Shown in pieces: positions 1 through 64,000 of a DNA stretch of 64,000 nt. The stretch spans positions 186,001 through 250,000 of the forward strand of contig JACOSO010000096.1 of NCBI GenBank assembly GCA_016178785.1, given 5' to 3'. Origin of the DNA: Bacteroidota bacterium. GTDB taxonomy: Bacteria > Bacteroidota > Bacteroidia > Cytophagales > Cyclobacteriaceae. The position numbers were made by a program, and so were the translations under genes. Each line of letters starts with the position of its first letter. Positions within the stretch are counted from its first letter, which is position 1. The notes under the pieces are model-generated. The model saw only the letters and a program-made list of their open reading frames with translations. It made no database searches and was not told the DNA's origin.

Positions 1-224
1 GCGGAAGATACGATGGCCAAAACGTTCTTGTCGAAGTTGCCGACAATGGCCCGGGAATTATACCAGAAGCGATCAACAGAATATTCGTTCCGTTCTTCAC
101 TACTAAAAAAACAGGATCAGGAATTGGCCTTGCCCTCTCCCGTCAAATCATGCAAATGCATAACGGGTCATTGACTGTGGAATCGCAGCCAGAAGTGAAG
201 ACGGTGTTTACGTTGAGGTTTTAG
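1..224 (+). CDS. Sensor histidine kinase, C-terminal fragment (5' end outside window)
   Basis: This is the last 74 codons of a sensor kinase, cut by the window edge. The sequence shows the ATP-binding half of a GHKL/HATPase_c domain: an N/G1-type motif VADNGPGI, then PFFTTKKTGSGIGLAL (F box plus G2 box) and a closing beta strand ending LRF at the stop. In this family the domain binds ATP and phosphorylates the kinase's own histidine. The sensor part and any partner regulator lie outside the window. A decayed copy of the same 3' end lies at 891-1044, so this locus has been duplicated. Family assignment is firm; specificity is unknown. Confidence 0.9.
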   Translation, partial: GRYDGQNVLVEVADNGPGIIPEAINRIFVPFFTTKKTGSGIGLALSRQIMQMHNGSLTVESQPEVKTVFTLRF

Positions 225-304
225 ATTGACTTTATCCTTGGTTGACCAAACATTTTTTATTGCTGCTACTGATCAGGTTACATTCAACAATTTGATGTTC
301 GAGT

Positions 305-335
305 TTTGTACTCGCGCTTCATACAAGTATCTTTG
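305..335 (+). promoter_or_regulatory. Bacteroidota-type promoter for the toxin-antitoxin pair
   Basis: TTTG at 305-308 is followed after 19 bases by TATCTTTG at 328-335, matching the Bacteroidota -33 TTTG and -7 TAnnTTTG elements with the usual spacing. The antitoxin ATG lies 17 bases downstream. This is among the best promoter matches in the window. Confidence 0.65.
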
Positions 336-352
336 TCTAAATAGTTTTTCAC

Positions 353-589
353 ATGAGCACCTCCTTAATCAAAAAGAAGCTTCACCGCTACATAGAAACA
401 GCAGAAGCAAAAAAATTGAAAGCGTTCTATACAATAGTGGAAGGTGAAATCAAAACCCAAAGTAGCGCAATAACATTGCAAGAATTGAATCATAGAATAT
501 CTGATTTTGAAAACGGCAAGGTGAAAGGCCTCTCGTGGGAAGAAGTAAAACAACGCGCAAGAAAATCAGCCCATCGCAAACATGCCTGA
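353..589 (+). CDS. Antitoxin-like addiction module protein
   Basis: A 78-residue protein that is mostly helical and lysine-rich, with a C-terminal segment (about residues 45-75, containing LSWEEVKQRARK) typical of the small antitoxins paired with ParE/RelE toxins (the putative addiction module component type). Its stop codon overlaps the ATG of the ParE-like reading frame at 582, the usual layout for such pairs. It has its own promoter at 305-335. The partner toxin carries a frameshift, so this may now be an orphan antitoxin. The family call rests on context and the C-terminal pattern; no DNA-binding fold can be claimed. Confidence 0.65.
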   Translation: MSTSLIKKKLHRYIETAEAKKLKAFYTIVEGEIKTQSSAITLQELNHRISDFENGKVKGLSWEEVKQRARKSAHRKHA

Positions 590-880
590 TGTCCTCTTTC
601 ATCCGATAGCGGATGCTGAGTATACCGAAGCCTACGAGTGGTATGAAAACCAAAAAGTTGTTTAGGAAAAGAGTTTGAAAATTGCGTTGAGAAAAAACTA
701 AACCAGATAATTTTTAACCCCCTTCGGTACGCAAAGAAAAGAGGCATTCACAGAGAAGCATTAGTGGAAACTTTTCCCTATGTAATTGTTTACAAATTCT
801 ACCCCAAAGAGAGTCTCATTTTCGTTTCATCTATTTTCCACGCCAGCCGTAACCCGAAAAAGAAATACAGGAGAAGATAA
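582..880 (+). pseudogene. ParE/RelE-superfamily toxin, frameshifted
   Basis: The frame from ATG 582 reads a typical ParE start (MPDVLFHPIADAEYTEAYEWYENQ) and then hits TAG at 663-665. One frame over, from 662, the homology continues as LGKEF, then IIFNPLRYAKKRGI, then VETFPYVIVYKFY and FHASRNPKKKYRRR, stopping at 878-880. That second part holds the beta strands and the basic C-terminus expected of ParE toxins that act on gyrase or ribosomes. Restoring one base near 659-661 would give Val-Gly-Leu-Gly, the usual residues at this point. The simplest reading is a one-base deletion that inactivates the toxin. A sequencing error cannot be excluded. Confidence 0.75.
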
Positions 881-890
881 TATTAAGGAT

Positions 891-1044
891 CGCTACCGGT
901 CTTTCTTTCTCTTCTTTTACAACCAAGAAAACCGGATCAAGAATTGGCCTCGCACTTTCTCACCAAATCATGCAAATGCACAATAGATTACTGGCTGTGG
1001 AATCGCAGCCAGAAGTCAATACTGTGTTTACTCTTCGGTTCTAA
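891..1044 (+). pseudogene. Decayed duplicate of the histidine kinase C-terminus
   Basis: The frame ending at the TAA of 1042-1044 reads SFTTKKTGSRIGLALSHQIM and on to VESQPEVNTVFTLRF, closely matching the end of the kinase at 1-224. The copy has Gly-to-Arg changes in the G2 box (GSGIG to GSRIG) and in the following HNG turn, and homology is lost upstream of about 891. No start codon or upstream domain remains. The result is a direct repeat of about 140 bp bracketing the toxin-antitoxin pair. Confidence 0.8.
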
Positions 1045-1112
1045 GTGGTGGTAATTTAAAATAATATTACTGATAATCAAATACTTACGAAAATATTGTA
1101 ATTTTTTCAAAC

Positions 1113-1135
1113 AGTACTTGGCCATACATAGTACT
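1113..1135. promoter_or_regulatory. Candidate PadR operator
   Basis: Two copies of the self-complementary hexamer AGTACT lie at 1113-1118 and 1130-1135, 17 bases apart, about 40 bases upstream of the padR start. PadR repressors usually bind short dyads in their own promoter. Assigning this pair as the operator is inference from position and symmetry. Confidence 0.35.
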
Positions 1136-1175
1136 ATCACCGTATAAGGCCATAAGACTTGTTTAACAAAAGCCT

Positions 1176-1517
1176 ATGAATCTTGAAAACACCCAAGTGC
1201 AGATGCGAAAGGGAATTTTGGAGTACTGCATACTCCATATTATCGCCCGCGGAGAGACTTACGCCTCCGACATGATCAATGAATTGACCTCCGCCAAAAT
1301 GATTGTAGTGGAAGGTACACTCTATCCTTTACTCACGCGATTGAAAAACTCCGGCCTTCTTGAATACAAGTGGGTTGAATCCAAATCTGGGCCGCCCCGC
1401 AAATATTATAAGCTTACTAACATAGGCGACAAATTTTTGCAAGGCCTTACGGAAACATGGGATGACCTTGTGCACTCTACTGAAATGATTCGCAAGAAAA
1501 CAACCTCTAACGTTTAA
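1176..1517 (+). CDS. PadR family transcriptional regulator
   Basis: A 113-residue winged-helix protein. Residues about 10-85 show the PadR pattern: a helix containing RKGILEYCILHII, the recognition segment ending VVEGTLYPLLTRL, and a wing with SGPPRKYYKLT. The short C-terminal helix is typical of the small PadR subfamily that dimerises and represses a neighbouring membrane-stress gene. It lies 22 bases upstream of a PspC-domain gene on the same strand, a frequent pairing in Bacteroidota, so it probably regulates that gene and itself. The AGTACT pair at 1113-1135 is a possible binding site. Confidence 0.92.
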   Translation: MNLENTQVQMRKGILEYCILHIIARGETYASDMINELTSAKMIVVEGTLYPLLTRLKNSGLLEYKWVESKSGPPRKYYKLTNIGDKFLQGLTETWDDLVHSTEMIRKKTTSNV

Positions 1518-1539
1518 CCTCACTCCACTCCTATTTGAT

Positions 1540-3915
1540 ATGAAAAAGACATTAAGCATCAACATCAGCGGCATCATCTTCCACATCGAAGAAGATGGTT
1601 ATGAAACGCTTCGTAAATATTTGGATTCGATCAATCGCTACTTCAGTTCGTTTGAAGACAGCAGTGAAATTCTTGCTGACATCGAGAGTCGCATAGCCGA
1701 AATATTTTTGGTCAAACTCAATGAAGGCAAGCAGGTGATCACGGCCGAAGATGTGCAGCAGCTCATCGCTACAATGGGTAACGTGAGTGACTTTAAGGCT
1801 GCCGAAGAAAATGAATTCGCCAGTGAATCAACTGCAAAAGAAGAGCCGCGTGCAGCTTCAGCACAACCGATAAATAAAAAACTGGTGCGCGACCAACGCA
1901 GAAAAGTCTTAGGCGGAGTTTGTGCCGGGCTGGCCTATTATTTTGGGGTTGATCCTGTGTGGCCGCGTTTAATCTTTGCCTTGCTTACTCTTGGTTATGG
2001 GGGCGGAGTTATCCTGTACCTGATTTTGTGGATTGCGCTTCCTGGAGAGGAAAACCTAGAAGAGCAATCAAGCGTGAAGAAAATGTTTCGCGACCCCGAG
2101 AAAAAAGTATTGGGCGGTGTAGCCGGTGGAATTGCGGCATTCTTCGGAATTGATTTGGTAGTAGTGAGAATCCTCTTTGTGATTGCAAGTTTTATCGGAG
2201 GGTTTGGAATAATTCTTTACCTCATCCTTTGGTTCTCCATTCCCGAGGCAAAAACAATCACTGAAAAAATGGAAATGCAGGGTGAACCCGTCACGCTTTC
2301 CAATATTGAATCTAGTGTGAAGAAAAGTTTAAACGAAAAAGGCGAAGAAGAGAGTGCACTTGCAAAGATTGTCTTATTTCCGTTTCGCGCCATAGCGGCT
2401 GTCATCACATTCCTTGGTCAAATACTTGGGCCTGTATTTCGCGGAAGCATAGAAGTAATACGAGTGATGATCGGTATTGTTATTTTGTTGACCGGCATTG
2501 CTTTAGTGTTTTCAGTGCTGCTTGGTTTTGGCCTACTGTTCGGAATAATTTCGTCTTCATCTCTGCCCGATTCATGGGGTGCCAACTTAGAAGGAATCAA
2601 CCTTCCGATTGACGCATTCAAAGCAAGCTTCCCAACATGGACAGTGGTATCAGCATTTTTTGTAGCATTCATTCCTTCTTTGTTCGTTCAACTTATTGGC
2701 AGCTCGATTATCGCGAAGCGGGTCGTGTTTCGCGGGCCAATGGGATGGTCGATGTTTGTGATTTTCATTGTAAGTGTTTTGCTGGTCAGCTTCTCGCTGC
2801 CTAGAATCATTCTTTCGTTCAAAGAAGAGGGTGAGTATAAAATTGAAAAGACTTTTGACGTTAGTGGAAAAACGGCCGTATTCAAAATCAACGAAACGGG
2901 CTTGGACGATTATCGTGTTACTGATCTTACTGTACGAGGGTATGAAGGCAAGCAAATAAAATTGACCGAACGGTTTTTAGCGCAAGGTCGCTCGCGCAAA
3001 AGAGCAATCGAAAATGCGCAGACTGTTAGCTACAATGTTCAGCAAACCGACAGCGTGATCACGTTCGATTCAAATATTATTTTCAATAAGGACGCCCAAT
3101 TCCACGCACAGCGGTTAGAGCTTGAGTTACTCGTGCCCTACGGGCAGAAGATGGTAATTGATGGTGATATGTGGAGGCTCATTGACAACAATTACAGTCG
3201 TTGGAATTACTCAGAAACAGACAAACCACAAACCTGGACAATGACTAAAAAGGAATTGGAATGCGCCACTTGTCCTGCGCTGCCCAAAAGTCAACTAGGC
3301 TTTGCTGATGATGATCAGTTTGGCTTGAAAGATTTTGATGAGCTTGACATCAGCGGTATCTTTAATCTCGATATTCATCGTGGAGAAAATTATTCGATTG
3401 AGATGAATGGTCCTGAAAGTGAAAGAGAAAAATACAAAGTAGACCTTGCAGGAAATACAGTAGAGATCAACTACCATGCTCGCAACAAGACTTTTTGGAC
3501 AAGAGATATCAACGGAGAAGAGTTAACAAAAATAAATATCACTATGCCCAGCTTGAAAAAACTGAAAGTGAAAGGCGCAGGCAAAATTAAAATTGATGGC
3601 TTCCACGAAAACGATGTAAATATTTCTCTGCTTGGCGCAATGACCTGCGAAGCAAATTTTCACGCACAAAATCTGCAACTTGATCTTTCCGGTCCAATGG
3701 TTTTTGAATTGGATGGCGATGGTGATTTCCTGGAAGCAGAGGTAGACAAAGTAGCACAACTGAAAGCAAGTGGCTATGAAGTTCGTCATGCGGTAGTGAG
3801 CGCACGTGAACTTGGACGTGCACGTGTTAATGCTCGCGAGAAAATCGAAATCGAAACGGACGTAACGGGTTCGGTTAAGTATCAGGGCACGCCTGAGGTA
3901 ATCAGGAAGGACTGA
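1540..3915 (+). CDS. PspC domain membrane protein with C-terminal adhesin-like domain
   Basis: A 791-residue envelope protein. Two PspC domains lie at about residues 117-170 and 183-237 (each with KVLGGV and a hydrophobic helix ending LILW). They follow a soluble N-terminal region of about 90 residues. Further membrane segments lie near 305-340, 368-392 and 402-427. The last 200 or so residues form beta-rich repeats resembling the DUF2807/GIN putative adhesin fold. PspC proteins act in membrane-stress responses. The PadR gene directly upstream suggests a repressor-controlled operon. Two tandem PspC domains plus a large periplasmic head is the Bacteroidota arrangement and is not like short enteric PspC. 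Confidence 0.88.
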   Translation: MKKTLSINISGIIFHIEEDGYETLRKYLDSINRYFSSFEDSSEILADIESRIAEIFLVKLNEGKQVITAEDVQQLIATMGNVSDFKAAEENEFASESTAKEEPRAASAQPINKKLVRDQRRKVLGGVCAGLAYYFGVDPVWPRLIFALLTLGYGGGVILYLILWIALPGEENLEEQSSVKKMFRDPEKKVLGGVAGGIAAFFGIDLVVVRILFVIASFIGGFGIILYLILWFSIPEAKTITEKMEMQGEPVTLSNIESSVKKSLNEKGEEESALAKIVLFPFRAIAAVITFLGQILGPVFRGSIEVIRVMIGIVILLTGIALVFSVLLGFGLLFGIISSSSLPDSWGANLEGINLPIDAFKASFPTWTVVSAFFVAFIPSLFVQLIGSSIIAKRVVFRGPMGWSMFVIFIVSVLLVSFSLPRIILSFKEEGEYKIEKTFDVSGKTAVFKINETGLDDYRVTDLTVRGYEGKQIKLTERFLAQGRSRKRAIENAQTVSYNVQQTDSVITFDSNIIFNKDAQFHAQRLELELLVPYGQKMVIDGDMWRLIDNNYSRWNYSETDKPQTWTMTKKELECATCPALPKSQLGFADDDQFGLKDFDELDISGIFNLDIHRGENYSIEMNGPESEREKYKVDLAGNTVEINYHARNKTFWTRDINGEELTKINITMPSLKKLKVKGAGKIKIDGFHENDVNISLLGAMTCEANFHAQNLQLDLSGPMVFELDGDGDFLEAEVDKVAQLKASGYEVRHAVVSARELGRARVNAREKIEIETDVTGSVKYQGTPEVIRKD

Positions 3916-3933
3916 GACTGGGCTGGTTAATGG

Positions 3934-3965
3934 ATTCTGGTCACTGGATTGCTGGAGACCAGAAT
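3934..3965. repeat. Palindromic intergenic repeat (family A)
   Basis: ATTCTGGTC (3934-3942) and GACCAGAAT (3957-3965) form a perfect 9-bp inverted repeat 18 bases after the PspC stop. The wording (CTGG, CACTGG, TTGCTGG) recurs at 8130, 10660, 27298 and inside a gene at 50160. A hairpin just after a stop may shape the mRNA 3' end, but there is no T-run. Confidence 0.6.
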
Positions 3966-3986
3966 TCATAATCTATTGGGTTCTCA

Positions 3987-4100
3987 TTACCATGAAAATC
4001 CTAAATTACATTTCGATATTTCATGGATAAATATTTTATGGAAAACTTATTTCATACCTTTACCATGAAAATCCTAAATTACATTTCGATATTTCATGGA
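3987..4100. repeat. Two perfect 41-bp direct repeats at the start of the ATPase gene
   Basis: Positions 3987-4027 and 4060-4100 are identical over 41 bases, offset by 73. Each unit has 8-bp inverted ends, CCATGAAA and TTTCATGG. The second copy contains the ATG of the ATPase gene at 4096. The matching ATG in the first copy (4023) opens a different frame that closes after about 54 codons. Possible meanings are a duplicated operator, a duplicated insertion target, or recombination at the gene start. Confidence 0.8.
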
Positions 4101-5256
4101 ATTAAAAAGAACTTGTTTGCCCGAACTGCAAAAGATGTTGCGGTTTTTCCCGGTGGTAGGCATTGTGGGCGCACGTCAAGTCGGTAAGACCACACTTGCT
4201 AAACAATTGGCCTCAGGTAAAAAGGGGTCTGCCTATTTCGATCTTGAAACAGCTCGCGACCGCACCAAACTATCCGACCCATACCTCACGCTAAAAAACT
4301 TGGAGGGTCAACTCGTCATTTTGGATGAAATCCAGTTCATGCCCGAGCTGATGAACGAATTGCGTAGTCTCATCGATGAAAAACGTAGACCTGGCCGCTT
4401 CATCATACTCGGCTCTGCTTCTCCCGAGTTGGTCAAAAAAAGTTCGGATTCGCTTGCCGGTCGTATTGGCTATTATGAACTCACTCCATTTCTTCAAAAC
4501 GAAGTTGCGACAACCAGGCACGACCAATTATGGTTGCGTGGCGGTTTTCCAGATTCATTCACCGCTCCAACGGAAGCGCTCAGCTTTACGTGGCGCAAAA
4601 ATTTTGTGAAGTCGTATGTTGAACGCGACTTGCCTCAACTGGGTTTGTCCGTAGATGCCTTCACGCTCGAACGTTTCTGGCGGATGCTCGCCAATTTTCA
4701 TGGCAATGTTTGGAATGCAGAAAATTTTGGTCGGGCACTTGGCGTAACGGGCAACACCGTAAACCGTTATTTGAATTTCATGGAGAACGCTTTTCTGTTG
4801 CAGCGGCTCTACCCCTACTCGCGCAATATGAAAAAACGATTGGTGAAATCACCCAAAGTTTATCTTAGTGACTCGGGCATATTCCATTATTTGAATGACA
4901 TTCAAAATAAAGAAGCCCTGCAAAATACACACCTCATCGGGGCATCGTGGGAGGGTTATGTGGTCGAGCAAATCAAGCGGCAGGCAAAAGACCGTTTCCA
5001 CTATTTTTTTTACCGCACCCACCAAGGCACCGAATGCGATCTGATCCTGGAAAAATCTGGACGCATTGAAGCGGCCATCGAAATCAAATATTCGTCTGCT
5101 CCAACAATGACCAAAGGTTTTAAACAAGCATTGGAAGATTTAAAGCCAAAGAAAAGTTTTGTGATCGTGCCTGAAACGGAAGGGTTTCCGCTCTCGAAGC
5201 AAACCTCGGTGATTTCGCTTTCTGATTTCTTGACAAAACAACTCAGCAAAGTCTAA
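4096..5256 (+). CDS. AAA-type ATPase with DUF4143 domain
   Basis: A 386-residue protein with a Walker A motif GARQVGKTT (K31) and a Walker B motif LVILDEI (D77, E78). A helical DUF4143 region follows from about 190, with a final segment holding ECD and AIEIKYSS, which resembles a PD-(D/E)xK nuclease-like core. These proteins are widespread, often mobile, and of unsettled cellular role; links to defence or stress have been suggested for relatives. It stands alone between unrelated genes. The start codon sits inside a 41-bp repeat. Base composition is not obviously different from its neighbours. Confidence 0.9.
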   Translation: MELKRTCLPELQKMLRFFPVVGIVGARQVGKTTLAKQLASGKKGSAYFDLETARDRTKLSDPYLTLKNLEGQLVILDEIQFMPELMNELRSLIDEKRRPGRFIILGSASPELVKKSSDSLAGRIGYYELTPFLQNEVATTRHDQLWLRGGFPDSFTAPTEALSFTWRKNFVKSYVERDLPQLGLSVDAFTLERFWRMLANFHGNVWNAENFGRALGVTGNTVNRYLNFMENAFLLQRLYPYSRNMKKRLVKSPKVYLSDSGIFHYLNDIQNKEALQNTHLIGASWEGYVVEQIKRQAKDRFHYFFYRTHQGTECDLILEKSGRIEAAIEIKYSSAPTMTKGFKQALEDLKPKKSFVIVPETEGFPLSKQTSVISLSDFLTKQLSKV

Positions 5257-5332
5257 GCTAACGCCAATCTTAAAATTTCACTTCCATTCAAAAAAGCAAT
5301 AACTTTTCCCAATCCAAATCGAGGAAAGTTCG

Positions 5333-6736
5333 ATGAACATAAAAATCAAATTCCTTGGCGCAGCGAAAAGTGTCACCGGCTCAAAATACCTGCTCCAGGT
5401 TGACGATAAGAAAATATTAGTCGATTGCGGGATGTTTCAAGGGCAGAAAGAATTGCGCCTTCGCAACTGGGATAAACTACCTGTTGATCCGCGGCAGATC
5501 GATATTGTTGTAATCACTCACGCACACATCGACCACACGGGCTATCTGCCGCGGCTGGTAAAAGATGGTTTTTCAGGGAAGATTATTTGTACTGCTGCCA
5601 CTGAAGACTTAATGTCGATCATGCTTCTTGATGCAGCCAAGCTACAGGAAGAAGAAGCATTGTTTGCCGCTAAGAAAGGATTCTCTAAACATGAAGACCC
5701 CAAACCGCTTTTCAATACAGACGATGTAAAACTGGTAATGCAGTTAGTCGAGAGTCATTCATTCAAATCAGAATTCAACCTGTTGCCCAATGTCTCCGTG
5801 ACATTTCATATTGCCGGTCACATTCTCGGTGCCGCAATCGTTGAACTTAAAGTCAGTGGCAAGAGTCAGCAGAAGAAAATTATTTTTTCGGGAGACCTTG
5901 GCCGCTACAATGATCCAATCATGTTCGATCCTGAAGCTATTGCTGAGGCAGATATTCTTCTTACTGAATCAACCTATGGCGACCGCCTCAACCCGATGAC
6001 TAATGTAACGGAGCAACTCGCAACTATTGTCAACGAAACCTACGCCAACGAAGGAACCCTGGTGATCCCCGCGTTTGCCGTTGGAAGAACGCAGAGTCTT
6101 ATTTATTATTTCCATCAATTAATAGAGGCTAAAAAAATTCCGATGCTTCCCGTTTTTGTTGACAGCCCAATGGCGATCAGCGTAACAAATCTTTATGAGA
6201 AACATGCAGGGTTACACAAAATCAAGGTTACAGAAAGCCGTCACGAATTGATCAGCATTTTTGACACGCCCAACATTCACTTCTGCAACACCAGTGAAAG
6301 TTCGAAAGCACTGAATTCAATGAAGAAACCCGGCATCATCATTTCTGCGAGCGGAATGGCAACTGGAGGCCGTGTGTTGCATCACCTTTACCATCGATTA
6401 AGGAATGAAAATGATACACTACTATTTGCCGGATATCAGGCTGAGGGATCGCGCGGCCGTTCTATTTTAGAAGGAGATAAATTTGTAAAAATATTTGGTG
6501 AAGATGTGCCTGTTCGGTGTCATGTGCGCGAGGTTCACGGCCTTTCAGCGCATGCCGACCAAAGTGAATTACTAAGGTGGCTTTCAAATTTTAAGAAGGC
6601 TCCAAAAACTACTTTCATAGTGCATGGTGAAGAAGCCAGTTCAATCGTGTTTTCCAATGTCATCCAGCAAAAGCTTGGTTGGAATACGTTAATTCCTGAA
6701 TACCTTCAGTCTGTTGAATTATTTTCCGGCATTTAA
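5333..6736 (+). CDS. MBL-fold/beta-CASP RNA nuclease-like protein
   Basis: A 467-residue metallo-beta-lactamase fold protein of the CPSF73/RNase J-related group. The metal-binding motif HAHIDHTG is at residues 63-70. GHILGAA follows, then TESTYGDR at the fold boundary, the beta-CASP domain in the middle, and SASGMATGGR and HGLSAHAD near the C-terminus, ending with a FIVHGE strand. All expected metal ligands are visible, so it should be catalytically competent, probably as an endo- or exoribonuclease. It is monocistronic. The ATG follows a purine-rich GAGGAAAG stretch. Confidence 0.92.
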   Translation: MNIKIKFLGAAKSVTGSKYLLQVDDKKILVDCGMFQGQKELRLRNWDKLPVDPRQIDIVVITHAHIDHTGYLPRLVKDGFSGKIICTAATEDLMSIMLLDAAKLQEEEALFAAKKGFSKHEDPKPLFNTDDVKLVMQLVESHSFKSEFNLLPNVSVTFHIAGHILGAAIVELKVSGKSQQKKIIFSGDLGRYNDPIMFDPEAIAEADILLTESTYGDRLNPMTNVTEQLATIVNETYANEGTLVIPAFAVGRTQSLIYYFHQLIEAKKIPMLPVFVDSPMAISVTNLYEKHAGLHKIKVTESRHELISIFDTPNIHFCNTSESSKALNSMKKPGIIISASGMATGGRVLHHLYHRLRNENDTLLFAGYQAEGSRGRSILEGDKFVKIFGEDVPVRCHVREVHGLSAHADQSELLRWLSNFKKAPKTTFIVHGEEASSIVFSNVIQQKLGWNTLIPEYLQSVELFSGI

Positions 6737-6780
6737 CCTGGATTATCTTTGGAAAACTCTGCTCCTTTATGTAAAAAATT

Positions 6781-6882
6781 ATGTCTCCTCCTAAACGAAA
6801 GATTAATCTGATTACCATGATAACCAAAACCATTTTTCTGGCTCTTGGTTTTTTCACCAATTTGGAGGAGGACAAAGTATAG
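6781..6882 (+). CDS. Possible 33-residue membrane peptide
   Basis: A short frame with a basic N-terminus (PPKRK), a hydrophobic stretch (TIFLALGFFT) and an acidic tail. A -7-like TATCTTTG lies at 6744-6751, 29 bases before the ATG, with no clear -33 element. It lies in the 264-base gap between the nuclease and the DUF5009 gene. The promoter is the main support. It may equally be non-coding leader sequence. Confidence 0.25.
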   Translation: MSPPKRKINLITMITKTIFLALGFFTNLEEDKV

Positions 6883-7000
6883 TCTTTGTAAGACGGCTAA
6901 GAAATCATGTTAATCAAATTAATCAGTAATATGGATCAAGTAAACAATGAATTTATGACCGCTCAAGTTGCTAATGCACAATCCCGGTTTAATTTTGATT

Positions 7001-8119
7001 ATGACTAAACCTGACCGCATCTTCTCTCTCGATGTGTTTCGAGGGATCACGGTAGCCGCAATGATTTTGGTGAACAATCCGGGGGATTGGGGTGCTGTTT
7101 ATCGTCCACTTCTTCATGCCCGTTGGAATGGATGTACGCCAACGGATTTAATTTTTCCGTTTTTCCTTTTCATCGTTGGTATGTCGATTCACTTTGCTTA
7201 CCAGCCAAAACTAACTGAAAGGCTTACCAAAAAAGTGTTTTTGAAAATAGTGAAACGTGCTGCCATCATTTTTGGCCTTGGAATTTTATTGGCATGGTTT
7301 CCGACTTTCTCATTGGAAAAACTGGCTACGCTGCGAATTCCGGGGGTGCTGCAAAGAATAAGTATTGTGTTTTTCTTTTGCTCCATTATTTATTTAAAAA
7401 TGAATTGGCTCGCGCAAATTCGGGCTGCGTCAATTTTACTCGTTGGTTATTTTTTGCTGATGACAGTGGTGCCTGTACCTGATTTTGGTGAGGCAAACCT
7501 AGAACCTGAAACCAATCTGGCCGCATGGCTTGATCGATTTCTGCTTAACGGACATTTGTGGTCGCAAAGCAAAACGTGGGATCCCGAAGGCCTGCTCAGT
7601 ACGTTGCCCGCAATTGCAACAGGGATTATTGGAATGCTTACAGGGCAGCTTTTTTCTAAAATTGACAGGCCAGAACTTCGCACCACTTGGCTGTTTTTCC
7701 TTGGCTGTGTTTTAATTGTGGCCGGGTCTGCCTGGGGCTTGTTTTTCCCAATCAACAAATCTTTATGGACGAGCAGTTATGTTTTGTACACGGCAGGAAT
7801 TGCGATGCAGTCTTTTGCTTTCTGTTATTGGATCATCGATGTACATGGATGGAAGAAGTGGGCAACTCCTTTTGTTTACTATGGGGTCAATGCGATTTTT
7901 GTTTTTGTGGCCTCAGGCGCAGTGGCAAAAATTTTGATTCGGATTAAAGTGGGTGAAGGAGAGAGCCAAACTTCGCTCTGGGGATATATCTTTAACAGCG
8001 CTTATGCCTCATGGCTTTCACCAAAAGATGCATCTCTCGCTTTTGCAGTTACTTTGATTTTGTTTTTTCTTCTGATCCTTTGGTGGATGTATAAGAAGAA
8101 GATTTTTATTAAAGTGTGA
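7001..8119 (+). CDS. DUF5009/HGSNAT-like membrane acyltransferase
   Basis: An integral membrane protein of 372 residues with about ten hydrophobic segments. Near the N-terminus it carries SLDVFRGITVAAMILVNN, then DLIFPFFLFIVGMSI, the signature of the YeiB/DUF5009/heparan-alpha-glucosaminide N-acetyltransferase group. Relatives move acetyl groups across the membrane onto sugars, which would suit cell-surface glycan modification. The start ATG at 7001 was chosen because the conserved region begins right after it; in-frame TTG 6968 and ATG 6974 are alternatives. Substrate unknown. Confidence 0.85.
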   Translation: MTKPDRIFSLDVFRGITVAAMILVNNPGDWGAVYRPLLHARWNGCTPTDLIFPFFLFIVGMSIHFAYQPKLTERLTKKVFLKIVKRAAIIFGLGILLAWFPTFSLEKLATLRIPGVLQRISIVFFFCSIIYLKMNWLAQIRAASILLVGYFLLMTVVPVPDFGEANLEPETNLAAWLDRFLLNGHLWSQSKTWDPEGLLSTLPAIATGIIGMLTGQLFSKIDRPELRTTWLFFLGCVLIVAGSAWGLFFPINKSLWTSSYVLYTAGIAMQSFAFCYWIIDVHGWKKWATPFVYYGVNAIFVFVASGAVAKILIRIKVGEGESQTSLWGYIFNSAYASWLSPKDASLAFAVTLILFFLLILWWMYKKKIFIKV

Positions 8120-8129
8120 GGCTAATGCT

Positions 8130-8235
8130 GGATGCTCGATATTGGAATCAGATACTTTTTAGAATAGAATAAATCAAACTCATGGATTGTTCCTGATGAC
8201 ACTAAACTTGGAATAGAAGCCAATTTCCAACATCC
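8130..8235. repeat. Palindromic intergenic repeat (family A)
   Basis: Starting 11 bases after the acyltransferase stop, 8130-8145 (GGATGCTCGATATTGG) pairs imperfectly with 8220-8235 (CCAATTTCCAACATCC). Between and after the arms lie the family words CCAGAATCCAG and AACCAG. It fills the 217-base gap before the sigma factor together with the promoter at 8305. Confidence 0.5.
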
Positions 8236-8304
8236 AATGACCAGAATCCAGTAACCAGTTTCTAGGATCAAAATATTCCCCCAACCCCATGCAACCCCAT
8301 CCGT

Positions 8305-8312
8305 TAACTTTG
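8305..8312 (+). promoter_or_regulatory. -7 promoter element for the ECF sigma operon
   Basis: TAACTTTG is an exact TAnnTTTG match, 24 bases upstream of the sigma factor ATG. No convincing -33 TTTG is visible at the right spacing, which might mean activation by another factor or by the ECF sigma itself. Confidence 0.5.
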
Positions 8313-8336
8313 CATCTCCGTTGATGTAAAGTCTCA

Positions 8337-8906
8337 ATGGGATTTCAAATTTACCGCGCGAAAGAAACCGAATTGATTGATGGCTGCCTTCGGCAAAACC
8401 GACAAGCACAGCAGTCGCTTTACCAGCATTATGCAGGTAAAATGTATGCGCTTTGCTGCCGTTACGTGAAAGACCGCATGGAGGCCGAAGATGTGCTGGT
8501 AATGTCATTCACGAAAATTTTTGAGCGCATCGGGCAGTACAAAGGTGACGGTAGTTTTGAGGGATGGATCAGGCGCGTAGTGGTGAATGAATCGCTCACC
8601 TATTTGAGAAAACACAAAAACATGTACCTCGAGACAGACATTGAAGAAGCAGCTTATGAGCCCGACTACCAAAGGTTGGAAAACGAACTTGAGGTCAGCG
8701 ATTTGATGAAGCTGATCGCGAGTTTGCCCGTGGGCTACCGCACCGTGTTCAATATGTATGCGATTGACGGATACAACCACAAGGAGATTGCAGAGCAGCT
8801 CGGCATCAGTGAGAACACATCGAAGTCGCAGTTGAGCAGGGCGCGCACTTTATTACAAAAACGATTAACCGAAATTGAAAATGAAACAGTCAGAAAAACC
8901 AATTGA
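8337..8906 (+). CDS. RNA polymerase ECF sigma factor
   Basis: A 189-residue sigma-70 family protein with only regions 2 and 4. Region 2 is at about residues 20-90 (EAEDVLVMSFTKIFERIGQY, then GWIRRVVVNESL). Region 4 is at about 128-180, with the helix-turn-helix HKEIAEQLGISENTSKSQLS. It redirects RNA polymerase to a stress or envelope regulon. The next gene overlaps its 3' end and encodes a membrane-anchored protein, the usual position of an anti-sigma factor. Cognate promoters cannot be read from here. Confidence 0.93.
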   Translation: MGFQIYRAKETELIDGCLRQNRQAQQSLYQHYAGKMYALCCRYVKDRMEAEDVLVMSFTKIFERIGQYKGDGSFEGWIRRVVVNESLTYLRKHKNMYLETDIEEAAYEPDYQRLENELEVSDLMKLIASLPVGYRTVFNMYAIDGYNHKEIAEQLGISENTSKSQLSRARTLLQKRLTEIENETVRKTN

Positions 8907-9636
8907 CCGGGTCGATCAATTTTTCAAAAATAAATTGGAAGATCACACCATCGCTCCATCTGAAAACGCGTGGGCAAAAGTGGAGGCAGGGCTTTCAAAA
9001 AAAAATAATGTAATAGTGTGGCGCTGGGCTGCGGCTGTTTTGCTGATGGGTGCATTGATCTCCATTATTTATTGGTCACAGAGAGGTGCTGAAAATGTTG
9101 ACCCTGTATTAGTAGAGAAGAAAATTGAAAAGGAAAAATCAAATGCATCGAGTGAAGTAAAGAGAACGGCAAACACGATGTCGGTTGCAAAGACGAAGGT
9201 GGTTCGTGAGGACACGAACCACGGAGAAGTGAAAGGCGTCCAAACGCTGGTAGACAAAAAAAGCCGCTCTCTTGAAGAAGAGTCTTCTAAGTCAAAACTA
9301 AAATTGATGGAGACGGAAGCCGCATTGGCTCAACAATACACAATTAAGGATCCCCTCAAGGATTTAATCGAAGAAAAAATTAAGACCAAAGCAACCGCAG
9401 AGGCCGAAGTTGCATCTTCTAAACAGAAGCCAATCAAACTGGAATTTACACTTGAAGCTTTGTCTTCGGAAGAAACGGTGGCCACGACTAACGAAGTCAA
9501 AAGTTCAGGGATCAAGAAAGTTTTGCAATTGGCGCGTGAGATGAAGCAAGGCGAAGGGCCGGTAAGTGGCTTAAGAGAAAAGAAAGATGAGCTTTTCGCA
9601 CACAACTTTATCACGGGAAAAGAAAGAAAACAATAA
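8881..9636 (+). CDS. Membrane-anchored protein downstream of ECF sigma (candidate anti-sigma)
   Basis: About 251 residues from ATG 8881, overlapping the sigma gene by 26 bases. A short cytoplasmic region of about 45 residues contains PSENAWAKVEAGL, followed by one membrane helix (WRWAAAVLLMGALISIIYW) and a long lysine- and glutamate-rich periplasmic tail of low complexity. Position and topology fit an anti-sigma factor, but there is no zinc-binding ASD or FecR-type domain, so the role is inferred. The stop is 19 bases from the barrel gene, so the three genes are probably one operon. TTG 8875 is an alternative start. Confidence 0.7.
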   Translation: MKQSEKPIDRVDQFFKNKLEDHTIAPSENAWAKVEAGLSKKNNVIVWRWAAAVLLMGALISIIYWSQRGAENVDPVLVEKKIEKEKSNASSEVKRTANTMSVAKTKVVREDTNHGEVKGVQTLVDKKSRSLEEESSKSKLKLMETEAALAQQYTIKDPLKDLIEEKIKTKATAEAEVASSKQKPIKLEFTLEALSSEETVATTNEVKSSGIKKVLQLAREMKQGEGPVSGLREKKDELFAHNFITGKERKQ

Positions 9637-9655
9637 TTGAACTAAGAATTACCAA

Positions 9656-10657
9656 ATGAAAATGAAAACGAAACTGATTTACATACTAACTTTTATCTCC
9701 TCATCACTTTTTGCGCAACAGCAAATTGACACCGTGACCATCAAGGTAGGCGAAGGCAGCAAGGTGATCTTTGCCATCAAAGACAAAAAAGATTTGGAGA
9801 CAATGAAGAAGTACGACTTTCAAAAACTGATGGACGAAATGATCTATAAGCTTCAAATGCGTGACTCCACTCAATTGAAAAAAATATCTTCTGAGTTTCT
9901 AAAAAAAGATACTGTAAAAGAAGAAGTCGTGGCGAAGCAAGAAGAGCCGGCAATTCAAAACAATGAATCTGGTTCGGGTGAGCGCCATGAAAGAAAATAT
10001 CACGGCCGCAGAACGAGAAACACTTTCAACGTAGACCTTGGCACAAACAATTATTTGAGCAAGGGAAGTTTCCCAAGCCAGGATAACAGCTTGTATTCCG
10101 TTCGCCCGTGGGGATCATGGTATCTTGGGCTCAACTCAATTTATCGCACGCGCATGGCCAATAAATTTTTTCTGGAATGGGGTTATGGCATGAGCTGGTA
10201 TAATTTTAAATTTCAAAACACGCAAACGCAAATCACTAAAGATGATACCGGTGTGCTCTTCAATCTGGATGCCCGGGGCTACGACTACCACAAGAGCAAA
10301 CTTACGGCTGTATATTTAAATGTCTCGTTAGTGCCAGTGTTTGATTTCGGAAGCAACAGATGGAAGCCTAGTTTTTTTGACGGACACAGGTCGGGCGGTT
10401 TTCGTATAGGTGTTGGACCGTATGCCGGTTATCTCATCGACAGCTATTCCAAGCAGGTGTATGATGTAAATAATGAAAAAAGGAAAGAACGACACCACGA
10501 CAATTTTTACCTGAACAATCTACGCTATGGAGTGCGCGCACAAGTGGGCTTCAATGACATCGATTTCTTCTTCAACTATGATCTGAACCCACTCTTCTCT
10601 ACTAACAAAGATGCGAATCCGAACTTGAATGCATTTAGTTTTGGAATAACGTTTTAG
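9656..10657 (+). CDS. Predicted outer-membrane beta-barrel protein
   Basis: A 333-residue exported protein with a signal peptide (TKLIYILTFISSSLFAQ, cleavage near residue 21). A charged linker of about 100 residues follows. From about residue 125 alternating strands rich in Tyr, Trp, Asn and Gly appear (WYLGLNSIYR, WGYGMSWYNF, VGPYAGYLI), and the protein ends in a phenylalanine strand, SFGITF. This pattern suits a small PorT/OMP-type barrel. Third gene of the sigma operon, so it may be the envelope component the sigma factor monitors or induces. No enzyme motif is visible. Confidence 0.7.
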   Translation: MKMKTKLIYILTFISSSLFAQQQIDTVTIKVGEGSKVIFAIKDKKDLETMKKYDFQKLMDEMIYKLQMRDSTQLKKISSEFLKKDTVKEEVVAKQEEPAIQNNESGSGERHERKYHGRRTRNTFNVDLGTNNYLSKGSFPSQDNSLYSVRPWGSWYLGLNSIYRTRMANKFFLEWGYGMSWYNFKFQNTQTQITKDDTGVLFNLDARGYDYHKSKLTAVYLNVSLVPVFDFGSNRWKPSFFDGHRSGGFRIGVGPYAGYLIDSYSKQVYDVNNEKRKERHHDNFYLNNLRYGVRAQVGFNDIDFFFNYDLNPLFSTNKDANPNLNAFSFGITF

Positions 10658-10659
10658 GA

Positions 10660-10700
10660 ACTGGATTCATGATGCTAGAATCAAGCACCCTGAATCCAGT
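10660..10700. repeat. Palindromic repeat between convergent genes (family A)
   Basis: ACTGGATTCA (10660-10669) and TGAATCCAGT (10691-10700) form a perfect 10-bp inverted repeat filling almost the whole gap between two converging genes. It could work as a bidirectional 3'-end hairpin. There is no long T-run on either side. Confidence 0.65.
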
Positions 10701-10701
10701 A

Positions 10702-11199
10702 TCAAACTTTAAACGCCTCTCCTTTCGTAATCACCATTTCTCGCTCGTCTCCTTTGAGTTTTAAGTCGCGGCTGACCCTTCTCGGAGATGGCCATTGCCA
10801 AGCGCACCAAAGAATGATCGCTCCGAAATAAATGCTAAACCTTTGATCAGAAGTGAGGAAAAAGCCGATGGCCAACAAAAAAGATACCCACACAATGGAA
10901 TTTATTTTTCGCTTAATCACAGGCGAATACAAGTCCAATTTTTTTCCGAGGCTTACTTCACTGGTGATTTTTTTACAGCGCTTCAATGTTCCCAACTGAA
11001 CAATCGTTAGTATTACTAAAACAATGATTGGAATTGATATCAGCAATATTTCAACACCAAGACTATCTTCAATGATCGGAGGAAGAACGCCAGAAAGGAT
11101 CAGGTAATAGATGGCCAGAAATTCTGCAATCGGCAGCAGCAGCATCATCATGGAGCGGTTGTAGAGCTTGTAAAAATATTCTTTGAGCGTGAAATTCAT
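10702..11199 (-). CDS. Four-helix membrane protein of unknown function
   Basis: About 165 residues from the chosen start at 11199 (MNFTLKEYFYKL). Hydrophobic segments lie near residues 18-38, 46-68, 116-132 and 135-150, with a charged loop around 70-110 that carries KRCKKITSEVS. The C-terminal soluble tail (SRDLKLKGDEREMVITKG) resembles the cytoplasmic end of YcxB-like proteins, but weakly. A longer frame starts at 11244. The shorter start is preferred because a minus-strand TAGCTTTG lies just upstream. Divergently transcribed from a TetR regulator that may control it. Confidence 0.65.
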   Translation of the reverse strand: MNFTLKEYFYKLYNRSMMMLLLPIAEFLAIYYLILSGVLPPIIEDSLGVEILLISIPIIVLVILTIVQLGTLKRCKKITSEVSLGKKLDLYSPVIKRKINSIVWVSFLLAIGFFLTSDQRFSIYFGAIILWCAWQWPSPRRVSRDLKLKGDEREMVITKGEAFKV

Positions 11200-11213
11200 G
11201 TTGGATGTAGTTT

Positions 11214-11221
11214 CAAAGCTA
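11214..11221 (-). promoter_or_regulatory. -7 element for the minus-strand membrane protein
   Basis: Read on the minus strand this is TAGCTTTG, an exact TAnnTTTG match, with its 3' end 15 bases before the ATG at 11199. It supports the shorter start. Confidence 0.5.
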
Positions 11222-11230
11222 ATTATAAAA

Positions 11231-11238
11231 TATCTTTG
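11231..11238 (+). promoter_or_regulatory. -7 element for the TetR gene
   Basis: TATCTTTG, an exact TAnnTTTG match, ends 18 bases before ATG 11257. It lies only 9 bases from the opposing -7 element, so a repressor bound here could close both promoters. Confidence 0.55.
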
Positions 11239-11256
11239 CTCCATAGTTTGATACCT

Positions 11257-11847
11257 ATGATGAGTGCTACAGACAATTTATCGCGTAAGGAACAGGTGAT
11301 CCGCAGTGCGGCCGAGTTGTTTCGTGAGAAAGGTTATGCCGCAGCAAGCATGCGAGACCTCGCACAGAAATTAGGCATCGAAGCGGCAAGCTTGTATTCA
11401 CACATCAAATCAAAAGAAGAAATTTTGCAGAGTCTTTGTTTCGACATGGCCACAGAATTTCGCAAGTCGCTTGATGAAGTAGAGAAACAAAAAGTTACAG
11501 CAAGTGAGAAATTGAAAAACGGAATCATCGGCCATATTCAGGTGATGGCGAAGGACCTCACTGCCTCAGCTGTATTTATGAACGAGCACCGCCACCTGAG
11601 TAATCCCTACTTGCGCGAATTCCTTTTGCTGCGCATCAACTATATCAACCGCTTTAAAGACATCATTGAAGAAGGGATGGAAAAAGGCGAATTCAAAAGC
11701 AACATCGATAAGAAGCTTGCCGTGATGACGCTCTTCTCTTCCCTTAATTGGATGCCGCTTTGGTACGACCCGCACAGCAATATCGATTCGCTATCACTCG
11801 GCCAGCAATTGGCTGATATGTTGGTGAACGGACTAAAGAAATCTTAA
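11257..11847 (+). CDS. TetR/AcrR family transcriptional regulator
   Basis: About 196 residues. The N-terminal helix-turn-helix (residues about 10-60) reads RKEQVIRSAAELFREKGY, then SMRDLAQKLGI, then ASLYSHIKSKEEIL, which is typical TetR. The C-terminal ligand domain resembles the KstR2/FadR-like group (NEHRHL, EGMEKGEF, NWMPLWYD), often linked to acyl-CoA or fatty acid sensing. ATG 11257 was chosen over the upstream TTG 11236 because a promoter overlaps the latter. The divergent membrane protein gene is its likely target. Confidence 0.92.
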   Translation: MMSATDNLSRKEQVIRSAAELFREKGYAAASMRDLAQKLGIEAASLYSHIKSKEEILQSLCFDMATEFRKSLDEVEKQKVTASEKLKNGIIGHIQVMAKDLTASAVFMNEHRHLSNPYLREFLLLRINYINRFKDIIEEGMEKGEFKSNIDKKLAVMTLFSSLNWMPLWYDPHSNIDSLSLGQQLADMLVNGLKKS

Positions 11848-12239
11848 TTCCTAAGACTTTCTCGAAGACACAAAGGCGCGGAGTAATTCATAACTCCGGG
11901 CTGTGATTCATCTCCAACGAACCGGAAAATAATTTTTCAGGGTACTCCTCATCCTCTTAAGAATAATCCATCATTTTTTTTCCCTAAACAGAAATAAACT
12001 TTGGTCTTTCTGCTTTTAGCGAAATATTAGTGCTTATGAACTGATCTGGCTTACATTACAAAAACTGAAACTGTTATGTTTACGTTGAAATGAGAAAATT
12101 TGAATATGATTTCTGCAATCTTTACTAAAGGAGTCAAGTTGGTAAAAGAAGTAATCGGAGTTATTTCAAGTTGGCGCTATTCGGAGTATCGCAGTGGAAG
12201 GGGAGCAAGCTGTTACACTAATCTTTGGAAATTTTAAAT
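11848..12239. other. 392-base intergenic region before the EamA gene
   Basis: No recognisable conserved gene. The first part contains CACAAAGGCGCGGAG, wording reminiscent of dispersed intergenic repeats. The middle is AT-rich. The last part holds a possible 43-codon frame (12106-12237). No T-tailed hairpin follows the TetR stop. Confidence 0.5.
12106..12237 (+). CDS. Possible 43-residue leader ORF
   Basis: An ATG frame reading MISAIFTKGVKLVKEVIG, then a Ser/Tyr/Arg-rich stretch, ending 2 bases before the EamA ATG. Its position would allow translational coupling or leader-peptide control. No homologue is recognised, and codon use alone cannot separate it from chance. Confidence 0.2.
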   Translation: MISAIFTKGVKLVKEVIGVISSWRYSEYRSGRGASCYTNLWKF

Positions 12240-13169
12240 ATGGAAAACAAAAAAAACCTGACGGCCATTCTCGCACTGATTGCTGTGTGCATTTTGTGGG
12301 GCACTACTTACCTTGCCTTGCGTGTTGGGGTTACCCGATTTCCTCCCTTTCTTTTTTCAATGTTGCGCTTCATCATGGCTGGTCCGATTTTAATTGCCAT
12401 TATGCTGCTGCTGGGAAAAAAGATTCCAAGTGCTACAGTCTTATTCGACCAGGCCGTAGGCGGTTTACTTATGTGCACTCTTGGTGTGGCCATTGTTGGC
12501 TGGGCCGAAGTAAATGTTTCCAGCGGGGTGGCGGCTGTCATCTGCTCGATGATGCCTATCTGGACCGTATTCCTAAACCTGATCGCCAATCGTGAAGAAA
12601 AACCGACATTATTAATCATTCTTGGTTTGCTCACAGGTCTTGGCGGCATTCTTTTAATTTTCCGAGAACACCTGTCAGAATTTTATAAACCGGAATACAT
12701 CATCGGTATTGTGGCGATTTTCCTCGCAAACCTTTGTTGGGCAATCGGCACGATGTGGGTGAAGAAAAGAAACAACAGCAAGGACCCCATTATGAATGCG
12801 GGTTGGCAAATGTTTTTTGGTGGTTTATTTCTCCTACCCATCAGCCTGGTATTTGATGATTACTCAACCATTCATTGGTCATCTGAAATTTTGTTCGCCC
12901 TGTCTTATCTAACACTCATCGGGTCAGTGGCAGCCTATGCTTGTTATTTCTATGCCGTCACGCATTTACCGATAACCATCGTATCTCTTTACGCTTACAT
13001 CAATCCTGTGATTGCTGTCATTCTGGGCTGGTTGATCCTGGATGAAAAATTGAATGCAGGAATTTGGGCTGCCATTGGCATCACTTTGCTTGGTATTTAC
13101 ATCGTGAACAAAGGGTATCAATTGAAAAATAATTGGAAGACGCAATTATCTAAACCCAAAGCGGCATGA
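12240..13169 (+). CDS. EamA family drug/metabolite transporter
   Basis: An inner-membrane protein of about 309 residues with ten predicted helices in two EamA repeats (about 8-140 and 155-295). N-terminal CILWGTTYLALRVGV and the second-repeat counterpart LCWAIGTMWVKK are typical of DMT/RhaT-like exporters of metabolites or amino acids. Start ATG 12240 (MENKKN) was chosen; TTG 12225 is in frame. The stop overlaps the ATG of a 35-residue membrane peptide (ATGA), whose own stop overlaps the following GNAT, so the three genes are probably translationally coupled. Confidence 0.92.
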   Translation: MENKKNLTAILALIAVCILWGTTYLALRVGVTRFPPFLFSMLRFIMAGPILIAIMLLLGKKIPSATVLFDQAVGGLLMCTLGVAIVGWAEVNVSSGVAAVICSMMPIWTVFLNLIANREEKPTLLIILGLLTGLGGILLIFREHLSEFYKPEYIIGIVAIFLANLCWAIGTMWVKKRNNSKDPIMNAGWQMFFGGLFLLPISLVFDDYSTIHWSSEILFALSYLTLIGSVAAYACYFYAVTHLPITIVSLYAYINPVIAVILGWLILDEKLNAGIWAAIGITLLGIYIVNKGYQLKNNWKTQLSKPKAA

Positions 13170-13273
13170 TTACAACGCTCGAACAATTTAAGAAACATAA
13201 GAGAAAATTTGTGCTTCTGTTGGGCATTGTGATTGGCATTGTTATCTTTTCTATACTATCAAAAATGCCATGA
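13166..13273 (+). CDS. Small 35-residue single-pass membrane protein
   Basis: ATG 13166 overlaps the EamA stop, and its TGA (13271-13273) overlaps the GNAT ATG at 13270. The peptide has a basic head (QFKKHKRK) followed by one strongly hydrophobic helix (FVLLLGIVIGIVIFSILS) and ends SKMP. The double stop-start overlap, the clear membrane helix and the positive-inside head argue for a real gene that automated callers would miss. It might be an accessory subunit of the transporter. No family is recognised. Confidence 0.6.
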   Translation: MITTLEQFKKHKRKFVLLLGIVIGIVIFSILSKMP

Positions 13274-13746
13274 GCAATGCCACAATTTCAGATGTAGAAA
13301 TTATCACTTACCAAAAGGAACACCAGCCATGGTTTGAAAAACTGAATCGCGACTGGATTGAAAAGTATTTCTGGATGGAACCGATAGACTTCGAAGTGTT
13401 GCAACACCCGGAAGAGTACATTTTGAAAAATGGCGGAACGATTTTCATGGGAACTTATAATAAGGAGATTGCTGGTACCGCTGCCGTGAAATTTGTTGAG
13501 GCGGGTGTCTATGAATTCACAAAGATGGCCGTTGATGAAAAATTTCAGGGAAAGAAAATCGGGAAAGCCATTGCAGAAGCAGCTATTGAATGGTGTAGAA
13601 AATCACAAGGGAAAAGAATTATTCTATACTCGAACACAAAATTAGAAACTGCCATTGCGATGTATAGAAAATTAGGCTTTAAAGAAATTCCCCTAGACGG
13701 CCCTTATAAGAGGAGTGACATTAAGATGGAGCTGAATTTACGTTAA
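13270..13746 (+). CDS. GNAT family N-acetyltransferase
   Basis: 158 residues with a GNAT fold. The acetyl-CoA loop is visible as VDEKFQGKKIGKAIAEAA (motif A), after a beta strand KMAV. A C-terminal IILYSNTKLETAIAMYRKLGF segment (motif B) follows. The N-terminal part (DWIEKYFWME) matches the acetyltransferases often found near small transporters. Start overlaps the preceding small membrane gene. Substrate unknown. Confidence 0.92.
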   Translation: MSNATISDVEIITYQKEHQPWFEKLNRDWIEKYFWMEPIDFEVLQHPEEYILKNGGTIFMGTYNKEIAGTAAVKFVEAGVYEFTKMAVDEKFQGKKIGKAIAEAAIEWCRKSQGKRIILYSNTKLETAIAMYRKLGFKEIPLDGPYKRSDIKMELNLR

Positions 13747-13820
13747 TCGTTATAAGTTAATGGTATTGAATATAATATTTAACTACTCAACGATTAACCA
13801 ATAACGATTAACTGATACCG
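13740..13820. repeat. Inverted repeat of GTTAATCGTTAT words
   Basis: Just after the GNAT stop, CGTTAATCGTTATAAGTTAA (13740-13759) is mirrored at about 13788-13819 by AACGATTAACC and ATAACGATTAACTG. The arms can form a long hairpin, and the right arm carries the unit twice. Related wording (TTAATCGTTATTAGTTAACTG) follows the flavin-binding gene at 20780-20801, marking a second dispersed family. Confidence 0.6.
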
Positions 13821-13823
13821 AAT

Positions 13824-14327
13824 ATGGCAATGCCCTGGTTCGAACGAAATCTGAAGTTTGATTATCCTAAAGAGATGCTTCCGTTTTTTCTTGAGCGATT
13901 GGAAGGAACAATTGTTCGCATCGAGCAAAAGGTAAATGGCATTGACGATAAAATCCTTTCACAAAAACTAAATGGCAAGTGGTCCATTAAAGAAAATATC
14001 GGTCACCTGGCTGAAGTGGATCAGGTGGCTAACAAACGCATTGATGAAATGATCAATGGCACGCAGGTGATGTCGCTAGCTGTTTTTGAACCGCAAGATT
14101 ATTCCATTTGGCCGATTGCAAAAGTGATTGACTTTTTCAAAAAGAATCGCTTAAGCAACATCAAAAAATACAACGCCATCAGAGAAGATGATTTGTTAAA
14201 GTCATCTCAGCATCCCCGATTGAAAGTGATGATGACGCCAGTTGACCTTGCTTGGTTTGATGCAGAGCATGATGATCATCATTTGGTGAAGATTAATGAA
14301 ATACTTCTCCTTACAGTTAGAAAGTAA
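13824..14327 (+). CDS. DinB family protein (copy 1)
   Basis: 167 residues of the DinB/YfiT-like four-helix bundle. GKWSIKENIGHLAEVDQV places a conserved histidine in helix 2, and AWFDAEHDDHHLVKI supplies the paired histidines near the C-terminus, together the usual divalent-metal triad. Family members act in thiol transfer or stress detoxification; the specific reaction is unknown. It is followed 3 bases later by a paralogue with the same motifs, evidently a tandem duplication. Confidence 0.88.
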   Translation: MAMPWFERNLKFDYPKEMLPFFLERLEGTIVRIEQKVNGIDDKILSQKLNGKWSIKENIGHLAEVDQVANKRIDEMINGTQVMSLAVFEPQDYSIWPIAKVIDFFKKNRLSNIKKYNAIREDDLLKSSQHPRLKVMMTPVDLAWFDAEHDDHHLVKINEILLLTVRK

Positions 14328-14330
14328 AAC

Positions 14331-14849
14331 ATGGAACAGGCAAAATGGTTTGACCGGAAATTTGATTTCAGCTTCACACAGAATATTTTTCCTTCAATAA
14401 TAGAACGAATGAGGGGGACACCTGCCCGGTTGGAAGAAAAAGTTGATTCAATTTCAAATAATATAGCCGTAGCAAAAGGCAATGGTGGATGGTCGGTGAA
14501 AGAAAACATCGGCCACCTCATTGACCTCGAACCGCTATGGATAGGACGACTGGAAGACATCATTAATAAGGAATCACATCTGCGAGTCGCTGATCTGACC
14601 AATAAGAAGACAGATGAAGCCAATCACAATGCACGCAACCTCAACGATTTGCTCCAAGAATTCCGATTGGTCAGAAAAAATACAATACAAAGACTCGAAG
14701 CACTTACCGAAGAGCAAATTTATCTCACTTCGCTTCATCCAAGGCTAAAGACCCCCATGAGAATGATGGATCACTTTCTCTTTGTTGCTGAGCATGATGA
14801 CCATCACCTGGCTAAGATTAGTGAAATCATTCAGTTACTTAAAAAATAA
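14331..14849 (+). CDS. DinB family protein (copy 2)
   Basis: 172 residues, paralogous to the preceding gene. GGWSVKENIGHLIDLEPLW and HFLFVAEHDDHHLAKISEI carry the same three metal-binding histidines. Copies 1 and 2 differ widely elsewhere, so the duplication is old. It is 5 bases from the LysE gene and so in the same transcript. Confidence 0.88.
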   Translation: MEQAKWFDRKFDFSFTQNIFPSIIERMRGTPARLEEKVDSISNNIAVAKGNGGWSVKENIGHLIDLEPLWIGRLEDIINKESHLRVADLTNKKTDEANHNARNLNDLLQEFRLVRKNTIQRLEALTEEQIYLTSLHPRLKTPMRMMDHFLFVAEHDDHHLAKISEIIQLLKK

Positions 14850-14854
14850 TTCCA

Positions 14855-15490
14855 ATGCTGGCTTCATCTGATTTATTGTTTTTTGGTCTCGCAGCGTTCG
14901 GGCTGGTTATCAGTCCGGGACCCAATATGATCTACCTCATCTCACGAACTTTAGTTCAGGGGCGAAAAGCGGGACTGATTTCATTGGCGGGGGTTATCTG
15001 TGGTTTTCTGTTTCATATTATCATGGTATCTCTTGGGCTTACCATTGTTCTCTTAAAGGTTCCTTATGCGTATGCAGCATTAAAAAGTTTGGGAGTAGCG
15101 TATCTCCTATACCTGGCATTTCAGGCTATAAAGCCAAACGGTAAAAATATTTTTGAAAAACGTGAGGATCTTAAACACGATAGTCCGCTCAAGTTGTTCA
15201 GCATTGGCCTTTTCACTAATGTGCTCAATCCCAAAGTTGCTGTCTTCTACCTATCGTTCTTTCCTCAATTTATTAAGCCCGAACAAGGCGATGTATTAAT
15301 TCAAAGTTTACAACTGGGAGTCACACAAATGACCATCAGTTTCACCGTAAACTTTATCATTGTACTCACAGCAGCTCGAGCAGCGGCCTGGTTTTCAAGG
15401 CAACCTGCTTGGATGAAAGTTCAAAAATGGTTTATGGCAAGTGTCTTAACATTTTTAGCTGTGAGAATGGCTTTCGAGAAAAGTAAATGA
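14855..15490 (+). CDS. LysE family amino-acid exporter
   Basis: A 211-residue inner-membrane protein with six hydrophobic segments. It has the LysE/RhtB signature near the start: FGLVISPGPNMIYLISRT, followed by GRKAGLISLAGVICGF. The second half contains FTNVLNPKVAVFYLSFFPQF, also conserved. Members export amino acids or related metabolites using proton motive force. Embedded in a same-strand run of small-molecule stress genes. Confidence 0.93.
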   Translation: MLASSDLLFFGLAAFGLVISPGPNMIYLISRTLVQGRKAGLISLAGVICGFLFHIIMVSLGLTIVLLKVPYAYAALKSLGVAYLLYLAFQAIKPNGKNIFEKREDLKHDSPLKLFSIGLFTNVLNPKVAVFYLSFFPQFIKPEQGDVLIQSLQLGVTQMTISFTVNFIIVLTAARAAAWFSRQPAWMKVQKWFMASVLTFLAVRMAFEKSK

Positions 15491-15506
15491 AATAAAAATT
15501 ACTTAA

Positions 15507-15974
15507 ATGAATAAAGAACATCACTACGCATTATCTATTGAGTGGACTGGAAATTTAGGAACTGGTACTTCAGATTACCGCGCCTACGCTCGTAATCATA
15601 CTATTGCATCCGATGGCAAACCTGATTTATTAGCTTCTTCTGATCCCGCTTTTCGCGGAGATAAAACACGATACAACCCGGAAGAAATGCTAGTGGCTGC
15701 GTTGTCGTCATGCCACATGCTTTCGTATTTGCATGTTTGCGTATTGAATGGGGTCGTTGTTCTGGAATACAAAGACAATGCAACCGGAACGATGAAAGAA
15801 AATCAGGATGGAAGCGGTCAGTTGACTGAAGTAACCCTTAGGCCGGAAGTAAAAGTAAAAGATCCCTCCATGATCGAGAAGGCCAATCGTTTGCATGAAC
15901 GTGCCTCTCAATTATGTTTCATTGCCCGGTCAGTAAATTTTCCGGTTCACCATTCACCAACAGCGATTAATTAA
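15507..15974 (+). CDS. OsmC family peroxiredoxin-like protein
   Basis: 155 residues with the OsmC/Ohr fold. The two redox cysteines are present, C69 in AALSSCHMLSYL and C137 in ASQLCFIARS, so it should reduce organic hydroperoxides through a thiol mechanism. The N-terminal HYALSIEWTGNLGTGT strand is typical of the YhfA/OsmC branch. It lies between the LysE exporter and a PaiB-like gene. Confidence 0.92.
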   Translation: MNKEHHYALSIEWTGNLGTGTSDYRAYARNHTIASDGKPDLLASSDPAFRGDKTRYNPEEMLVAALSSCHMLSYLHVCVLNGVVVLEYKDNATGTMKENQDGSGQLTEVTLRPEVKVKDPSMIEKANRLHERASQLCFIARSVNFPVHHSPTAIN

Positions 15975-16002
15975 GAAAACAACAACTCCAAAAGAAAGCC
16001 GA

Positions 16003-16617
16003 ATGTACGCGCCAAAGGATTTTAGAAACGATGACGAGGTTGCTGTAAAGGAATTCATTCGGCAGAATAGCTTCGGCATATTGGTAAGCCAATCGGAGGG
16101 CAAACTATGGGCTACCCATATTCCAATGTTGCTCGCAGATGGAGATAAGAAATTATCCGGTCACCTTGCCAAAGGAAATAAACAATGGAGAGAGTTTAAA
16201 AATCGCGCTGAAGTAATGGCCATTTTCAGCGGCCCGCACGCTTACGTTTCATCCTCATGGTATGATCACGAAAATGTACCTACGTGGAACTATATCTCTT
16301 GTCATGTTTATGGAAACATCCGAATTATTGAAGGAGATGAATTACATCAATCGTTGAAAACGTTGGTTGATAAGTACGAAAAAAATTCAGAATGCCCGAT
16401 ATCGATGGAGAAGTTCACACCTTCTTTCCTTACGCATGAACTTCAAGGTATTGTTGGCTTTGAAATAGCGATTACAAAAATCGAAACCGCATTCAAGTTG
16501 TCGCAAAATAGGGATGACAAAAATTACAAGGAAATAATTTCTCAACTAGAAAAGAGGAAAGACGAGAACTCGAAAGAAGTTGCCTTAGCGATGAAAACAA
16601 ATAGAAAAATAAATTAG
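16003..16617 (+). CDS. FMN-binding PaiB-like protein
   Basis: 204 residues of the PaiB/FMN-binding split-barrel family. It starts MYAPKDFRNDD, and LWATHIPMLLADG, LSGHLAKGNKQW, FSGPHAYVSSSWY and VPTWNYISCHVYG all match family hallmarks. In Bacillus, PaiB works with the PaiA acetyltransferase on polyamines and affects gene regulation. Here several GNAT genes are nearby but none is adjacent, so only the fold is certain. The last 30 residues are lysine-rich. Confidence 0.92.
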   Translation: MYAPKDFRNDDEVAVKEFIRQNSFGILVSQSEGKLWATHIPMLLADGDKKLSGHLAKGNKQWREFKNRAEVMAIFSGPHAYVSSSWYDHENVPTWNYISCHVYGNIRIIEGDELHQSLKTLVDKYEKNSECPISMEKFTPSFLTHELQGIVGFEIAITKIETAFKLSQNRDDKNYKEIISQLEKRKDENSKEVALAMKTNRKIN

Positions 16618-16623
16618 CCCAAC

Positions 16624-17076
16624 ATGATTGTTCAAGAACTAAGGAAAGTCTTCATCAAAGACCTTGAAAAACTAAAGGAAGAAATTTCACTTTACAAAGA
16701 CGAGCTAAGCCTCTGGAAGGTTGAAAAAGAAATTACCAATTCCGCTGGAAACCTTTGCCTCCACTTGGTTGGTAACTTGAAACATTTCATCGGTGCAACG
16801 ATGGGCAAGACTGATTACGTGAGAAATCGCGATCAGGAATTTTCCTTGAAAAATGTTCCCCAGAAAGAATTGGTGAGGATGGTAGAAGAAACCATTGATG
16901 TTGTTGGCAACGTTTTGTCAAATGTAAAAGATGAGCAACTGAAAGAAGAATATCCACTGCTCGTATTCAAAGAAAAAACATCCAAAGGATATTTTCTCTT
17001 TCATTTGGTTGGACACCTCGGTTATCATCTCGGGCAAATAAATTATCATAGGAGACTAGTGGTTGTTAAATATTGA
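16624..17076 (+). CDS. DinB-like protein (DUF1572 type)
   Basis: 150 residues, a third four-helix DinB-superfamily protein in this cluster. LCLHLVGNLKHFIGATM carries the helix-2 histidines, and FLFHLVGHLGYHLGQINYHRR the C-terminal metal ligands, the DUF1572 pattern. It starts 6 bases after the PaiB-like stop and ends 3 bases before the PLP decarboxylase start. Function unknown, perhaps metal-dependent detoxification. Confidence 0.85.
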   Translation: MIVQELRKVFIKDLEKLKEEISLYKDELSLWKVEKEITNSAGNLCLHLVGNLKHFIGATMGKTDYVRNRDQEFSLKNVPQKELVRMVEETIDVVGNVLSNVKDEQLKEEYPLLVFKEKTSKGYFLFHLVGHLGYHLGQINYHRRLVVVKY

Positions 17077-17079
17077 ATT

Positions 17080-18495
17080 ATGAATGGAATTCTGTTTTCA
17101 GATCGAAATGATTTTTCTGCTATTCTTGAAAAAGCAAAAAAGGTTGCTGAGAATCGCTTGAAAAAACAAGATGAGCTTGCTGCCGGAATCAAAGTTGATG
17201 ATCTTGATTTGCAAGTCTTACCTGAGAAAGGAATTGGCGCTAAAGCTTCTCTCGATTTCTTTGAAAAGCTTTTTGCTCAGAAAATGAATAATAGCGCAGG
17301 CGCACGTTATTTTGGTTTTGTTACTGGCGGTTCTACTCCTGCGTCTGTAGCAGGTGATTGGTTGGTGAGTGCCTTCGATCAAAATGCCTGCGGAAGCAAT
17401 GATTCAGTTGCCCCTCAAATCGAAAAGCAGACAATCCACTTCATGAAGCAACTGTTTGGACTGGACGAAAATTATTTTGGCTCATTCACAACTGGAGCTA
17501 CCATTTCAAATCTGGTCGGGCTCTCGCTTGGTCGCCAGTGGGTAGGCGAGCAACTTGGAGTTGATATCAGCAATGAAGGGTTGGATGCGCTTCCTAAAAT
17601 TAAAATTGTTAGTGGCACCCCTCATTCCAGCATTATTAAATCTATGTCAATGCTTGGGATCGGAAGAAAAGCTTTGGTCAAGATTGACACATTGCCCGAC
17701 CGGGAAGCCATCGACATTGAGAAACTTGAATGTTACTTAAGGGAGAACGCTGCACATCCTGTAATCGTAGTTGTTAACGCTGGAACAGTCAACACAGTAG
17801 ACTTTGATGACTTAGAAACGATTGGCCAACTAAAATCGAAATATAAATTCTGGTTGCATGTTGATGCAGCTTTTGGCGGTTTCGCTTCTTTGTCTGATCA
17901 ATATTCTCATTTGATGAAAGGCATCAACGCTGCCGACAGCATTACCATCGATGCGCACAAATGGTTGAATGTACCTTATGATGCTGCGATGCAATTCACC
18001 AAACACAAAAACCTTCAATTGAAAGTTTTTCAAAACAGCGCGGCTTATTTGGGCGATCCAGAAAAAAGCCCGGATTATTTTCATTATACGCCTGAAAATT
18101 CCAGAAGGTTTCGTGCTTTGCCTTCGTGGTTCACATTGATGGCTTACGGAAAAGATGGGCATCGCGAAATTGTAGAACGCAATTGTGACGCAGCTAAGTT
18201 GCTTGGTCGATTAATTGAAGAATCCGAATCATTCAAATTACTTGCACCTGTGCGAATGAATGTGGTTTGCTTCACGCTGAAAAGTGAATCGATTTCAGCG
18301 CCTGAGATTCAAAACTTTTTAAACCTTGTAACAAAGGACGGGAAAGCGTTTTTCACTCCTACAGTTTACAGAAATGTACCTGCCATAAGGGCAGCCGTGA
18401 GCAACTGGCAAACTGAGGAGAGTGACATAAAAATTGCGTTTGAATCGATTGTGCGCGTAGCACAAAAACTAAAACTTGAAAAAACTTTCGTCTAA
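17080..18495 (+). CDS. Pyridoxal-dependent group II decarboxylase
   Basis: 471 residues of the aromatic amino acid/glutamate decarboxylase-like PLP family. The cofactor lysine is K294 in TIDAHKWLNVPYD, the PLP-pyridine aspartate is D262 in HVDAAFGG, and H182 in SGTPHSS stacks on the ring. The N-terminal region (YFGFVTGGSTPASVAGDWL) is typical of members acting on aromatic amino acids or related substrates. The substrate cannot be decided from sequence. It is preceded by stress genes on the same strand and followed by ilvE. Confidence 0.92.
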   Translation: MNGILFSDRNDFSAILEKAKKVAENRLKKQDELAAGIKVDDLDLQVLPEKGIGAKASLDFFEKLFAQKMNNSAGARYFGFVTGGSTPASVAGDWLVSAFDQNACGSNDSVAPQIEKQTIHFMKQLFGLDENYFGSFTTGATISNLVGLSLGRQWVGEQLGVDISNEGLDALPKIKIVSGTPHSSIIKSMSMLGIGRKALVKIDTLPDREAIDIEKLECYLRENAAHPVIVVVNAGTVNTVDFDDLETIGQLKSKYKFWLHVDAAFGGFASLSDQYSHLMKGINAADSITIDAHKWLNVPYDAAMQFTKHKNLQLKVFQNSAAYLGDPEKSPDYFHYTPENSRRFRALPSWFTLMAYGKDGHREIVERNCDAAKLLGRLIEESESFKLLAPVRMNVVCFTLKSESISAPEIQNFLNLVTKDGKAFFTPTVYRNVPAIRAAVSNWQTEESDIKIAFESIVRVAQKLKLEKTFV

Positions 18496-18557
18496 ATTTT
18501 AAATTTTCTTTTCGTAATAAACTGGAGTATTTTTACATCACTTTAAAACCCAAAATT

Positions 18558-19628
18558 ATGGCCGTAATGACTGCACCTATCCAGACCGAACGCGTGAAAA
18601 AATCGAGATTATCCACGGTTGATTTTTCAAACCTTGGTTTCGGTACATATATCAGTGACCACATGGTGGTAGCCGATTACAAAAATGGCGAATGGCAGGA
18701 ACCCAAGATCGTGCCATACGCTGAGATGATGATGTCTCCCGCTATTCTCGCATTGCATTATGGCCAGTCGGTATTTGAAGGCATGAAGGCTTTCAAAAAC
18801 AAAAATGGTCAGATCACCATCTTCCGTCCACAGCGTCACCACCAGCGTTTCAACCGATCGCTTGAACGCATGTGTATGCCCGCGGTGAGTGAAGAATTAT
18901 TTATCAATAGCCTCGCTTCTTTAATTGAAGTGGATGAATCATGGATTCCGACAGCTGACGGCTCATCCCTATACATTCGACCCTTTATGTTTGCTAATGA
19001 GTCGCGCCTGGGAGTTAAAATTTCTGACGAGTACCGTTTCGTGATTTTGACTTGTCCTGTGGCGCCCTATTTCAGCAAGCCTGTTCGCATTAAAGTAGAA
19101 GAGGAGTATGTTCGTGCAGCCGAGGGAGGAACAGGCTATGCGAAATGCGCAGGTAATTATGGTGGTGCCTTCTACCCAACCATGCTTGCGCAAAAACAAG
19201 GGTTCGACCAAGTATTTTGGACAGATGCAAAGGAACACAAGTACATTGAGGAGTCTGGGGCAATGAATGTGATGTTTGTGCTGAATGGCAAATTGGTGAC
19301 CCCAAAATTGGTTTCTTCATTACTCGATGGCGTTACCCGCGATTCAATTTTGACTTTGACTTCATCCCTTGGAATCGAAACAGAACAACGCAGAATCAGT
19401 GTGACCGAGCTTGAAGAAGGTCTTAAAAGTGGAACATTGACGGAGGCCTTTGGTGTGGGCACTGCTGCTGTCGTTAGCCCGATCGCATCAATCAGTATTC
19501 AAGAAAGAAATTATCAACTTCCTGTTGCTGGCCCTGAAAGTTTCCAATTGCGTGCTAAGAAAAAACTGAATGACATTCGCATGGGTACTGAACCCGATGT
19601 TCACGGATGGAATTACATTGTGAAGTAA
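18558..19628 (+). CDS. ilvE: Branched-chain amino acid aminotransferase
   Basis: 356 residues, fold-type IV PLP enzyme that interconverts Leu, Ile and Val with their 2-oxo acids. The PLP lysine is K196 in GTGYAKCAGNYGGAF. QSVFEGMKAFK, IFRPQRHHQRFNRS and the WTDAKEHKYIEESG segment are characteristic of the eukaryotic-type (BCAT) subgroup. The C-terminal GVGTAAVVSPI loop is intact. The 62-base leader is AT-rich. A stem at 19649-19690 follows the stop. Confidence 0.95.
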   Translation: MAVMTAPIQTERVKKSRLSTVDFSNLGFGTYISDHMVVADYKNGEWQEPKIVPYAEMMMSPAILALHYGQSVFEGMKAFKNKNGQITIFRPQRHHQRFNRSLERMCMPAVSEELFINSLASLIEVDESWIPTADGSSLYIRPFMFANESRLGVKISDEYRFVILTCPVAPYFSKPVRIKVEEEYVRAAEGGTGYAKCAGNYGGAFYPTMLAQKQGFDQVFWTDAKEHKYIEESGAMNVMFVLNGKLVTPKLVSSLLDGVTRDSILTLTSSLGIETEQRRISVTELEEGLKSGTLTEAFGVGTAAVVSPIASISIQERNYQLPVAGPESFQLRAKKKLNDIRMGTEPDVHGWNYIVK

Positions 19629-19648
19629 GTTTCAATCAAAATTTTAAG

Positions 19649-19690
19649 AGTGAGTGGCAGCTTACCCAAGGGTAAGGGCATTCACTTTGC
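19649..19690 (+). terminator. Hairpin after ilvE
   Basis: AGTGAGTGGC pairs imperfectly with GGGCATTCACT around an inner stem CTTACC/GGTAAG. It sits about 20 bases after the ilvE stop. There is no strong T-run, so it may stabilise the mRNA end rather than stop transcription. Confidence 0.35.
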
Positions 19691-19728
19691 CTAAAAATCG
19701 AGAATCAAAATCTTGTTAGTGAAATCTA

Positions 19729-20139
19729 ATGGATCAAATTAGTTATTATAGCGATCGTGCAATATCAATCGAGCAATTTATCGATTTGCTTCAGCGATCT
19801 ACGTTGGCAGAACGAAGACCCGTCAATGACAAGGTCAAGATCGAAAAGATGTTGACCCATGGCAATATTTTGATTACAGCATGGCATAACGAATTGCTGG
19901 TTGGTGTCTCGCGTGCCCTAACTGACTTTTCATTTTGCTGTTATTTATCCGACCTGGCTGTTGACCAAGCATACCAACACAAAGGGATTGGGAAAGAAAT
20001 GATACGGCTTACGCATAAGGCCGCAGGAGAAAATGACACGACACTGATCTTACTGGCAGCACCATTAGCAGCAGGGTATTATCCCAAAATTGGTATGGAT
20101 CGATTTACAGATTGTTTCATTATTAAAAGAAAAAACTGA
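19729..20139 (+). CDS. GNAT family N-acetyltransferase
   Basis: 136 residues. A conserved strand CYLSDLAVDQAYQHKGIGKEMI provides the acetyl-CoA pyrophosphate loop (QHKGIG). A later LILLAAPLAAGYYPKIGM segment matches the C-terminal part of the ElaA/YhhY-like small acetyltransferases that use the PxxxGYY pattern. It ends 2 bases before the flavin-binding gene, so the two are co-transcribed. Confidence 0.9.
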   Translation: MDQISYYSDRAISIEQFIDLLQRSTLAERRPVNDKVKIEKMLTHGNILITAWHNELLVGVSRALTDFSFCCYLSDLAVDQAYQHKGIGKEMIRLTHKAAGENDTTLILLAAPLAAGYYPKIGMDRFTDCFIIKRKN

Positions 20140-20141
20140 GT

Positions 20142-20783
20142 ATGGAAAAATTTCCCATTACCGACAAAACCGAAATTACACGCCTGGCTAAGCGAGGAGT
20201 ATATGATAAAGAAACTGTTTATTCCATTTTAGATGAAGCTCTCTTTTGTACTCTGGCCTATGTGCGCGAAGGTCAGCCCTTTCAAATTCCTACAGGCTTC
20301 GTTCGCATTGGAGATAAAATTTATGTCCACGGGTCAGTCGGAAGTTTTTATATGCGCGAGCTACGCGATAGAAAGCATCATGCATGCGTCAGCGTAACTC
20401 TTATGGACGGGTTGGTTTTAGCAAGATCTGCTTTTCATCATTCGGTGAATTACCGATCTGTTGTAATTTTTGGAGAGCCACAATTAGTAAACAACAAAGA
20501 AGAACTGTACAAGGCACTTGAATTCTTCACCGAAAAAATGTGCCGGGGCCGCTGGAACGATGTACGCAAGCCAACCGACAACGAATGGAAAGAAACCATG
20601 GTTTTATCTTTTGATATTTCTGAGGCTTCCGCTAAAGTGAGAACCGGCCCTCCCAAAGATGACGAAGAAGATTACTCTATGGACGTGTGGGCTGGTGTTG
20701 TGCCTCTGAAAATTCAACATCTCGAACCGATTGCTGATCCGGAGCTGAAGATAGGAGTTAAGATTCCTGAGTATCTTCATTAA
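20142..20783 (+). CDS. Pyridoxamine 5'-phosphate oxidase-related flavin-binding protein
   Basis: 213 residues with the FMN-binding split barrel. LFCTLAYVREGQPFQIPTGF and KIYVHGSVGSFYMREL match the NimA-like/PNPOx family. A middle HHSVNYRSVVIFGEP strand and a C-terminal DVWAGVVPLKIQ are characteristic of the longer group. Members bind FMN or haem and often reduce nitro compounds; the substrate here is unknown. Followed by a GTTAATCG-type repeat. Confidence 0.9.
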   Translation: MEKFPITDKTEITRLAKRGVYDKETVYSILDEALFCTLAYVREGQPFQIPTGFVRIGDKIYVHGSVGSFYMRELRDRKHHACVSVTLMDGLVLARSAFHHSVNYRSVVIFGEPQLVNNKEELYKALEFFTEKMCRGRWNDVRKPTDNEWKETMVLSFDISEASAKVRTGPPKDDEEDYSMDVWAGVVPLKIQHLEPIADPELKIGVKIPEYLH

Positions 20784-20827
20784 TCGTTATTAGTTAACTG
20801 CTAATTGCAACTTATTCGATTAGTAAA

Positions 20828-21205
20828 ATGGAAAAAGAGAAGCAATTCAACTACGTAACAAAGCTTGATATCAAGTTTGACCATCTTGAGAGAATTGACG
20901 TTCCTCAACTGGTGAAAGAATGCAAAGACAAATGGTTTAACCAGACGCTGACAAAAGTCAACGACAGCGTGGTGAGGATTGGAATCGTGGAAGGCGAGTA
21001 TCATTGGCACAAGCACGACAACGATGACGAGTTCTTCTTTGTGCTGGAAGGGCAATTATTAATTGATCTTGAAGGTCAGACCATCGAATTAAATCCAAAT
21101 CAAGGGGTAACCATTTCTAAAGGCGTGATGCACAGACCGAGAGCTCCGAAGAAAACCGTTATGCTGATGATGGAGACAAGCGCGATTCAGCCAACGGGGG
21201 ATTGA
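20828..21205 (+). CDS. Cupin domain protein
   Basis: 125 residues forming one conserved beta barrel. The first cupin motif is YHWHKHDNDDEFFFVLEG, holding two histidines and a glutamate as metal ligands. The second is VTISKGVMHRPRAP with the third histidine. Single-domain cupins range from isomerases to dioxygenases, so no reaction is proposed. It is 21 bases upstream of the PhzF-family gene. Confidence 0.92.
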   Translation: MEKEKQFNYVTKLDIKFDHLERIDVPQLVKECKDKWFNQTLTKVNDSVVRIGIVEGEYHWHKHDNDDEFFFVLEGQLLIDLEGQTIELNPNQGVTISKGVMHRPRAPKKTVMLMMETSAIQPTGD

Positions 21206-21226
21206 AAGCACAAATTGAAAAGCTCA

Positions 21227-22144
21227 ATGCGAAAAATAAAATTTTACATTGTCGATGTTTTTGCCAGTCATAAATATGAAGGGAATCAACTAGCTGTTTT
21301 CGTTGATTCAGAAAATCAACTTTCTCCTAACGTGATGCAGACAATTGCAAAGGAAATAAATTTTGCAGAAACATCTTTCATAAAGGAAAATAAGGATGAT
21401 AATCGATTTGTAGTAAAGATATTCACACCTGAACACGAGGTTCCGTTTGCAGGGCATCCTTCCATAGGAACAAGTTTTATCATTTCAAAATTTCTCCTAC
21501 CTGAGCCCAAGAGAAAATTAATTCTTGAGCTAGCCCACAGCGATATTGAAATTTCGGTTTTGCAACCTGAAAATATTGATAAAAGCATTTTATTCATGAA
21601 GCAATCTCAGCCAGAGTTTCGAGAAACCTTTACGCACCATGAAGTATCGACAGAGTTAGGAATTGACATCTGTCATTTGGATAATTCGCTGCCCATTCAA
21701 GAAATAAGTACAGGATTACCTTACATTATTATCCCCGTAAAAAATTTGGATGCTATTGAAAAAATTGATCTGCAATATTCATCTTTTCAAAAATTTCTTG
21801 AGGTAAGAAAGAAATATAAAACCAACAGCATCACAGGGCACTCAACTTCTCTCTTCTTCTTTACCCGGGAGACTTATGAAAAAGAAAACAGCTTCAATAC
21901 CAGGATGCTTTTACTGGAAAACAATAAGCTTTCAGAAGATGCTGCAACAGGCAGTGCTAATGGTTGTTTGCTGGCTTACCTATTAAGATACCATGACAAG
22001 AAAATAACGGCAACGGTGGAACAAGGCTTTCAAATGGGAAGAAGGTCATATCTTTATCTTGAGGGGGAAAGCAAGAACGGCAAATATGCGATCAATATTG
22101 GAGGGCAAACTAAGTTAGTCTCAGAAGGGGTTTGGCATTTGTAG
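21227..22144 (+). CDS. PhzF family isomerase
   Basis: 305 residues from ATG 21227 (MRKIKFYIVDVFA); an in-frame TTG lies at 21215. The two pseudo-symmetric halves of the PhzF/diaminopimelate-epimerase fold are present. The catalytic glutamate sits in NFAETSFI, GHPSIG forms the first phosphate-like loop, and DAATGSANGCL is the second. Relatives isomerise small acids in secondary metabolism; no phenazine genes occur nearby, so the substrate is unknown. Confidence 0.92.
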   Translation: MRKIKFYIVDVFASHKYEGNQLAVFVDSENQLSPNVMQTIAKEINFAETSFIKENKDDNRFVVKIFTPEHEVPFAGHPSIGTSFIISKFLLPEPKRKLILELAHSDIEISVLQPENIDKSILFMKQSQPEFRETFTHHEVSTELGIDICHLDNSLPIQEISTGLPYIIIPVKNLDAIEKIDLQYSSFQKFLEVRKKYKTNSITGHSTSLFFFTRETYEKENSFNTRMLLLENNKLSEDAATGSANGCLLAYLLRYHDKKITATVEQGFQMGRRSYLYLEGESKNGKYAINIGGQTKLVSEGVWHL

Positions 22145-22206
22145 ATGGTAAAAAAAAATGGAACAAGGGCTTATCACTAGGAATAACTTTTAATTTAAAT
22201 AATTAG

Positions 22207-22671
22207 GTGGAGCAACTCATCAAAACATTTTACATCGCTTTTCAAAACAAAGATTGGAAAACTATGGTGTCGTGTTATCATGATGATATTGTTTTCAGCG
22301 ACCCGGTATTCCAAAATTTAAAAGGAAATGAAGCAAAGGCGATGTGGCACATGCTGGTAACTTCGGGAAAAGATTTGACGGTCAATTTCTCAAAAGTAAA
22401 AGCCACTGATCGCAAAGGATCTTGTCACTGGGAGGCGTTTTACACTTTTTCAAGAACAGGCAGAAAAGTACACAACCTCATTGAGGCGAGGTTTCAATTC
22501 AAAGACGGAAAGATTTTTCGCCACACCGACACTTTTAATCTGTGGCGTTGGAGTGCAATGGCATTGGGAATTGTAGGAATACTTTTGGGATGGAGCCCAT
22601 TGATCAAAAATAGAGTGAGAAGTTTAGCTCAGCATAATTTGAAAAAGTTCATGACCGCAAACAATTATTAA
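22207..22671 (+). CDS. SnoaL/NTF2-like domain protein
   Basis: 154 residues starting at GTG 22207. The first 110 form an NTF2-like cone: a helix with FYIAFQNKDWKTMVSCYHDDIVFSDPVF, then FYTFSRTGRKVHN and FQFKDGKIFRHTDTFN strands. This is the SnoaL-like polyketide cyclase fold. The rest has a hydrophobic helix (MALGIVGILLGW) and a basic tail, unusual for the family and perhaps a membrane contact. The stop overlaps the converging response regulator by 4 bases. Confidence 0.82.
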   Translation: MEQLIKTFYIAFQNKDWKTMVSCYHDDIVFSDPVFQNLKGNEAKAMWHMLVTSGKDLTVNFSKVKATDRKGSCHWEAFYTFSRTGRKVHNLIEARFQFKDGKIFRHTDTFNLWRWSAMALGIVGILLGWSPLIKNRVRSLAQHNLKKFMTANNY

Positions 22672-23078
22672 GCGGCCATCCCAACAAGTTTTGCAAATGT
22701 TTCTTTACTGACAGGCTTTACAACATAATCATTTACCAATTTGTGCTGTTTGGCACGATTAACATCTTCCGGATCAAGAGAAGAACTCACCATGAAAATA
22801 GAAATTGGCTTGCCCAACTTACTCTTAATTTTTTCAAAATCATCAAGAAACATCCAACCATCTACATACGGCATATTGATGTCGAGAAATAACACATCAG
22901 GGAGCAAATCAAGCTGACCCGAATTTCCTTCAAGGTACTCTAAGGCCTCTCCCCCATTAGTGAACTGAAGAATCCGTTCAGTGATATTGGCACCCTGGAT
23001 TGTGCGTGATGCAATCAGTCGAAAGATGGAATCATCATCTACCAATGCAATCACGGGTTTGCGATCAGGAGTGCGCAT
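22668..23078 (-). CDS. Single-domain response regulator
   Basis: 136 residues, a receiver domain alone. The acidic pocket is D14-D15 in ALVDDDS, the phospho-acceptor is D66 in LFLDINMP, and the switch and lysine lie in MVSSSLD and DYVVKPVS. With no output domain it probably works in a phosphorelay or by protein contact (CheY/Spo0F-like). Its 5' end overlaps the kinase gene by 14 bases, so the two form an operon. Confidence 0.93.
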   Translation of the reverse strand: MRTPDRKPVIALVDDDSIFRLIASRTIQGANITERILQFTNGGEALEYLEGNSGQLDLLPDVLFLDINMPYVDGWMFLDDFEKIKSKLGKPISIFMVSSSLDPEDVNRAKQHKLVNDYVVKPVSKETFAKLVGMAA

Positions 23079-24822
23079 TCTTGTTGAAGTTTATAACAAA
23101 AGTAACACCTTCATTTGTTTTACTAAAGACTTTTATTTCACCACCCATCGCCTCCACTTGGTTTTTAGTAATGAATAAACCAATTCCCCTTGCCTCGGCA
23201 TGCAGGTGAAAAGTTTTGTTCAATTTAAAAACTTGATGCCCATACTTATCCAGGTCAATTCCGAGTCCATTGTCGCTTAATTCTAAAATAATATCACCCT
23301 CTTCCTGATAGGTTTTGAATATGATCAAGGGTGTAACATTTTTTTTTCGATACTTCAGTGAGTTGCTAAGTAAATTAAGAAAAATGCTTTCAAGATAAAT
23401 GTTCGGGTAATTAATAGAAATTACTTGAAATTCGCTTTTAATCACTGCTTGCGACTCGTTGATCTTTGCCGCAAACATTTTTTTTATCTTATCGAGAGTT
23501 GCCTCAAAGGAAAGTGTTTGTCTTTCAATGTTAATGTTTTGTCTGATTTTTAAAACCTCGACCAGTTCGTGGAATGTATTATTCACCGCATGACTCGATG
23601 CTTTCAATAACCCGAAATATTCTTCTCTTTCTTCTCCTTTGTCAGTTTCTTCATAAAAAGAAATAAGCGACAGAATATTTCCAATGGGGGCGCGAAGGTT
23701 GTGCGACACGATCTGCGCAAATTCTTCGAGTTGATCATTCTTTCTTTTTAAATCATTTGCAATATCCAAAAGCCGGGTGTTCTGCTCGCGGATTTTTTCT
23801 TCGGCTTCTTTGCGCTCAGTCACATCGCGGAATTCGGTAACCCTTATCATTTTGCCCATATAAGGAATACTTTTTCCATGAACCTCGAGAGCGAAGCGCG
23901 TTCCATCTTTTCTCAAACATTCAATATCGTAAGGTTGATCATAACCCGATACGATTTTATCCATAACAAACTTGCGATGTTCCGGAGGAATAAGTTGGAG
24001 CCCATTGAAACCGATCAACTCTTCATATGAATAACCGGTGAGATCGCTCAATCCTTGATTGCAATCGATGATCACGCCCTTGTCGTGTAAGCCAATTCCA
24101 CCAAATGATGCTTGCTGCAGTGTGCGAAAACGCTGTTCGCTTTCTAGTGCTTGTTGTAAAGCAGTTTCAATTTTCTTTTCGATTTGCTTTCGATTGATCG
24201 CTCCGGAAATCGTGGCTGAGTATGAGCTCAAAACAGAAAACTCGATGTCAGACCATTCGCGTTCATACTTGCACTCATCAAAACCGATGAAGCCCCAAAA
24301 ATGGTCACTCACGAAAATGGGAAACAGCAGCACCGATTTTATGTCTTCATCTTCTAATATTTTCTTAAACGAACTGTCTCTGTCCATTTTACTTACGATC
24401 TGTACAAACGGACGGTTCAGTCGCAAGAGTTCATACGATTCCTTCACGAGGAAGTAGGGAAGATTTTGCAGATCAGGATTATTGATTTGCGGAAGCGCAG
24501 TACCTGAGTTCCATTCAAATCTTTGACTTGTTGTGAGTTCTTCGCCTTTCTTCGCTGGGTTATTTTCAAAAAGATAGACGCGATCTACTTTTGTTGCTTC
24601 CCCCAGAAGTCTTAATCCATTCCCCATGGCAGTTGACCAATCCGGGTTAAGTAATAACTCGCGGGTGGCCTGGGCTAATGATGAAAAAAGTATATCACGA
24701 AGTTCTAGTTCATGAAGGAGAGATTGTTTCGCTGCCGATTTCTTCAACACGGCCGGTTTCCGCTTAGATTTCGGGTTTGAGCCTGATGATTGCTTTTTCT
24801 TCGGTTGTTTCTTTGCAGGCAT
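23065..24822 (-). CDS. GAF/PAS sensor histidine kinase
   Basis: 585 residues. The N-terminus is strongly basic (KKQPKKKQSSG). A GAF domain spans about 50-205, then a coiled helix, a PAS domain with PAC motif at about 225-345 (FGGIGLHDKGVIIDCN, RVTEFRDVTERK), another coiled coil, and the phospho-acceptor H374 in IVSHNLRAPIG. The HATPase domain (470-580) shows DNGLGID and ARGIGLFITK. No membrane segments, so it is a cytoplasmic sensor. The overlapping response regulator is its likely partner. Confidence 0.93.
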   Translation of the reverse strand: MPAKKQPKKKQSSGSNPKSKRKPAVLKKSAAKQSLLHELELRDILFSSLAQATRELLLNPDWSTAMGNGLRLLGEATKVDRVYLFENNPAKKGEELTTSQRFEWNSGTALPQINNPDLQNLPYFLVKESYELLRLNRPFVQIVSKMDRDSSFKKILEDEDIKSVLLFPIFVSDHFWGFIGFDECKYEREWSDIEFSVLSSYSATISGAINRKQIEKKIETALQQALESEQRFRTLQQASFGGIGLHDKGVIIDCNQGLSDLTGYSYEELIGFNGLQLIPPEHRKFVMDKIVSGYDQPYDIECLRKDGTRFALEVHGKSIPYMGKMIRVTEFRDVTERKEAEEKIREQNTRLLDIANDLKRKNDQLEEFAQIVSHNLRAPIGNILSLISFYEETDKGEEREEYFGLLKASSHAVNNTFHELVEVLKIRQNINIERQTLSFEATLDKIKKMFAAKINESQAVIKSEFQVISINYPNIYLESIFLNLLSNSLKYRKKNVTPLIIFKTYQEEGDIILELSDNGLGIDLDKYGHQVFKLNKTFHLHAEARGIGLFITKNQVEAMGGEIKVFSKTNEGVTFVINFNKNAHS

Positions 24823-24872
24823 GCAACTCTAAACTCTCAAGATAAAGAAAATTAATTTTGCTTTTTAGACAT

Positions 24873-24903
24873 AAAAAAACCGACAGCTATCAAACTGCCG
24901 GTT
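24873..24903 (-). terminator. Rho-independent terminator (minus strand)
   Basis: Read on the minus strand, AACCGGCAG and CTGTCGGTT form a 9-bp stem with one G-T wobble around an 8-base loop, immediately followed by a run of seven Ts. It lies 23 bases beyond the stop of the lipoprotein gene and separates it from the kinase operon. Confidence 0.85.
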
Positions 24904-24925
24904 AGTTTTCAAAAACAAAGGTCTT

Positions 24926-25489
24926 CTATTTCTTTTTTGTATCGGCCTTTTGTTCGCCCATAGCAGGCATCATCCCCAGCTGCGTCATCATCTTGCCTTC
25001 CTCCCAATAACCCCAGTGTTCAGCACCCTTGCCATCAGCAAATTTTACAATGTCTACTCCATTGACGTCAATGGCTTTGTTGGTAGCAGGCATTGAGCCC
25101 ATTGGGCCAGAATTTGTTCCCTTCATATTGAAATGTGAAATCACCATATCGCCTTCGGCAACCAAAGAAAGAACTGTCATTTTCATATCAGGGTAAGCGC
25201 CATGATACAGGGCTACCGCTTCTTTCAATCCCGCGAGTCCTTTACTTTTAATGTTCGGGTCTTCCTGGTGGTCAATCATGTTTTCCGAAACATAATTTTC
25301 CAGGCCATCGGCATTTCCCGAATTGAACGCATCGACAACTTTTTGCATCGCTATTTTGTTTTTCTCCGTCATTGCCGCTCGATCTTTGGAGTCCGTGGTT
25401 TCTGGGTCTTCTTTTTGAGTGGGGGCACATGAAATGAAACTTGCTGCCATTGCTAACAGCAGCAGCGAAAAGAGCCTGTTTGTTTTCAT
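24926..25489 (-). CDS. SnoaL-like ester cyclase family lipoprotein
   Basis: 187 residues with a lipoprotein signal (hydrophobic LFSLLLLAMAASFISC, lipid cysteine C21). Residues about 42-170 form an NTF2/SnoaL-like domain of the ester-cyclase type (VVDAFNSGNADGLENYV, NMIDHQEDP, YPDMKMTVLSLVAEGDMV, ending WGYWEEGKMM). The tail is lysine-rich. Probably tethered to the inner or outer membrane on the periplasmic side. Ligand unknown. A strong terminator follows. Confidence 0.88.
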   Translation of the reverse strand: MKTNRLFSLLLLAMAASFISCAPTQKEDPETTDSKDRAAMTEKNKIAMQKVVDAFNSGNADGLENYVSENMIDHQEDPNIKSKGLAGLKEAVALYHGAYPDMKMTVLSLVAEGDMVISHFNMKGTNSGPMGSMPATNKAIDVNGVDIVKFADGKGAEHWGYWEEGKMMTQLGMMPAMGEQKADTKKK

Positions 25490-25775
25490 AAGATTTTGGT
25501 TTGGGTGAGTGACTAAGAAATTTAAATCTTTTCATGAATAATTCATAATCTTAAAATGATTGTTAAGATTTTCTAAACGTAAAACCGGGATTATGCAGTT
25601 GCACCTTGATTAGTAATAAATTTCTTTATTCTCTTCGGTTGGCAATGGTTTTTATCAGGTTAATCATTTGTTTTAGAAGAGAGATAATTTTATTATCAAA
25701 ACAAAAAAAATCTTAATAAATAATCCAGGTTAAAAATGCACGCGTCTTTTTGTAGCTTCGCCCGTTAATTTTCTT
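25490..25775. other. AT-rich gap between divergent genes
   Basis: 286 bases separate the lipoprotein and cysS. There is no recognisable gene. A perfect inverted repeat AATCTTAA/TTAAGATT lies at 25547-25554 and 25563-25570, a possible operator for the lipoprotein, since it sits about 60 bases upstream of its start. The word AATCTTAAT recurs at about 25709. Confidence 0.4.
25753..25760 (+). promoter_or_regulatory. Probable -7 element for cysS
   Basis: TAGCTTCG differs from TAnnTTTG at one base, follows a T-rich stretch and ends 15 bases before the ATG. No clear -33 element. Confidence 0.35.
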
Positions 25776-27287
25776 ATGAAGCTTTACGAACAATACCCTG
25801 TCTCTCTCACCAATTCCCTTTCGGGGAAAAAAGAAAAATTTGAAACACTTGCACCTGGTTTTGTGGGCATGTATGTGTGCGGACCAACAGTCTATAATTA
25901 TGTTCACCTCGGCAACGCGCGCACTTTTCTTTCATTCGATATTATTTCCCGATACTTAAGATCCCTCGGATATAAAGTTCGCTATGTCCGCAACATTACG
26001 GATGTTGGTCATCTCGAAAGTGATGCTGACGAAGGCGAAGACAAAATCGGCAAGAAAGCTCGCCTTGAGCAGCTCGAGCCCATGGAAATTGTAAAACGCT
26101 ACACAGAAGATTTTCATACAGTGATGCGTCATTTCAATATTCTTCCGCCCAGTATTGAGCCATCAGCTACAGGACACATCGTTGAACAAATCAACATCAC
26201 AAAAAAACTGATTGAGCTTGGATTGGCTTATGAAGTGAATGGCTCGGTTTACTTCGATGTGAAGAAATACAATCAATCCAATCACTATGGAATTCTTTCA
26301 GGCAGAAATATTGAAGACCTGATGGAGAGCGGCCGTGACCTTGACAGCCAGGATGAGAAGCGAGAGAAGATCGATTTTGCGCTTTGGAAAAAGGCCTCAC
26401 CACAACACATCATGCAGTGGCCCTCGCCATGGGGCGAAGGATTTCCCGGCTGGCACATTGAATGCACCGTGATGAGTACAAAATATTTGGGTGAGACATT
26501 TGATATTCATGGTGGCGGAATGGATTTAAAATTCCCTCATCACGAATGCGAGATCGCTCAAGCTACCGGTGCGAATGGAAAAAGCCCGGTGCGCTATTGG
26601 ATTCACTCCAATATGCTCACCGTGAATGGACAGAAGATGAGCAAGTCGCTCGGCAATTCTTTTTTGCCGTCAGAATTATTTTCAGGGAGCCATCCACTGT
26701 TGACACGAGGTTACAGCCCAATGACCGTGCGATTTTTCATGCTCCAATCGCACTACAGCAGCACGCTTGATTTTTCTAATGAAGCTCTGAATGCTGCAGA
26801 GAAAGGCTTTAAGAAATTGAACAACGCACTGACTCTTATTAAGTCGTTAGAACATCCACGGAAAACTTCGACCATAAATTCAGAGTTTGAAAAAAATCTC
26901 CCGGGCCAGATCGACAAGTGTTTCCAAAATATGAGCGATGATTTTAATACAGCAAAAACACTGGCTGTACTTTTTGAAATGGCATCTCAAATTAATATTT
27001 GGACAAGTCAAAAAGAATCATTGGCACAAGTGAATGAAGAAACATTTGAGAACTACAAATCCACCTACATTTCTATGATGGAAGAAGTGCTTGGGTTGAA
27101 AGAAGAAGCTAATCACAACAATGATTTGCTTGATGGTGCCGTCAATGTGTTGATCGGTCTAAGAAAAAAAGCACGCACCGACAAAAATTTTGCCCTCTCC
27201 GACAAAATCCGAGACGATCTCAAAGGTATCGGCATTCAGTTGAAAGACGGAAAAGATGGAGAGATGAGTTATGAGATCGAGAAATGA
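25776..27287 (+). CDS. cysS: Cysteinyl-tRNA synthetase
   Basis: 503 residues, class I synthetase charging tRNA-Cys. MYVCGPTVYNYVHLGNART holds the zinc cysteine (C35) and the HIGH-like HLGN (44-47). KMSKS is at 287-291. The second zinc-ligand region includes GWHIECTVM and the HGGGMDLKFPHHECE block. The C-terminal DALR-type helical domain (about 345-420) is followed by the short CysS tail. Length and motifs are normal. A palindromic repeat begins about 10 bases after the stop. Confidence 0.97.
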   Translation: MKLYEQYPVSLTNSLSGKKEKFETLAPGFVGMYVCGPTVYNYVHLGNARTFLSFDIISRYLRSLGYKVRYVRNITDVGHLESDADEGEDKIGKKARLEQLEPMEIVKRYTEDFHTVMRHFNILPPSIEPSATGHIVEQINITKKLIELGLAYEVNGSVYFDVKKYNQSNHYGILSGRNIEDLMESGRDLDSQDEKREKIDFALWKKASPQHIMQWPSPWGEGFPGWHIECTVMSTKYLGETFDIHGGGMDLKFPHHECEIAQATGANGKSPVRYWIHSNMLTVNGQKMSKSLGNSFLPSELFSGSHPLLTRGYSPMTVRFFMLQSHYSSTLDFSNEALNAAEKGFKKLNNALTLIKSLEHPRKTSTINSEFEKNLPGQIDKCFQNMSDDFNTAKTLAVLFEMASQINIWTSQKESLAQVNEETFENYKSTYISMMEEVLGLKEEANHNNDLLDGAVNVLIGLRKKARTDKNFALSDKIRDDLKGIGIQLKDGKDGEMSYEIEK

Positions 27288-27297
27288 CATTAGTTGC

Positions 27298-27350
27298 CGG
27301 TTACTAGGTGCTAGTTTCTGTCACTGGCAACCGGAGAAACCAGTAACCAA
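27298..27350. repeat. Palindromic intergenic repeat (family A)
   Basis: GGTTACT and GTTTCT near the left are mirrored by AGAAACCAGTAACC on the right, with CACTGGCAACCGG between them. It fills the gap between cysS and yidD. The yidD start codon lies 7 bases beyond it. Confidence 0.6.
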
Positions 27351-27356
27351 ATAAAC

Positions 27357-27581
27357 TTGTTTAAAAAACTTTTCATCCTGCCCATCCGCTTTTATCAAGC
27401 TGCGATTTCACCGCACTTGGGTGTCCATTGTCGTCATACACCTTCGTGTTCTCAGTATGCAATTGAGGCAATTCAAGAGTGGGGTGTGATCAAAGGGATC
27501 TGGTTGGGAACAAAACGAATTTCCCGCTGCCATCCGTGGGGCACGAGCGGGTATGATCCTGTCCCGAAGAAAAGATGTTAG
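27357..27581 (+). CDS. yidD: Membrane protein insertion efficiency factor YidD
   Basis: 74 residues, normal length for Yid[31 protein letters not shown] and [12 protein letters not shown] with the PxxxGYDPVP end are the family signature, including the conserved cysteines. YidD assists YidC in inserting inner-membrane proteins. No ATG is available in frame upstream of the conserved region, so TTG 27357 is the likely start. Usually yidD neighbours rnpA/yidC; here it follows cysS. Confidence 0.92.
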
Positions 27582-27603
27582 AATTTATTGACTGTCTACT
27601 GCT

Positions 27604-27621
27604 CCCCGATAGCTTTCGGGG
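27604..27621. repeat. Short hairpin CCCCGA/TCGGGG
   Basis: CCCCGA (27604-27609) pairs with TCGGGG (27616-27621) around TAGCTT, just after yidD. This wording is a common dispersed intergenic palindrome in Bacteroidota. No T-run follows. Confidence 0.5.
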
Positions 27622-27734
27622 CTGCTTACCGCCCAACTCCTAAAAGAAACCTAACAACCGTTCGAGCCCTCTCGTCAAAAAAATTTTCTATTAAATAAAA
27701 AATCAACATACATTAGGATCTCAATTTTAATGCG

Positions 27735-29480
27735 ATGCCTAATTTCCAGATCAAGAAAAATCCGAAACAGTACGATGCAATTATAGTTGGTTCAGGTGCA
27801 GGTGGTGGCATGTCGGCTTATGTACTCTCACAAGCTGGCATAAAAGTGTTGCTCCTCGAAGCTGGCCCAATGTACGACCCGGCAAAAAATATCACCCAAC
27901 TCAAATGGCCGTATGAATCTCCTCGCAGAGGTGCCAGCTCGCAATTCAGAAACTTTGGCGACTTTGATGCCGCCTATGGCGGATGGAGTTTGGATGGCGA
28001 GCCGTACACTCACAAAGATGGAACAAAGTTCGACTGGTTTCGCTCGCGCATGTTAGGGGGTCGCACAAATCACTGGGGAAGGATTTCATTGCGCTTTGGC
28101 CCAAAAGATTTTAAACATAAAAGTATTGACGGGCTCGGTGAAGACTGGCCGATTGGTTATGATGATGTAGCACCCTATTACGACAAGGTTGATCAGTTAA
28201 TTGGTATTTTCGGCTCGAAAGAAAATATGCCTGATCACCCGGATGGAATTTTTCTACCTCCGCCCAAGCCAAGGTTACACGAACTCTTTATTAAAGAGGC
28301 TGCAACTTCGATCAATATTCCGGTGATCCCCTCAAGGCTTTCTATTCTCACACGGCCACTTGCCAATAACAAAGATCGCGGGGCATGCTTCTTCTGCTCG
28401 CAATGTAACCGCGGCTGTCAGGTGTATGGCGATTTCTCATCATCATCCGTTTTGGTAAAACCTGCTTTAAGTACAGGCAATGTTGATCTTGTTGCCAACG
28501 CTATGGTTCGTGAAGTACTCACCAACAATGAAGGTAAAGCAACCGGAGTTTCATACGTGAGCAAAGACGACATGCAAGAATATGAAGTGAGTGCAAAAGT
28601 GGTGATACTCGCTGCAAGTGCCTGCGAGTCGGCACGATTGCTCCTCAATTCAAAATCATCAAAACATCCAAACGGACTTGCCAACTCGAGCAATGTGGTG
28701 GGAAAATATTTGCATGACTCTACCGGTGCGGGCATGGGAGGTATACTTCCAAAGTTAGTTGGGCGCAAGCGTTACAACGAAGATGGTGTTGGTGGCTTAC
28801 ATGTGTACACACCCTGGTGGCTTGACAATAAAAAGCTGGATTTTAAACGCGGCTATCACATTGAATACTATGGAGGCATGGGAATGCCCGGCTATGGATT
28901 TGGATTTGGTATGCAAGGCACCAACGGAAAATATCCCGGCCGTGACGGCAAGCAAAAAGAAGCGGGTGGTTATGGAGCTTCACTGAAAGATGACTATCGC
29001 TATTTCTATGGTGCCCATTTCGGAATGGACGGCCGTGGGGAAGCCATCGCACGCGAAGACAACTACTGCGAGATCGATCCAAACACCGTTGACAAATACG
29101 GAATTCCTGTCCTTCGTTTCCACTACAAGTGGAGTGACCAGGAGATCAAGCAAGCCAAGCACATGAAAGACACCTTCCGCGAAATCATCCACAAGATGGG
29201 TGGCGTAGTTACCTGGGGCGATGATGGTCCAGAAAATGATTATGGTTTGCAAGCTCCGGGCAGAATCATTCACGAAGTAGGTACAACCAGAATGGGCAGC
29301 GATACTAAAGCGTCTGTATTAAACAAATTTAATCAGGCGCATGATTGCAAAAATCTTTTTGTCATGGATGGAGGCGCCTTCGTTTCGCAAGCCGATAAAA
29401 ATCCAACCTGGACAATCCTCGCGCTTGCGATGAGGGCATCAGAATATTTGATTGACGAAATGAAAAAACAGAATTTGTAG
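27735..29480 (+). CDS. GMC family FAD-dependent oxidoreductase (large subunit)
   Basis: 581 residues. The FAD-binding motif is at residues about 15-45 (AIIVGSGAGGGMSAYVLSQAG, then a strand ending LLLEAGP). GGRTNHWGRISLRF and the C-terminal GTTRMGSD and NPTWTILALAMRASEYLI are typical of the gluconate/2-keto-gluconate dehydrogenase-type GMC enzymes. CFFCSQCNRGCQ is a cysteine-rich stretch. It has no signal peptide; such large subunits are co-exported with a Tat-signal small subunit, encoded next at 29596. The pair probably oxidises a sugar or polyol in the periplasm. Confidence 0.93.
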   Translation: MPNFQIKKNPKQYDAIIVGSGAGGGMSAYVLSQAGIKVLLLEAGPMYDPAKNITQLKWPYESPRRGASSQFRNFGDFDAAYGGWSLDGEPYTHKDGTKFDWFRSRMLGGRTNHWGRISLRFGPKDFKHKSIDGLGEDWPIGYDDVAPYYDKVDQLIGIFGSKENMPDHPDGIFLPPPKPRLHELFIKEAATSINIPVIPSRLSILTRPLANNKDRGACFFCSQCNRGCQVYGDFSSSSVLVKPALSTGNVDLVANAMVREVLTNNEGKATGVSYVSKDDMQEYEVSAKVVILAASACESARLLLNSKSSKHPNGLANSSNVVGKYLHDSTGAGMGGILPKLVGRKRYNEDGVGGLHVYTPWWLDNKKLDFKRGYHIEYYGGMGMPGYGFGFGMQGTNGKYPGRDGKQKEAGGYGASLKDDYRYFYGAHFGMDGRGEAIAREDNYCEIDPNTVDKYGIPVLRFHYKWSDQEIKQAKHMKDTFREIIHKMGGVVTWGDDGPENDYGLQAPGRIIHEVGTTRMGSDTKASVLNKFNQAHDCKNLFVMDGGAFVSQADKNPTWTILALAMRASEYLIDEMKKQNL

Positions 29481-29592
29481 CCTCACCCTAAATCCCTCTC
29501 CTCTGGGAGGGACTGGTGTGGTTAAAAAGAAATTAAAATGTTAAACTAAAAAAAATCCTCCTCCCTCTCCTCTGGAGAGGGTCGGGGTGAGG
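29481..29592. repeat. REP-like inverted repeat between GMC subunit genes
   Basis: Outer arms CCTCACCC (29481) and GGGTGAGG (ending 29592) enclose two inner hairpins, CCCTCTCCTCTGGGAGGG and CCCTCTCCTCTGGAGAGGG. The repeat starts directly after the GMC stop and ends 3 bases before the small-subunit ATG. Similar CCTCACCC palindromes are widespread dispersed elements in bacteria. Confidence 0.75.
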
Positions 29593-29595
29593 CCT

Positions 29596-30255
29596 ATGGA
29601 CAGAAGAAAATATTTAAAAACACTAGCAGTCGGGACAGTAGGCGCCATCTCTGCTCCTGCTCTGCTCGAATCATGCAAACCCGAAGACAAACCAAAGGGA
29701 ATTGCGAATGCGCCAACCATCGACCGCACGCCCGCGGAGTTGGAGCATTACAATAAACTGATGGCGGATAAGTTTTTTGATGAGCATGAAATGAAAACGA
29801 TTTCGGTTCTTGCTGATATTATCATCCCGAAAGATGACGTCTCAGGGAGCGCGACCGAAGCAGGTGTTCCAGATTTTATTGAATTCATAGCAAAAGATAT
29901 GCCTCGCCATCAAATACCGTTGCGAGGAGGAATCAAGTGGCTTGACATTCATTGCATGAAAAAATTCAATGCATCCTTTATTGAATGTAGTTCAGCTCAG
30001 CAAATTGAGATTGTTGATGAAATTGCTTTCCCCGAAAAAGCAAAACCCGAAGTGCAGCAAGGCGTTTCATTCTTTAATCTGATGCGTGATTTAACAGCGA
30101 CCGGTTTCTTTACGAGCAAAATGGGAATTGGCGATCTTGGCTATGTTGGCAACAAACCGAACCAATGGGATGGTGTTCCAAAGGAAGTACTCGATCAATA
30201 TGGAGTGAAGTACGATCAAAAGACTTTAGATGAGTGTGTGAAGTTTGACTCATAG
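29596..30255 (+). CDS. Gluconate 2-dehydrogenase subunit 3 family protein (Tat-exported)
   Basis: 219 residues from ATG 29596. The N-terminus has a twin-arginine signal, DRRKYLKTLAVG, followed by a lipobox-like LLESC. The body (about 55-200) matches the small subunit of GMC dehydrogenases (FFDEHEMKTISVLADIIIPKD, VPDFIEFIAKDM, FFNLMRDLTATGFFTSKMG). It helps export and stabilise the large subunit. A GTG at 29587 lies inside the repeat and is less likely as a start. Confidence 0.9.
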   Translation: MDRRKYLKTLAVGTVGAISAPALLESCKPEDKPKGIANAPTIDRTPAELEHYNKLMADKFFDEHEMKTISVLADIIIPKDDVSGSATEAGVPDFIEFIAKDMPRHQIPLRGGIKWLDIHCMKKFNASFIECSSAQQIEIVDEIAFPEKAKPEVQQGVSFFNLMRDLTATGFFTSKMGIGDLGYVGNKPNQWDGVPKEVLDQYGVKYDQKTLDECVKFDS

Positions 30256-30340
30256 GAATGTTAAGCGTTAGGTTGATGGATAGTTATTCGATACCTTGAT
30301 TGATATCAAATCGGGAACTCTTAATGCAACCTCAAACAAA

Positions 30341-31177
30341 ATGAAAAAGACAATCCTACCTTCTTTGTTGTTCATCGTATCCCAATGCCTTTTTGCTCAG
30401 CAACAAGACGCTGAAGGGAGCAAAGACCATCCGATGTTTCCAAACCGAATGTCGAATTACTTGATCCTTGACTATGCCAACAATTTTGATGCGGTGGAAT
30501 TTAATCTTGCAGCGAATGGATCAAAAATGGAGACCAAAGAAGGCAATAAGACTTCAATAAATTATGGCTTCGATAATGAATCAGGAAAGCAAATGCCAAG
30601 CGTACTGCAAATCCTGAGAAACTATGAGAATGCTTCAAAGAAAATCGGTGGAACTACTTTATTTTTAAATGCAACAGATGAGGGGATTGCCGTTTTCAAA
30701 ATCGTAAAAGGTGGAAAAGAAATTTGGGCAAAAGTAGAAAAAGGAGCAAATGATGCTTTGAATTATGTGCTCACTATTGTAGAAGTGGAGGCTATGAAAC
30801 AGGAAATAACTTCCAACGATATTCTGACAGCACTTAACACGGATGGGTACATAGCTCTTTACATCAACTTCGATTCGGGAAAATCAGACATAAAAACTGA
30901 GTCACAGTCTTTGGTTGATCAAATTGCAGAAATGATGAAAGCGAATGCTGATTTGAAGATCAGCATTGAAGGGCACACTGATAACGTTGGCTCTGCGGAA
31001 ACAAACAAAACGCTATCCATGAACAGAGCCAAATCGGTGATGAATGCGATTTCCGCTAAGGGCATCAGCGCATCAAGACTCTCAAGTTTAGGCTGGGGAC
31101 AAGAAAAACCCGTTGCTGACAACAGAACAGAAGAAGGAAAAGCTAAAAATAGAAGGGTCGAGATTGTGAAGAAATAG
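30341..31177 (+). CDS. OmpA family outer-membrane protein
   Basis: 278 residues from ATG 30341, with a signal peptide (KKTILPSLLFIVSQCLFAQ). The central region (about 30-165) has a DUF4892-like pattern around LNATDEGIAVFKIVKGGKEIW. The C-terminal OmpA domain (about 170-278) reads ALYINFDSGKSDIK, ISIEGHTDNVG and NRAKSVMNAI, and binds peptidoglycan. It anchors the outer membrane to the wall. A longer frame from TTG 30296 is unlikely. Confidence 0.92.
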   Translation: MKKTILPSLLFIVSQCLFAQQQDAEGSKDHPMFPNRMSNYLILDYANNFDAVEFNLAANGSKMETKEGNKTSINYGFDNESGKQMPSVLQILRNYENASKKIGGTTLFLNATDEGIAVFKIVKGGKEIWAKVEKGANDALNYVLTIVEVEAMKQEITSNDILTALNTDGYIALYINFDSGKSDIKTESQSLVDQIAEMMKANADLKISIEGHTDNVGSAETNKTLSMNRAKSVMNAISAKGISASRLSSLGWGQEKPVADNRTEEGKAKNRRVEIVKK

Positions 31178-31230
31178 TTCGTTTGTTATTCATTGAACAT
31201 TGACACATTGATAATTAATAATTAACTCGC

Positions 31231-32643
31231 ATGGTTTCTCGTAGAAAATTTATCACCCAGGCAGCCACGGCTGCAACCGCTTTTACTATTCTTCCACGCT
31301 TCGTTCTCGGTGGCAAAGGATTCATTGCGCCAAGCGACACTTTATACATTGGTGGTATAGGTGTTGGCGGTAAAGGTCAAAGTGATCTTACTGAAATGGT
31401 GAAAAGTCCAAATGCTAAAATTGTTGCCCTGTGCGATGTCGATGATCGCATGGCAGTTAACTCGATAAAGAATTTTCCTGACGCTAAATATTACAGAGAC
31501 TTCCGCGAGATGCTTGATAAAGAAAAGGGCATCGATGCGTGTACCGTCTCCACACCAGACCATACCCATGCAGTCGCCACGATGGCAGCAATGGCACGAG
31601 GCAAACATGTTTATGTTCAAAAACCACTGACGCACAATATCTTTGAAGCGCGGACGCTCACTGAAGCCGCTCGAAAATATAAAGTGGTTACACAAATGGG
31701 CAACCAATACGGTTCAGGTGATGACGTGCGCAAAATGAAAGAAATGTACGATGCCAAACTCATAGGCAAAGTGACACGTGTTTGGGCATGGACCAATAGA
31801 CCCGTTTGGCCACAGGGAATTCCTACACCAACAGGCAAATTCGAAGTCCCCAAAGAACTTGACTGGAATTTGTGGCTTGGCCCTGCTAAAGAAATTGATT
31901 ACAACCCGGGTTATCTTCCATTCAATTGGCGCGGCTGGTGGAATTTTGGAACTGGTGCTTTGGGCGATATGGCTTGCCATGTCCTCGATCCTGTTTTTAG
32001 AATTTTGCCAATTGACTATCCGAATGAAGTGGAGTGCAGCACAGCAACTACTTGGGAAGGCTTTTTTAAAGAAGCCCATAACGATGATAGCTGCCCTGCA
32101 TCCTCCATCATTCACCTGAACTTCCCACGTAAAGATGGTAAGGGCGATATCAAACTCACCTGGATGGATGGAGGCCTGTTGCCGCAGCGACCAGCTGAAC
32201 TGCTGCCCGATGAAAAAATGGGTGACTGGAATGGCGGTGTGATCTTCGAAGGAACGAAAGGAAAAATAATGGCAGGGTGTTACGGGTTGAACCCAACACT
32301 TCTTCCCAGTACTTTAATGAAAACGAAAAAACTTCCGGCTCCTACGCTCGCTCGCGTGCCCGAAGGACATTACGTTCAATGGGTAAACGCATGTATGAAA
32401 GGATTTGGAAAATCTGAGCTGAGTTCCGGGTTTGATTATGCGGGGCCATTCACTGAAGCTGTTCTCATGGGCAATCTTGCCTTGCGCAGCTACGCCATTC
32501 AGCAAGCTTCAGCCGATGGAAAGAATAAATCCTACACAGGACGTAAAAAACTTTTGTGGGATGCCAAGAACATGAAGATCACTAACTACGATGAAGCCAA
32601 CGCGTTTGTAAAACGTGAATATAGACAGGGCTGGAGTTTGTAA
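31231..32643 (+). CDS. Tat-exported Gfo/Idh/MocA family oxidoreductase
   Basis: 470 residues. It starts with a twin-arginine signal (VSRRKFITQAATAATAF). The Rossmann domain follows (GIGVGGKGQSDL, ALCDVDD, CTVSTPDHTHA) with the catalytic EKP-type lysine replaced by VQKPLTHN, as usual in this group (K in QKP). The C-terminal domain contains MACHVLDP and FEGTKGKIM. Members oxidise or deacetylate sugars using tightly bound NAD. Likely periplasmic glycan processing. Confidence 0.93.
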   Translation: MVSRRKFITQAATAATAFTILPRFVLGGKGFIAPSDTLYIGGIGVGGKGQSDLTEMVKSPNAKIVALCDVDDRMAVNSIKNFPDAKYYRDFREMLDKEKGIDACTVSTPDHTHAVATMAAMARGKHVYVQKPLTHNIFEARTLTEAARKYKVVTQMGNQYGSGDDVRKMKEMYDAKLIGKVTRVWAWTNRPVWPQGIPTPTGKFEVPKELDWNLWLGPAKEIDYNPGYLPFNWRGWWNFGTGALGDMACHVLDPVFRILPIDYPNEVECSTATTWEGFFKEAHNDDSCPASSIIHLNFPRKDGKGDIKLTWMDGGLLPQRPAELLPDEKMGDWNGGVIFEGTKGKIMAGCYGLNPTLLPSTLMKTKKLPAPTLARVPEGHYVQWVNACMKGFGKSELSSGFDYAGPFTEAVLMGNLALRSYAIQQASADGKNKSYTGRKKLLWDAKNMKITNYDEANAFVKREYRQGWSL

Positions 32644-32646
32644 GTT

Positions 32647-33594
32647 GTGTATCAAGATTTCAAATTTCATATTCAAAATTCGAATCTGAAATCAGTAATT
32701 TGTAATCTGAATACGGCTTTCTTTTTTTCGCTGATCGCTACGCAAGTATTCGCTCAGGATTTTTACAAAAAGATAAATATTGAAGGCGAGCAACGAGAAT
32801 ATATCGTTCACCTTCCGATAAATCTCAACAGCCAAAAAAAGCACGCACTCCTACTTGTCTTTCATGGCGGTGGTGGCACTGCTAAAAATTCGCTCTCGTT
32901 TTTCGGATTCAATCAAGTGGCCGATACCGCAGCCTTTATCGTTGTTTATCCCAACGGCATAAAAAAAGGCTGGAATGATGGCCGATTGATAAGAAAACAC
33001 AACCACAATGATATTGGTTTTATTCGCCAGCTGATTGATCAACTCGGAAAAGACTATCCGGTTGATGAAAAAAGAGTTTTTGCAACGGGTATCTCCAACG
33101 GAGGGTTTTTCTCTTTTGCGCTTGGCTTTCACTTAGCTGACAAGATTCGGGCGATCGCTCCGGTATGTGCTACTATACCTGAAGATATTCTGAAGAGCTC
33201 CACTCCTGCTAAACCAGTGAGTCTGCTGCTCATTAATGGTACGCAAGATCCGCTCGTGCCGTACAATGGCGGCAAAGTTGGAGGTAAGTGGTTGAATCGT
33301 GGGCAATGTACGAGTACTGATGAGACTGTAAATAAATTTATAGAAGTCAATCAGTGCAATCCACCAGCAACTCAAACTTCTTTGCCTGATAGAGATCTGA
33401 CTGACGAATGCACGACTAAAAAGTATTCATACAGGTGTGCCAATGAAAATCAAGTACATCTGATTCGCATTGAGGGTGGCGGTCATACATGGCCGGGTGG
33501 AAAACAATACTTGGGAAAACGACTGGTTGGAAGAGTTTGCCGTGATTTTTATGCAACAACAGAAGTCTGGAATTTCTTCAGACAGCTTAAGTGA
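32647..33594 (+). CDS. PHB depolymerase-like secreted esterase
   Basis: About 315 residues from GTG 32647. The alpha/beta hydrolase signature is clear: oxyanion LLVFHGGGGTAKN, nucleophile elbow FATGISNGGFFSF, an aspartate in NGTQDPLVPY and the histidine in GGGHTWPGG. This is the LpqC/poly(3-hydroxybutyrate) depolymerase/feruloyl esterase family. A hydrophobic FFFSLIATQVFAQ forms the signal peptide. The first 20 or so residues are encoded by repeat-like AT-rich sequence, and no ATG is in frame, so the start is uncertain. Overlaps the converging gene by 8 bases. Confidence 0.88.
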   Translation: MYQDFKFHIQNSNLKSVICNLNTAFFFSLIATQVFAQDFYKKINIEGEQREYIVHLPINLNSQKKHALLLVFHGGGGTAKNSLSFFGFNQVADTAAFIVVYPNGIKKGWNDGRLIRKHNHNDIGFIRQLIDQLGKDYPVDEKRVFATGISNGGFFSFALGFHLADKIRAIAPVCATIPEDILKSSTPAKPVSLLLINGTQDPLVPYNGGKVGGKWLNRGQCTSTDETVNKFIEVNQCNPPATQTSLPDRDLTDECTTKKYSYRCANENQVHLIRIEGGGHTWPGGKQYLGKRLVGRVCRDFYATTEVWNFFRQLK

Positions 33595-34579
33595 TCTGCC
33601 CTTTTCGGATGTATTCTTTCCGGGTTACACTCGCCAGTTTATGATCTCCCGTATGATTCCATCCTGGCGGCATAACGATGTAACGGATTTTATTCAAGAA
33701 ACCAGGCGCGCTGATAATATCTTTCCATAGAAAATAGAATTCACCAAAATAAACGTCCCAAAAGTTCTTTGCATTGATGGTGCGTGTTATTCCGTATTCA
33801 ATTTTAATTTGTCTTTGTTCAGGTTGGTAAGTTTTGAAAACCCTGTCCCAGATATTCAATAAGTTGCAAAAGTTGGTATCCATATAAAGCGGATTGCGCG
33901 CATGGTGCACTCGGTGATGCGAAGGCGTCAGAATCAGCTTGCCCAAAAATCCGAAGCGGGTGTCTTTCATAAAATTTTCACCCACGTGAATGAACCCTCC
34001 CCACATGCCATCAATAAACATGATTGCGAAGAGCATAACCGGACTTACACCAAACAAAATGCAAATGGAAGTGCGGATGAAATCGGCATAAGGTGCTTCT
34101 AAAATGAAGTGAGCGTACGTTACGGAAAGGTTCATTTGCTCTGGCGCATGATGCGTGGAATGCAAACACCAAAACAATCTGACCTTGTGGGCGAGATAGT
34201 GATAAATAAAATGCGAAAATTCCCAAACTATGTACCCGAAAATAAATCCGTACCATGTAAGGGAAACATGCACCAATACCAACGGCTGAAACAAGCCAAT
34301 ACAAAAAGCTACCACACCTAACGAAATGTAACGCCCAGCAACCCTATTGAACACATAAATGAAAAAAGGGATTTTGTATTCACTGGCATGAAATTTTTTG
34401 CTAGCGAAAGCCATGATCATTTCAATCACCACAATGAATGGAATGAGAGGCGAGAGAGCGGTAGTGATTCCACCCCATGTTCGAAGTGAGCTGTAATTTC
34501 CTGATTTGATGAGATCAATTAATCCCTGCACTGAAAAGAACCCGAGAAGTTCGTCCTTGAGAAATTCTAAAATTTCCAT
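33587..34579 (-). CDS. Sterol desaturase/fatty acid hydroxylase family protein
   Basis: About 330 residues from the ATG at 34579 (MEILEFLKDELLG); a longer frame begins at 34621. Four or five membrane helices are visible. The di-iron histidine boxes are HFIYHYLAH, then HSTHHAPEQ, then HHRVHHARN, all intact. Members hydroxylate or desaturate lipids at the membrane. A plausible -7 element (TATCTTGT on the minus strand) precedes it. Substrate unknown. Confidence 0.9.
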   Translation of the reverse strand: MEILEFLKDELLGFFSVQGLIDLIKSGNYSSLRTWGGITTALSPLIPFIVVIEMIMAFASKKFHASEYKIPFFIYVFNRVAGRYISLGVVAFCIGLFQPLVLVHVSLTWYGFIFGYIVWEFSHFIYHYLAHKVRLFWCLHSTHHAPEQMNLSVTYAHFILEAPYADFIRTSICILFGVSPVMLFAIMFIDGMWGGFIHVGENFMKDTRFGFLGKLILTPSHHRVHHARNPLYMDTNFCNLLNIWDRVFKTYQPEQRQIKIEYGITRTINAKNFWDVYFGEFYFLWKDIISAPGFLNKIRYIVMPPGWNHTGDHKLASVTRKEYIRKGQIT

Positions 34580-34663
34580 GCAGAAGTAAGTTACGTTAGC
34601 GTTACAAGATAACGATTTCAAACGTTTGCGGATTTAATAACAGCCGTATCGAACTGTAATTTT

Positions 34664-34671
34664 TATATTTG
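34664..34671 (+). promoter_or_regulatory. -7 element for the glucan-sensor regulator
   Basis: TATATTTG is an exact TAnnTTTG match ending 19 bases before the ATG at 34691. A TTTG at 34625-34628 is too far away to be its -33 element. Confidence 0.5.
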
Positions 34672-34690
34672 GAAAAAGGAGTCTTCCTTC

Positions 34691-36154
34691 ATGTCGAAAT
34701 CAGTATTGTCTTTTCTTTTGTTTATCTCGCTAGCTCACTTTGCGAAAGCTCAGGTCACGTTCATTATTGATGGCCTGCCTCCCTCAACGCAAGGCAAGGA
34801 TACTATTTTCATCTGTGGCTCATTCAACAACTGGGTACCCAACGACAAACGTTATACTGTTCAAAAACAATTGAACGGGCAACTCAGTGTAGCGATTCCC
34901 AAAGGCGCAGGAGAAGTTGAGTATAAATTTACCCGTGGTGATTGGATGAGAGTGGAGACCAATCGGGAAAATAAAATGATTGGTAACAGAAAATTCAAGT
35001 ATGGCAACGGTGAAACAGTTTATGTGAAAATTGAAAATTGGCTTGACCAGGGTGGAGCACGTTCCTTGAATTATATCGTGTTGTATTTCTTTGCCTGCGC
35101 CTTTCAGGGCATCGCGCTTTGTTTACTGTCTTTCAAAATACAGAAGAGGGATGACGAAAAATTCACCGCCTTTATTTTTATCAATACATTCCTGATCATC
35201 CTGCTGTTGCTGCTGGTGATACAGGAGTTTTCCAACCCGATTTGGATGAGCTACTATACTTTCCTTTTCCACTTTGGGCTGTTTTGCTGGGGGCCTTCCA
35301 CTTTCTTTGTTCTTCATCATTTTTTAAAAAATGAAAGAAGATTTTACAAACCTTACTTCTTCGGCATCGCTTTCAGTATCGCATTACTTTTTGCTATAAT
35401 TCAAATCTTCAATTTGGAGTGGTTCAAGTTCTTAGCTAGACCGGTTCTTCCTCCGCTCACTTTAGCCAATCTACTTTTCATTGGGACCGGGTTTATTTAC
35501 AATTTCTTTTTGTTCGCGAGAATGTTTATCCTTTTTCCGTCTCTAACAATTTATCCAAAGATTGATCGTAGTAAATTAGAAATATATACCAATTCATTCT
35601 ACTGGCTTTCTTTTGTAACCATTTTGCTAGTGCCTGCCAATGTTGCAATCCTAGGTTTTATCTCGGGTCATCCGTTTTTTGAAGATTTTCATATTATCGG
35701 TTTGGTCTTTACGGTGCTGGTTTTCGCTGAGACATTTTTTATCTGGAGAAATCCGGAGGTATTGAAAGAAGTCAAGCAAGTTGCCCAGACTGAAGACACC
35801 TCAGAATGGTTTACAAAGCTGGATAACCTGATGAAGTCTGAAAAACCTTATCGCAATCCCGAACTTTCGGTTGCTGATTTATCTGAAATGCTGGGGGCGA
35901 AACCTCACGTTCTCTCCAAAGTAATTAATGAACACTGCGACAAAAACTTCCGCGACTTTTTGAATAAATACAGAGTAGAGGAGTTCATTTCTTTGGCAAA
36001 TAAGGACGAGTATAAACGCTATACATTTCTAGCCCTTGCTCAGGAAGTGGGTTTTAACTCGAAGTCAACTTTTAATCTTGCCTTCAAAAAATTAACAAAT
36101 CAAAACCCGAGGGATTATTTCAAAAGTCAGGAAACTGAAGAAGAGCGAGGCTAA
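34691..36154 (+). CDS. Membrane-bound AraC-type regulator with exported glycogen-binding-like domain
   Basis: 487 residues with an unusual order. A signal peptide (residues 1-20, AKA cut site) leads to a beta-sandwich resembling CBM48/AMPK glycogen-binding domains at about 22-115 (GSFNNW at 43-48, then YKFTRGDW). Seven hydrophobic helices follow at about 127-350. A cytoplasmic AraC helix-turn-helix pair spans about 388-478 (SVADLSEMLGAKPHVLSKVIN, then FLALAQEVGFNSKSTFNLAFKKLTNQNPRDY). Topology would place the sugar-binding domain outside and the DNA-binding domain inside. It sits directly upstream of a secreted amylase, so sensing glucan and switching on the amylase is the natural inference. 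Confidence 0.85.
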   Translation: MSKSVLSFLLFISLAHFAKAQVTFIIDGLPPSTQGKDTIFICGSFNNWVPNDKRYTVQKQLNGQLSVAIPKGAGEVEYKFTRGDWMRVETNRENKMIGNRKFKYGNGETVYVKIENWLDQGGARSLNYIVLYFFACAFQGIALCLLSFKIQKRDDEKFTAFIFINTFLIILLLLLVIQEFSNPIWMSYYTFLFHFGLFCWGPSTFFVLHHFLKNERRFYKPYFFGIAFSIALLFAIIQIFNLEWFKFLARPVLPPLTLANLLFIGTGFIYNFFLFARMFILFPSLTIYPKIDRSKLEIYTNSFYWLSFVTILLVPANVAILGFISGHPFFEDFHIIGLVFTVLVFAETFFIWRNPEVLKEVKQVAQTEDTSEWFTKLDNLMKSEKPYRNPELSVADLSEMLGAKPHVLSKVINEHCDKNFRDFLNKYRVEEFISLANKDEYKRYTFLALAQEVGFNSKSTFNLAFKKLTNQNPRDYFKSQETEEERG

Positions 36155-36291
36155 AAATGGCCGACCTTTTAAAATTAGCACCTTCTGATCTTTCAACTTT
36201 GTCTCGTTTTTTGAAAATAGGTCGATTGACGACTTCCCGCAATCGATTTTTGGTTTTTTTTTCAAGTTTTCAAAACATCAAAACCAAACCT

Positions 36292-38622
36292 ATGAAAATC
36301 AAACTCCTAATTGTCTTAGTAGCTATGGCCTTTTGTCTGCCCATTACGCAGGCATTGGCTCAAAATGATGTTATGATGCAAGGCTTCTATTGGAACGTTC
36401 CGGTGGATGCAGTAAACTTTAACGGCACCTGGTGGGACAACCTCAAAAACAAATCCACCATATTAAAAAATGCAGGTTTTAAGGGCCTGTGGGTTCCTCC
36501 TCCCAGCAAAGGAAATTTCGGTATTTCTGACATGGGTTATGGAATATTTGATCCGTATGACCTGGGGAACTACAATCAAAAGGGCACAATTGAAACCCGC
36601 TTTGGCTCGCGTACTGAATTAAATCAAATGATAAGCACGATGCATACAAATGGAATTGAAGTTTATGCTGACATCGTGCTCAATCACCTTTATGCGGACG
36701 ATACACAGGATGAATCAAACCCGGCAGTAAAACAGTATGTGTTCGACCAGGCGTATCGCAACGGGCAACAGTATAATTCTTATCCTACCAATGAAATAAA
36801 GTGGGTGATAAAGAACGCTGCAGCCGGTGATTATTACATTCAGATCTATGGTTACAATTTGCACAGTTCTACTGTCACAGAAAGAGGTTACGACTTGCAA
36901 ATAGACTATACTGGCAGCGGATTCAATACCAATTTTTCTTGGGAGTCGGAGCCTAATAATGGCAGCGGAAGTTATAATGTGTTCCCCGCCTCGGGAAATA
37001 CCATGCGCGCTCATAACGATTACAGTGGCGATTTAGATGAATATAAAATTACAGTGACGAGCCCAAGAGATGTTATTATAAAACTAACAGCGCGAAGGGA
37101 AAATTCAAATCCATGGTCGTGGGATTGGGCTGATCAAACCAATGGATATTATCCCAAAGTCATTTGGTATAACTCAAACAATATAGCAAGTACCACACAA
37201 CTGGAGGCTCATACCGATACCCACATTATCTACCCTACTCACACCGGTACAGGCGAAGCAAACTATTCATGGGGCTATGCTGACTTTCATCCGGTAGATA
37301 ATGCAGACTGGCTTGGTTATCCCGGCACTGATGAAGTGATTCCTAATACAAAATTCTTTGGCAATGATCTCAATACGTACAGCACAACAGTTGCCAGTCG
37401 TTATAAGAACTGGGGCGCTTGGTTAGCCAACACCATTGGATTTGATGGATTCCGTCTTGATTTTGTTCGTGGGTTCCAGGAAAGTTATGTCTCCGGTTGG
37501 GTGAATAATCTTCCCCTGCTGAATGGAAAGCAGCGCTTTATTGTCGGTGAATATTGGGGTGCTGATTATCGCATTAAAAATTGGGTCAACACTGTGTACA
37601 GTAATGGCAGTGCTCTTGTTAGTGGTTTCGATTTCCCTTTAAAATCTTCGTTGACAAGCGCGTGCAATGGCAGCGGAAGCAACTTTGATATGCGCTGGCT
37701 TAACAATGCCGGAATGGTACGAAACAATGCAGGCAATTCACTTCCTGGCACTTCTGTAGTTACGTGGATTGAAAATCATGACACGGGCAAAGAACATGAC
37801 AAGTGGATCACCAAAGACTGGAAGATGGGTTATGCTTATATCCTTACCCATGAAGGTCGCCCTTGTGTATTTTACAATCACTACTTCGGTGATGTAATGG
37901 TTGATGCTAACGACCCCAGTTATACAGTGACTCCTGCCTCAAGTCTTGGACTAGATATCCGTAAGCTCATTTTCGCAAGGAAGACTTATTTGAGCGGATC
38001 ACTCACAGTGTTAAGCCAGGTAGGCAATCCGTATCCCTCAGGCGATGCATATAATGTGTACGTTGCACGAAGAGGCGGCAATGGGACCAAAAGTGGTGCG
38101 ATTGTAGTCATCAATAATCACGACACTCAGACGAAAGGCCTCTGGGTGGATTCAGCCCCGTCAGGTTGGGCAAGTTGGGCAAATACAATATTGGTCAATG
38201 CTTTCGACAACACGCAAACTGCACAGGTTTATTCTGATGGCCGAGTGTATTTGTCTGCTCCACCCAGGGGCTATGCGGTGTATGTGAAGCAAAGCGAATA
38301 TGTTGCCTACACCGATCCGGGGGCGAGAGAAAGTGCTGTTGAAAAAAACGAGGAAATTAAATCTAAAGAAGGCACGGAAGGATTTGAAATGAATATATGG
38401 TCAAACCCAGTAAAGGATAAAGCCAACATTCAGTTGACATCAGCCCGTACGGAGCAGGCTCAACTGGATATTTTCTCTGTCGAAGGAGTGAATATTAATC
38501 AGCAGGTGATCATGACAAACCAAACCAGTGAAATTGATTTTTCCCCCTACCCAAGGGGCTTATATATTGTGCGGGCGAAAGCAGGTTCAATGGTAAAAGT
38601 GAGTAAACTAATAAAGGAGTAG
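36292..38622 (+). CDS. Secreted GH13 alpha-amylase with type IX sorting domain
   Basis: 776 residues from ATG 36292, chosen because a standard signal peptide follows (KIKLLIVLVAMAFCLPITQALAQ); the frame is open from 36157. GH13 motifs are complete: DIVLNH (127-132), DGFRLDF with nucleophile D390, VGEYWG with acid/base E420, ENHDT with D497. Between the third strand and helix, residues about 175-290 form an inserted beta domain with SEPNNGSGSY and SGDLDEYKITV, resembling a PPC/pre-peptidase domain. Residues about 700-776 (IWSNPVKDKANIQL to YIVRAKAG) are a T9SS sorting domain, so it is secreted or displayed. Hydrolyses alpha-1,4 glucans. Confidence 0.93.
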   Translation: MKIKLLIVLVAMAFCLPITQALAQNDVMMQGFYWNVPVDAVNFNGTWWDNLKNKSTILKNAGFKGLWVPPPSKGNFGISDMGYGIFDPYDLGNYNQKGTIETRFGSRTELNQMISTMHTNGIEVYADIVLNHLYADDTQDESNPAVKQYVFDQAYRNGQQYNSYPTNEIKWVIKNAAAGDYYIQIYGYNLHSSTVTERGYDLQIDYTGSGFNTNFSWESEPNNGSGSYNVFPASGNTMRAHNDYSGDLDEYKITVTSPRDVIIKLTARRENSNPWSWDWADQTNGYYPKVIWYNSNNIASTTQLEAHTDTHIIYPTHTGTGEANYSWGYADFHPVDNADWLGYPGTDEVIPNTKFFGNDLNTYSTTVASRYKNWGAWLANTIGFDGFRLDFVRGFQESYVSGWVNNLPLLNGKQRFIVGEYWGADYRIKNWVNTVYSNGSALVSGFDFPLKSSLTSACNGSGSNFDMRWLNNAGMVRNNAGNSLPGTSVVTWIENHDTGKEHDKWITKDWKMGYAYILTHEGRPCVFYNHYFGDVMVDANDPSYTVTPASSLGLDIRKLIFARKTYLSGSLTVLSQVGNPYPSGDAYNVYVARRGGNGTKSGAIVVINNHDTQTKGLWVDSAPSGWASWANTILVNAFDNTQTAQVYSDGRVYLSAPPRGYAVYVKQSEYVAYTDPGARESAVEKNEEIKSKEGTEGFEMNIWSNPVKDKANIQLTSARTEQAQLDIFSVEGVNINQQVIMTNQTSEIDFSPYPRGLYIVRAKAGSMVKVSKLIKE

Positions 38623-38652
38623 TAGAACCACACAAAAACTATTCCCTCGAAG

Positions 38653-38688
38653 GTCAGTGTTGTCACGTGCAGCACTGGCTTTTCTTTT
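38653..38688 (+). terminator. Rho-independent terminator after the amylase
   Basis: GTCAGTGTTGT (38653-38663) pairs with GCAGCACTGGC (38669-38679) in an 11-bp stem with three G-T wobbles, followed by TTTTCTTTT. It closes the amylase transcript 30 bases after its stop. Confidence 0.8.
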
Positions 38689-38810
38689 GCTCTAAACATG
38701 TCCTCAATTATTAAAAGGCCTGGGAGTTTCTCCTATCACATCTGAGCCAAATCTAAGACCCGGCCTATTTTCATCTCGAGGAATAGTTTAATAGTTTGAC
38801 TTTTAATCTG

Positions 38811-38948
38811 ATGACCAAACAAGTAAGATCTTTCAGGTCTTTGTTACTCGGTCTGAGTGACATGTACTATCAAAGCTATTTACAACCCTCCATTAAATAT
38901 CTAAAGGAGCCAGCTGAAAATCCGAAGAAGAGTAGGCGCAAAAACTGA
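38811..38948 (+). CDS. Possible 45-residue leader ORF carrying the EPAENPKKSR motif
   Basis: The only short frame in the 330-base gap after the amylase. It reads MTKQVRSFRSLLLGLSDMYY, then QSYLQPSIKYLKEPAENP and ends KKSRRKN, 7 bases before the SPOR-like gene. Its last third is the 32-bp motif found twice more upstream of cassette genes, always in the same reading frame. This suggests a translated leader or very small gene. No known family. Confidence 0.4.
   Translation: MTKQVRSFRSLLLGLSDMYYQSYLQPSIKYLKEPAENPKKSRRKN
38906..38937 (+). repeat. 32-bp cassette motif, copy 1
   Basis: First of three ungapped 32-bp copies (also 39703-39734 and 40856-40887) with shared core GCYGAAAATCC and GAAGAGTA. 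This copy differs from copy 2 at 5 positions and from copy 3 at 6. It ends 18 bases before the start of the SPOR-like gene and encodes EPAENPKKSR. Confidence 0.75.
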
Positions 38949-38955
38949 ATTTGAA

Positions 38956-39669
38956 ATGAAAAGTACAGAAAGAGTCATTTTAGGAGGAGTCAGTGCTCTC
39001 CTACCCATAGCGGCCAATTTGTATTTCACTGATTTCGATAGCGCTCTATTCAACGGTATTTCTCTCCTCATAAAGATAGGCGCCCTATTTTTTGTAGGCT
39101 GTCTGATTGCCTATTTACATGACAAGGAAACCAATAAGTACAAGATTTTTCAATTGGGTCTCGCTGTTCCATCATTTCTCCTCGCCATTCAAAATGGAAA
39201 TTCGCTGAAAGAAATAAATGATAAACTAAAAGAAGAGGCTGTAAGTCATCCGGCACTCAATTCCATTTTACCTGAAAAAAAAGAGGGGCTCTATCTCCCT
39301 TTTTTCAGTAGCGCATATGCGCAAGAAACATTGCCCAATCCTCAAGGAAATAAAGTATTAAAATACAAGCTGCCTAAACAATCAGTATCGCAATCCATAT
39401 TCCAGGGAATAACCGGCAGCACTCCGGATAATACCTGGTTCGTCATTGCCTCCTCTCACACAAAAGAAAATGAAGCACAGGAAAGGGCAAGTGAAATAAA
39501 TCGCAATAACAGAGATGTGCACGCTGCAGTGTATGCACCGTATCGCGGCAATCCATATTACTCAGTCATTGTCGGATCAAATATGACTCTTGAGGACGCC
39601 AAAAAGTTACACGCCACTGTTAAAGAAAAGGGAATCGCAAAAGATGCCTACTTGTGGAGTTTGAAGTGA
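38956..39669 (+). CDS. Membrane-anchored protein with SPOR-like C-terminus
   Basis: 237 residues. Two hydrophobic helices lie at about 8-26 and 33-55, and perhaps a third at 65-78. A Pro-rich linker follows, and a C-terminal SPOR-like domain at about 158-237 (NTWFVIASSHTKENEAQERA, then YYSVIVGSNMTLEDAKKL). SPOR domains bind denuded peptidoglycan strands. It heads a cassette with a muramidase and holin, so it may localise or regulate wall cleavage. SPOR assignment is by pattern, not by search. Confidence 0.7.
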   Translation: MKSTERVILGGVSALLPIAANLYFTDFDSALFNGISLLIKIGALFFVGCLIAYLHDKETNKYKIFQLGLAVPSFLLAIQNGNSLKEINDKLKEEAVSHPALNSILPEKKEGLYLPFFSSAYAQETLPNPQGNKVLKYKLPKQSVSQSIFQGITGSTPDNTWFVIASSHTKENEAQERASEINRNNRDVHAAVYAPYRGNPYYSVIVGSNMTLEDAKKLHATVKEKGIAKDAYLWSLK

Positions 39670-39702
39670 TTAAAACCTACTTGTGAATGCATTAAACCAA
39701 CC

Positions 39703-39734
39703 GGAGCATGCCGAAAATCCGCTGAAGAGTAGGC
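39703..39734 (+). repeat. 32-bp cassette motif, copy 2
   Basis: Second copy, encoding EHAENPLKSR in the same frame as copy 1. It lies in a frame that can start at GTG 39683 and ends at TGA 39746-39748 (21 residues), 6 bases before the GH108 ATG. Confidence 0.75.
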
Positions 39735-39754
39735 AAGAAATAGTTTGAATTAAT

Positions 39755-40285
39755 ATGGCTTTATTTGAAACGGCACTTCAGAAAACCCTGCTTAACGAAG
39801 GTGGTTATGCAAACGACCCTGACGATCCCGGGGGTGAAACTTATAAAGGCGTTGCCCGCAACATTTTCAGCAAATGGGATGGCTGGCAAATAGTCGATTC
39901 TCTTAAGCAGCAATCCGGTTTCCCATCAAGCCTTGACAAGAATGGTGACCTTCAGAACAAGATCCGTGATTTTTACAAAGCAAATTTTTGGGATCGCGTT
40001 CAGGGCGATGAAATCAATGACGAACATGTAGCCTCTTCCATTTTTGACTTTGCGGTGAATACCGGTGTAAGCACTAGCGCTATCCTGGCGCAACACGTAG
40101 TCAATGCCAACCCTGACGGAGTAATCGGTCTCAACACGATCAAGGCGATCAATGCGATGGACCCTGAATTTTTCCTCGCGGCATTCACAGTAGCTAAAGT
40201 TGTTCGCTACGTGGGTATTGTAAACAAGCGACCTGCCAGCCGCAAGTATTTCTATGGTTGGATTTCCAGGGCGGTAAATAGCTAA
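39755..40285 (+). CDS. GH108-type muramidase (endolysin-like)
   Basis: 176 residues of the TtsA/GH108 family (N-acetylmuramidase). The catalytic EGGY motif is at residues 15-18, followed by NDPDDPGGETYKGV. A C-terminal PG_binding_3-like part contains ASSIFDFAVNTGVSTSAI and PDGVIGLNTIKAI. It cuts the glycan backbone of peptidoglycan. There is no signal peptide, so release to the wall would need the holin encoded 44 bases downstream. In Salmonella a relative (TtsA) mediates typhoid toxin release. Confidence 0.9.
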   Translation: MALFETALQKTLLNEGGYANDPDDPGGETYKGVARNIFSKWDGWQIVDSLKQQSGFPSSLDKNGDLQNKIRDFYKANFWDRVQGDEINDEHVASSIFDFAVNTGVSTSAILAQHVVNANPDGVIGLNTIKAINAMDPEFFLAAFTVAKVVRYVGIVNKRPASRKYFYGWISRAVNS

Positions 40286-40329
40286 ATCACTATCCGAACA
40301 ATCGAATAATAACTATCAACGAAAATAAA

Positions 40330-40830
40330 ATGGGATTCATACAAAACTTATTCTCTGGTGGCGCCAGCCAACTCGTCAACTCTGTGGGCAATGTGCTTGA
40401 CAAAGTAATTACCACCAAAGGTGAAAAAATGCAACTGGACTTAGAGATGAAAAAAGCCGATCATCAATTTGAGATCGACATGCAGAATCTTTCTCTTGAA
40501 GATAAGAAAGCAATTCTTGGTGATATCGACAGCGCACGAAAAATGAATGCTGCCGTGCAAGAGAGCCCTAATGCTACCAAGCTTTCGAAGAACGTATCTC
40601 CCGTTCTTGCACTGGGTGGTGCATTGCTCACGTTCGTTCTCTTTGGGTGGCTGATGTTTGGCAAGTGGGATCCCAACGAGCAAAGCAAAAAAGAAATCAT
40701 TCTCTATGTGCTCGGTGTACTGAGTGGTATACTCACGCAGGTGTTCAGTTACTATTTCGGTTCATCGCAAGGAAGTGCTGCTAAGACTGATCTAATTCAC
40801 TCGATGCATCAGAATATGATGGAGAAGTAA
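40330..40830 (+). CDS. 3TM-type holin (GTA_holin_3TM family)
   Basis: 166 residues. The N-terminal half is amphipathic and charged (GEKMQLDLEMKKADHQFEIDM, then KKAILGDIDSARKM). The C-terminal half has hydrophobic segments at about 91-113 and 125-147, and ends YYFGSSQGSAAKTDLI, the signature of the holin family named from gene-transfer agents. Holins make membrane lesions that let endolysins reach the wall. Here it directly follows the muramidase, making a compact lysis pair without phage structural genes. Confidence 0.88.
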   Translation: MGFIQNLFSGGASQLVNSVGNVLDKVITTKGEKMQLDLEMKKADHQFEIDMQNLSLEDKKAILGDIDSARKMNAAVQESPNATKLSKNVSPVLALGGALLTFVLFGWLMFGKWDPNEQSKKEIILYVLGVLSGILTQVFSYYFGSSQGSAAKTDLIHSMHQNMMEK

Positions 40831-40855
40831 AAGAGTTTTAAGAAATATGTCTATA

Positions 40856-40887
40856 GGAGAAAGCCGAAAATCCTAAGAAGAGTAAGT
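40856..40887 (+). repeat. 32-bp cassette motif, copy 3
   Basis: Third copy, encoding EKAENPKKSK followed at once by a TGA (40887-40889). An in-frame stop lies just upstream, so this copy has no longer leader ORF. It precedes the secreted protein ATG at 40919 by 31 bases. Confidence 0.7.
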
Positions 40888-40918
40888 GACGGAAATAACA
40901 ATTAAAACTAAATTATCC

Positions 40919-42280
40919 ATGAAAACAACAAAAATTATCTTACTCGCATTCTTGGCACTATTTGTCATATCAAATGTACATGGACAGGATTATACCTACT
41001 CTTTCAATGATTATAACAAATGGTTAAAAACGAGCGTTAACAATGCAGTTACTCGCAGCGATCAGCTTAGCTTATTCCTTAAAGAGTTTTCTTTTGCCAG
41101 TAATAAAAAAGGAACTTTTATGGCTGAAATGGATGCTAAGTTTTATGAAATCGATCCAGACAACAACACAAGAAAGGATCACACTGTCAGCACGATCATC
41201 GCTGAGTTAATTAAAATAGATGACCAAGATCAGTCTTTCAAAAAAGGTGAAAAGACTTTATTATTTAACGAAGAGTTGGAAAATGTCTATCAAATAGATT
41301 TCAAATTATCACTAACAAGGCTGACGGTTGAACAAGAAAAGGAATTTAAACGAGTATTTTCAGATGTAACGTCAGCCCTTCCTACCTCTGTTTTCCTAAA
41401 AAAAGTTTTAAAGGTAGATGAATCTGTTCCCGAGAATAAGGATAAAATAGAGTTTTCAGCTGCTTTTTACATACCTCTTAATTTTTTGGAGTACAATGTT
41501 CTTTCCTCCAAATCACCCCTACTTTCTGAAAATGAAGATATCTTTTTAGCAATAAAAAATAAAATTTTACCTGAAACAGCTGATGCAAATCTGAAATCTT
41601 GGTTTAGAAATAAAATTAACAATGTATCAAAGTTCTTTTCTGGCGAGGAAGTATTCAAAGAGAATAACTCTGTAACTGCGGCAGCAGTACTAAGGGTCTC
41701 AAAAAGCACAAATTTCTCTTTACCCCTTAGTGTAAAAACATTGATGGAGAGTTTAAATGAGCACGTGTTGAACGCTAAGCCAGATCTTATTAACTCAACT
41801 GTTATAGAAATAGAGAATATTTCAAAGAATTTTAGAAAAGAAAAATATATCAGTCAAAGAACGCAAGATAATATCTTATACTATACAAGTCTAGCCACCA
41901 CTTACAGCCAATTCCTTGACAATAAAAACAGACCTAAAGAAAGACAGGATAATCGAGCGGTAGTGGTATCGTTTGTTTCTTGGTTTAGCAGAGCAAATCA
42001 ATACTTCACCAATTGGAAATTCACAAGGGTCAAATTAAAAGATATTTACAAAGATGTAGTAGAAGATGTACCAGATCCAAATCACCCTGGCCAAACTAAA
42101 AAAGAATACACTTTGCGTAAAGCATCAATCGTTCTTCCCTATTCAGTTGATAATAAATTTATCGCGGCATCATCGGAATGGCAAATGAAGCTTCATAAAT
42201 TTTGTAAGGCAGTTTTACCAAATAACTTGGATTTAGAGGATGATATTGATGAAATAACGATTAAGGAAAATATTGATTAG
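40919..42280 (+). CDS. Secreted protein of unknown function in the holin cassette
   Basis: About 453 residues from ATG 40919, with a signal peptide (KTTKIILLAFLALFVISNVHG, cleavage before QDYTY). The mature part is lysine- and aspartate-rich, mixed helix and strand, without cysteines or repeats that would define a family. An AALRVSK-like stretch occurs near residue 255 and a PDPNHPGQTKKEYT loop near 395. GTG 40886 opens the same frame but would ruin the signal peptide. Context suggests a cargo or wall-associated partner of the holin/muramidase pair; this is only inference. Confidence 0.6.
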   Translation: MKTTKIILLAFLALFVISNVHGQDYTYSFNDYNKWLKTSVNNAVTRSDQLSLFLKEFSFASNKKGTFMAEMDAKFYEIDPDNNTRKDHTVSTIIAELIKIDDQDQSFKKGEKTLLFNEELENVYQIDFKLSLTRLTVEQEKEFKRVFSDVTSALPTSVFLKKVLKVDESVPENKDKIEFSAAFYIPLNFLEYNVLSSKSPLLSENEDIFLAIKNKILPETADANLKSWFRNKINNVSKFFSGEEVFKENNSVTAAAVLRVSKSTNFSLPLSVKTLMESLNEHVLNAKPDLINSTVIEIENISKNFRKEKYISQRTQDNILYYTSLATTYSQFLDNKNRPKERQDNRAVVVSFVSWFSRANQYFTNWKFTRVKLKDIYKDVVEDVPDPNHPGQTKKEYTLRKASIVLPYSVDNKFIAASSEWQMKLHKFCKAVLPNNLDLEDDIDEITIKENID

Positions 42281-42330
42281 TGCTTAGAAGCAGTTTTAGG
42301 ATTGATTAAAGTAAAATAAAATAAATCAAG

Positions 42331-42795
42331 ATGATTGTTTCAGTTTTTCGGCCAAGCACAAAATTAGCTTCTTCATTCGAAAATTCCATTCCTCATCGTC
42401 TTCCATATTTATGGTATATAACTGCATCGATATTGCTGTCGGCAGCCTGCGTAAACACACACGCACAATCCAACGAACGAATCGCTGTAATCTCTGGCGA
42501 TGGCGCTTATGGAGTCTGGGGAGCCGGCCTTTGCCTAAGACTTCATGAAGTCGACAAAAATGAATACAAAATTGTAGTTGGTACCAGCACTGGCTCGTTA
42601 ATGGCTCCTTTAGTATTGCTCAATAAATATAAATTACTCAAGACCGCCTACACGTCCGTAACGCAAAAAGATATTTTCAATGTCAACCCATTCAAGCCAA
42701 ACGGGCAACTCAAAGCGTTAACAGTCGGGTGGCGATTTGTGTTCAACAACAGTTTGGGAGAAACCTATGCTTTGCGAAGGTTGATTAATAAATAA
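42331..42795 (+). CDS. Truncated patatin-like phospholipase
   Basis: 154 residues. The N-terminal hydrophobic segment (WYITASILLSAACVNTHAQ) suggests export. IAVISGDGAYGVWGAG is the patatin oxyanion region and VVGTSTGSLMAPL contains the serine elbow GTSTG (S86). The frame ends soon after, at about half the length of a patatin domain, and lacks the Asp-Gly part of the Ser-Asp dyad. It therefore looks 3'-truncated and probably inactive, or it is a fragment. Following bases show no continuation. Confidence 0.75.
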   Translation: MIVSVFRPSTKLASSFENSIPHRLPYLWYITASILLSAACVNTHAQSNERIAVISGDGAYGVWGAGLCLRLHEVDKNEYKIVVGTSTGSLMAPLVLLNKYKLLKTAYTSVTQKDIFNVNPFKPNGQLKALTVGWRFVFNNSLGETYALRRLINK

Positions 42796-42863
42796 AAATC
42801 AAGTTGGTACATTAAAGTGAGTTTAAAAGTCTCCTTCTCCGAAGGAAACACTAACGATGAATC

Positions 42864-43901
42864 ATGAAACGCATCATCACCTGTAGCGATGGCACCTGGA
42901 ATAAACCAGGAGAAAAAGACCGGGGCATTGAAGTAGAAACTAACGTAGAAAAAATCCACGATGCCATTACATCAAAAAGTATTGATGGCACACCTCAACT
43001 AAAGTTCTATGATCAAGGTGTTGGTACGAGTGCCTCACTTCAGGACGAAATCATGGGTGGGGCCACCGGCAAAGGCATTGACAAAAATATTCTGGATGCC
43101 TACAAATTCATCTTATGGAATTTCGAGCCCGGAGATGAACTCTATTTATTTGGCTTTAGCCGCGGGGCGTACACGGCCCGAAGTCTGGCAGGCTTCATCC
43201 GCTACTGCGGCATTTTGAGACCAGAAAACCTTTTGCTCGCCAATGAAGCCTACCAGTTGTATCATGATAAAACCAAACTCACCGGCCCCGACTCCGACCT
43301 GATGGTTTCTTTTCGCAGGCAGTATAGCATCGAAACAAGAATTAAATTTATCGGAGTGTGGGATACTGTTGGTAGCCTCGGTATTCCCTTAAAATCGTTC
43401 AAAGAGTTGAATACTGAAAAATACCAGTTCCATGACGTTACCTTGAGTAGCACGGTTGACTTTGCGTACCATGCGTTGGCCATCAACGAGAGGCGCGAAT
43501 TATTTGAGCCTACTCTTTGGGAAAAAAGCTCCACCGTAAAAAACACACCAGGCCACAAGCAGATGATGGAGCAGGTATGGTTCACAGGTGTGCACTCCAA
43601 CGTAGGCGGAGGGTACGAAGACTCCGGGCTGAGTGACATTGCATTGGAGTGGATGATGAAGAAAGCCGAAAACACAGGTTTATCATTTGACAGATCAGAG
43701 ATCAAAGATTTCAAACCCAACCCCGAAGGTGAGTTGAGAAACTCGCTGAATTTGCTGTACCGGATTTTAGGAAAAAAGTGGCGCGAGGTATGCAAGAGCA
43801 AAGATGGTAATGAATCCATCGACCCTTCGGTGAGACAGAGGTACAACCACACGGGCGAAAAGCTGCCACCCAACCTCGCAGAACTTAAGCCAACGAAATA
43901 A
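42864..43901 (+). CDS. DUF2235 alpha/beta hydrolase (Tle1-like phospholipase)
   Basis: 345 residues. It starts with RIITCSDGTWNKPG, followed by KFYDQGVGT and the nucleophile elbow FGFSRGAYTARS (S99), then WFTGVHSNVGGGYEDSGLSDIALEW, which carries later catalytic residues. DUF2235 includes the Tle1 lipase effectors of type VI secretion. No vgrG, PAAR or immunity-like gene is adjacent here, so its route of delivery is unknown. Its place after the holin, muramidase and patatin fragment suggests a lipid- and wall-attacking set. Confidence 0.9.
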   Translation: MKRIITCSDGTWNKPGEKDRGIEVETNVEKIHDAITSKSIDGTPQLKFYDQGVGTSASLQDEIMGGATGKGIDKNILDAYKFILWNFEPGDELYLFGFSRGAYTARSLAGFIRYCGILRPENLLLANEAYQLYHDKTKLTGPDSDLMVSFRRQYSIETRIKFIGVWDTVGSLGIPLKSFKELNTEKYQFHDVTLSSTVDFAYHALAINERRELFEPTLWEKSSTVKNTPGHKQMMEQVWFTGVHSNVGGGYEDSGLSDIALEWMMKKAENTGLSFDRSEIKDFKPNPEGELRNSLNLLYRILGKKWREVCKSKDGNESIDPSVRQRYNHTGEKLPPNLAELKPTK

Positions 43902-44056
43902 TACTTATTTCGAGAAAAATTGAAGACGAAGATTATTCTGCTGAAATGAAAAGATTTTGTCCGCACCTATGAGATTTTGGCGAATAGCTAATGGGAAACC
44001 AACTTGGAGGTAATTGAGTTATACTTAGTAGATTTAACCTATAAACAACGACAAAA

Positions 44057-44740
44057 ATGACCAAAACCGTAGAAAATAGGCCAGAATTAGGAATAGGCAT
44101 TTACACTATTCCTGATATTGCTCAGATTCTTAGGTTACCCTACCATAAAGTTAATCGGTGGGTTAAACATTATTGGGATAATGAGCTGGGTAAGGAATTT
44201 AACAGTCGTTATTCATGGACTGATGGAAAGTCTATTGCCATAAGCTTTCATACACTGGTAGAATTGTATACCTTTTATCAATTCTCAAATGCAGGTGTAT
44301 CCGCGAGAAAAATCGTTGAGGCTCATTTAATCCTTTCTAAAAAATTCAATTCACCGTTCCCATTTGCAACTGCTGATGTTCTAAATTCAATTTCAACAGA
44401 TGGCAACCGCGTTTTCCTCACCATTAATGGAAAGGATATTATTAATCTGGACGTAACGCTTCAATTTAACTTGCAATTCATAAAAAGTTTCTTCAAAAAA
44501 ATTGATTTTAATGGAGGATCAATGGCGGCTAGATTGTGGCCTTTAGGAAAGGAAAATAGCGTTGTGGTTGATCCAGATCATCAGTTTGGGCAAGCAATAA
44601 TTAGCGGTACTAATATTAACCCCGAGACGATTCAAGAATTACATGATGCAGGAGAGCCTCATTATTTCATTGCCTCTCTTTACAATATCAATGAACGTCA
44701 AATCATTGATGCTTTGGAATTTTGTCAAAAGGCTGCCTAA
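44057..44740 (+). CDS. DUF433 antitoxin with MerR-like N-terminus
   Basis: 227 residues. The first 60 or so (YTIPDIAQILRLPYHKVNRWVKHYW) resemble a MerR-like winged helix. The last 70 (VVDPDHQFGQAIISGTNINPETI to INERQIIDALEF) are a DUF433 domain. This combination is the antitoxin of VapBC45-type pairs. The next gene, 3 bases on, encodes a PIN-like DUF5615 protein, as expected. The middle region is not recognised. Autoregulation is likely but not shown. Confidence 0.85.
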   Translation: MTKTVENRPELGIGIYTIPDIAQILRLPYHKVNRWVKHYWDNELGKEFNSRYSWTDGKSIAISFHTLVELYTFYQFSNAGVSARKIVEAHLILSKKFNSPFPFATADVLNSISTDGNRVFLTINGKDIINLDVTLQFNLQFIKSFFKKIDFNGGSMAARLWPLGKENSVVVDPDHQFGQAIISGTNINPETIQELHDAGEPHYFIASLYNINERQIIDALEFCQKAA

Positions 44741-44743
44741 TCA

Positions 44744-45157
44744 ATGATAATCTTGATTGATGAAAATCTTCCGCCACAGTTGGCTGATGGATTGAATATT
44801 CTTCAGCATCAACTCAACGTTAGGAACCAAACCAATCATGAAGTTAAATCCATTAAAAACGAATTTGGAGAAGGCTGCAAGGATGAAGATTGGATTCCAG
44901 AGGCTGGAAAAAGAAATTCAGTAGTAATTACACGTGATTTTAGAATTCAAAGAATAAGGCATCAAAGAGATCTTTGTGTTCAATATGGCCTAGGGCTTTT
45001 CTTTTTCAATGTTCCAAAAGGCGGTTTACCCTATTGGCAAATCGTTGTTAATCTTATTACTAGATGGGAAGACATACTGAAGATAATCGATGAGGAGAAA
45101 CCTCCGTTCGCATATAGATTCTCTGTGAAAAGTAAAAAATTGGAGTTGCTCGATTAA
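44744..45157 (+). CDS. PIN-like toxin (DUF5615, VapC45 type)
   Basis: 137 residues. MIILIDENLPPQLADGL gives the first acidic pair (D6, E7), CKDEDWIPEAG the second acidic cluster (D47, D49), and SVVITRDFRIQRIR the third (D65). These fit the metal-binding site of PIN/Mut7-C-like RNases. It is the toxin partner of the DUF433 gene. Its open frame and acidic residues are intact. The RNA target is unknown. Confidence 0.85.
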   Translation: MIILIDENLPPQLADGLNILQHQLNVRNQTNHEVKSIKNEFGEGCKDEDWIPEAGKRNSVVITRDFRIQRIRHQRDLCVQYGLGLFFFNVPKGGLPYWQIVVNLITRWEDILKIIDEEKPPFAYRFSVKSKKLELLD

Positions 45158-45271
45158 TTCAACTCTCACTCAAAGGGGCTCTATCTTCCACCCACAACAC
45201 TAACGAGAATATCCTAGAGAGGAAGTATATTTAGGCCAGCCTTTTAATTCATGTAAATTAAAGACCAATCA

Positions 45272-45577
45272 ATGATGTACGCCCGGTTGAAGCAGCTTTA
45301 CAGCGAGGTAAGAAACCATTCTGATTTAACCTATAAATCGGTCCCCTTCTTTGTAAAAACAGTGAGGGAAATACGGGTTGAATTACTCAAGGTGGCAGCG
45401 GAACAAGCGGAACAAATTACAAGAGACGTAAGTGATGCCATGAGAATTATTCATATCACAGAGCGAGAAGATTTGAACAATATCAATAATTATCAAAACT
45501 TTAAAAATGAGATCCCCAAACACCTGGGAAGGGTAAAAGATACCATCCTTTCAAAATTATCCTTTGTTAATAAGTAA
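45272..45577 (+). CDS. Small hypothetical protein, 101 residues
   Basis: A helical, charged protein (ARLKQLYSEVRNHSDL, then FVKTVREIRVELLKVAAEQAEQ). No membrane segment or known family. Heptad-like spacing around 30-55 suggests a coiled coil. It lies between the toxin-antitoxin pair and a small membrane protein, so it may be an island gene. Confidence 0.45.
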   Translation: MMYARLKQLYSEVRNHSDLTYKSVPFFVKTVREIRVELLKVAAEQAEQITRDVSDAMRIIHITEREDLNNINNYQNFKNEIPKHLGRVKDTILSKLSFVNK

Positions 45578-45645
45578 ATGACCTCTCTGTTAGCGCATTT
45601 ACATGTGAGTCGGTTTATTTATCTTCCATTTAAAATGAAAGCGAT

Positions 45646-45987
45646 ATGAAAATACTAAGTGGAGTTCTTATTTTAGTTACAGCTTTTTTGAGTATCAAGC
45701 ATGGATGGGAAGGCCTAACGATAAAACCCGGTGAAGCAAACTTGGTGACAGAATTGGGATTTGGCAAGACTGTAGTAACTATCATCAGCATTCTTTCGTT
45801 GGCAGTCGGTCTCTTGGTATTATTTCCTTCTACTTTTTTTGCCGGCAATCTGGTCAATGCCATTATTATCCTCTCAATTATGTCCTTGTCATTGAAGGCG
45901 GGCAATATCAAAACCGCGCTGATCGAAATCCCATTTCTCTTAATGGCATTGGTAATGATCTACCTGGGCCATCCATTTAGAAAATAA
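45646..45987 (+). CDS. Small four-helix membrane protein (DoxX-like)
   Basis: 113 residues with hydrophobic segments at about 4-17, 44-62, 67-82 and 88-107. GWEGL and GFGKTVVTIISILSLAVGLLVLFP are reminiscent of DoxX-like proteins. No catalytic residues. Function unknown. The short soluble loop at 18-42 is the only conserved-looking exposed part. Confidence 0.55.
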   Translation: MKILSGVLILVTAFLSIKHGWEGLTIKPGEANLVTELGFGKTVVTIISILSLAVGLLVLFPSTFFAGNLVNAIIILSIMSLSLKAGNIKTALIEIPFLLMALVMIYLGHPFRK

Positions 45988-46019
45988 GTTCTTTTGGATT
46001 ATGAGGCTATCATCGTGAC

Positions 46020-46072
46020 GTCAGGTTTGCAACCGATGCGGGAGATTTTATAATCAGGTCGAAAGACCTGAC
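46020..46072. repeat. Inverted repeat with GAAA tetraloop hairpin
   Basis: GTCAGGT (46020-46026) mirrors ACCTGAC (46066-46072). The right part alone forms a stem TCAGGTC/GACCTGA (46054-46060 and 46065-46071) capped by GAAA. It lies about 70 bases beyond the 3' end of the tRNA gene. A dispersed palindromic element is likely; a structured RNA is possible. Confidence 0.55.
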
Positions 46073-46138
46073 TGACACTTATACTTCTATTTAAACAATG
46101 TAAGAAGATATCAGTTTAGAAAGGGTTGAGGACAGATG

Positions 46139-46225
46139 CGGAGAGGGCGGGATTCGAACCCGCGATACCCTTGCAGGTATACACACTTTCCAGGCGTGCT
46201 CCTTCAACCACTCGGACACCTCTCC
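46139..46225 (-). tRNA. tRNA-Ser (GGA)
   Basis: 87 bases on the minus strand. The acceptor stem GGAGAGG (5' end at 46225) pairs with CCTCTCC, and the discriminator is G. The anticodon loop reads CTGGAAA, so the anticodon is GGA. A long class II variable arm (GTATACCTGCAAGGGTATC) and a T arm with GGTTCGAATCC are present. CCA is not encoded. The 3' end faces the accessory region at 38.7-46 kb, a typical integration position. Confidence 0.97.
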
Positions 46226-46354
46226 AAAAAAGTGCACAAAGAAATAGATATTTTAGCAGGCAAACAAATCATGGCAACTCACAGCCTTATCTTTGACCCG
46301 CGATTCAAAATCAATTCTTAAGATGTCGAGTTTTTTAGCAAAAATTGAGATTCA

Positions 46355-46879
46355 ATGAAAAGATTACTTGTAGACATGGATGACGTGCTTGCGGACGCGA
46401 CCGGTCAGTTTCTTAATTTTTATGAAAAGGAATTTGGCGTTCGCATATCACGCGAGGCGTTGAATCACAAGGATGAACTGGAGGGGTTTCCCGACAATCA
46501 TGAAGCTTTAAGGAGTTTTGTTTTCCGGAAAGATTTTTTCAGAACCATGGCTGTCAATGAAAACAGCCAGGAGGTGATGAGAAGGCTCAATGAGAGATAT
46601 GAGGTGTTCATCGTCTCATCGGCCATGGAATTTCCTAACTCCCTCTCGGAAAAATTTGAGTGGCTTAATGAACATTTTCCTTTCCTGCACTGGAAACAGT
46701 TTGTCTTTTGCGGACATAAAAGCGTGGTGCATGGCGACTTTATGATTGATGACCTGCCACACAATTTGGAAGCATTTAAGGGAGAAAAACTTCTCTTCTC
46801 CGCCCCACACAACTTGCAGTTCAATCATTTTAAAAGAGTGAATGACTGGAAAGAGGTCGAAAGAATGTTTCTGGGTTAG
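46355..46879 (+). CDS. 5'(3')-deoxyribonucleotidase-like HAD hydrolase
   Basis: 174 residues of the NT5C/YorS HAD family. The nucleophile motif is LLVDMDDVLAD (D8 and D10), with FIVSSAMEF as motif II and FMIDDLPHNLEAF as motif IV. Length is typical. It dephosphorylates deoxynucleoside monophosphates, regulating dNTP pools. Transcribed away from the tRNA. AT-rich leader without a clear promoter. Confidence 0.9.
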   Translation: MKRLLVDMDDVLADATGQFLNFYEKEFGVRISREALNHKDELEGFPDNHEALRSFVFRKDFFRTMAVNENSQEVMRRLNERYEVFIVSSAMEFPNSLSEKFEWLNEHFPFLHWKQFVFCGHKSVVHGDFMIDDLPHNLEAFKGEKLLFSAPHNLQFNHFKRVNDWKEVERMFLG

Positions 46880-46909
46880 GATATATAATCAGGCACTGTT
46901 CCCAACACA

Positions 46910-47962
46910 TTAATTTGTTATCTCCCCTGCCAAAGAAATTCCAATCAATCGTTTTGTTTTCGCTGAACCATACTCCCCTAGCAACACCATTAGCTTCGTT
47001 ACGGCTGCCTCAGTGGTCATATCGCCACCGCTGAGCACGCCAATCTCTTGCAGATCACGGCTCGTTTCATACTTTCCTTGCACCACCATACCGCCAGGGC
47101 ATTGAGAGATATTGAGAATGATTACTTCTTTTTTTATTGCACCACTTAATAACTTCAAAAATTCAGGCGAAGTAGGCGCGTTGCCTGAACCAAAAGTTTC
47201 GAGCACGATCGCTTTCAAATTTGGAATGCTTGTTACGGCATTAACAGTAGCCATCGTAATGCCCGGGAATAATTTCAAAATTGTAATGGAAGGATCAAGC
47301 TTACTGAGGAGTTTTAATTCCGTTCCTGGCTGACCGATTACTTTTTCGTTGTAGTCAATCATTACTCCCGCTTTTGCTAGTGCCGGATAATTTTCAGATT
47401 CGAAGGCATCGAAGTGCATACTCTCTACTTTCTTACTTCGGTTGCCGCGTAGAAGCTCATCGTCAAAATAAATACAGACTTCTGGTATGATGGCGAGTCC
47501 CTCTTTTTTTGCTGCAGCGATTTCTAAGGCAGTGATCAGATTCTCTCTTGCATCAGAGCGCGTCTCGCTAATAGGCAGTTGCGCGCCTGTAATTATCACC
47601 GGCTTCGCCAGCCCTTGTAACATGAAACTCAATGCCGAAGCAGTGAAGGCCATGGTGTCTGTGCCATGCAATACCACAAAGCCATCCTGACTTTCATAAT
47701 TTTCAAAAATCAATTTTGCGATCTGCTGCCAATGTTCGGGTTGAATGTTGGAAGAATCGATTGGGTTATCAAATGAAATCACAGTGAGGTCAAGTGATAA
47801 ATTGCGAAGGGAAGGCAAGTGCTCCAGTATCAAACTAAAATCAAAGGGAACAAGCACACCGTTGGTATCATGTGCCATCCCGAAAGTACCACCCGTATAG
47901 ATAATCAAGACTTTCGATTGCGGCTTGGCGGGGGTGGCGGTATTGATGTTGATTTTCTTCAT
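46910..47962 (-). CDS. ansA: Type I L-asparaginase
   Basis: 350 residues. Both catalytic threonines are visible, T26 in IIYTGGTFGM and T101-D102 in VVLHGTDTMAF. The AsnA family C-terminal domain follows (ETFGSGNAPT, ISQCPGG). There is no signal peptide, so this is the cytoplasmic type I enzyme converting asparagine to aspartate and ammonia. The first 15 residues (NTATPAKPQSK) are a low-complexity addition before the conserved core. Confidence 0.94.
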   Translation of the reverse strand: MKKININTATPAKPQSKVLIIYTGGTFGMAHDTNGVLVPFDFSLILEHLPSLRNLSLDLTVISFDNPIDSSNIQPEHWQQIAKLIFENYESQDGFVVLHGTDTMAFTASALSFMLQGLAKPVIITGAQLPISETRSDARENLITALEIAAAKKEGLAIIPEVCIYFDDELLRGNRSKKVESMHFDAFESENYPALAKAGVMIDYNEKVIGQPGTELKLLSKLDPSITILKLFPGITMATVNAVTSIPNLKAIVLETFGSGNAPTSPEFLKLLSGAIKKEVIILNISQCPGGMVVQGKYETSRDLQEIGVLSGGDMTTEAAVTKLMVLLGEYGSAKTKRLIGISLAGEITN

Positions 47963-48000
47963 TAGAATTAGGGATTAGTCATCGATAAAGGGAATTGGCA

Positions 48001-48774
48001 TTAGGTATTGGAAGGAAATACTTTTTTGGTGTTATTGGTAGTGACCCTACTCAATTCCTCCAAAGTTATTTTTTTTAGTTCACAGATTTTTTGTGCGATC
48101 AATGGAATGTACGAGGGTTCATTCCTCTTTCCACGATGCGGCACAGGTGCAAGATAGGGGCTATCCGTTTCCAAAACGATCCTATTCATATCGATGTCAG
48201 GAATAACTTTATCAAGTCCACCGTTTTTGAAAGTAACTACACCGCCAATTCCCAGATAAAAATTCATTTCTATAATTCTTTTTGCTTGCTCAAGCGAACC
48301 TGAGAAGCAATGAAAGATTCCCGTAAGAGTACCATCAATCAAGGGCTGCAATAAGGCAATCGTCTCATCAATCGACTCGCGACAGTGGATTACCAGTGGC
48401 AACTTATATTTCTTCGCAAGCTGCACTTGCACCTTAAAGGCCTCTTGCTGCTGTAGCCAAAAAGTCTTATCCCAATACAAATCGGTGCCCATCTCTCCCA
48501 CCGCTGCAAACTTCCGCCTGCCGAGCCAATCTTCTACGAGATACAATTCTTTTTCAAAATCCTTTTTTACCGAACAAGGATGAAGTCCAATCATGGAAAT
48601 GCATCGCGTTGGTTCTTTAGACTCTACTTCCATCATCGCATCGATGGAAGTGTGATCGATGTTAGGCATGAAAATTTTTGCAATGCCTGACTCTTCGCTT
48701 TTCCTGAGCATATCAACTCGATCAGCACTAAATTCTTCAGAATAAATGTGGGCGTGAGTGTCAATCCAAGTCAT
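48001..48774 (-). CDS. TatD family metal-dependent hydrolase
   Basis: 257 residues. DTHAHIYSEEF at the start, AVGEMGTDLYWD, LPLVIHCRES, GIFHCFSGS and LETDSPYLAP give the full set of TatD metal ligands. These enzymes are DNases or quality-control exonucleases. Its ATG follows a GGCATTAGGCATTGGG repeat at 48775-48796 read on this strand. Confidence 0.94.
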   Translation of the reverse strand: MTWIDTHAHIYSEEFSADRVDMLRKSEESGIAKIFMPNIDHTSIDAMMEVESKEPTRCISMIGLHPCSVKKDFEKELYLVEDWLGRRKFAAVGEMGTDLYWDKTFWLQQQEAFKVQVQLAKKYKLPLVIHCRESIDETIALLQPLIDGTLTGIFHCFSGSLEQAKRIIEMNFYLGIGGVVTFKNGGLDKVIPDIDMNRIVLETDSPYLAPVPHRGKRNEPSYIPLIAQKICELKKITLEELSRVTTNNTKKVFPSNT

Positions 48775-48796
48775 TGGGCATTAGGCATTGGGGCTT
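48775..48796. repeat. GGGCATTAGGCATTGGGG repeat (family B)
   Basis: ATTGGGCATTAGGCATTGGG separates two minus-strand genes and includes the end of the glycosyltransferase frame. Related words occur at about 47990-48010 and 49838-49855, each at a gene junction. On the minus strand each copy offers ATG triplets near the next start. Confidence 0.55.
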
Positions 48797-49845
48797 AGAA
48801 GATTCTCTACTACATCAGCGAGCAAGTTAGTCTGCTGCTCAAAACCTTCAAAGCCTTTGTATTTTTTTGATTCTTCCAGAGCATACTTCAGATCAAAGTC
48901 ATTCTGGTCTTGATAAAATGCAATTCCTCTTCTCATTAACTCCTTAGCCAAATACTCCTGTTCAGTTTGACCAGGTGTAGGAATGAATACCGCCTTCTTT
49001 CCAAGTTTCCATAGATCCATAACTGTGGTGTAACCAGACCTGCCAATTACCAATGATGACGATTCAATTAACTCGTTGAGTTTTTTCGAAGCTAAATGAT
49101 CTGCTTCACGGTCATCTGGTTTTTCTGCACCAGGTTTCCCCTTCACTATGAAATAACTCAATCCCAATGCCAAAAGTTGTGATTTTATTTTTGCTTCTAA
49201 TAAACTTCGTTGCGGCTCAGGGCCCGAAATTATTGCAAGAACATCATACTTTATTGGCACATTCATCTTGGTAAACCTTGAGACCATGCCAATGAATTTT
49301 GTTTTCATTTTCGTAGGGCCTGTCATCCTTCCCGTGATTCCATTGGGGAAGTCAGGAATCCAGCAATCTGTGAATTTTCCGATTTGCCAGTGATTGCCAT
49401 AATTGATTACCCCTTCGAGCCACTTCCAGGCCGGGGGCATGATAATATTGACTTGATGAGTGATCAAAACAGAAGGAATCTTTGTAGACCAACAACCATA
49501 TCGATTATCCGAGATCAATAAATCAATTTTTTCGTTATGGACAATCTTCTCAATTTGCCAATGCTCTTTTCTGATCGCCAATATGAATTTCGGCATCTGA
49601 ATCAGAATTTTAATCATAAATGGAAGTACAGAAGAATAGGTTGCATTGTAAGAAGCAATCGTGTGGAATCTGAGTAATGGAAATTCCTCTTTCAGTAAAA
49701 CCAAAGCACCGCCACTACTTGCGATTTGTACCTCACATCCTTGTTTTAGAAATTCATTGATAACAGGAATGCTGCGCGTAGCATGGCCTAAACCCCAGTC
49801 AAGAGCTGCAACTAAAACTTTTTTTATTGGCCGGGCGCTGGGCAT
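48781..49845 (-). CDS. MurG-like glycosyltransferase family protein
   Basis: 354 residues with two Rossmann-like halves. The N-terminal GLGHATRSIPVINEFLKQG loop and the C-terminal VIGRSGYTTVMDLWKLGKKAVFIPTPGQTEQEYLA nucleotide-sugar site match the UDP-glycosyltransferase/MurG superfamily. It is 6 bases downstream of nothing else obvious but shares its operon with TatD. The acceptor is unknown; a glycolipid is plausible. The first residues (MPSARP) derive from repeat wording. Confidence 0.88.
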   Translation of the reverse strand: MPSARPIKKVLVAALDWGLGHATRSIPVINEFLKQGCEVQIASSGGALVLLKEEFPLLRFHTIASYNATYSSVLPFMIKILIQMPKFILAIRKEHWQIEKIVHNEKIDLLISDNRYGCWSTKIPSVLITHQVNIIMPPAWKWLEGVINYGNHWQIGKFTDCWIPDFPNGITGRMTGPTKMKTKFIGMVSRFTKMNVPIKYDVLAIISGPEPQRSLLEAKIKSQLLALGLSYFIVKGKPGAEKPDDREADHLASKKLNELIESSSLVIGRSGYTTVMDLWKLGKKAVFIPTPGQTEQEYLAKELMRRGIAFYQDQNDFDLKYALEESKKYKGFEGFEQQTNLLADVVENLLSPNA

Positions 49846-49879
49846 TAGGATTGAGGCTCCAAAGTTCGAAAATTAGAAA

Positions 49880-50548
49880 TCAACCAAGTGATTTGAATTC
49901 ATATCCTTGAGAAGTAAAATGTTCCAAAAATTTTGGTAGTACATAGGTTAGATTTCTTTCGGCTTTCAGGCTGTCATGAAAAACAATGATCGATCCGGGC
50001 CGCGTTGCTTTAACAGTGCCATTCAAGCAACTCTGCCGCGCTATGTTTTTTGAATAGTCGTGCGTGAGTACATCCCACATCACAATCTGGTACTGGTATT
50101 TCAGTGCTTTGATTTGCGCATTAGTAATACGGCCGTAGGGGGGTCGAAAAAATTTTGTTACGGGTTTTTGGTTTCCAGTTTCCAGTGGCTGGTAACCGGT
50201 AACTGGCAACTGACTTTGAATATGCGTTTCACATTGCGCAATGTTGTTTAAATACTTTTCAAGTGAAGTGCTCCATCCTTTCAAGTGATTAAATGTGTGA
50301 TTCCCGGCTGAATGACCTTGAGCAATTACTTTTTGGAAAACATCAGGGTGCTTGCTTACATTATCTCCTATACAAAAGAAAGTGGCTTTGGCCTTAACCT
50401 TCTTCAACTCTTCAAGAACAAACTCTGTCGGGCCGTTCATTGGGCCGTCATCAAAAGTGAGATACAATTCTTTATTCTCCGTGGGCACGCGCCACAAAAG
50501 CGATGGATAAAATTTCGGAAGGAAAAATGGAGTTCGAAATAAATTCAA
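49880..50548 (-). CDS. Polysaccharide deacetylase with in-frame repeat insertion
   Basis: 222 residues of the NodB fold. TFDDGP (31-36) gives the catalytic and metal aspartates, HSAGNHTFNH (79-88) the metal histidines, RPPYG (135-139) the next motif, and IIVFHDS (187-193) the final histidine. Between the second and third motifs, about residues 111-131 (QSQLPVTGYQ, PLETGNQKPVT) are encoded by family A repeat sequence, inserted without breaking the frame. It removes acetyl groups from a cell-wall or capsule sugar. Activity may persist, as the insert falls in a loop. Confidence 0.92.
   Translation of the reverse strand: MNLFRTPFFLPKFYPSLLWRVPTENKELYLTFDDGPMNGPTEFVLEELKKVKAKATFFCIGDNVSKHPDVFQKVIAQGHSAGNHTFNHLKGWSTSLEKYLNNIAQCETHIQSQLPVTGYQPLETGNQKPVTKFFRPPYGRITNAQIKALKYQYQIVMWDVLTHDYSKNIARQSCLNGTVKATRPGSIIVFHDSLKAERNLTYVLPKFLEHFTSQGYEFKSLG
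50160..50218. repeat. Family A repeat inside the deacetylase gene
   Basis: TTGGTTTCCAGTTTCCAGTG, GCTGGTAACC and GGTAACTGGCAACTGAC are the same words as in the intergenic copies at 27298-27350 and 8130-8275. Here they lie within an open reading frame and add about 20 residues. Confidence 0.7.
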
Positions 50549-50621
50549 TTTGATGGCAGATTACAGATTTAAAATTACAAATTCACCCTTATTCTGTAAT
50601 GCGCTATTTTTCAATTTTCAA

Positions 50622-51842
50622 TTACTGCACTCTGCACGAAAGTATAGTAATGTCATCATGATAACTGTTGGCTCCTTTAAAACCATCGAGCCTTACAATG
50701 ATGTCTTGATGGATTGTCTTTAAATCTTTTTGACTATTGGCTTTAAGGTAGTCGAGCAACGATTCCATTCCGAATTCTTCATTTTGTTCATTCACTGTTT
50801 CAGTCAATCCATCAGTATATAAAAACAAAGTAAAGTCTTCAATGTCAGTTATAAATCCTTCATTGATGAAAGGTAGCGGATCCATCGCGCCAAGCACAGT
50901 CGAACCTTCTTCAAGCAATCGAATACCACTTTTGTCGCAGAGCACGGGCGGGTTGTGCCCCGCGTTCACATACACCATCGTCTTCAATTTCAAATCATAG
51001 ATGGCACCAAAGAAAGTAATGAACTTCTCACCCTTTGCACTTTCAAGCACTTGATAATTCAAAGCTTCAACAATTTCTGTAAGATTCGGAGTTTGTCTAA
51101 GAAGCGTGTGAAGAGAAGCTTGAAAATTGCTCATCAACAATGCAGCCGGAATTCCTTTGCCGCTTACATCGGCTACGCAAATCAAAAATTGGTTTTGATT
51201 GATCGGAATGTAATCATAGTAATCTCCGCCTACTCGATCATGTGGAAGGTAACTCGCCTCGACTTTCAGTCGTTCCGTATTTGGTAATTTTTCCGGGAAC
51301 AAAAACTGCTGCACATCGCTTGCGATTTCAAGTTCTTTACGAAATGCTTCTTGCTCCAATTGCTGCCTTACTAGTTTCTTGTTTTCAATGGCAACCACAA
51401 TGATGTTGCTGAGCGCCTGAATGAATTTTATACTCTCATCATTGATATTAAGATGATGATCGATGCCACCTACAAAAACCAATGCAAGCGTTTCGCCCTT
51501 GTGAGAAATCGGGATCACTAAATCAAACTCATCAAATTCACATTCAGGAAATTCATCCATACGATGGATGTTTTTGGCAAGCTTCACTCGGTCATCGAGT
51601 TTCGTCTTTCGGAAATCTTTCACAGTGCCGAATATCACTTTGCAAGCCCACACTTGATCAAAAACGAAGAGAGCCAGTTTTTTGATGTTAAGATTCGATC
51701 TTAGGGTGAAGTTGAAAATCTTATAAAGCGACTCTTCGGGCAAGTTGTTGTTGATTGCTTGCGTGATCTCGAGCAATGCCCCGAGTTCAAGCTCCTTGCG
51801 CTCAACCTGCTTTTTATAATCAGTCACAGATGCCACCTTCAT
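50622..51842 (-). CDS. SpoIIE-type PP2C phosphatase with GAF-like sensor
   Basis: 406 residues. A coiled N-terminus precedes a GAF-like domain at about 25-165 (ALLEITQAINNNLPEESLYK). A helical linker (LVRQQLEQEAFRKELEIASDVQQFLFPEKLP) leads to the PP2C/SpoIIE domain, with RVGGDYYDYI, CVADVSGKGIPAALLMSNFQ and NAGHNPPVL, then FLYTDGLTE, holding the metal-binding aspartates. Such proteins dephosphorylate anti-anti-sigma factors in partner-switching. No STAS or RsbW gene is adjacent. Confidence 0.93.
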   Translation of the reverse strand: MKVASVTDYKKQVERKELELGALLEITQAINNNLPEESLYKIFNFTLRSNLNIKKLALFVFDQVWACKVIFGTVKDFRKTKLDDRVKLAKNIHRMDEFPECEFDEFDLVIPISHKGETLALVFVGGIDHHLNINDESIKFIQALSNIIVVAIENKKLVRQQLEQEAFRKELEIASDVQQFLFPEKLPNTERLKVEASYLPHDRVGGDYYDYIPINQNQFLICVADVSGKGIPAALLMSNFQASLHTLLRQTPNLTEIVEALNYQVLESAKGEKFITFFGAIYDLKLKTMVYVNAGHNPPVLCDKSGIRLLEEGSTVLGAMDPLPFINEGFITDIEDFTLFLYTDGLTETVNEQNEEFGMESLLDYLKANSQKDLKTIHQDIIVRLDGFKGANSYHDDITILSCRVQ

Positions 51843-51904
51843 CTCTCAAAATTAGAAATTATGTTTCAGATGCCATCAGGCAGGTGGATATTTCTTATTT
51901 GTGT

Positions 51905-53020
51905 TCATTTCGTCATCAGTGACCTGCCCTTCCATTGATGATTTTTTAATTGAGAAAAAAATCCGATGAAGAGAACGTAAACAGGATACAAAAATTGCAA
52001 AGCAATAAAAGCCAGTGGGTTAAAACTCATATTCAATGATCGACAAACAGTTGATAGGAAGAGCAAATCAGCTAAAACCTTCAAAGTGAACAAGCTAATA
52101 GCGAAGATCGATTGGGCGTTAACCGTGTGGATAATCAATAGGAACCATGAAGCCTGAAGTGAAAAAATAAAAACCGCGAGAACTCGTGCAAAGAAAGAAG
52201 TATTTACGCTCCACTTGCTCGCCCACCGCAGGCGCTGATGAAGGAATTTGTTCCATGAATTTTGCGGCTGAGTAATAACAACACTTTGTGCCATGTTTAA
52301 AACTCGAATTGAGCCAGGGTACCGTTCTTCAATCTTGCGCATCAGAAATTCGTCATCTCCTGTGGCCACATGTTCATTACCCTGATAGCCATTTACCTGA
52401 TCAAATATTTTTCTTCGAAAGGAAAGATTTGCACCGTTGCACATCGTGGGTTTTCCCAATGCGCAAGTGGCTACTCCTGTACCAATCACACTGGCAAACT
52501 CAATCGACTGAAGTTGAGCAAAAAATCGATCGTTGTTTTGCAGGGCCACAGCACCCATGAGCATTTGGATCATTTCATCTTGAAAGCCATTGTTGATTTG
52601 CTTAAGCCAATTCTCAGGCAAAATGCAATCAGCATCTGTCGTTGTAATCACCTCCCCTCTGGCCAAACTTATACCTAAAGACAAAGCTGCTTTCTTTCCA
52701 ATTTGATTTTCGTCAAGAGACCGGATAGTTAAGGAGGAGAAACGATCCATCCATTTTTTTGCCGCGTTTGTCGAATCATCCGAGGAATGGTCATCAATAA
52801 GAATAATTTCGAAATCTGTTAAGGGATAATTTAGAGCCGAGAGGCTTTGAAATAAGCCATCAAGATTTTCTTTTTCATTTCGCATGGCAATCACTATCGA
52901 AATGAAAATATTTTTTTTTGGAGAATTATTTTGAGGTCGGATAGCTTTCCTCCAACCCATCCACAAGGCCATCAATAGCAGGAAATAAAATCCGAACACA
53001 ATAAGAAAGTAAATCGCCAT
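51905..53020 (-). CDS. Family 2 glycosyltransferase, membrane-bound
   Basis: 371 residues. One N-terminal helix (YFLIVFGFYFLLLMALWMGW) precedes a GT-A domain: FISIVIAMRNEKENL, then LIDDHSSDDS, then TTTDADCILP (DxD), then the acceptor motif ATGDDEFLMRK and QRLRWASKW (QxxRW). Three or four membrane helices close the protein. This layout is that of processive or dolichyl-type enzymes. It makes or extends a surface polysaccharide. Start faces ruvC. Confidence 0.93.
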   Translation of the reverse strand: MAIYFLIVFGFYFLLLMALWMGWRKAIRPQNNSPKKNIFISIVIAMRNEKENLDGLFQSLSALNYPLTDFEIILIDDHSSDDSTNAAKKWMDRFSSLTIRSLDENQIGKKAALSLGISLARGEVITTTDADCILPENWLKQINNGFQDEMIQMLMGAVALQNNDRFFAQLQSIEFASVIGTGVATCALGKPTMCNGANLSFRRKIFDQVNGYQGNEHVATGDDEFLMRKIEERYPGSIRVLNMAQSVVITQPQNSWNKFLHQRLRWASKWSVNTSFFARVLAVFIFSLQASWFLLIIHTVNAQSIFAISLFTLKVLADLLFLSTVCRSLNMSFNPLAFIALQFLYPVYVLFIGFFSQLKNHQWKGRSLMTK

Positions 53021-53034
53021 TGACGGTTAATTTG

Positions 53035-53042
53035 TAAGTTTG
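53035..53042 (+). promoter_or_regulatory. -7 element upstream of ruvC
   Basis: TAAGTTTG is an exact TAnnTTTG match. It overlaps the TTG start at 53040 and lies 3 bases before GTG 53046. If used, transcription would begin near 53048 and favour GTG 53070 as the start. Confidence 0.4.
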
Positions 53043-53045
53043 GGT

Positions 53046-53645
53046 GTGAGCAAAGTTGAGAAAAAACCGGTGAAGGAAAAGGTCATTCTTGGGCTCGACC
53101 CCGGCACCAATGTGATGGGCTATGCGGTGATCACTGTACAATTAAGCCGGGTGACTTTAACTCAGTTCGGTGTAATCCAAATGGGAAAGTACGGAGAACA
53201 TGCCCTCAAGCTGAAAAAAATTTTTGATCGGGTGCTTGCCTTGGTTGATGAATACAAACCCGATGAAGTGGCGCTCGAGGCACCGTTTTTTGGAAAAAAT
53301 GTGCAGTCAATGCTTAAACTCGGGCGTGCGCAGGGCGTAGCAATGTCGGCAGCACTTTATCGCGAAGTGCCGATCACTGAATACGCGCCCAAGAAAGTAA
53401 AGCAATCGGTGACCGGAAATGGAAACGCCAGCAAAGAGCAAGTGGCGAAAATGCTGATGCAGATTTTTTCGATCAAAGAATTGCCACGTTTGCTTGACTC
53501 CACTGATGCACTGGCCGTTGCAGTGTGCCATCACTATCAAAATGGGGCGGTGCGAAGTAAATCAAAATCGTGGGAAGGTTTTTTGAAGGAGAATCCCAGA
53601 AGAATAGTTAAATCAAAAAAGGACGTGAATGAGAATATTTGTTGA
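53046..53645 (+). CDS. ruvC: Crossover junction endodeoxyribonuclease RuvC
   Basis: About 199 residues. The catalytic acidic residues appear in ILGLDPGTNVMGYAV, VALEAPFFGKNVQSML and the C-terminal DSTDALAVAVCHHY, with KKVKQSVTGNGNASKEQV between. It resolves Holliday junctions as a dimer. Start is uncertain: TTG 53040, GTG 53046 and GTG 53070 are in frame and all precede the core. The C-terminal basic tail overlaps the next gene by 17 bases. RuvA and RuvB are not in the window. Confidence 0.95.
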   Translation: MSKVEKKPVKEKVILGLDPGTNVMGYAVITVQLSRVTLTQFGVIQMGKYGEHALKLKKIFDRVLALVDEYKPDEVALEAPFFGKNVQSMLKLGRAQGVAMSAALYREVPITEYAPKKVKQSVTGNGNASKEQVAKMLMQIFSIKELPRLLDSTDALAVAVCHHYQNGAVRSKSKSWEGFLKENPRRIVKSKKDVNENIC

Positions 53646-54906
53646 ACCAAATAAAAATTTTACCGAAGAAGTTAAGTATACAATGAATCTCTTCGCTCAA
53701 AATAGAGATACAAGCTTCATTTTTATTGAAAACAAGAATGACAGCGACTTAACGTTTGGATCAACGACTGCCTTTGACTTCGTTATTTCGGAGACGGCTT
53801 ATAATTCTCTCCATAAGGGGCTCTATCACTTTAAAAACTTTTTCGATAAGGAATGCCTTATCAAGACCGAGTTCGGAAATTACGACTATGTCTCCACCGC
53901 GTTTTACATGGTTAATAGTTTACAAGAATATGGTTCATCTGATCTTGACGAAATCGGTCGCTTCAAATTTGCCAACAGCTACCAGGCAAAATTTGGGAAC
54001 ATTCAGAAAAACCTTGTGCAGGAGTGCTTTAATAAGATTTGCGAACATCCAAAACTAACTCACCTTTCTTCGTTTAGAAAAAAATCCAAGTTTTTCTTAT
54101 CACATGACATCGATTCAATACATGGCGCGCTCTTGCAAGATGGATTACATTTATTAAAGCAAGGAAAGCCACATCTAATTTTCAGTCTGTTCTTTAATGC
54201 CTTGCTTCAACGACCCGATTGGTTTACTATAGATAAAATCATGGCCATTGAAGATGAATACTCTTTTAAATCTACCTTCTTTTGGCTCGTCAATAAAGGA
54301 CGCATAAATAAAAGAGAAGTGAATGCCGACTACCGGATAAGCGATAATAAAGTCCAGACAGCCATTCAAAAATTGATTTCAACAGGATGGGAAAATGGCT
54401 TGCACAAAAGTATTTCTCCCGATGGCTATAATCAAGAATTAACCAAAACGGGACTGAGCCCAAAATCTAACCGAAATCATTATTTAAAATTCACCTTGCC
54501 GGGACTATACGAAAACATTGAATCGAGCGGATTAAGGATGGATGCCAGCTTGGGATTTGCAGAATCATTTGGCTTCAGGAATAGTTATGGGCTGCCATTT
54601 ACTCCCTACAATCTGAGGGAGCGAAGACCATTTTATTTTGTAGAAGTTCCTCTGAACATTATGGATACCACACTACACAAATACATGAATGTTCAAGTCG
54701 AGGAAACAGCAATTTCAACAATCAATTTTCTGGAAAATAACAAGTACAACGGTCTGATATCAATTTTATGGCATAATAATTATTTCACCCACTATAAGTT
54801 TAAAGGCTACATGAATCAGTATAAAAAAATACTAGCTTACCTGCATGAAAACAAATGGCCGTGCATCAATACTTCTCAAATCATTGCGGAATACTCACGA
54901 ACATAG
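53629..54906 (+). CDS. Polysaccharide deacetylase-like protein (DUF7033 type)
   Basis: 425 residues. The N-terminal 150 residues are a mixed domain of unknown role. From about 152, FFLSHDIDSIHGALLQDG carries the NodB-like HDID motif, and FKSTFFWLVNKGR, GWENGLHKSISPDGYN, RMDASLGFAESFGFRN and ILWHNNYF continue the pattern. Family members sit in surface polysaccharide loci. ATG overlaps the ruvC 3' end. Catalytic metal ligands look mostly conserved. Confidence 0.82.
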   Translation: MRIFVEPNKNFTEEVKYTMNLFAQNRDTSFIFIENKNDSDLTFGSTTAFDFVISETAYNSLHKGLYHFKNFFDKECLIKTEFGNYDYVSTAFYMVNSLQEYGSSDLDEIGRFKFANSYQAKFGNIQKNLVQECFNKICEHPKLTHLSSFRKKSKFFLSHDIDSIHGALLQDGLHLLKQGKPHLIFSLFFNALLQRPDWFTIDKIMAIEDEYSFKSTFFWLVNKGRINKREVNADYRISDNKVQTAIQKLISTGWENGLHKSISPDGYNQELTKTGLSPKSNRNHYLKFTLPGLYENIESSGLRMDASLGFAESFGFRNSYGLPFTPYNLRERRPFYFVEVPLNIMDTTLHKYMNVQVEETAISTINFLENNKYNGLISILWHNNYFTHYKFKGYMNQYKKILAYLHENKWPCINTSQIIAEYSRT

Positions 54907-54940
54907 TTTACTTTGAGCCAGTATTGAGGCGAATATCTTT

Positions 54941-55510
54941 ATGCTTAGGTCCCCTCTATTGAGAAAATTCTACTTCGGTGTATGGAAGCGCATTTACTGC
55001 AATGATATCATTGGTTTGTATGAAATGAAAAATCATTCAAAAGCGATAAGCCCGGCAATCCTGATTAAAGAAGTAACCAGTGAAAACATTAAAGATGCAT
55101 TGACTTTTCAAAGCAACCATGAGCTCGTGAGGTTTCAATTATTTTTGAATGAGGGTGACACTGGGTTCTATGCCTACCTTCATGGGCAATGTGCTCATAG
55201 ATCTTGGGTGATGAAACACCCTCGCCAGGCAGAAATTCATTTATTCTATTCGAAACTGTTATTGCCCAATGAAGTTTTTGTGCACTTCTGCGAGACTGCT
55301 CCCTGGGCCAGGGGAAAAAATATTTTCACATCAGTTTTAAATCATATCGGAAGCGTTTTTAGGGACCAGCGAATTTTAATTTGTGTCGAACAAAGCAACA
55401 AGAGTTCGATCAGAAGCATTAAAAAAAGCGGTTTTATTGAAATCAATAGATTCCGAATAATTGCCTTACTTGGTATTCGTATTGTAAGAAACATGACCAT
55501 CAGCAATTAA
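54941..55510 (+). CDS. GNAT-like acyltransferase in polysaccharide locus
   Basis: 189 residues. IHLFYSKLLLPNEVFVHFCETAPWARGKNIFTSVLNHIG resembles the GNAT acetyl-CoA-binding region (RGKN), then QSNKSSIRSIKKSGF matches the C-terminal motif. The N-terminal hydrophobic start (LLRKFYFGVWKRIY) may bind membrane. It abuts the next gene, which encodes a related acyltransferase, and probably modifies a sugar in the locus. Confidence 0.7.
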   Translation: MLRSPLLRKFYFGVWKRIYCNDIIGLYEMKNHSKAISPAILIKEVTSENIKDALTFQSNHELVRFQLFLNEGDTGFYAYLHGQCAHRSWVMKHPRQAEIHLFYSKLLLPNEVFVHFCETAPWARGKNIFTSVLNHIGSVFRDQRILICVEQSNKSSIRSIKKSGFIEINRFRIIALLGIRIVRNMTISN

Positions 55511-56461
55511 ATGCAATTATCTCCTAAAGCAGCTTATCGGAATTTCTGTGCTCTCGAAAAAAATATCCCCTTGTTCCTTAATGACTGGTGGATGGATGCC
55601 GTGTGTGGCGATAGCTGGGATGTAGCGTTGGTTCAAAACGGAGATGAAGTAATTGGCGCTTTGCCCTACCTCAAGGCAAGAAGATTCGGATTCAGGTTAT
55701 TGAACATGCCGAAACTTACAAGTTTTCTTGGGCCTGTTTTCAAATATCCGGAAGGGCAAAAATATGTTTCAAAGCTTAGCTACGAGATGGAGATCATGGA
55801 AAAACTGATTGAACAAATACCTTCTTTTGATCTTTTCCGGCAAAGCTTTCATTACTCGATTGCAAACTGGCTTCCTTTTTACTGGAAGGGATATGAACAA
55901 ACCACCCGTTACACTTATCTTCTTGATCTCGATAATCTCAATCACGTATTTGTTGAATTGAAAAGCAGTGTGCGGGGAAAAATCAGAAAAGCAGAAGGCA
56001 TTGTTACGGTACAACACAGCCGTCCGCTGGAAGACTTCTACAACGTTTTTTGCATGACATTCGAGCGACAGAAAATCAAACCTCCGATTGATTTAGTCTA
56101 TCTCAAAAAGATAGATGACGCTCTTTCCAAAAGAAACCAGCGAAAAATTTTCTACGCAGTCGATAAAGACGGGAAGGTTCACTCCGCGCTCTATTTAATC
56201 TGGGATAATCACTCGTCATACGTTCATATGGTAGGTGAAAACCCCCAGCTTCGCAATAGCGGGGCAGGCATTTTGTTGATTTGGAAAGCTATTGAGTATA
56301 CTCGAAATGAAATCAAACTCACTACGTTTGATTTTTTAGGCAGTATGATTGAATCGGTTGAGCCGGTAAGGCTATCGTTTGGCGCAAAGCAAGTTCCTTA
56401 TTTTCAAATCAAGAAGGTCAATTCAAGAATTATGAAATTATTCTTCTCCCTCAGCAATTAA
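55511..56461 (+). CDS. FemAB/GNAT-like acyltransferase
   Basis: 316 residues of the FemAB-like double-GNAT group. FLNDWWMDAVCGDSWDVALV, ELKSSVRGKIRKAEG, VHSALYLIWDNHSSYVHMVG and LLIWKAIEYTRNEIKLTTFDFLGS all match members that add groups to cell-surface sugars or peptides. The ATG directly follows the previous stop (1 base gap). The 3' end overlaps the converging glycosyltransferase by 11 bases. Confidence 0.85.
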   Translation: MQLSPKAAYRNFCALEKNIPLFLNDWWMDAVCGDSWDVALVQNGDEVIGALPYLKARRFGFRLLNMPKLTSFLGPVFKYPEGQKYVSKLSYEMEIMEKLIEQIPSFDLFRQSFHYSIANWLPFYWKGYEQTTRYTYLLDLDNLNHVFVELKSSVRGKIRKAEGIVTVQHSRPLEDFYNVFCMTFERQKIKPPIDLVYLKKIDDALSKRNQRKIFYAVDKDGKVHSALYLIWDNHSSYVHMVGENPQLRNSGAGILLIWKAIEYTRNEIKLTTFDFLGSMIESVEPVRLSFGAKQVPYFQIKKVNSRIMKLFFSLSN

Positions 56462-57578
56462 AACCGGAGTAAAAAGCCAGTAAATTTTCAGATTCTTTTT
56501 CCCACGAATATTTGGTAAAAACCATTGTCCGGCCCCGCACTCCCATTTCCTTTGCAGCAGTCTCATTTTTAAAAATGAATTCTATTGCGCTTGCAATTTC
56601 TTTTTCGTCCTCGGGGTCAACTAAAATCCCGCATTCGCATTCTTTTATGAATGATGCCACCTCTCCATATTTTGTGGCCACTATTGGTACACCTGCAGCC
56701 ATATATTCGAAAAGCTTAACCGGATAATTTGTCTTATATCGCTCGATAGGTTGAGGGACTACAATTCCCGCACGTGAGTCGAGTGTAATCTTTGCTATTT
56801 CTTTACTGGGAACCCATCCTAAATAAGTGACCGGAAGTTTTAGTATTTCTTTCTCCAGTTCCTTCGGAGAAAAAGGGCCAGCAATCTGAAATTCAAACTC
56901 GCAATTACGTTTCGCCATTGCTACAGCGTTTGCCATTTTCAGAACACCACGCACCTTTGTGAGCATTCCAAAGTGCACAATTCGTCTGCTCCGTTTCTCA
57001 TAGTCGATGTAATCCTGATTGAAATTAGATACGATTGGAAAATTACGAATAAGACAGGTTTTTCCAGATGGAAAATATTTAGCGATAACAGGTTCTGCTA
57101 TGATGATTCCATCGAACATTAATCCTGCCAGTTTTTCTAAAAAGATGTAGAGCCATGCGTATGGTCTCTTCAAAAGTGGTGGTAACCAATGCTGATAACT
57201 GATTTGCTGTGGTGTGTCTTCATGCGCATCATAAATCACCTTGCGGCCCAAAAGTTTAAGCCAAATTCCGATGACCAAAAGTTCTGAGTCATGTAAATGA
57301 AATATTGCGTACTTAGGTTGCCGAAGTGCCTTTCTAAAGACGAGCCAGGGACAAACAATCAATTTCCTCCAGCCCCTCGCGTATGGTGTTACCGAGATTA
57401 TTGAAATCCCGTTCACTACGTCATCTTGAGGTGTCGGTATAATTAACGAAACTTCATACCCGTTTTTTGAAAGTGATATAGCTTCTTTCAAAAAAATACG
57501 TGGGTCTAATGGGTTATGGCCGGCATTGGCCAGCATTACCACCTTCCTTTTATTCGAGGGGTTCACAGTCTTATCCAA
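56451..57578 (-). CDS. Family 4 glycosyltransferase
   Basis: 375 residues with the GT-B fold. The N-terminal half shows NAGHNPLDPRIFLKEAISL and IIYDAHED. The C-terminal half (IVHFGMLTKVRGVLKM, LGWVPSKEI, VKLFEYMAAGVPIVATKYGEV) includes the E-x7-E type donor site. It transfers a sugar from a nucleotide donor onto a growing surface polysaccharide. Its start overlaps the fucosyltransferase 3' end by 16 bases, so the two are co-transcribed. Confidence 0.93.
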   Translation of the reverse strand: MDKTVNPSNKRKVVMLANAGHNPLDPRIFLKEAISLSKNGYEVSLIIPTPQDDVVNGISIISVTPYARGWRKLIVCPWLVFRKALRQPKYAIFHLHDSELLVIGIWLKLLGRKVIYDAHEDTPQQISYQHWLPPLLKRPYAWLYIFLEKLAGLMFDGIIIAEPVIAKYFPSGKTCLIRNFPIVSNFNQDYIDYEKRSRRIVHFGMLTKVRGVLKMANAVAMAKRNCEFEFQIAGPFSPKELEKEILKLPVTYLGWVPSKEIAKITLDSRAGIVVPQPIERYKTNYPVKLFEYMAAGVPIVATKYGEVASFIKECECGILVDPEDEKEIASAIEFIFKNETAAKEMGVRGRTMVFTKYSWEKESENLLAFYSGFNC

Positions 57579-58462
57579 GATTCCGGCAATAAATCTTTTG
57601 TATTATAATATCTGCTCGCATACGGAGGTTGCGGGCTGTCAGAAAATGTGTTTGCAAACCACTGCTTGGGTGCAATTACAACTTTTCCAACATTCGTATT
57701 CAGCCAGGCTCCCCACCAACTATAAGTGCTATTGGCAATGATTTGATGACGACACGTAGACATCAGTACAAGATCTTCGCTGGCTTTTACAGAGGCTTTG
57801 TGCGCAATGAACTTCGCGTCTGGAATAAATGCAAAATTCTGCTGACACCACGAAACGTCATCCGAAAAAATAAAGAATTTAGGATTAGCAACTTTACTCT
57901 TCATTTCACTTACTGCCACCTGATAATAAGTTAGAGGCAAAGCTCCAAAGAAAGACTGGTAAACAGGGTTGGCAACGTAGTCGCCTCTACGCACGTGAAT
58001 GGCTACACTATCACAATCGATCATCTGTTTTTTCCACTCCAACGATGACTCCGGCAGCTGACTTCGCAAAGTGAACTGATCTATTATTTCGCTTCGATAC
58101 TGAATGAAATATTTTTCGCTATTCCAATACCCCGAAAGATAAACCGGAACATTTACTGAAAAAAAGTCCTCAAAAAAATGATAGTGCGGCTGTGAAAGCA
58201 CGTTCAGGCAGCGAAGATAATTTTCGCGCTTATTTAAGTAGCGAACAATAGGATTACTTCCAGTAAATTGATGAACTTCTTTGCGTGATGCAATTGTCGC
58301 ATCAATATTCATTTGATCTAATTCAAATTTTCGGTTTTGATTCTTCGAATAAGTATACAGGTCTAGTTTCAAAGAAACTCCTTTGTGCCAAGCCAAAGCT
58401 CGGGCGGCTGCGTACTGAAAAAGCTGATTGCCTAATCCTCCCCGAACACGAACGATAACCAT
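57563..58462 (-). CDS. Alpha-1,2-fucosyltransferase (GT11)
   Basis: 299 residues of the GT11 family. VRVRGGLGNQLFQYAAARAL at the start and IHVRRGDYV (about residue 157) for GDP binding are diagnostic, with NSTYSWWGAWLN near the C-terminus. It adds fucose in alpha-1,2 linkage to a surface glycan. First gene of the two-gene minus-strand operon with a GT4 enzyme. Confidence 0.94.
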   Translation of the reverse strand: MVIVRVRGGLGNQLFQYAAARALAWHKGVSLKLDLYTYSKNQNRKFELDQMNIDATIASRKEVHQFTGSNPIVRYLNKRENYLRCLNVLSQPHYHFFEDFFSVNVPVYLSGYWNSEKYFIQYRSEIIDQFTLRSQLPESSLEWKKQMIDCDSVAIHVRRGDYVANPVYQSFFGALPLTYYQVAVSEMKSKVANPKFFIFSDDVSWCQQNFAFIPDAKFIAHKASVKASEDLVLMSTCRHQIIANSTYSWWGAWLNTNVGKVVIAPKQWFANTFSDSPQPPYASRYYNTKDLLPESWIRL

Positions 58463-58481
58463 TCTCTAAAAAATATTTAAT

Positions 58482-58489
58482 TATACTTG
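58482..58489 (+). promoter_or_regulatory. Candidate -7 element for the FkbM gene
   Basis: TATACTTG differs from TAnnTTTG at one base and ends 18 bases before the ATG at 58508. The same octamer precedes the methyltransferase at 59511. Confidence 0.35.
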
Positions 58490-58507
58490 CGCTAAAATTA
58501 CAGGCAA

Positions 58508-59392
58508 ATGGGTTTTAAACAAAGAATAAAAAAATTTCCACAGGTTTATTCAGCAATACTCTTTGTATTAAACCTCATCAACTACTTTGATAAAAGATTT
58601 TGGTTGAAGTTTCCGAAATATCAGATTACCCCATTATGGAGAAAAAGAGCAGACATTGTCAAACTTTCACCCGATAACAAAAGGATTGAAATTATTGAGG
58701 ATGCCGGAAAAATATTCAAAGACTACCAGCTAATGCACAATGGGTTAAAAATAGGGTTAGGCAGTTATTACGATTATGGCAATACAGTGCTACTGCAGGA
58801 AAACAGAGGTGTCCACGAGCCGCAGGAAGAATTTGCTTTTCAGGAAGTCTTGAAGATAATACCACCCGGAAGCGTTATGATGGAGTTGGGCAGCTTTTGG
58901 GCTTTTTACTCGATGTGGTTTGCTTCACAAATCAAAAATGCCAAGTGTATTATGATTGAACCTGACCCTTACAAAATGAATTTCGGCAAGCTCAATTTCA
59001 AGATGAACAACTTACTGGGCATCTTCGAGCTGGGGTTTATCACCGACAAAACCAATCTCTCAAAATCAATCCCAGATTATTCAGTTGATTTTCTTTTGCA
59101 AAAATACAAAATCGATTTTCTTCATCTTCTCCATAGTGACATACAAGGATATGAGGCTAAAATGCTTGAAGGAGCAGGGCATGCGTTGTCAGAAAAAAAG
59201 ATAGGATTTGTATTTATCTCCACACACGGCAACGACCTACATCGGGAGTGTGAAAGTATTCTTCGGGCACACGGCTATGAAATTTTATGTTCTGCCTATC
59301 TTAACGAATCATACGCATGGGACGGAGTGATCGTAGCTAAAGCAAAAAATTATTTGGGAGACATTAAAATCGAGATTAGTAAAAGAGTATAG
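58508..59392 (+). CDS. FkbM family methyltransferase
   Basis: 294 residues. A conserved SAM-binding core begins near residue 115 with GSVMMELGSFWAFYSMWF and CIMIEPDPYKMNF, followed by LHLLHSDIQGYEAKMLEGA, the FkbM signature. It methylates a hydroxyl, probably of a sugar in the surface polysaccharide. Standalone between two glycan operons. Confidence 0.92.
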   Translation: MGFKQRIKKFPQVYSAILFVLNLINYFDKRFWLKFPKYQITPLWRKRADIVKLSPDNKRIEIIEDAGKIFKDYQLMHNGLKIGLGSYYDYGNTVLLQENRGVHEPQEEFAFQEVLKIIPPGSVMMELGSFWAFYSMWFASQIKNAKCIMIEPDPYKMNFGKLNFKMNNLLGIFELGFITDKTNLSKSIPDYSVDFLLQKYKIDFLHLLHSDIQGYEAKMLEGAGHALSEKKIGFVFISTHGNDLHRECESILRAHGYEILCSAYLNESYAWDGVIVAKAKNYLGDIKIEISKRV

Positions 59393-59489
59393 ATACTCTA
59401 CTCTTTATCGCGGAACGCCTATACCTGGCAAGGGGGCAGCATATTGAAAAGTCTATTTCCTCCAATCAATCTAATGCAGGCAACAATCA

Positions 59490-59518
59490 TTGTCTGAAAC
59501 GGAATTTTATTATACTTG
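59490..59518 (+). promoter_or_regulatory. Candidate promoter for the methyltransferase-GT4 operon
   Basis: TTG at 59490-59492 and TATACTTG at 59511-59518 are spaced 18 bases apart, near the Bacteroidota -33/-7 layout. The next start is 74 bases downstream. Confidence 0.4.
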
Positions 59519-59592
59519 CACCAAATGTATGGCAATGATCTTAAAGCATAATCTTACTCACATGGCTCTTACAGTTTGATGTTAACTCGCTC

Positions 59593-60333
59593 ATGAAGAA
59601 CAAGGAGCTTTGGCAGCCGACAAAATATGTTTATAGACAAAATAAATTGATTGCTTCTCGAAGTAGCAGTCAAGTAACCATTTCGTCACGGCTGATGGCA
59701 GATCTAGTTGCTTTCCATTACGATTCCAATTTAAAAAAATATGCACGCGGAAGGCTCATTGACCTGGGGTGCGGAAAAGCTCCATTGTATGGAGCATACA
59801 AGGATTTGGTAACAGATACTGTCTGCGTTGACTGGTCTGACGCATCTGGCAAAAATATTCATCTCGATTATGAATGTGACTTAAATAAGCCTCTTCCGTT
59901 CGATAATTCCGCGTTCGACACAGTTATTCTTTCTGATGTGCTTGAGCATATACAGAATCCCTTTTTACTTTGGGAAGAAATTTCAAGGATCATGATAGAA
60001 CAGGGCAAGATAATTATGAATGTACCCTTTTTCTATCACATCCACGAAGCGCCTTATGACTATTTCCGCTATACTGAATTTGCGCTGCGCAATTTTGCCG
60101 AGTTATCGGGCTTTAAAATTATTCTCATTCAGCCCATAGGAGGCGCACCGGAAATCGTAGCGGATATTTTTGCTAAAAATGTACTTCGAGTCCCTTTGCT
60201 GGGAGCGTTTTTTTCAACTGCCGTCCAGAAAACTTGTGCCCTATTTCTCAAAACATCCTTGGGGAAAAAAATTTCCAAAAAGACGAGCAAAAAATTTCCT
60301 TATGGCTATTTTATGGTAGCGGAGAAGAAGTAA
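59593..60333 (+). CDS. Class I SAM-dependent methyltransferase
   Basis: 246 residues. LIDLGCGKAPLYGAY (motif I), then VCVDWSD, ILSDVLEHIQNPF (motif IV/post) and the Tyr-rich NVPFFYHIHEAPYDYFRYTEFAL segment typical of polysaccharide-locus methyltransferases. The tail is lysine-rich. Followed 8 bases later by a glycosyltransferase on the same strand. Acceptor unknown. Confidence 0.92.
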   Translation: MKNKELWQPTKYVYRQNKLIASRSSSQVTISSRLMADLVAFHYDSNLKKYARGRLIDLGCGKAPLYGAYKDLVTDTVCVDWSDASGKNIHLDYECDLNKPLPFDNSAFDTVILSDVLEHIQNPFLLWEEISRIMIEQGKIIMNVPFFYHIHEAPYDYFRYTEFALRNFAELSGFKIILIQPIGGAPEIVADIFAKNVLRVPLLGAFFSTAVQKTCALFLKTSLGKKISKKTSKKFPYGYFMVAEKK

Positions 60334-60340
60334 AATCTGT

Positions 60341-61603
60341 ATGAGGCCCAAAAAGAATTTGATTTTGTTGACTCACACTTTTCCCTACGGTGTTGGCGAA
60401 GCATTTTTAGAAAGCGAAATCAATTATCTTTTACAAGGCTTTGATAAAGTAGTCGTAATCGCCCGCAATGTAAAAGATTCCCGATCCCGCTATCAGGCTC
60501 CAAATTTTTATTCGCATCAAATAAATCCAAAAAGTGATTTAAAAGAAATTGTTTTTTCAATCTTTTTGTTGATCCGCAATCTGTCAAGATCACTGAGGTA
60601 CATCCGGAATGAGTTGCTCATTTTAAAACTGAAAAAAAAGAGACTCAGCAGGAAGGTACTTGCAATCATGATAACTGATCTTTTAAAATCATTAATTGCC
60701 GCGCAAGCAATAAAGAGGGTTATGCGAATTCATGAACTTACAGGAGATCTGATTTTATATTCCTATTGGCTGTCCTCCCTGGCGCTGGCTACTACATTTG
60801 TTCGTTCAAAATCCAGTCAGATTCGAAGAGTGGCGCGAGCGCATCATTCTGATTTATACGAGCATATCAATCCTTCTCGTTATCTATCGTATCGCCAGGC
60901 GCTGGCACAAGAATTAAATGGTATCTATTCCATTTCAATGCATGGTCTCGAATATCTTCGTACCATCGTACCTGAGAAAACCCATAAGCACCTGTTTTGT
61001 TCGAAACTTGGAACGGAACCCTTAATTGTAAAAACCCAACAAAGGCCAGCCGTCCATCACTTGATCGTCAGTTGTTCTTTCCTTCAAAAAATAAAACTGG
61101 TTGAGCTAATTGTTGAGGCGCTGAGTTTAATTGAAGTCCTGCCTATTTATTGGATCCACTTTGGGGATGGGCCTCAACGGGAGATGGTTGAACAACTGGC
61201 AATTAAAAAATTAGCAAACAAGAAAAACATTCGATACTTGTTTCATGGCGAGTTTGCAAACCCTACTTTGCTTAAATTTTATCAGGAGAATTTTGTTTCC
61301 CTTTTGGTTAACACTAGCTCATCTGAAGGAATTCCGGTCTCGATAATGGAAGCCCAGTCTTGCGGGGTTCCCTGTATTGGCATGGATGTGGGCGGGGTGC
61401 GAGAGATTATTTCAAAAGAACGCGGGCTTTTACTTTCGCCAGACGCAACTCCATTACAAATTGCGGAAACAATTAACAGTGTTCTAACTTTGCCTGAAGA
61501 GGCTTACACTGAATTGAGGGCAAGTGCTTTTGTCAATTGGGATACCAACTTTAATGCCAAAAAGAATTTTCCTGCTTTTATTCAAGCTATACAAAATATA
61601 TAA
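60341..61603 (+). CDS. Family 4 glycosyltransferase
   Basis: 420 residues. The N-terminal half has THTFPYGVGEAFLESEINYL and a basic, hydrophobic helical region, then ARAHHSDLYE. The donor-binding half contains VSCSFLQKIKLVELIVEALSLI, YLFHGEFAN, VNTSSSEGIPVSIMEAQSCGVPCIGMDVGGVREII, a typical GT4 motif. It ends 4 bases before the next methyltransferase. Part of surface glycan assembly. Confidence 0.93.
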   Translation: MRPKKNLILLTHTFPYGVGEAFLESEINYLLQGFDKVVVIARNVKDSRSRYQAPNFYSHQINPKSDLKEIVFSIFLLIRNLSRSLRYIRNELLILKLKKKRLSRKVLAIMITDLLKSLIAAQAIKRVMRIHELTGDLILYSYWLSSLALATTFVRSKSSQIRRVARAHHSDLYEHINPSRYLSYRQALAQELNGIYSISMHGLEYLRTIVPEKTHKHLFCSKLGTEPLIVKTQQRPAVHHLIVSCSFLQKIKLVELIVEALSLIEVLPIYWIHFGDGPQREMVEQLAIKKLANKKNIRYLFHGEFANPTLLKFYQENFVSLLVNTSSSEGIPVSIMEAQSCGVPCIGMDVGGVREIISKERGLLLSPDATPLQIAETINSVLTLPEEAYTELRASAFVNWDTNFNAKKNFPAFIQAIQNI

Positions 61604-61606
61604 AAT

Positions 61607-62386
61607 ATGAAATTTGATGCTCACATTCTTGAATATCTGAAAGGTAAAAAATTCTCCAACGGTCTTCATATCAAATATGAATACTTTGAGCCTATCCCGA
61701 ATCGTGTAAAACTTCTTTCGGACTTGGTTCGCGGAAAACGGGTTTTACATCTGGGATGTTTAGATCACTTACCTTTGATTGATGTTAAAATTGCAAATCA
61801 TGAGTGGCTTCACCAGGAACTTACTTCTACAGCATCGATCTGTTTGGGGATTGATATTGAAAGAGAAGTAATAAGCTATGTAAAAGAAAAACACGGTTTC
61901 ACAAACATTATTGAAGGCAACATTCTCGATGCAATTATTCCTGAGGTACAAAAAGGAACTTGGGATTTTGCAGTGCTCGGAGAGTTGCTGGAGCATATAG
62001 ACAACCCGGTTCATTTTTTAAGCGAGATTCGTCAAAAGTACGATAACTCCATTAGCAAAATGATCATTACCGTACCCAATGTGCTAATGCAGAAAAATGT
62101 CCGGGCAATGCGGAAATCATCCGAAGTAATTAATTCTGATCACCGATACTGGTTTACGCCCTATACGCTTGCGAAAGTTATTTTACAGGCCGGGTTAGAA
62201 TTAGATGAGATCTTGTTCGCAAATCGTGTTCCGCTAACTGCTCCGGAACTTATTCGAAAGAAAATTATAACCCTGGCTGGAGGTCAGGCAAGATACCCTT
62301 TCACATATGCTTCTTCCATTGTAGCAATTGCCTCACTTAGAAACCCTAATGGACTTAAATTCCAATCAGAGGACAACACCAAATAA
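61607..62386 (+). CDS. Class I SAM-dependent methyltransferase
   Basis: 259 residues. VLHLGCLDHLP (motif I), CLGIDIEREVI (acidic loop), DFAVLGELLEHIDNPVHFL and IITVPN follow the methyltransferase 11/23 pattern. Its position at the end of the GT4 operon suggests sugar methylation or end-capping. The last 30 residues have no clear role. Confidence 0.9.
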   Translation: MKFDAHILEYLKGKKFSNGLHIKYEYFEPIPNRVKLLSDLVRGKRVLHLGCLDHLPLIDVKIANHEWLHQELTSTASICLGIDIEREVISYVKEKHGFTNIIEGNILDAIIPEVQKGTWDFAVLGELLEHIDNPVHFLSEIRQKYDNSISKMIITVPNVLMQKNVRAMRKSSEVINSDHRYWFTPYTLAKVILQAGLELDEILFANRVPLTAPELIRKKIITLAGGQARYPFTYASSIVAIASLRNPNGLKFQSEDNTK

Positions 62387-62457
62387 TTGCAGTGCGACTA
62401 CATAAAAAACCATGAATCAACGTCTAAGCGTTCGTAAAATCAATTCTGACTACATTT

Positions 62458-63912
62458 TCACTTTATTAATTTCGACAGTTGAAAAACTTTTACTTCATTT
62501 CGGTAACCCCATGCTAACACGGTTATTCCGAAAATGATATACGCTCCATGAGTCAATAATGAATTTTGAATTCCGAATAAAGGTTCTGCAACTGTTACTA
62601 AAGAGGCCATCAGCAAAGGAGCGACAAAGGTCTTGAAAATATTTACTTTAAAGGAAAATTTCCGTCTTATGCCAAAGTACAGTACCGCCACCTCCACAAA
62701 ATAACTGATCCAGGTAGAAATAATTACTCCCATTATTCCATAGTTCGGAATAAGAAGCAGCATCCCTCCCAGCTTAACCCCAAATATCAATAAATAGAAA
62801 AGTGGTAAAGGCTTTTGATACTTGATTGCTGCATAGGGCATGACCGCGTAAAACCTAATGGAACGAAGCAAATAGGTTACCGCTAAAAAAGGGATCCACT
62901 GAATCGAGGCTAAATATCCCACCTTGTCAAATTGAGTGACAAACCATTCAATGACTACAGGAAATAAAAATATGCAAAAACCTACGAGTAAAATTGTAAT
63001 TGCAGTTAGTCCGTTGTAATACCGATTGATCTCGATGGTTGTTTTCTTTTCTGTTTGTAAAGCTACCATCCCAAGCACTTTTGGAAAAAAAGAATTATAT
63101 AAACCCGCCAAAGCAAATTCAATGGCTAGCAGGCACTTCGATGCAAAATCGTAAATACCTATCTGGGCTATTGGCATGTACAATGTCATTAAGACCTTGT
63201 CGTAATATCCATTGAACCATTGAATAATTTGGTAGCCAAATGAAGGGTGATTGAAGCTTAACGTGCTTTTGAGCAGCCCGAAATTGAAGCGAAAGCCAAA
63301 CTGTCTGTAAATGCCAATCAGCACAATCAATCCCGTAAAGGCAACAGCAACGAATCTTCCTACAATGGGGCCAAGCAAATCATTTGGAAAAAAATAAAGC
63401 CCCCCGATAGTGAAGATGGCGATAAGAGTAAATGAGACGAGGTTGAGCCAAAGAAACGAAGAAGCTTTCTCTTGCGTCTGTAATAGGCTGCTGTTGATTT
63501 TAAAAAACCCCTGAAATATTCCAGTCGCAACAGAAATCAAACCATAAGGAAAAAATAAAATTTTTATTTCCGGAAATACCTGTTCAAAGATCCAACCTCC
63601 AAAAATCAAAAAAATGATCGCAATGACTAAACTAATGATCAAGACAAAAATAAATATCGAACTGACAAACAAATTGAGTTTTGCCTTGTCATTTTTGAAA
63701 TCGTGAAAGTACACATAGATTGAACCATCAAAACTATAGGAAATCAAGATCTGAATCAGTAGCGCAAAGCCCATGTACAGCGCCAGTGCTCCATAAACAT
63801 CTGCGGACAAGTACTTGATATAAAATGGAAGTAAAATAATGGCACTGGCCAGAGGTAACGAGCCTGCGATAGTATAGATAACAGAGTTGCGAATAAATTT
63901 TTTAGAGATCAA
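62458..63912 (-). CDS. Oligosaccharide flippase (Wzx-like, MOP superfamily)
   Basis: 484 residues with about 14 hydrophobic segments. The start ISKKFIRNSVIYTIAGSLPLASAIILLPFYIKYL is typical of polysaccharide export (PST) proteins, and NHPSFGYQIIQWFNGYYDKVLMTLYM matches the second conserved half. It flips lipid-linked sugar units to the periplasm. No ATG is in frame, so TTG 63912 is the likely start. A probable glycosyltransferase ends 4 bases upstream. Confidence 0.92.
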   Translation of the reverse strand: MISKKFIRNSVIYTIAGSLPLASAIILLPFYIKYLSADVYGALALYMGFALLIQILISYSFDGSIYVYFHDFKNDKAKLNLFVSSIFIFVLIISLVIAIIFLIFGGWIFEQVFPEIKILFFPYGLISVATGIFQGFFKINSSLLQTQEKASSFLWLNLVSFTLIAIFTIGGLYFFPNDLLGPIVGRFVAVAFTGLIVLIGIYRQFGFRFNFGLLKSTLSFNHPSFGYQIIQWFNGYYDKVLMTLYMPIAQIGIYDFASKCLLAIEFALAGLYNSFFPKVLGMVALQTEKKTTIEINRYYNGLTAITILLVGFCIFLFPVVIEWFVTQFDKVGYLASIQWIPFLAVTYLLRSIRFYAVMPYAAIKYQKPLPLFYLLIFGVKLGGMLLLIPNYGIMGVIISTWISYFVEVAVLYFGIRRKFSFKVNIFKTFVAPLLMASLVTVAEPLFGIQNSLLTHGAYIIFGITVLAWGYRNEVKVFQLSKLIK

Positions 63913-63916
63913 AATT

Positions 63917-64000
63917 TCAGGTTTTTACTATTCGATTTAATTGATCCGCAACTTGTTTTGCCAATAAGCGGTGAGAATATTTTTGAGATTGATTGGATTT
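63917..64000 (-). CDS. Probable glycosyltransferase, C-terminal end (continues beyond window)
   Basis: 27 residues plus stop in an open frame on the minus strand, reading KYSHRLLAKQVADQLNRIVKT at its end. The pattern resembles the final helix of GT4 enzymes. The stop is 4 bases upstream of the flippase start, so they are probably one operon. Family assignment is tentative because so little is visible. Confidence 0.45.
   Translation of the reverse strand, partial: KSNQSQKYSHRLLAKQVADQLNRIVKT

Follow-up and report, generated by a model that had tools for sequence, protein, structure and literature searches.

A regulator encoded in the window, the 64,000-nucleotide stretch of Bacteroidota DNA analysed here, is probably a membrane-held, phosphorylation-free one-component sensor of alpha-glucan that controls the amylase gene next to it. 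Its exported AMPK-type domain would bind malto-oligosaccharide or fragments of glycogen or starch in the periplasm, and binding would shift the arrangement or dimerisation of a seven-helix core. The cytoplasmic AraC domains would then bind a 28-bp site ahead of the amylase gene (Table 1) and control, most likely activate, this T9SS-secreted enzyme. Relatives may be receptors of the same kind, with one to three exported domains; they lie next to other GH13 genes and to sus-like starch loci. Of the one-component glucan sensor proposed in the sequence-only reading, the architecture and the linkage to GH13 genes stand; glucan binding and transcriptional control are the parts that we infer.

Table 1. 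Features of the regulator-amylase locus (window coordinates)
Feature	Position	Strand	Description or basis
Regulator gene	34691..36154	+	487 aa; exported glycogen-binding-type domain, 7 TM, AraC
Signal peptide, residues 1-20	34691..34750	+	hydropathy peak at 4-20; cut site by eye
AMPK1_CBM/CBM48-like exported domain, residues 21-119, with W48, K79, W85	34751..35047	+	profiles and family alignment
Seven membrane helices, residues about 125-355	35063..35755	+	family-averaged hydropathy
AraC-type DNA-binding domain, residues about 381-480	35831..36130	+	Pfam and family alignment
Intergenic gap, regulator stop to likely amylase start	36155..36291	+	137 bp
Candidate operator, conserved 28-bp motif	36201..36228	+	conservation in the regulator-amylase gap
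Secreted GH13 alpha-amylase	36292..38622	+	Pfam; ORF list begins it at 36157
T9SS C-terminal sorting tail of amylase	38395..38619	+	Por_Secre_tail

Architecture of the regulator

The order first read from the letters, in which a signal peptide, a CBM48/AMPK-like domain, seven helices and an AraC domain follow one another in one protein, was confirmed by the open reading frame, Pfam, hydropathy and an alignment of the regulator with 42 homologues (alignment A1, 43 rows). The regulator alone matches HTH_18 in Pfam above the cut-off (E=2.5e-11, residues 397-478), and an HTH_18/HTH_AraC domain is found in all 43 members of the alignment, as expected of the AraC/XylS type. Hydropathy averaged over the family gives an N-terminal signal-peptide peak and then seven membrane segments. 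One of the seven shows as two abutting peaks, at 260-261 and 263-273. The lysine plus arginine counts of loops 1 to 6 between the helices (4.9, 0.2, 2.9, 0.5, 4.0 and 0.4) predict an exported N-terminus and a cytoplasmic C-terminus. Mean conservation is higher in the exported domain (0.64) and the AraC domain (0.72) than in the 7TM core (0.43), and the linker at residues 356-380 is poorly conserved (0.39). Neither a histidine kinase nor a receiver domain is among the Pfam matches of the protein at E<=1, so a signal would pass inside the single polypeptide.

Sequence profiles and invariant ligand residues largely support the assignment of residues 21-119 to the AMPK1_CBM/CBM48 type. By itself the regulator gives a sub-threshold Pfam match to AMPK1_CBM at residues 34-92 (E=0.009; 16.6 bits against a cut-off of 26.8). 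Across the alignment, 35 of the 43 members match at E<=0.1, the best at 7.1e-7, and some of the listed homologues carry PF16561 in a precomputed table. The profile of the alignment matches AMPK beta CBM structures (best E=0.001). A profile of the domain alone matches PDB weakly (E 0.005-0.48); each of the 14 sequences that it finds at E<=0.5 bears the name of an alpha-glucan or dextran protein: eight AMPK beta, two amylase, two SGBPdex, SusF and a pullulanase. Residues W48, K79 and W85 are invariant in all 43 rows and, in an alignment made to AMPK beta2, fall on W100, K126 and W133 of AMPK beta1, which contact bound carbohydrate in the account given in PMC2642990. The same exported module sits on an esterase (L228) and, judged by eye, on others too.

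Association with GH13 genes

The open reading frame downstream of the regulator is listed as 36157-38622. The true start of the amylase is probably the ATG at 36292, which leaves 137 bp between the two genes. That this neighbour is a secreted GH13 amylase, as had been claimed, is confirmed by its GH13 domain and its T9SS sorting tail. The pair stands alone in the window; the sus-like locus of the genome is elsewhere, on contig C53.

An orthologue of the amylase lies directly downstream on the same strand in all 14 genomes with a close regulator orthologue (own genome included), as does a member of the same amylase family in all 23 loci of the regulator's clade. A GH13-type gene adjoins 45 of the 57 loci that have a full-length exported-domain regulator and lies no more than five genes away in 51; in the other six, among them L146, the sister sequence of the clade, none was found in the stretch examined. 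With profiles built from the neighbours of exported-domain regulators, and so possibly biased towards these, the number of adjacent GH13-type genes among relatives without the exported domain is 0 of 40 (Fisher p 9e-17, a value that ignores relatedness). A Pfam control, which repeats half of the domain-less set independently of the neighbour-derived profiles, likewise placed GH13 within 10 kb in 0 of 20. The domain-less control L177 has a GH13 gene four genes away. The match at another control, L184, is probably not GH13, because a member of the model behind it carries CBM26 by Pfam and because the PF00128 matches on the contig are at 42-55 kb, with the regulator at 103 kb. These counts (23/23 in the clade; 45/57 versus 0/40) bear out the expectation that homologues would be linked to glycoside hydrolases and not placed at random.

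The amylase is present in 17 of 390 genomes and stands beside the regulator in 14 of these. A match that includes the exported domain at E<=1e-71 occurs in 29 of the 390 genomes of the family sample. In a strict search of the phylum (E<=1e-60, with, in the rows listed, four scored candidates for each genome), 3 of 395 genomes match, namely the own genome and two in which the match covers only the part beyond the exported domain; the close full-length form is thus sparse. The exported domain occurs in one to three copies among relatives, and the two-domain versions have SusC and SusD genes at 16 of 21 loci (identified by Pfam of representatives). Among neighbour-gene clusters, most of the smaller of which are unannotated, the amylase is the sole one to recur at more than four loci of the clade's 23. 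Another type of sensor-regulator gene, with Reg_prop, Y_Y_Y and a LuxR-like end in the one example scanned, lies within six genes at 4 of the 23; no Reg_prop/Y_Y_Y-type regulator lies within six genes in the window or at the 18 further clade loci. A scan for defence proteins found nothing.

A candidate operator and probable control of the amylase

Conservation marks a 28-bp motif in the gap as a site, and this is a candidate for binding by the AraC domain. The motif scores 625, against 255-276 for six shuffles; these keep relatedness and were each given 60 starts, where the real set had 300. The sites start 74-140 bp upstream of the start codon of the amylase. Leave-one-out scores among 16 include 4.2 (L136), 10.4 (L017) and 13.0 bits (L020), and a site outside the training set, before the second of two tandem amylases in L135, reaches 29.1 bits. 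No site above 10 bits is present at any of three amylase orthologues that have no regulator in the stretch examined. Within the genome, the core pattern, designed to fit the site in the window, is matched exactly once. A looser pattern gives 27 matches in all, not above a reversed-pattern control (90), and a match near the sus-like locus (C53:86953), considered as a further regulon member, falls inside a gene. Outside the clade, the motif lies between regulator and GH13 gene in L025, L030 and L149 (16.8, 17.6 and 13.0 bits); the other loci have no listed match above 13 bits in this gap, and exported-domain regulators there probably use other sites. Six listed matches above 13 bits outside the clade fall inside genes elsewhere.

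The exported domain might not be an alpha-glucan receptor at all: it may bind some other glycan, or serve for dimerisation or docking, reading a partner, for instance a SusCD complex or a binding protein. PMC8040265 describes CBM48-like domains on CE1 esterases that showed no binding to the glycans tried or did not bind starch, and that clasp one another in a crystal dimer; the module on the esterase L228, in the regulator's own family, points the same way. Such a role is nonetheless unlikely given the invariant W/K/W ligand residues, the alpha-glucan enzymes encoded next door, and the lack of adjoining GH13 genes in relatives without the domain. It is also improbable that the regulator represses the amylase and glucan relieves the repression, for the position of the sites fits either sign, but activators predominate in the AraC family. 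Regulated proteolysis following glucan binding, freeing the AraC domain from the membrane in place of tethered action, seems quite improbable. The weakly conserved linker is what a cleavable tether might look like; against this, no neighbour cluster other than the amylase recurs in more than four clade loci, a weak objection since a protease need not adjoin.

There is little to suggest that a different regulator owns the conserved site and that the AraC protein has some other target. The Reg_prop/Y_Y_Y-type gene at four clade loci would be a possible owner, yet the window and 18 clade loci have the motif without such a neighbour, and the site is absent at the three amylases that have no AraC regulator in the stretch examined; we consider this very unlikely. 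Chance adjacency was the first hypothesis, a generic PF00128 search having put no GH13 gene near the close orthologues among the matches listed, and it was dropped when a search with the window's own amylase found that gene next to the regulator in all 14. The isolation of the pair in the window, away from the sus-like locus, would suit unrelated neighbours, but an arrangement kept throughout the clade, and the contrast with domain-less relatives noted above (relatedness ignored), leave this idea scarcely credible.

Relation to known sensors

Receptors of the 7TMR-DISM type combine an exported domain, seven helices and an intracellular signalling module, as the regulator does; a sequence-to-Pfam comparison gave no match of the regulator to 7TMR-DISM domains at E<=1. 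RsgI-type anti-sigma factors similarly use an exported CBM as an outside polysaccharide sensor, but with one helix and an anti-sigma output where the regulator has seven helices and a DNA-binding output. The carbohydrate-binding module of AMPK beta, which the exported domain resembles in its profile match and three ligand residues, belongs to a eukaryotic kinase complex, whereas here it would be the exported domain of a bacterial regulator.

PMC3878776 describes Bacteroidota hybrid two-component systems in which a periplasmic glycan sensor and an AraC-like output share one chain. The regulator is alike in this respect and differs in having seven helices and no histidine kinase or receiver among its Pfam matches at E<=1. 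SusR (Bacteroides thetaiotaomicron BT3705), which controls starch genes, is presented in the same account as sitting in the membrane, its sensor in the periplasm and its DNA-binding domain in the cytoplasm. The sequence-only reading had called the architecture unusual for signalling across the membrane without phosphorylation; given SusR, such sensing of starch is not in itself a novelty. By predicted topology and context, the regulator is likewise a membrane-spanning sensor with a cytoplasmic DNA-binding domain, beside starch genes. Its DNA-binding domain is of the AraC type and its candidate site spans 28 bp, whereas that of SusR, by its description there, is unlike those of other known factors and has predicted sites in direct repeats 67 or 77 bp apart. 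Most likely, the regulator works like SusR and is built differently, with an AMPK-type sensor domain, a seven-helix core, an AraC output and a predicted operator. Literature searches listed no paper naming this architecture.

For Bacteroidota, SusR is the best-known case of starch sensing (PMC3878776), and a study of marine members of the phylum mentions PULs without obvious transcriptional regulators (PMC10108472). The balance tips, if only slightly, towards a hitherto undescribed class of seven-helix receptor-regulators in several Bacteroidota orders, in which an AMPK-type domain outside would signal alpha-glucan through the core to a tethered AraC domain. Such a class would exert SusR-independent control over amylases and sus-like loci through its own operator, and would carry one to three glucan domains according to the kind of locus. 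The family supplies a candidate regulator whose sensor is defined, together with a candidate operator and, in the window's genome, an apparently single target, and seven-helix-to-DNA signalling without phosphorylation thus becomes testable on a single receptor and a single promoter with ligands of one class. If this is true, a glycogen-sensing module best known from AMPK would have been put to work outside the bacterial membrane, and the regulator offers a compact starch-responsive switch.

Domain organization of the regulator

The sequence-only reading described a signal peptide, an exported CBM48/AMPK-like domain, seven membrane helices and an AraC domain in one protein, and profiles and hydropathy of the family as a whole agree with this architecture. 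A search gave 282 proteins at E ≤ 0.001 out of 8000 scored candidates, and 42 proteins picked among the best 120 of these 282 were aligned with the query (alignment A1, 43 rows). Pfam HTH_18, which matches residues 397-478 of the query protein alone (E = 2.5e-11), is found in all 43 members. Hydropathy averaged over A1 peaks once at the N-terminal signal and then in seven segments, one of them split into two adjoining peaks. Lysine plus arginine per loop amounts to 4.9, 2.9 and 4.0 in loops 1, 3 and 5 versus 0.2, 0.5 and 0.4 in loops 2, 4 and 6, a pattern that places the exported domain outside and the AraC part inside.

For the exported domain, AMPK1_CBM is sub-threshold in the query alone (residues 34-92, E = 0.009; Pfam) but is matched at E ≤ 0.1 in 35 of the 43 A1 members (best 7.1e-7). 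Searched against the PDB, the A1 profile found 26 sequences at E ≤ 1, with AraC-type DNA-binding domains on top, followed by the AMPK beta CBM (best E = 0.001), one amylase and a weak CD9 match. A profile of exported domains only (A2; 43 domains, tandem ones included) found 14 PDB sequences at E ≤ 0.5, namely AMPK beta1/2, SusF, SGBPdex, amylase and pullulanase; these matches are weak (E 0.005-0.48), yet all are alpha-glucan or dextran proteins by name.

Conservation in A1 averages 0.64 over the exported domain, 0.72 over the AraC domain and 0.43 over the helices, so the outside sensor and the DNA-binding part are held while the middle drifts. W48, K79 and W85 of the regulator, invariant in all 43 A1 rows, align with W100, K126 and W133 of AMPK beta1, which are reported to touch the bound sugar and to lower glycogen binding when mutated (PMC2642990; PMC6274970). 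W48 alone stays invariant in the wider set A2, tandem domains included, with K79 and W85 at ≥90%.

Association with GH13 genes

The downstream gene matches GH13 (Pfam, 3.1e-13) and a PRK09441-type alpha-amylase model (NCBIfam, 2.8e-94, under that model's cut-off), and carries a T9SS tail. With this tail, the amylase is probably exported, in keeping with the secreted neighbour originally proposed. A close regulator orthologue (E ≤ 1e-150) occurs in 14 of a sample of 390 genomes of the Cyclobacteriaceae, the window's own counted, and all 14 have the amylase orthologue directly downstream on the same strand; the amylase is cut by a contig end in G349, and G061 has two copies.

Searching named genomes with peptide patterns from the AraC part brought further loci. 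Together these make a group of 23 loci, defined after their contexts had been seen, in every one of which a window-type amylase is the next gene downstream and lies on the same strand, with a 91-aa opposite-strand ORF called between in L019. On a FastTree tree built from 98 proteins these loci group as a clade of their own (support 0.92), and their sister, L146, has no amylase found in the fetched stretch. Several belong to one genus or species (e.g. L126/L128/L138; L019/L035), so they are not independent. The window's genome has a separate sus-like starch locus, adjoining (by eye) an apparent LacI-type gene and not this regulator, and the regulator-amylase pair therefore seems to be a stand-alone unit.

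For a broader survey, 58 loci with the exported domain were assembled: 36 from the family sample (every match there that covers the domain at E ≤ 1e-71, the window among them) together with 22 of 30 pattern-found loci with the domain, the other eight (L008-L012, L014-L016) duplicating domain sequences already included. Weaker domain genes in G381 and G017 (E about 1e-44) were left out, and L155 was excluded because its regulator contains a stop, leaving 57. By local profiles, a GH13-type gene is adjacent in 45 of the 57, and 51 have one no more than five genes away; the remaining six are L146, L150, L156, L157, L160 and L044. The L156 regulator lies at a contig end, and L150 adjoins SusC and SusD, with PF00128 matches 11-13 kb off. 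Controls were 40 of the 91 family-sample matches lying only beyond the exported domain, taken mostly by rank with neighbours unseen; two of their contigs are under 7 kb. By the same profiles none of the 40 has an adjacent GH13-type gene (Fisher p = 9e-17, relatedness ignored), a contrast that bears out the suggested linkage to glycoside hydrolases. A GH13-profile match falls somewhere in the fetched stretch of two controls, L177 and, doubtfully, L184, and PF00128 was found within 10 kb in 0 of 20 control loci (17 genomes). Domain-bearing proteins do not group as one clade apart from domain-less ones in the 98-protein tree, so either the exported domain has been gained or lost repeatedly, or the rooting misleads.

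Regulators with two and three exported domains also exist. Judged by length, 21 of the 57 loci encode two-domain proteins, and 16 of these have SusC and SusD genes (11 flavobacterial, L023-L032 and L034, and five from the window's family). Pfam searches of representatives identified a SusC-type receptor, SusD, SusE/SusF, cyclomaltodextrinase-type GH13 and other GH13 proteins, with a GH31 gene at L158. At two three-domain loci, L160 and L044, a GH13 gene was not found in the fetched stretch.

Coordinates of the regulator, the amylase and other features in the window and in compared loci
Feature	Location	Remark
Regulator ORF	window 34691-36154	487 aa
Amylase ORF as called	window 36157-38622	
GH108-type endolysin with peptidoglycan-binding domain, then small protein	window 39755-40830	small protein without Pfam match, holin-like by eye
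Short patatin-like phospholipase ORF, then Tle1-like phospholipase family protein	window 42331-43901	
DUF433 protein, then PIN_10 protein	window 44057-45157	presumably, by analogy, resembling a toxin-antitoxin type pair
Sus-like starch locus, window's genome	71603-83652, contig C53 numbering	L211; G000:C53
Three-domain regulator	L160:8712-10886	
Three-domain regulator	L044:9959-12115	
Three-domain regulator	L140:8567-10714	
AMPK-type domain before putative esterase	L228:1426-2589	Pfam
Reg_prop / Y_Y_Y protein with LuxR-like end	L130:15142-18186	scanned

Candidate operator and proposed control of the amylase

From regulator stop to likely amylase start there are 137 bp in the window, 119-286 bp in other loci and 491 in L019. 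A motif search forced to one site per sequence found a 28-bp candidate operator in this gap, consensus GGTCCGatTTTCGAAAATAGGTCGTTTT, with two GTC-type half-sites some 19-20 bp apart (by eye). It scores 625 versus 255-276 in six letter shuffles, which were run with fewer starts. In leave-one-out scoring of 16 of the 23 loci, 13 exceed 13 bits, with L020 at 13.0, L017 at 10.4 and L136 at 4.2; control loci exceed 13 bits at 6 of 1,466,512 positions and 20 bits at one. Independently of motif training, a site of 29.1 bits stands before the second of the tandem amylases in L135. An equally independent test on G013, G181 and G002, of the 17 amylase-bearing genomes those with no regulator in the covered stretch, found no site above 10 bits in any of the three; upstream sequence is just about 0.6 kb in G181 and 1.2 kb in G002, so in these two the regulator may be absent from the assembly. 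The core pattern of the motif was designed to fit the window's own site, and it has no second exact match in the 4.47-Mb genome.

Ligand specificity is the weakest step in reading the protein as a glucan sensor, because this module also occurs fused to a putative esterase in L228, and CBM48 domains linked to CE1 are reported to bind no starch (PMC8040265). By eye, L231 and 14 further loci (L232-L245) look similar; the L228 and L231 proteins seem exported, and most others appear by eye to be without a signal peptide. Another type of regulator, a Reg_prop / Y_Y_Y protein near the amylase, lies within six genes in 4 of the 23 clade loci and is a possible second regulator; besides L130, cluster members occur in L136, L020 and L021. 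Confidence in the glucan-sensor reading is slightly reduced by the sister L146 without an amylase, by this second regulator type and by the predicted nature of the exported fold.

SusR offers a functional precedent (PMC3878776). In full-text searches of open-access literature, the papers listed on AraC regulators with transmembrane parts and CBM48, on the seven-helix one-component design, on starch loci with transmembrane regulators and on alpha-glucan PULs with AraC do not mention this architecture in their titles and abstract openings, and no paper was listed on 7TMR-DISM with AraC or on starch/glycogen-binding sensors. The signal would pass through the seven helices, and the regulator would most likely activate the amylase rather than repress it. 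Products of the amylase could return to the periplasm and continue to occupy the sensor, which would form a positive loop.
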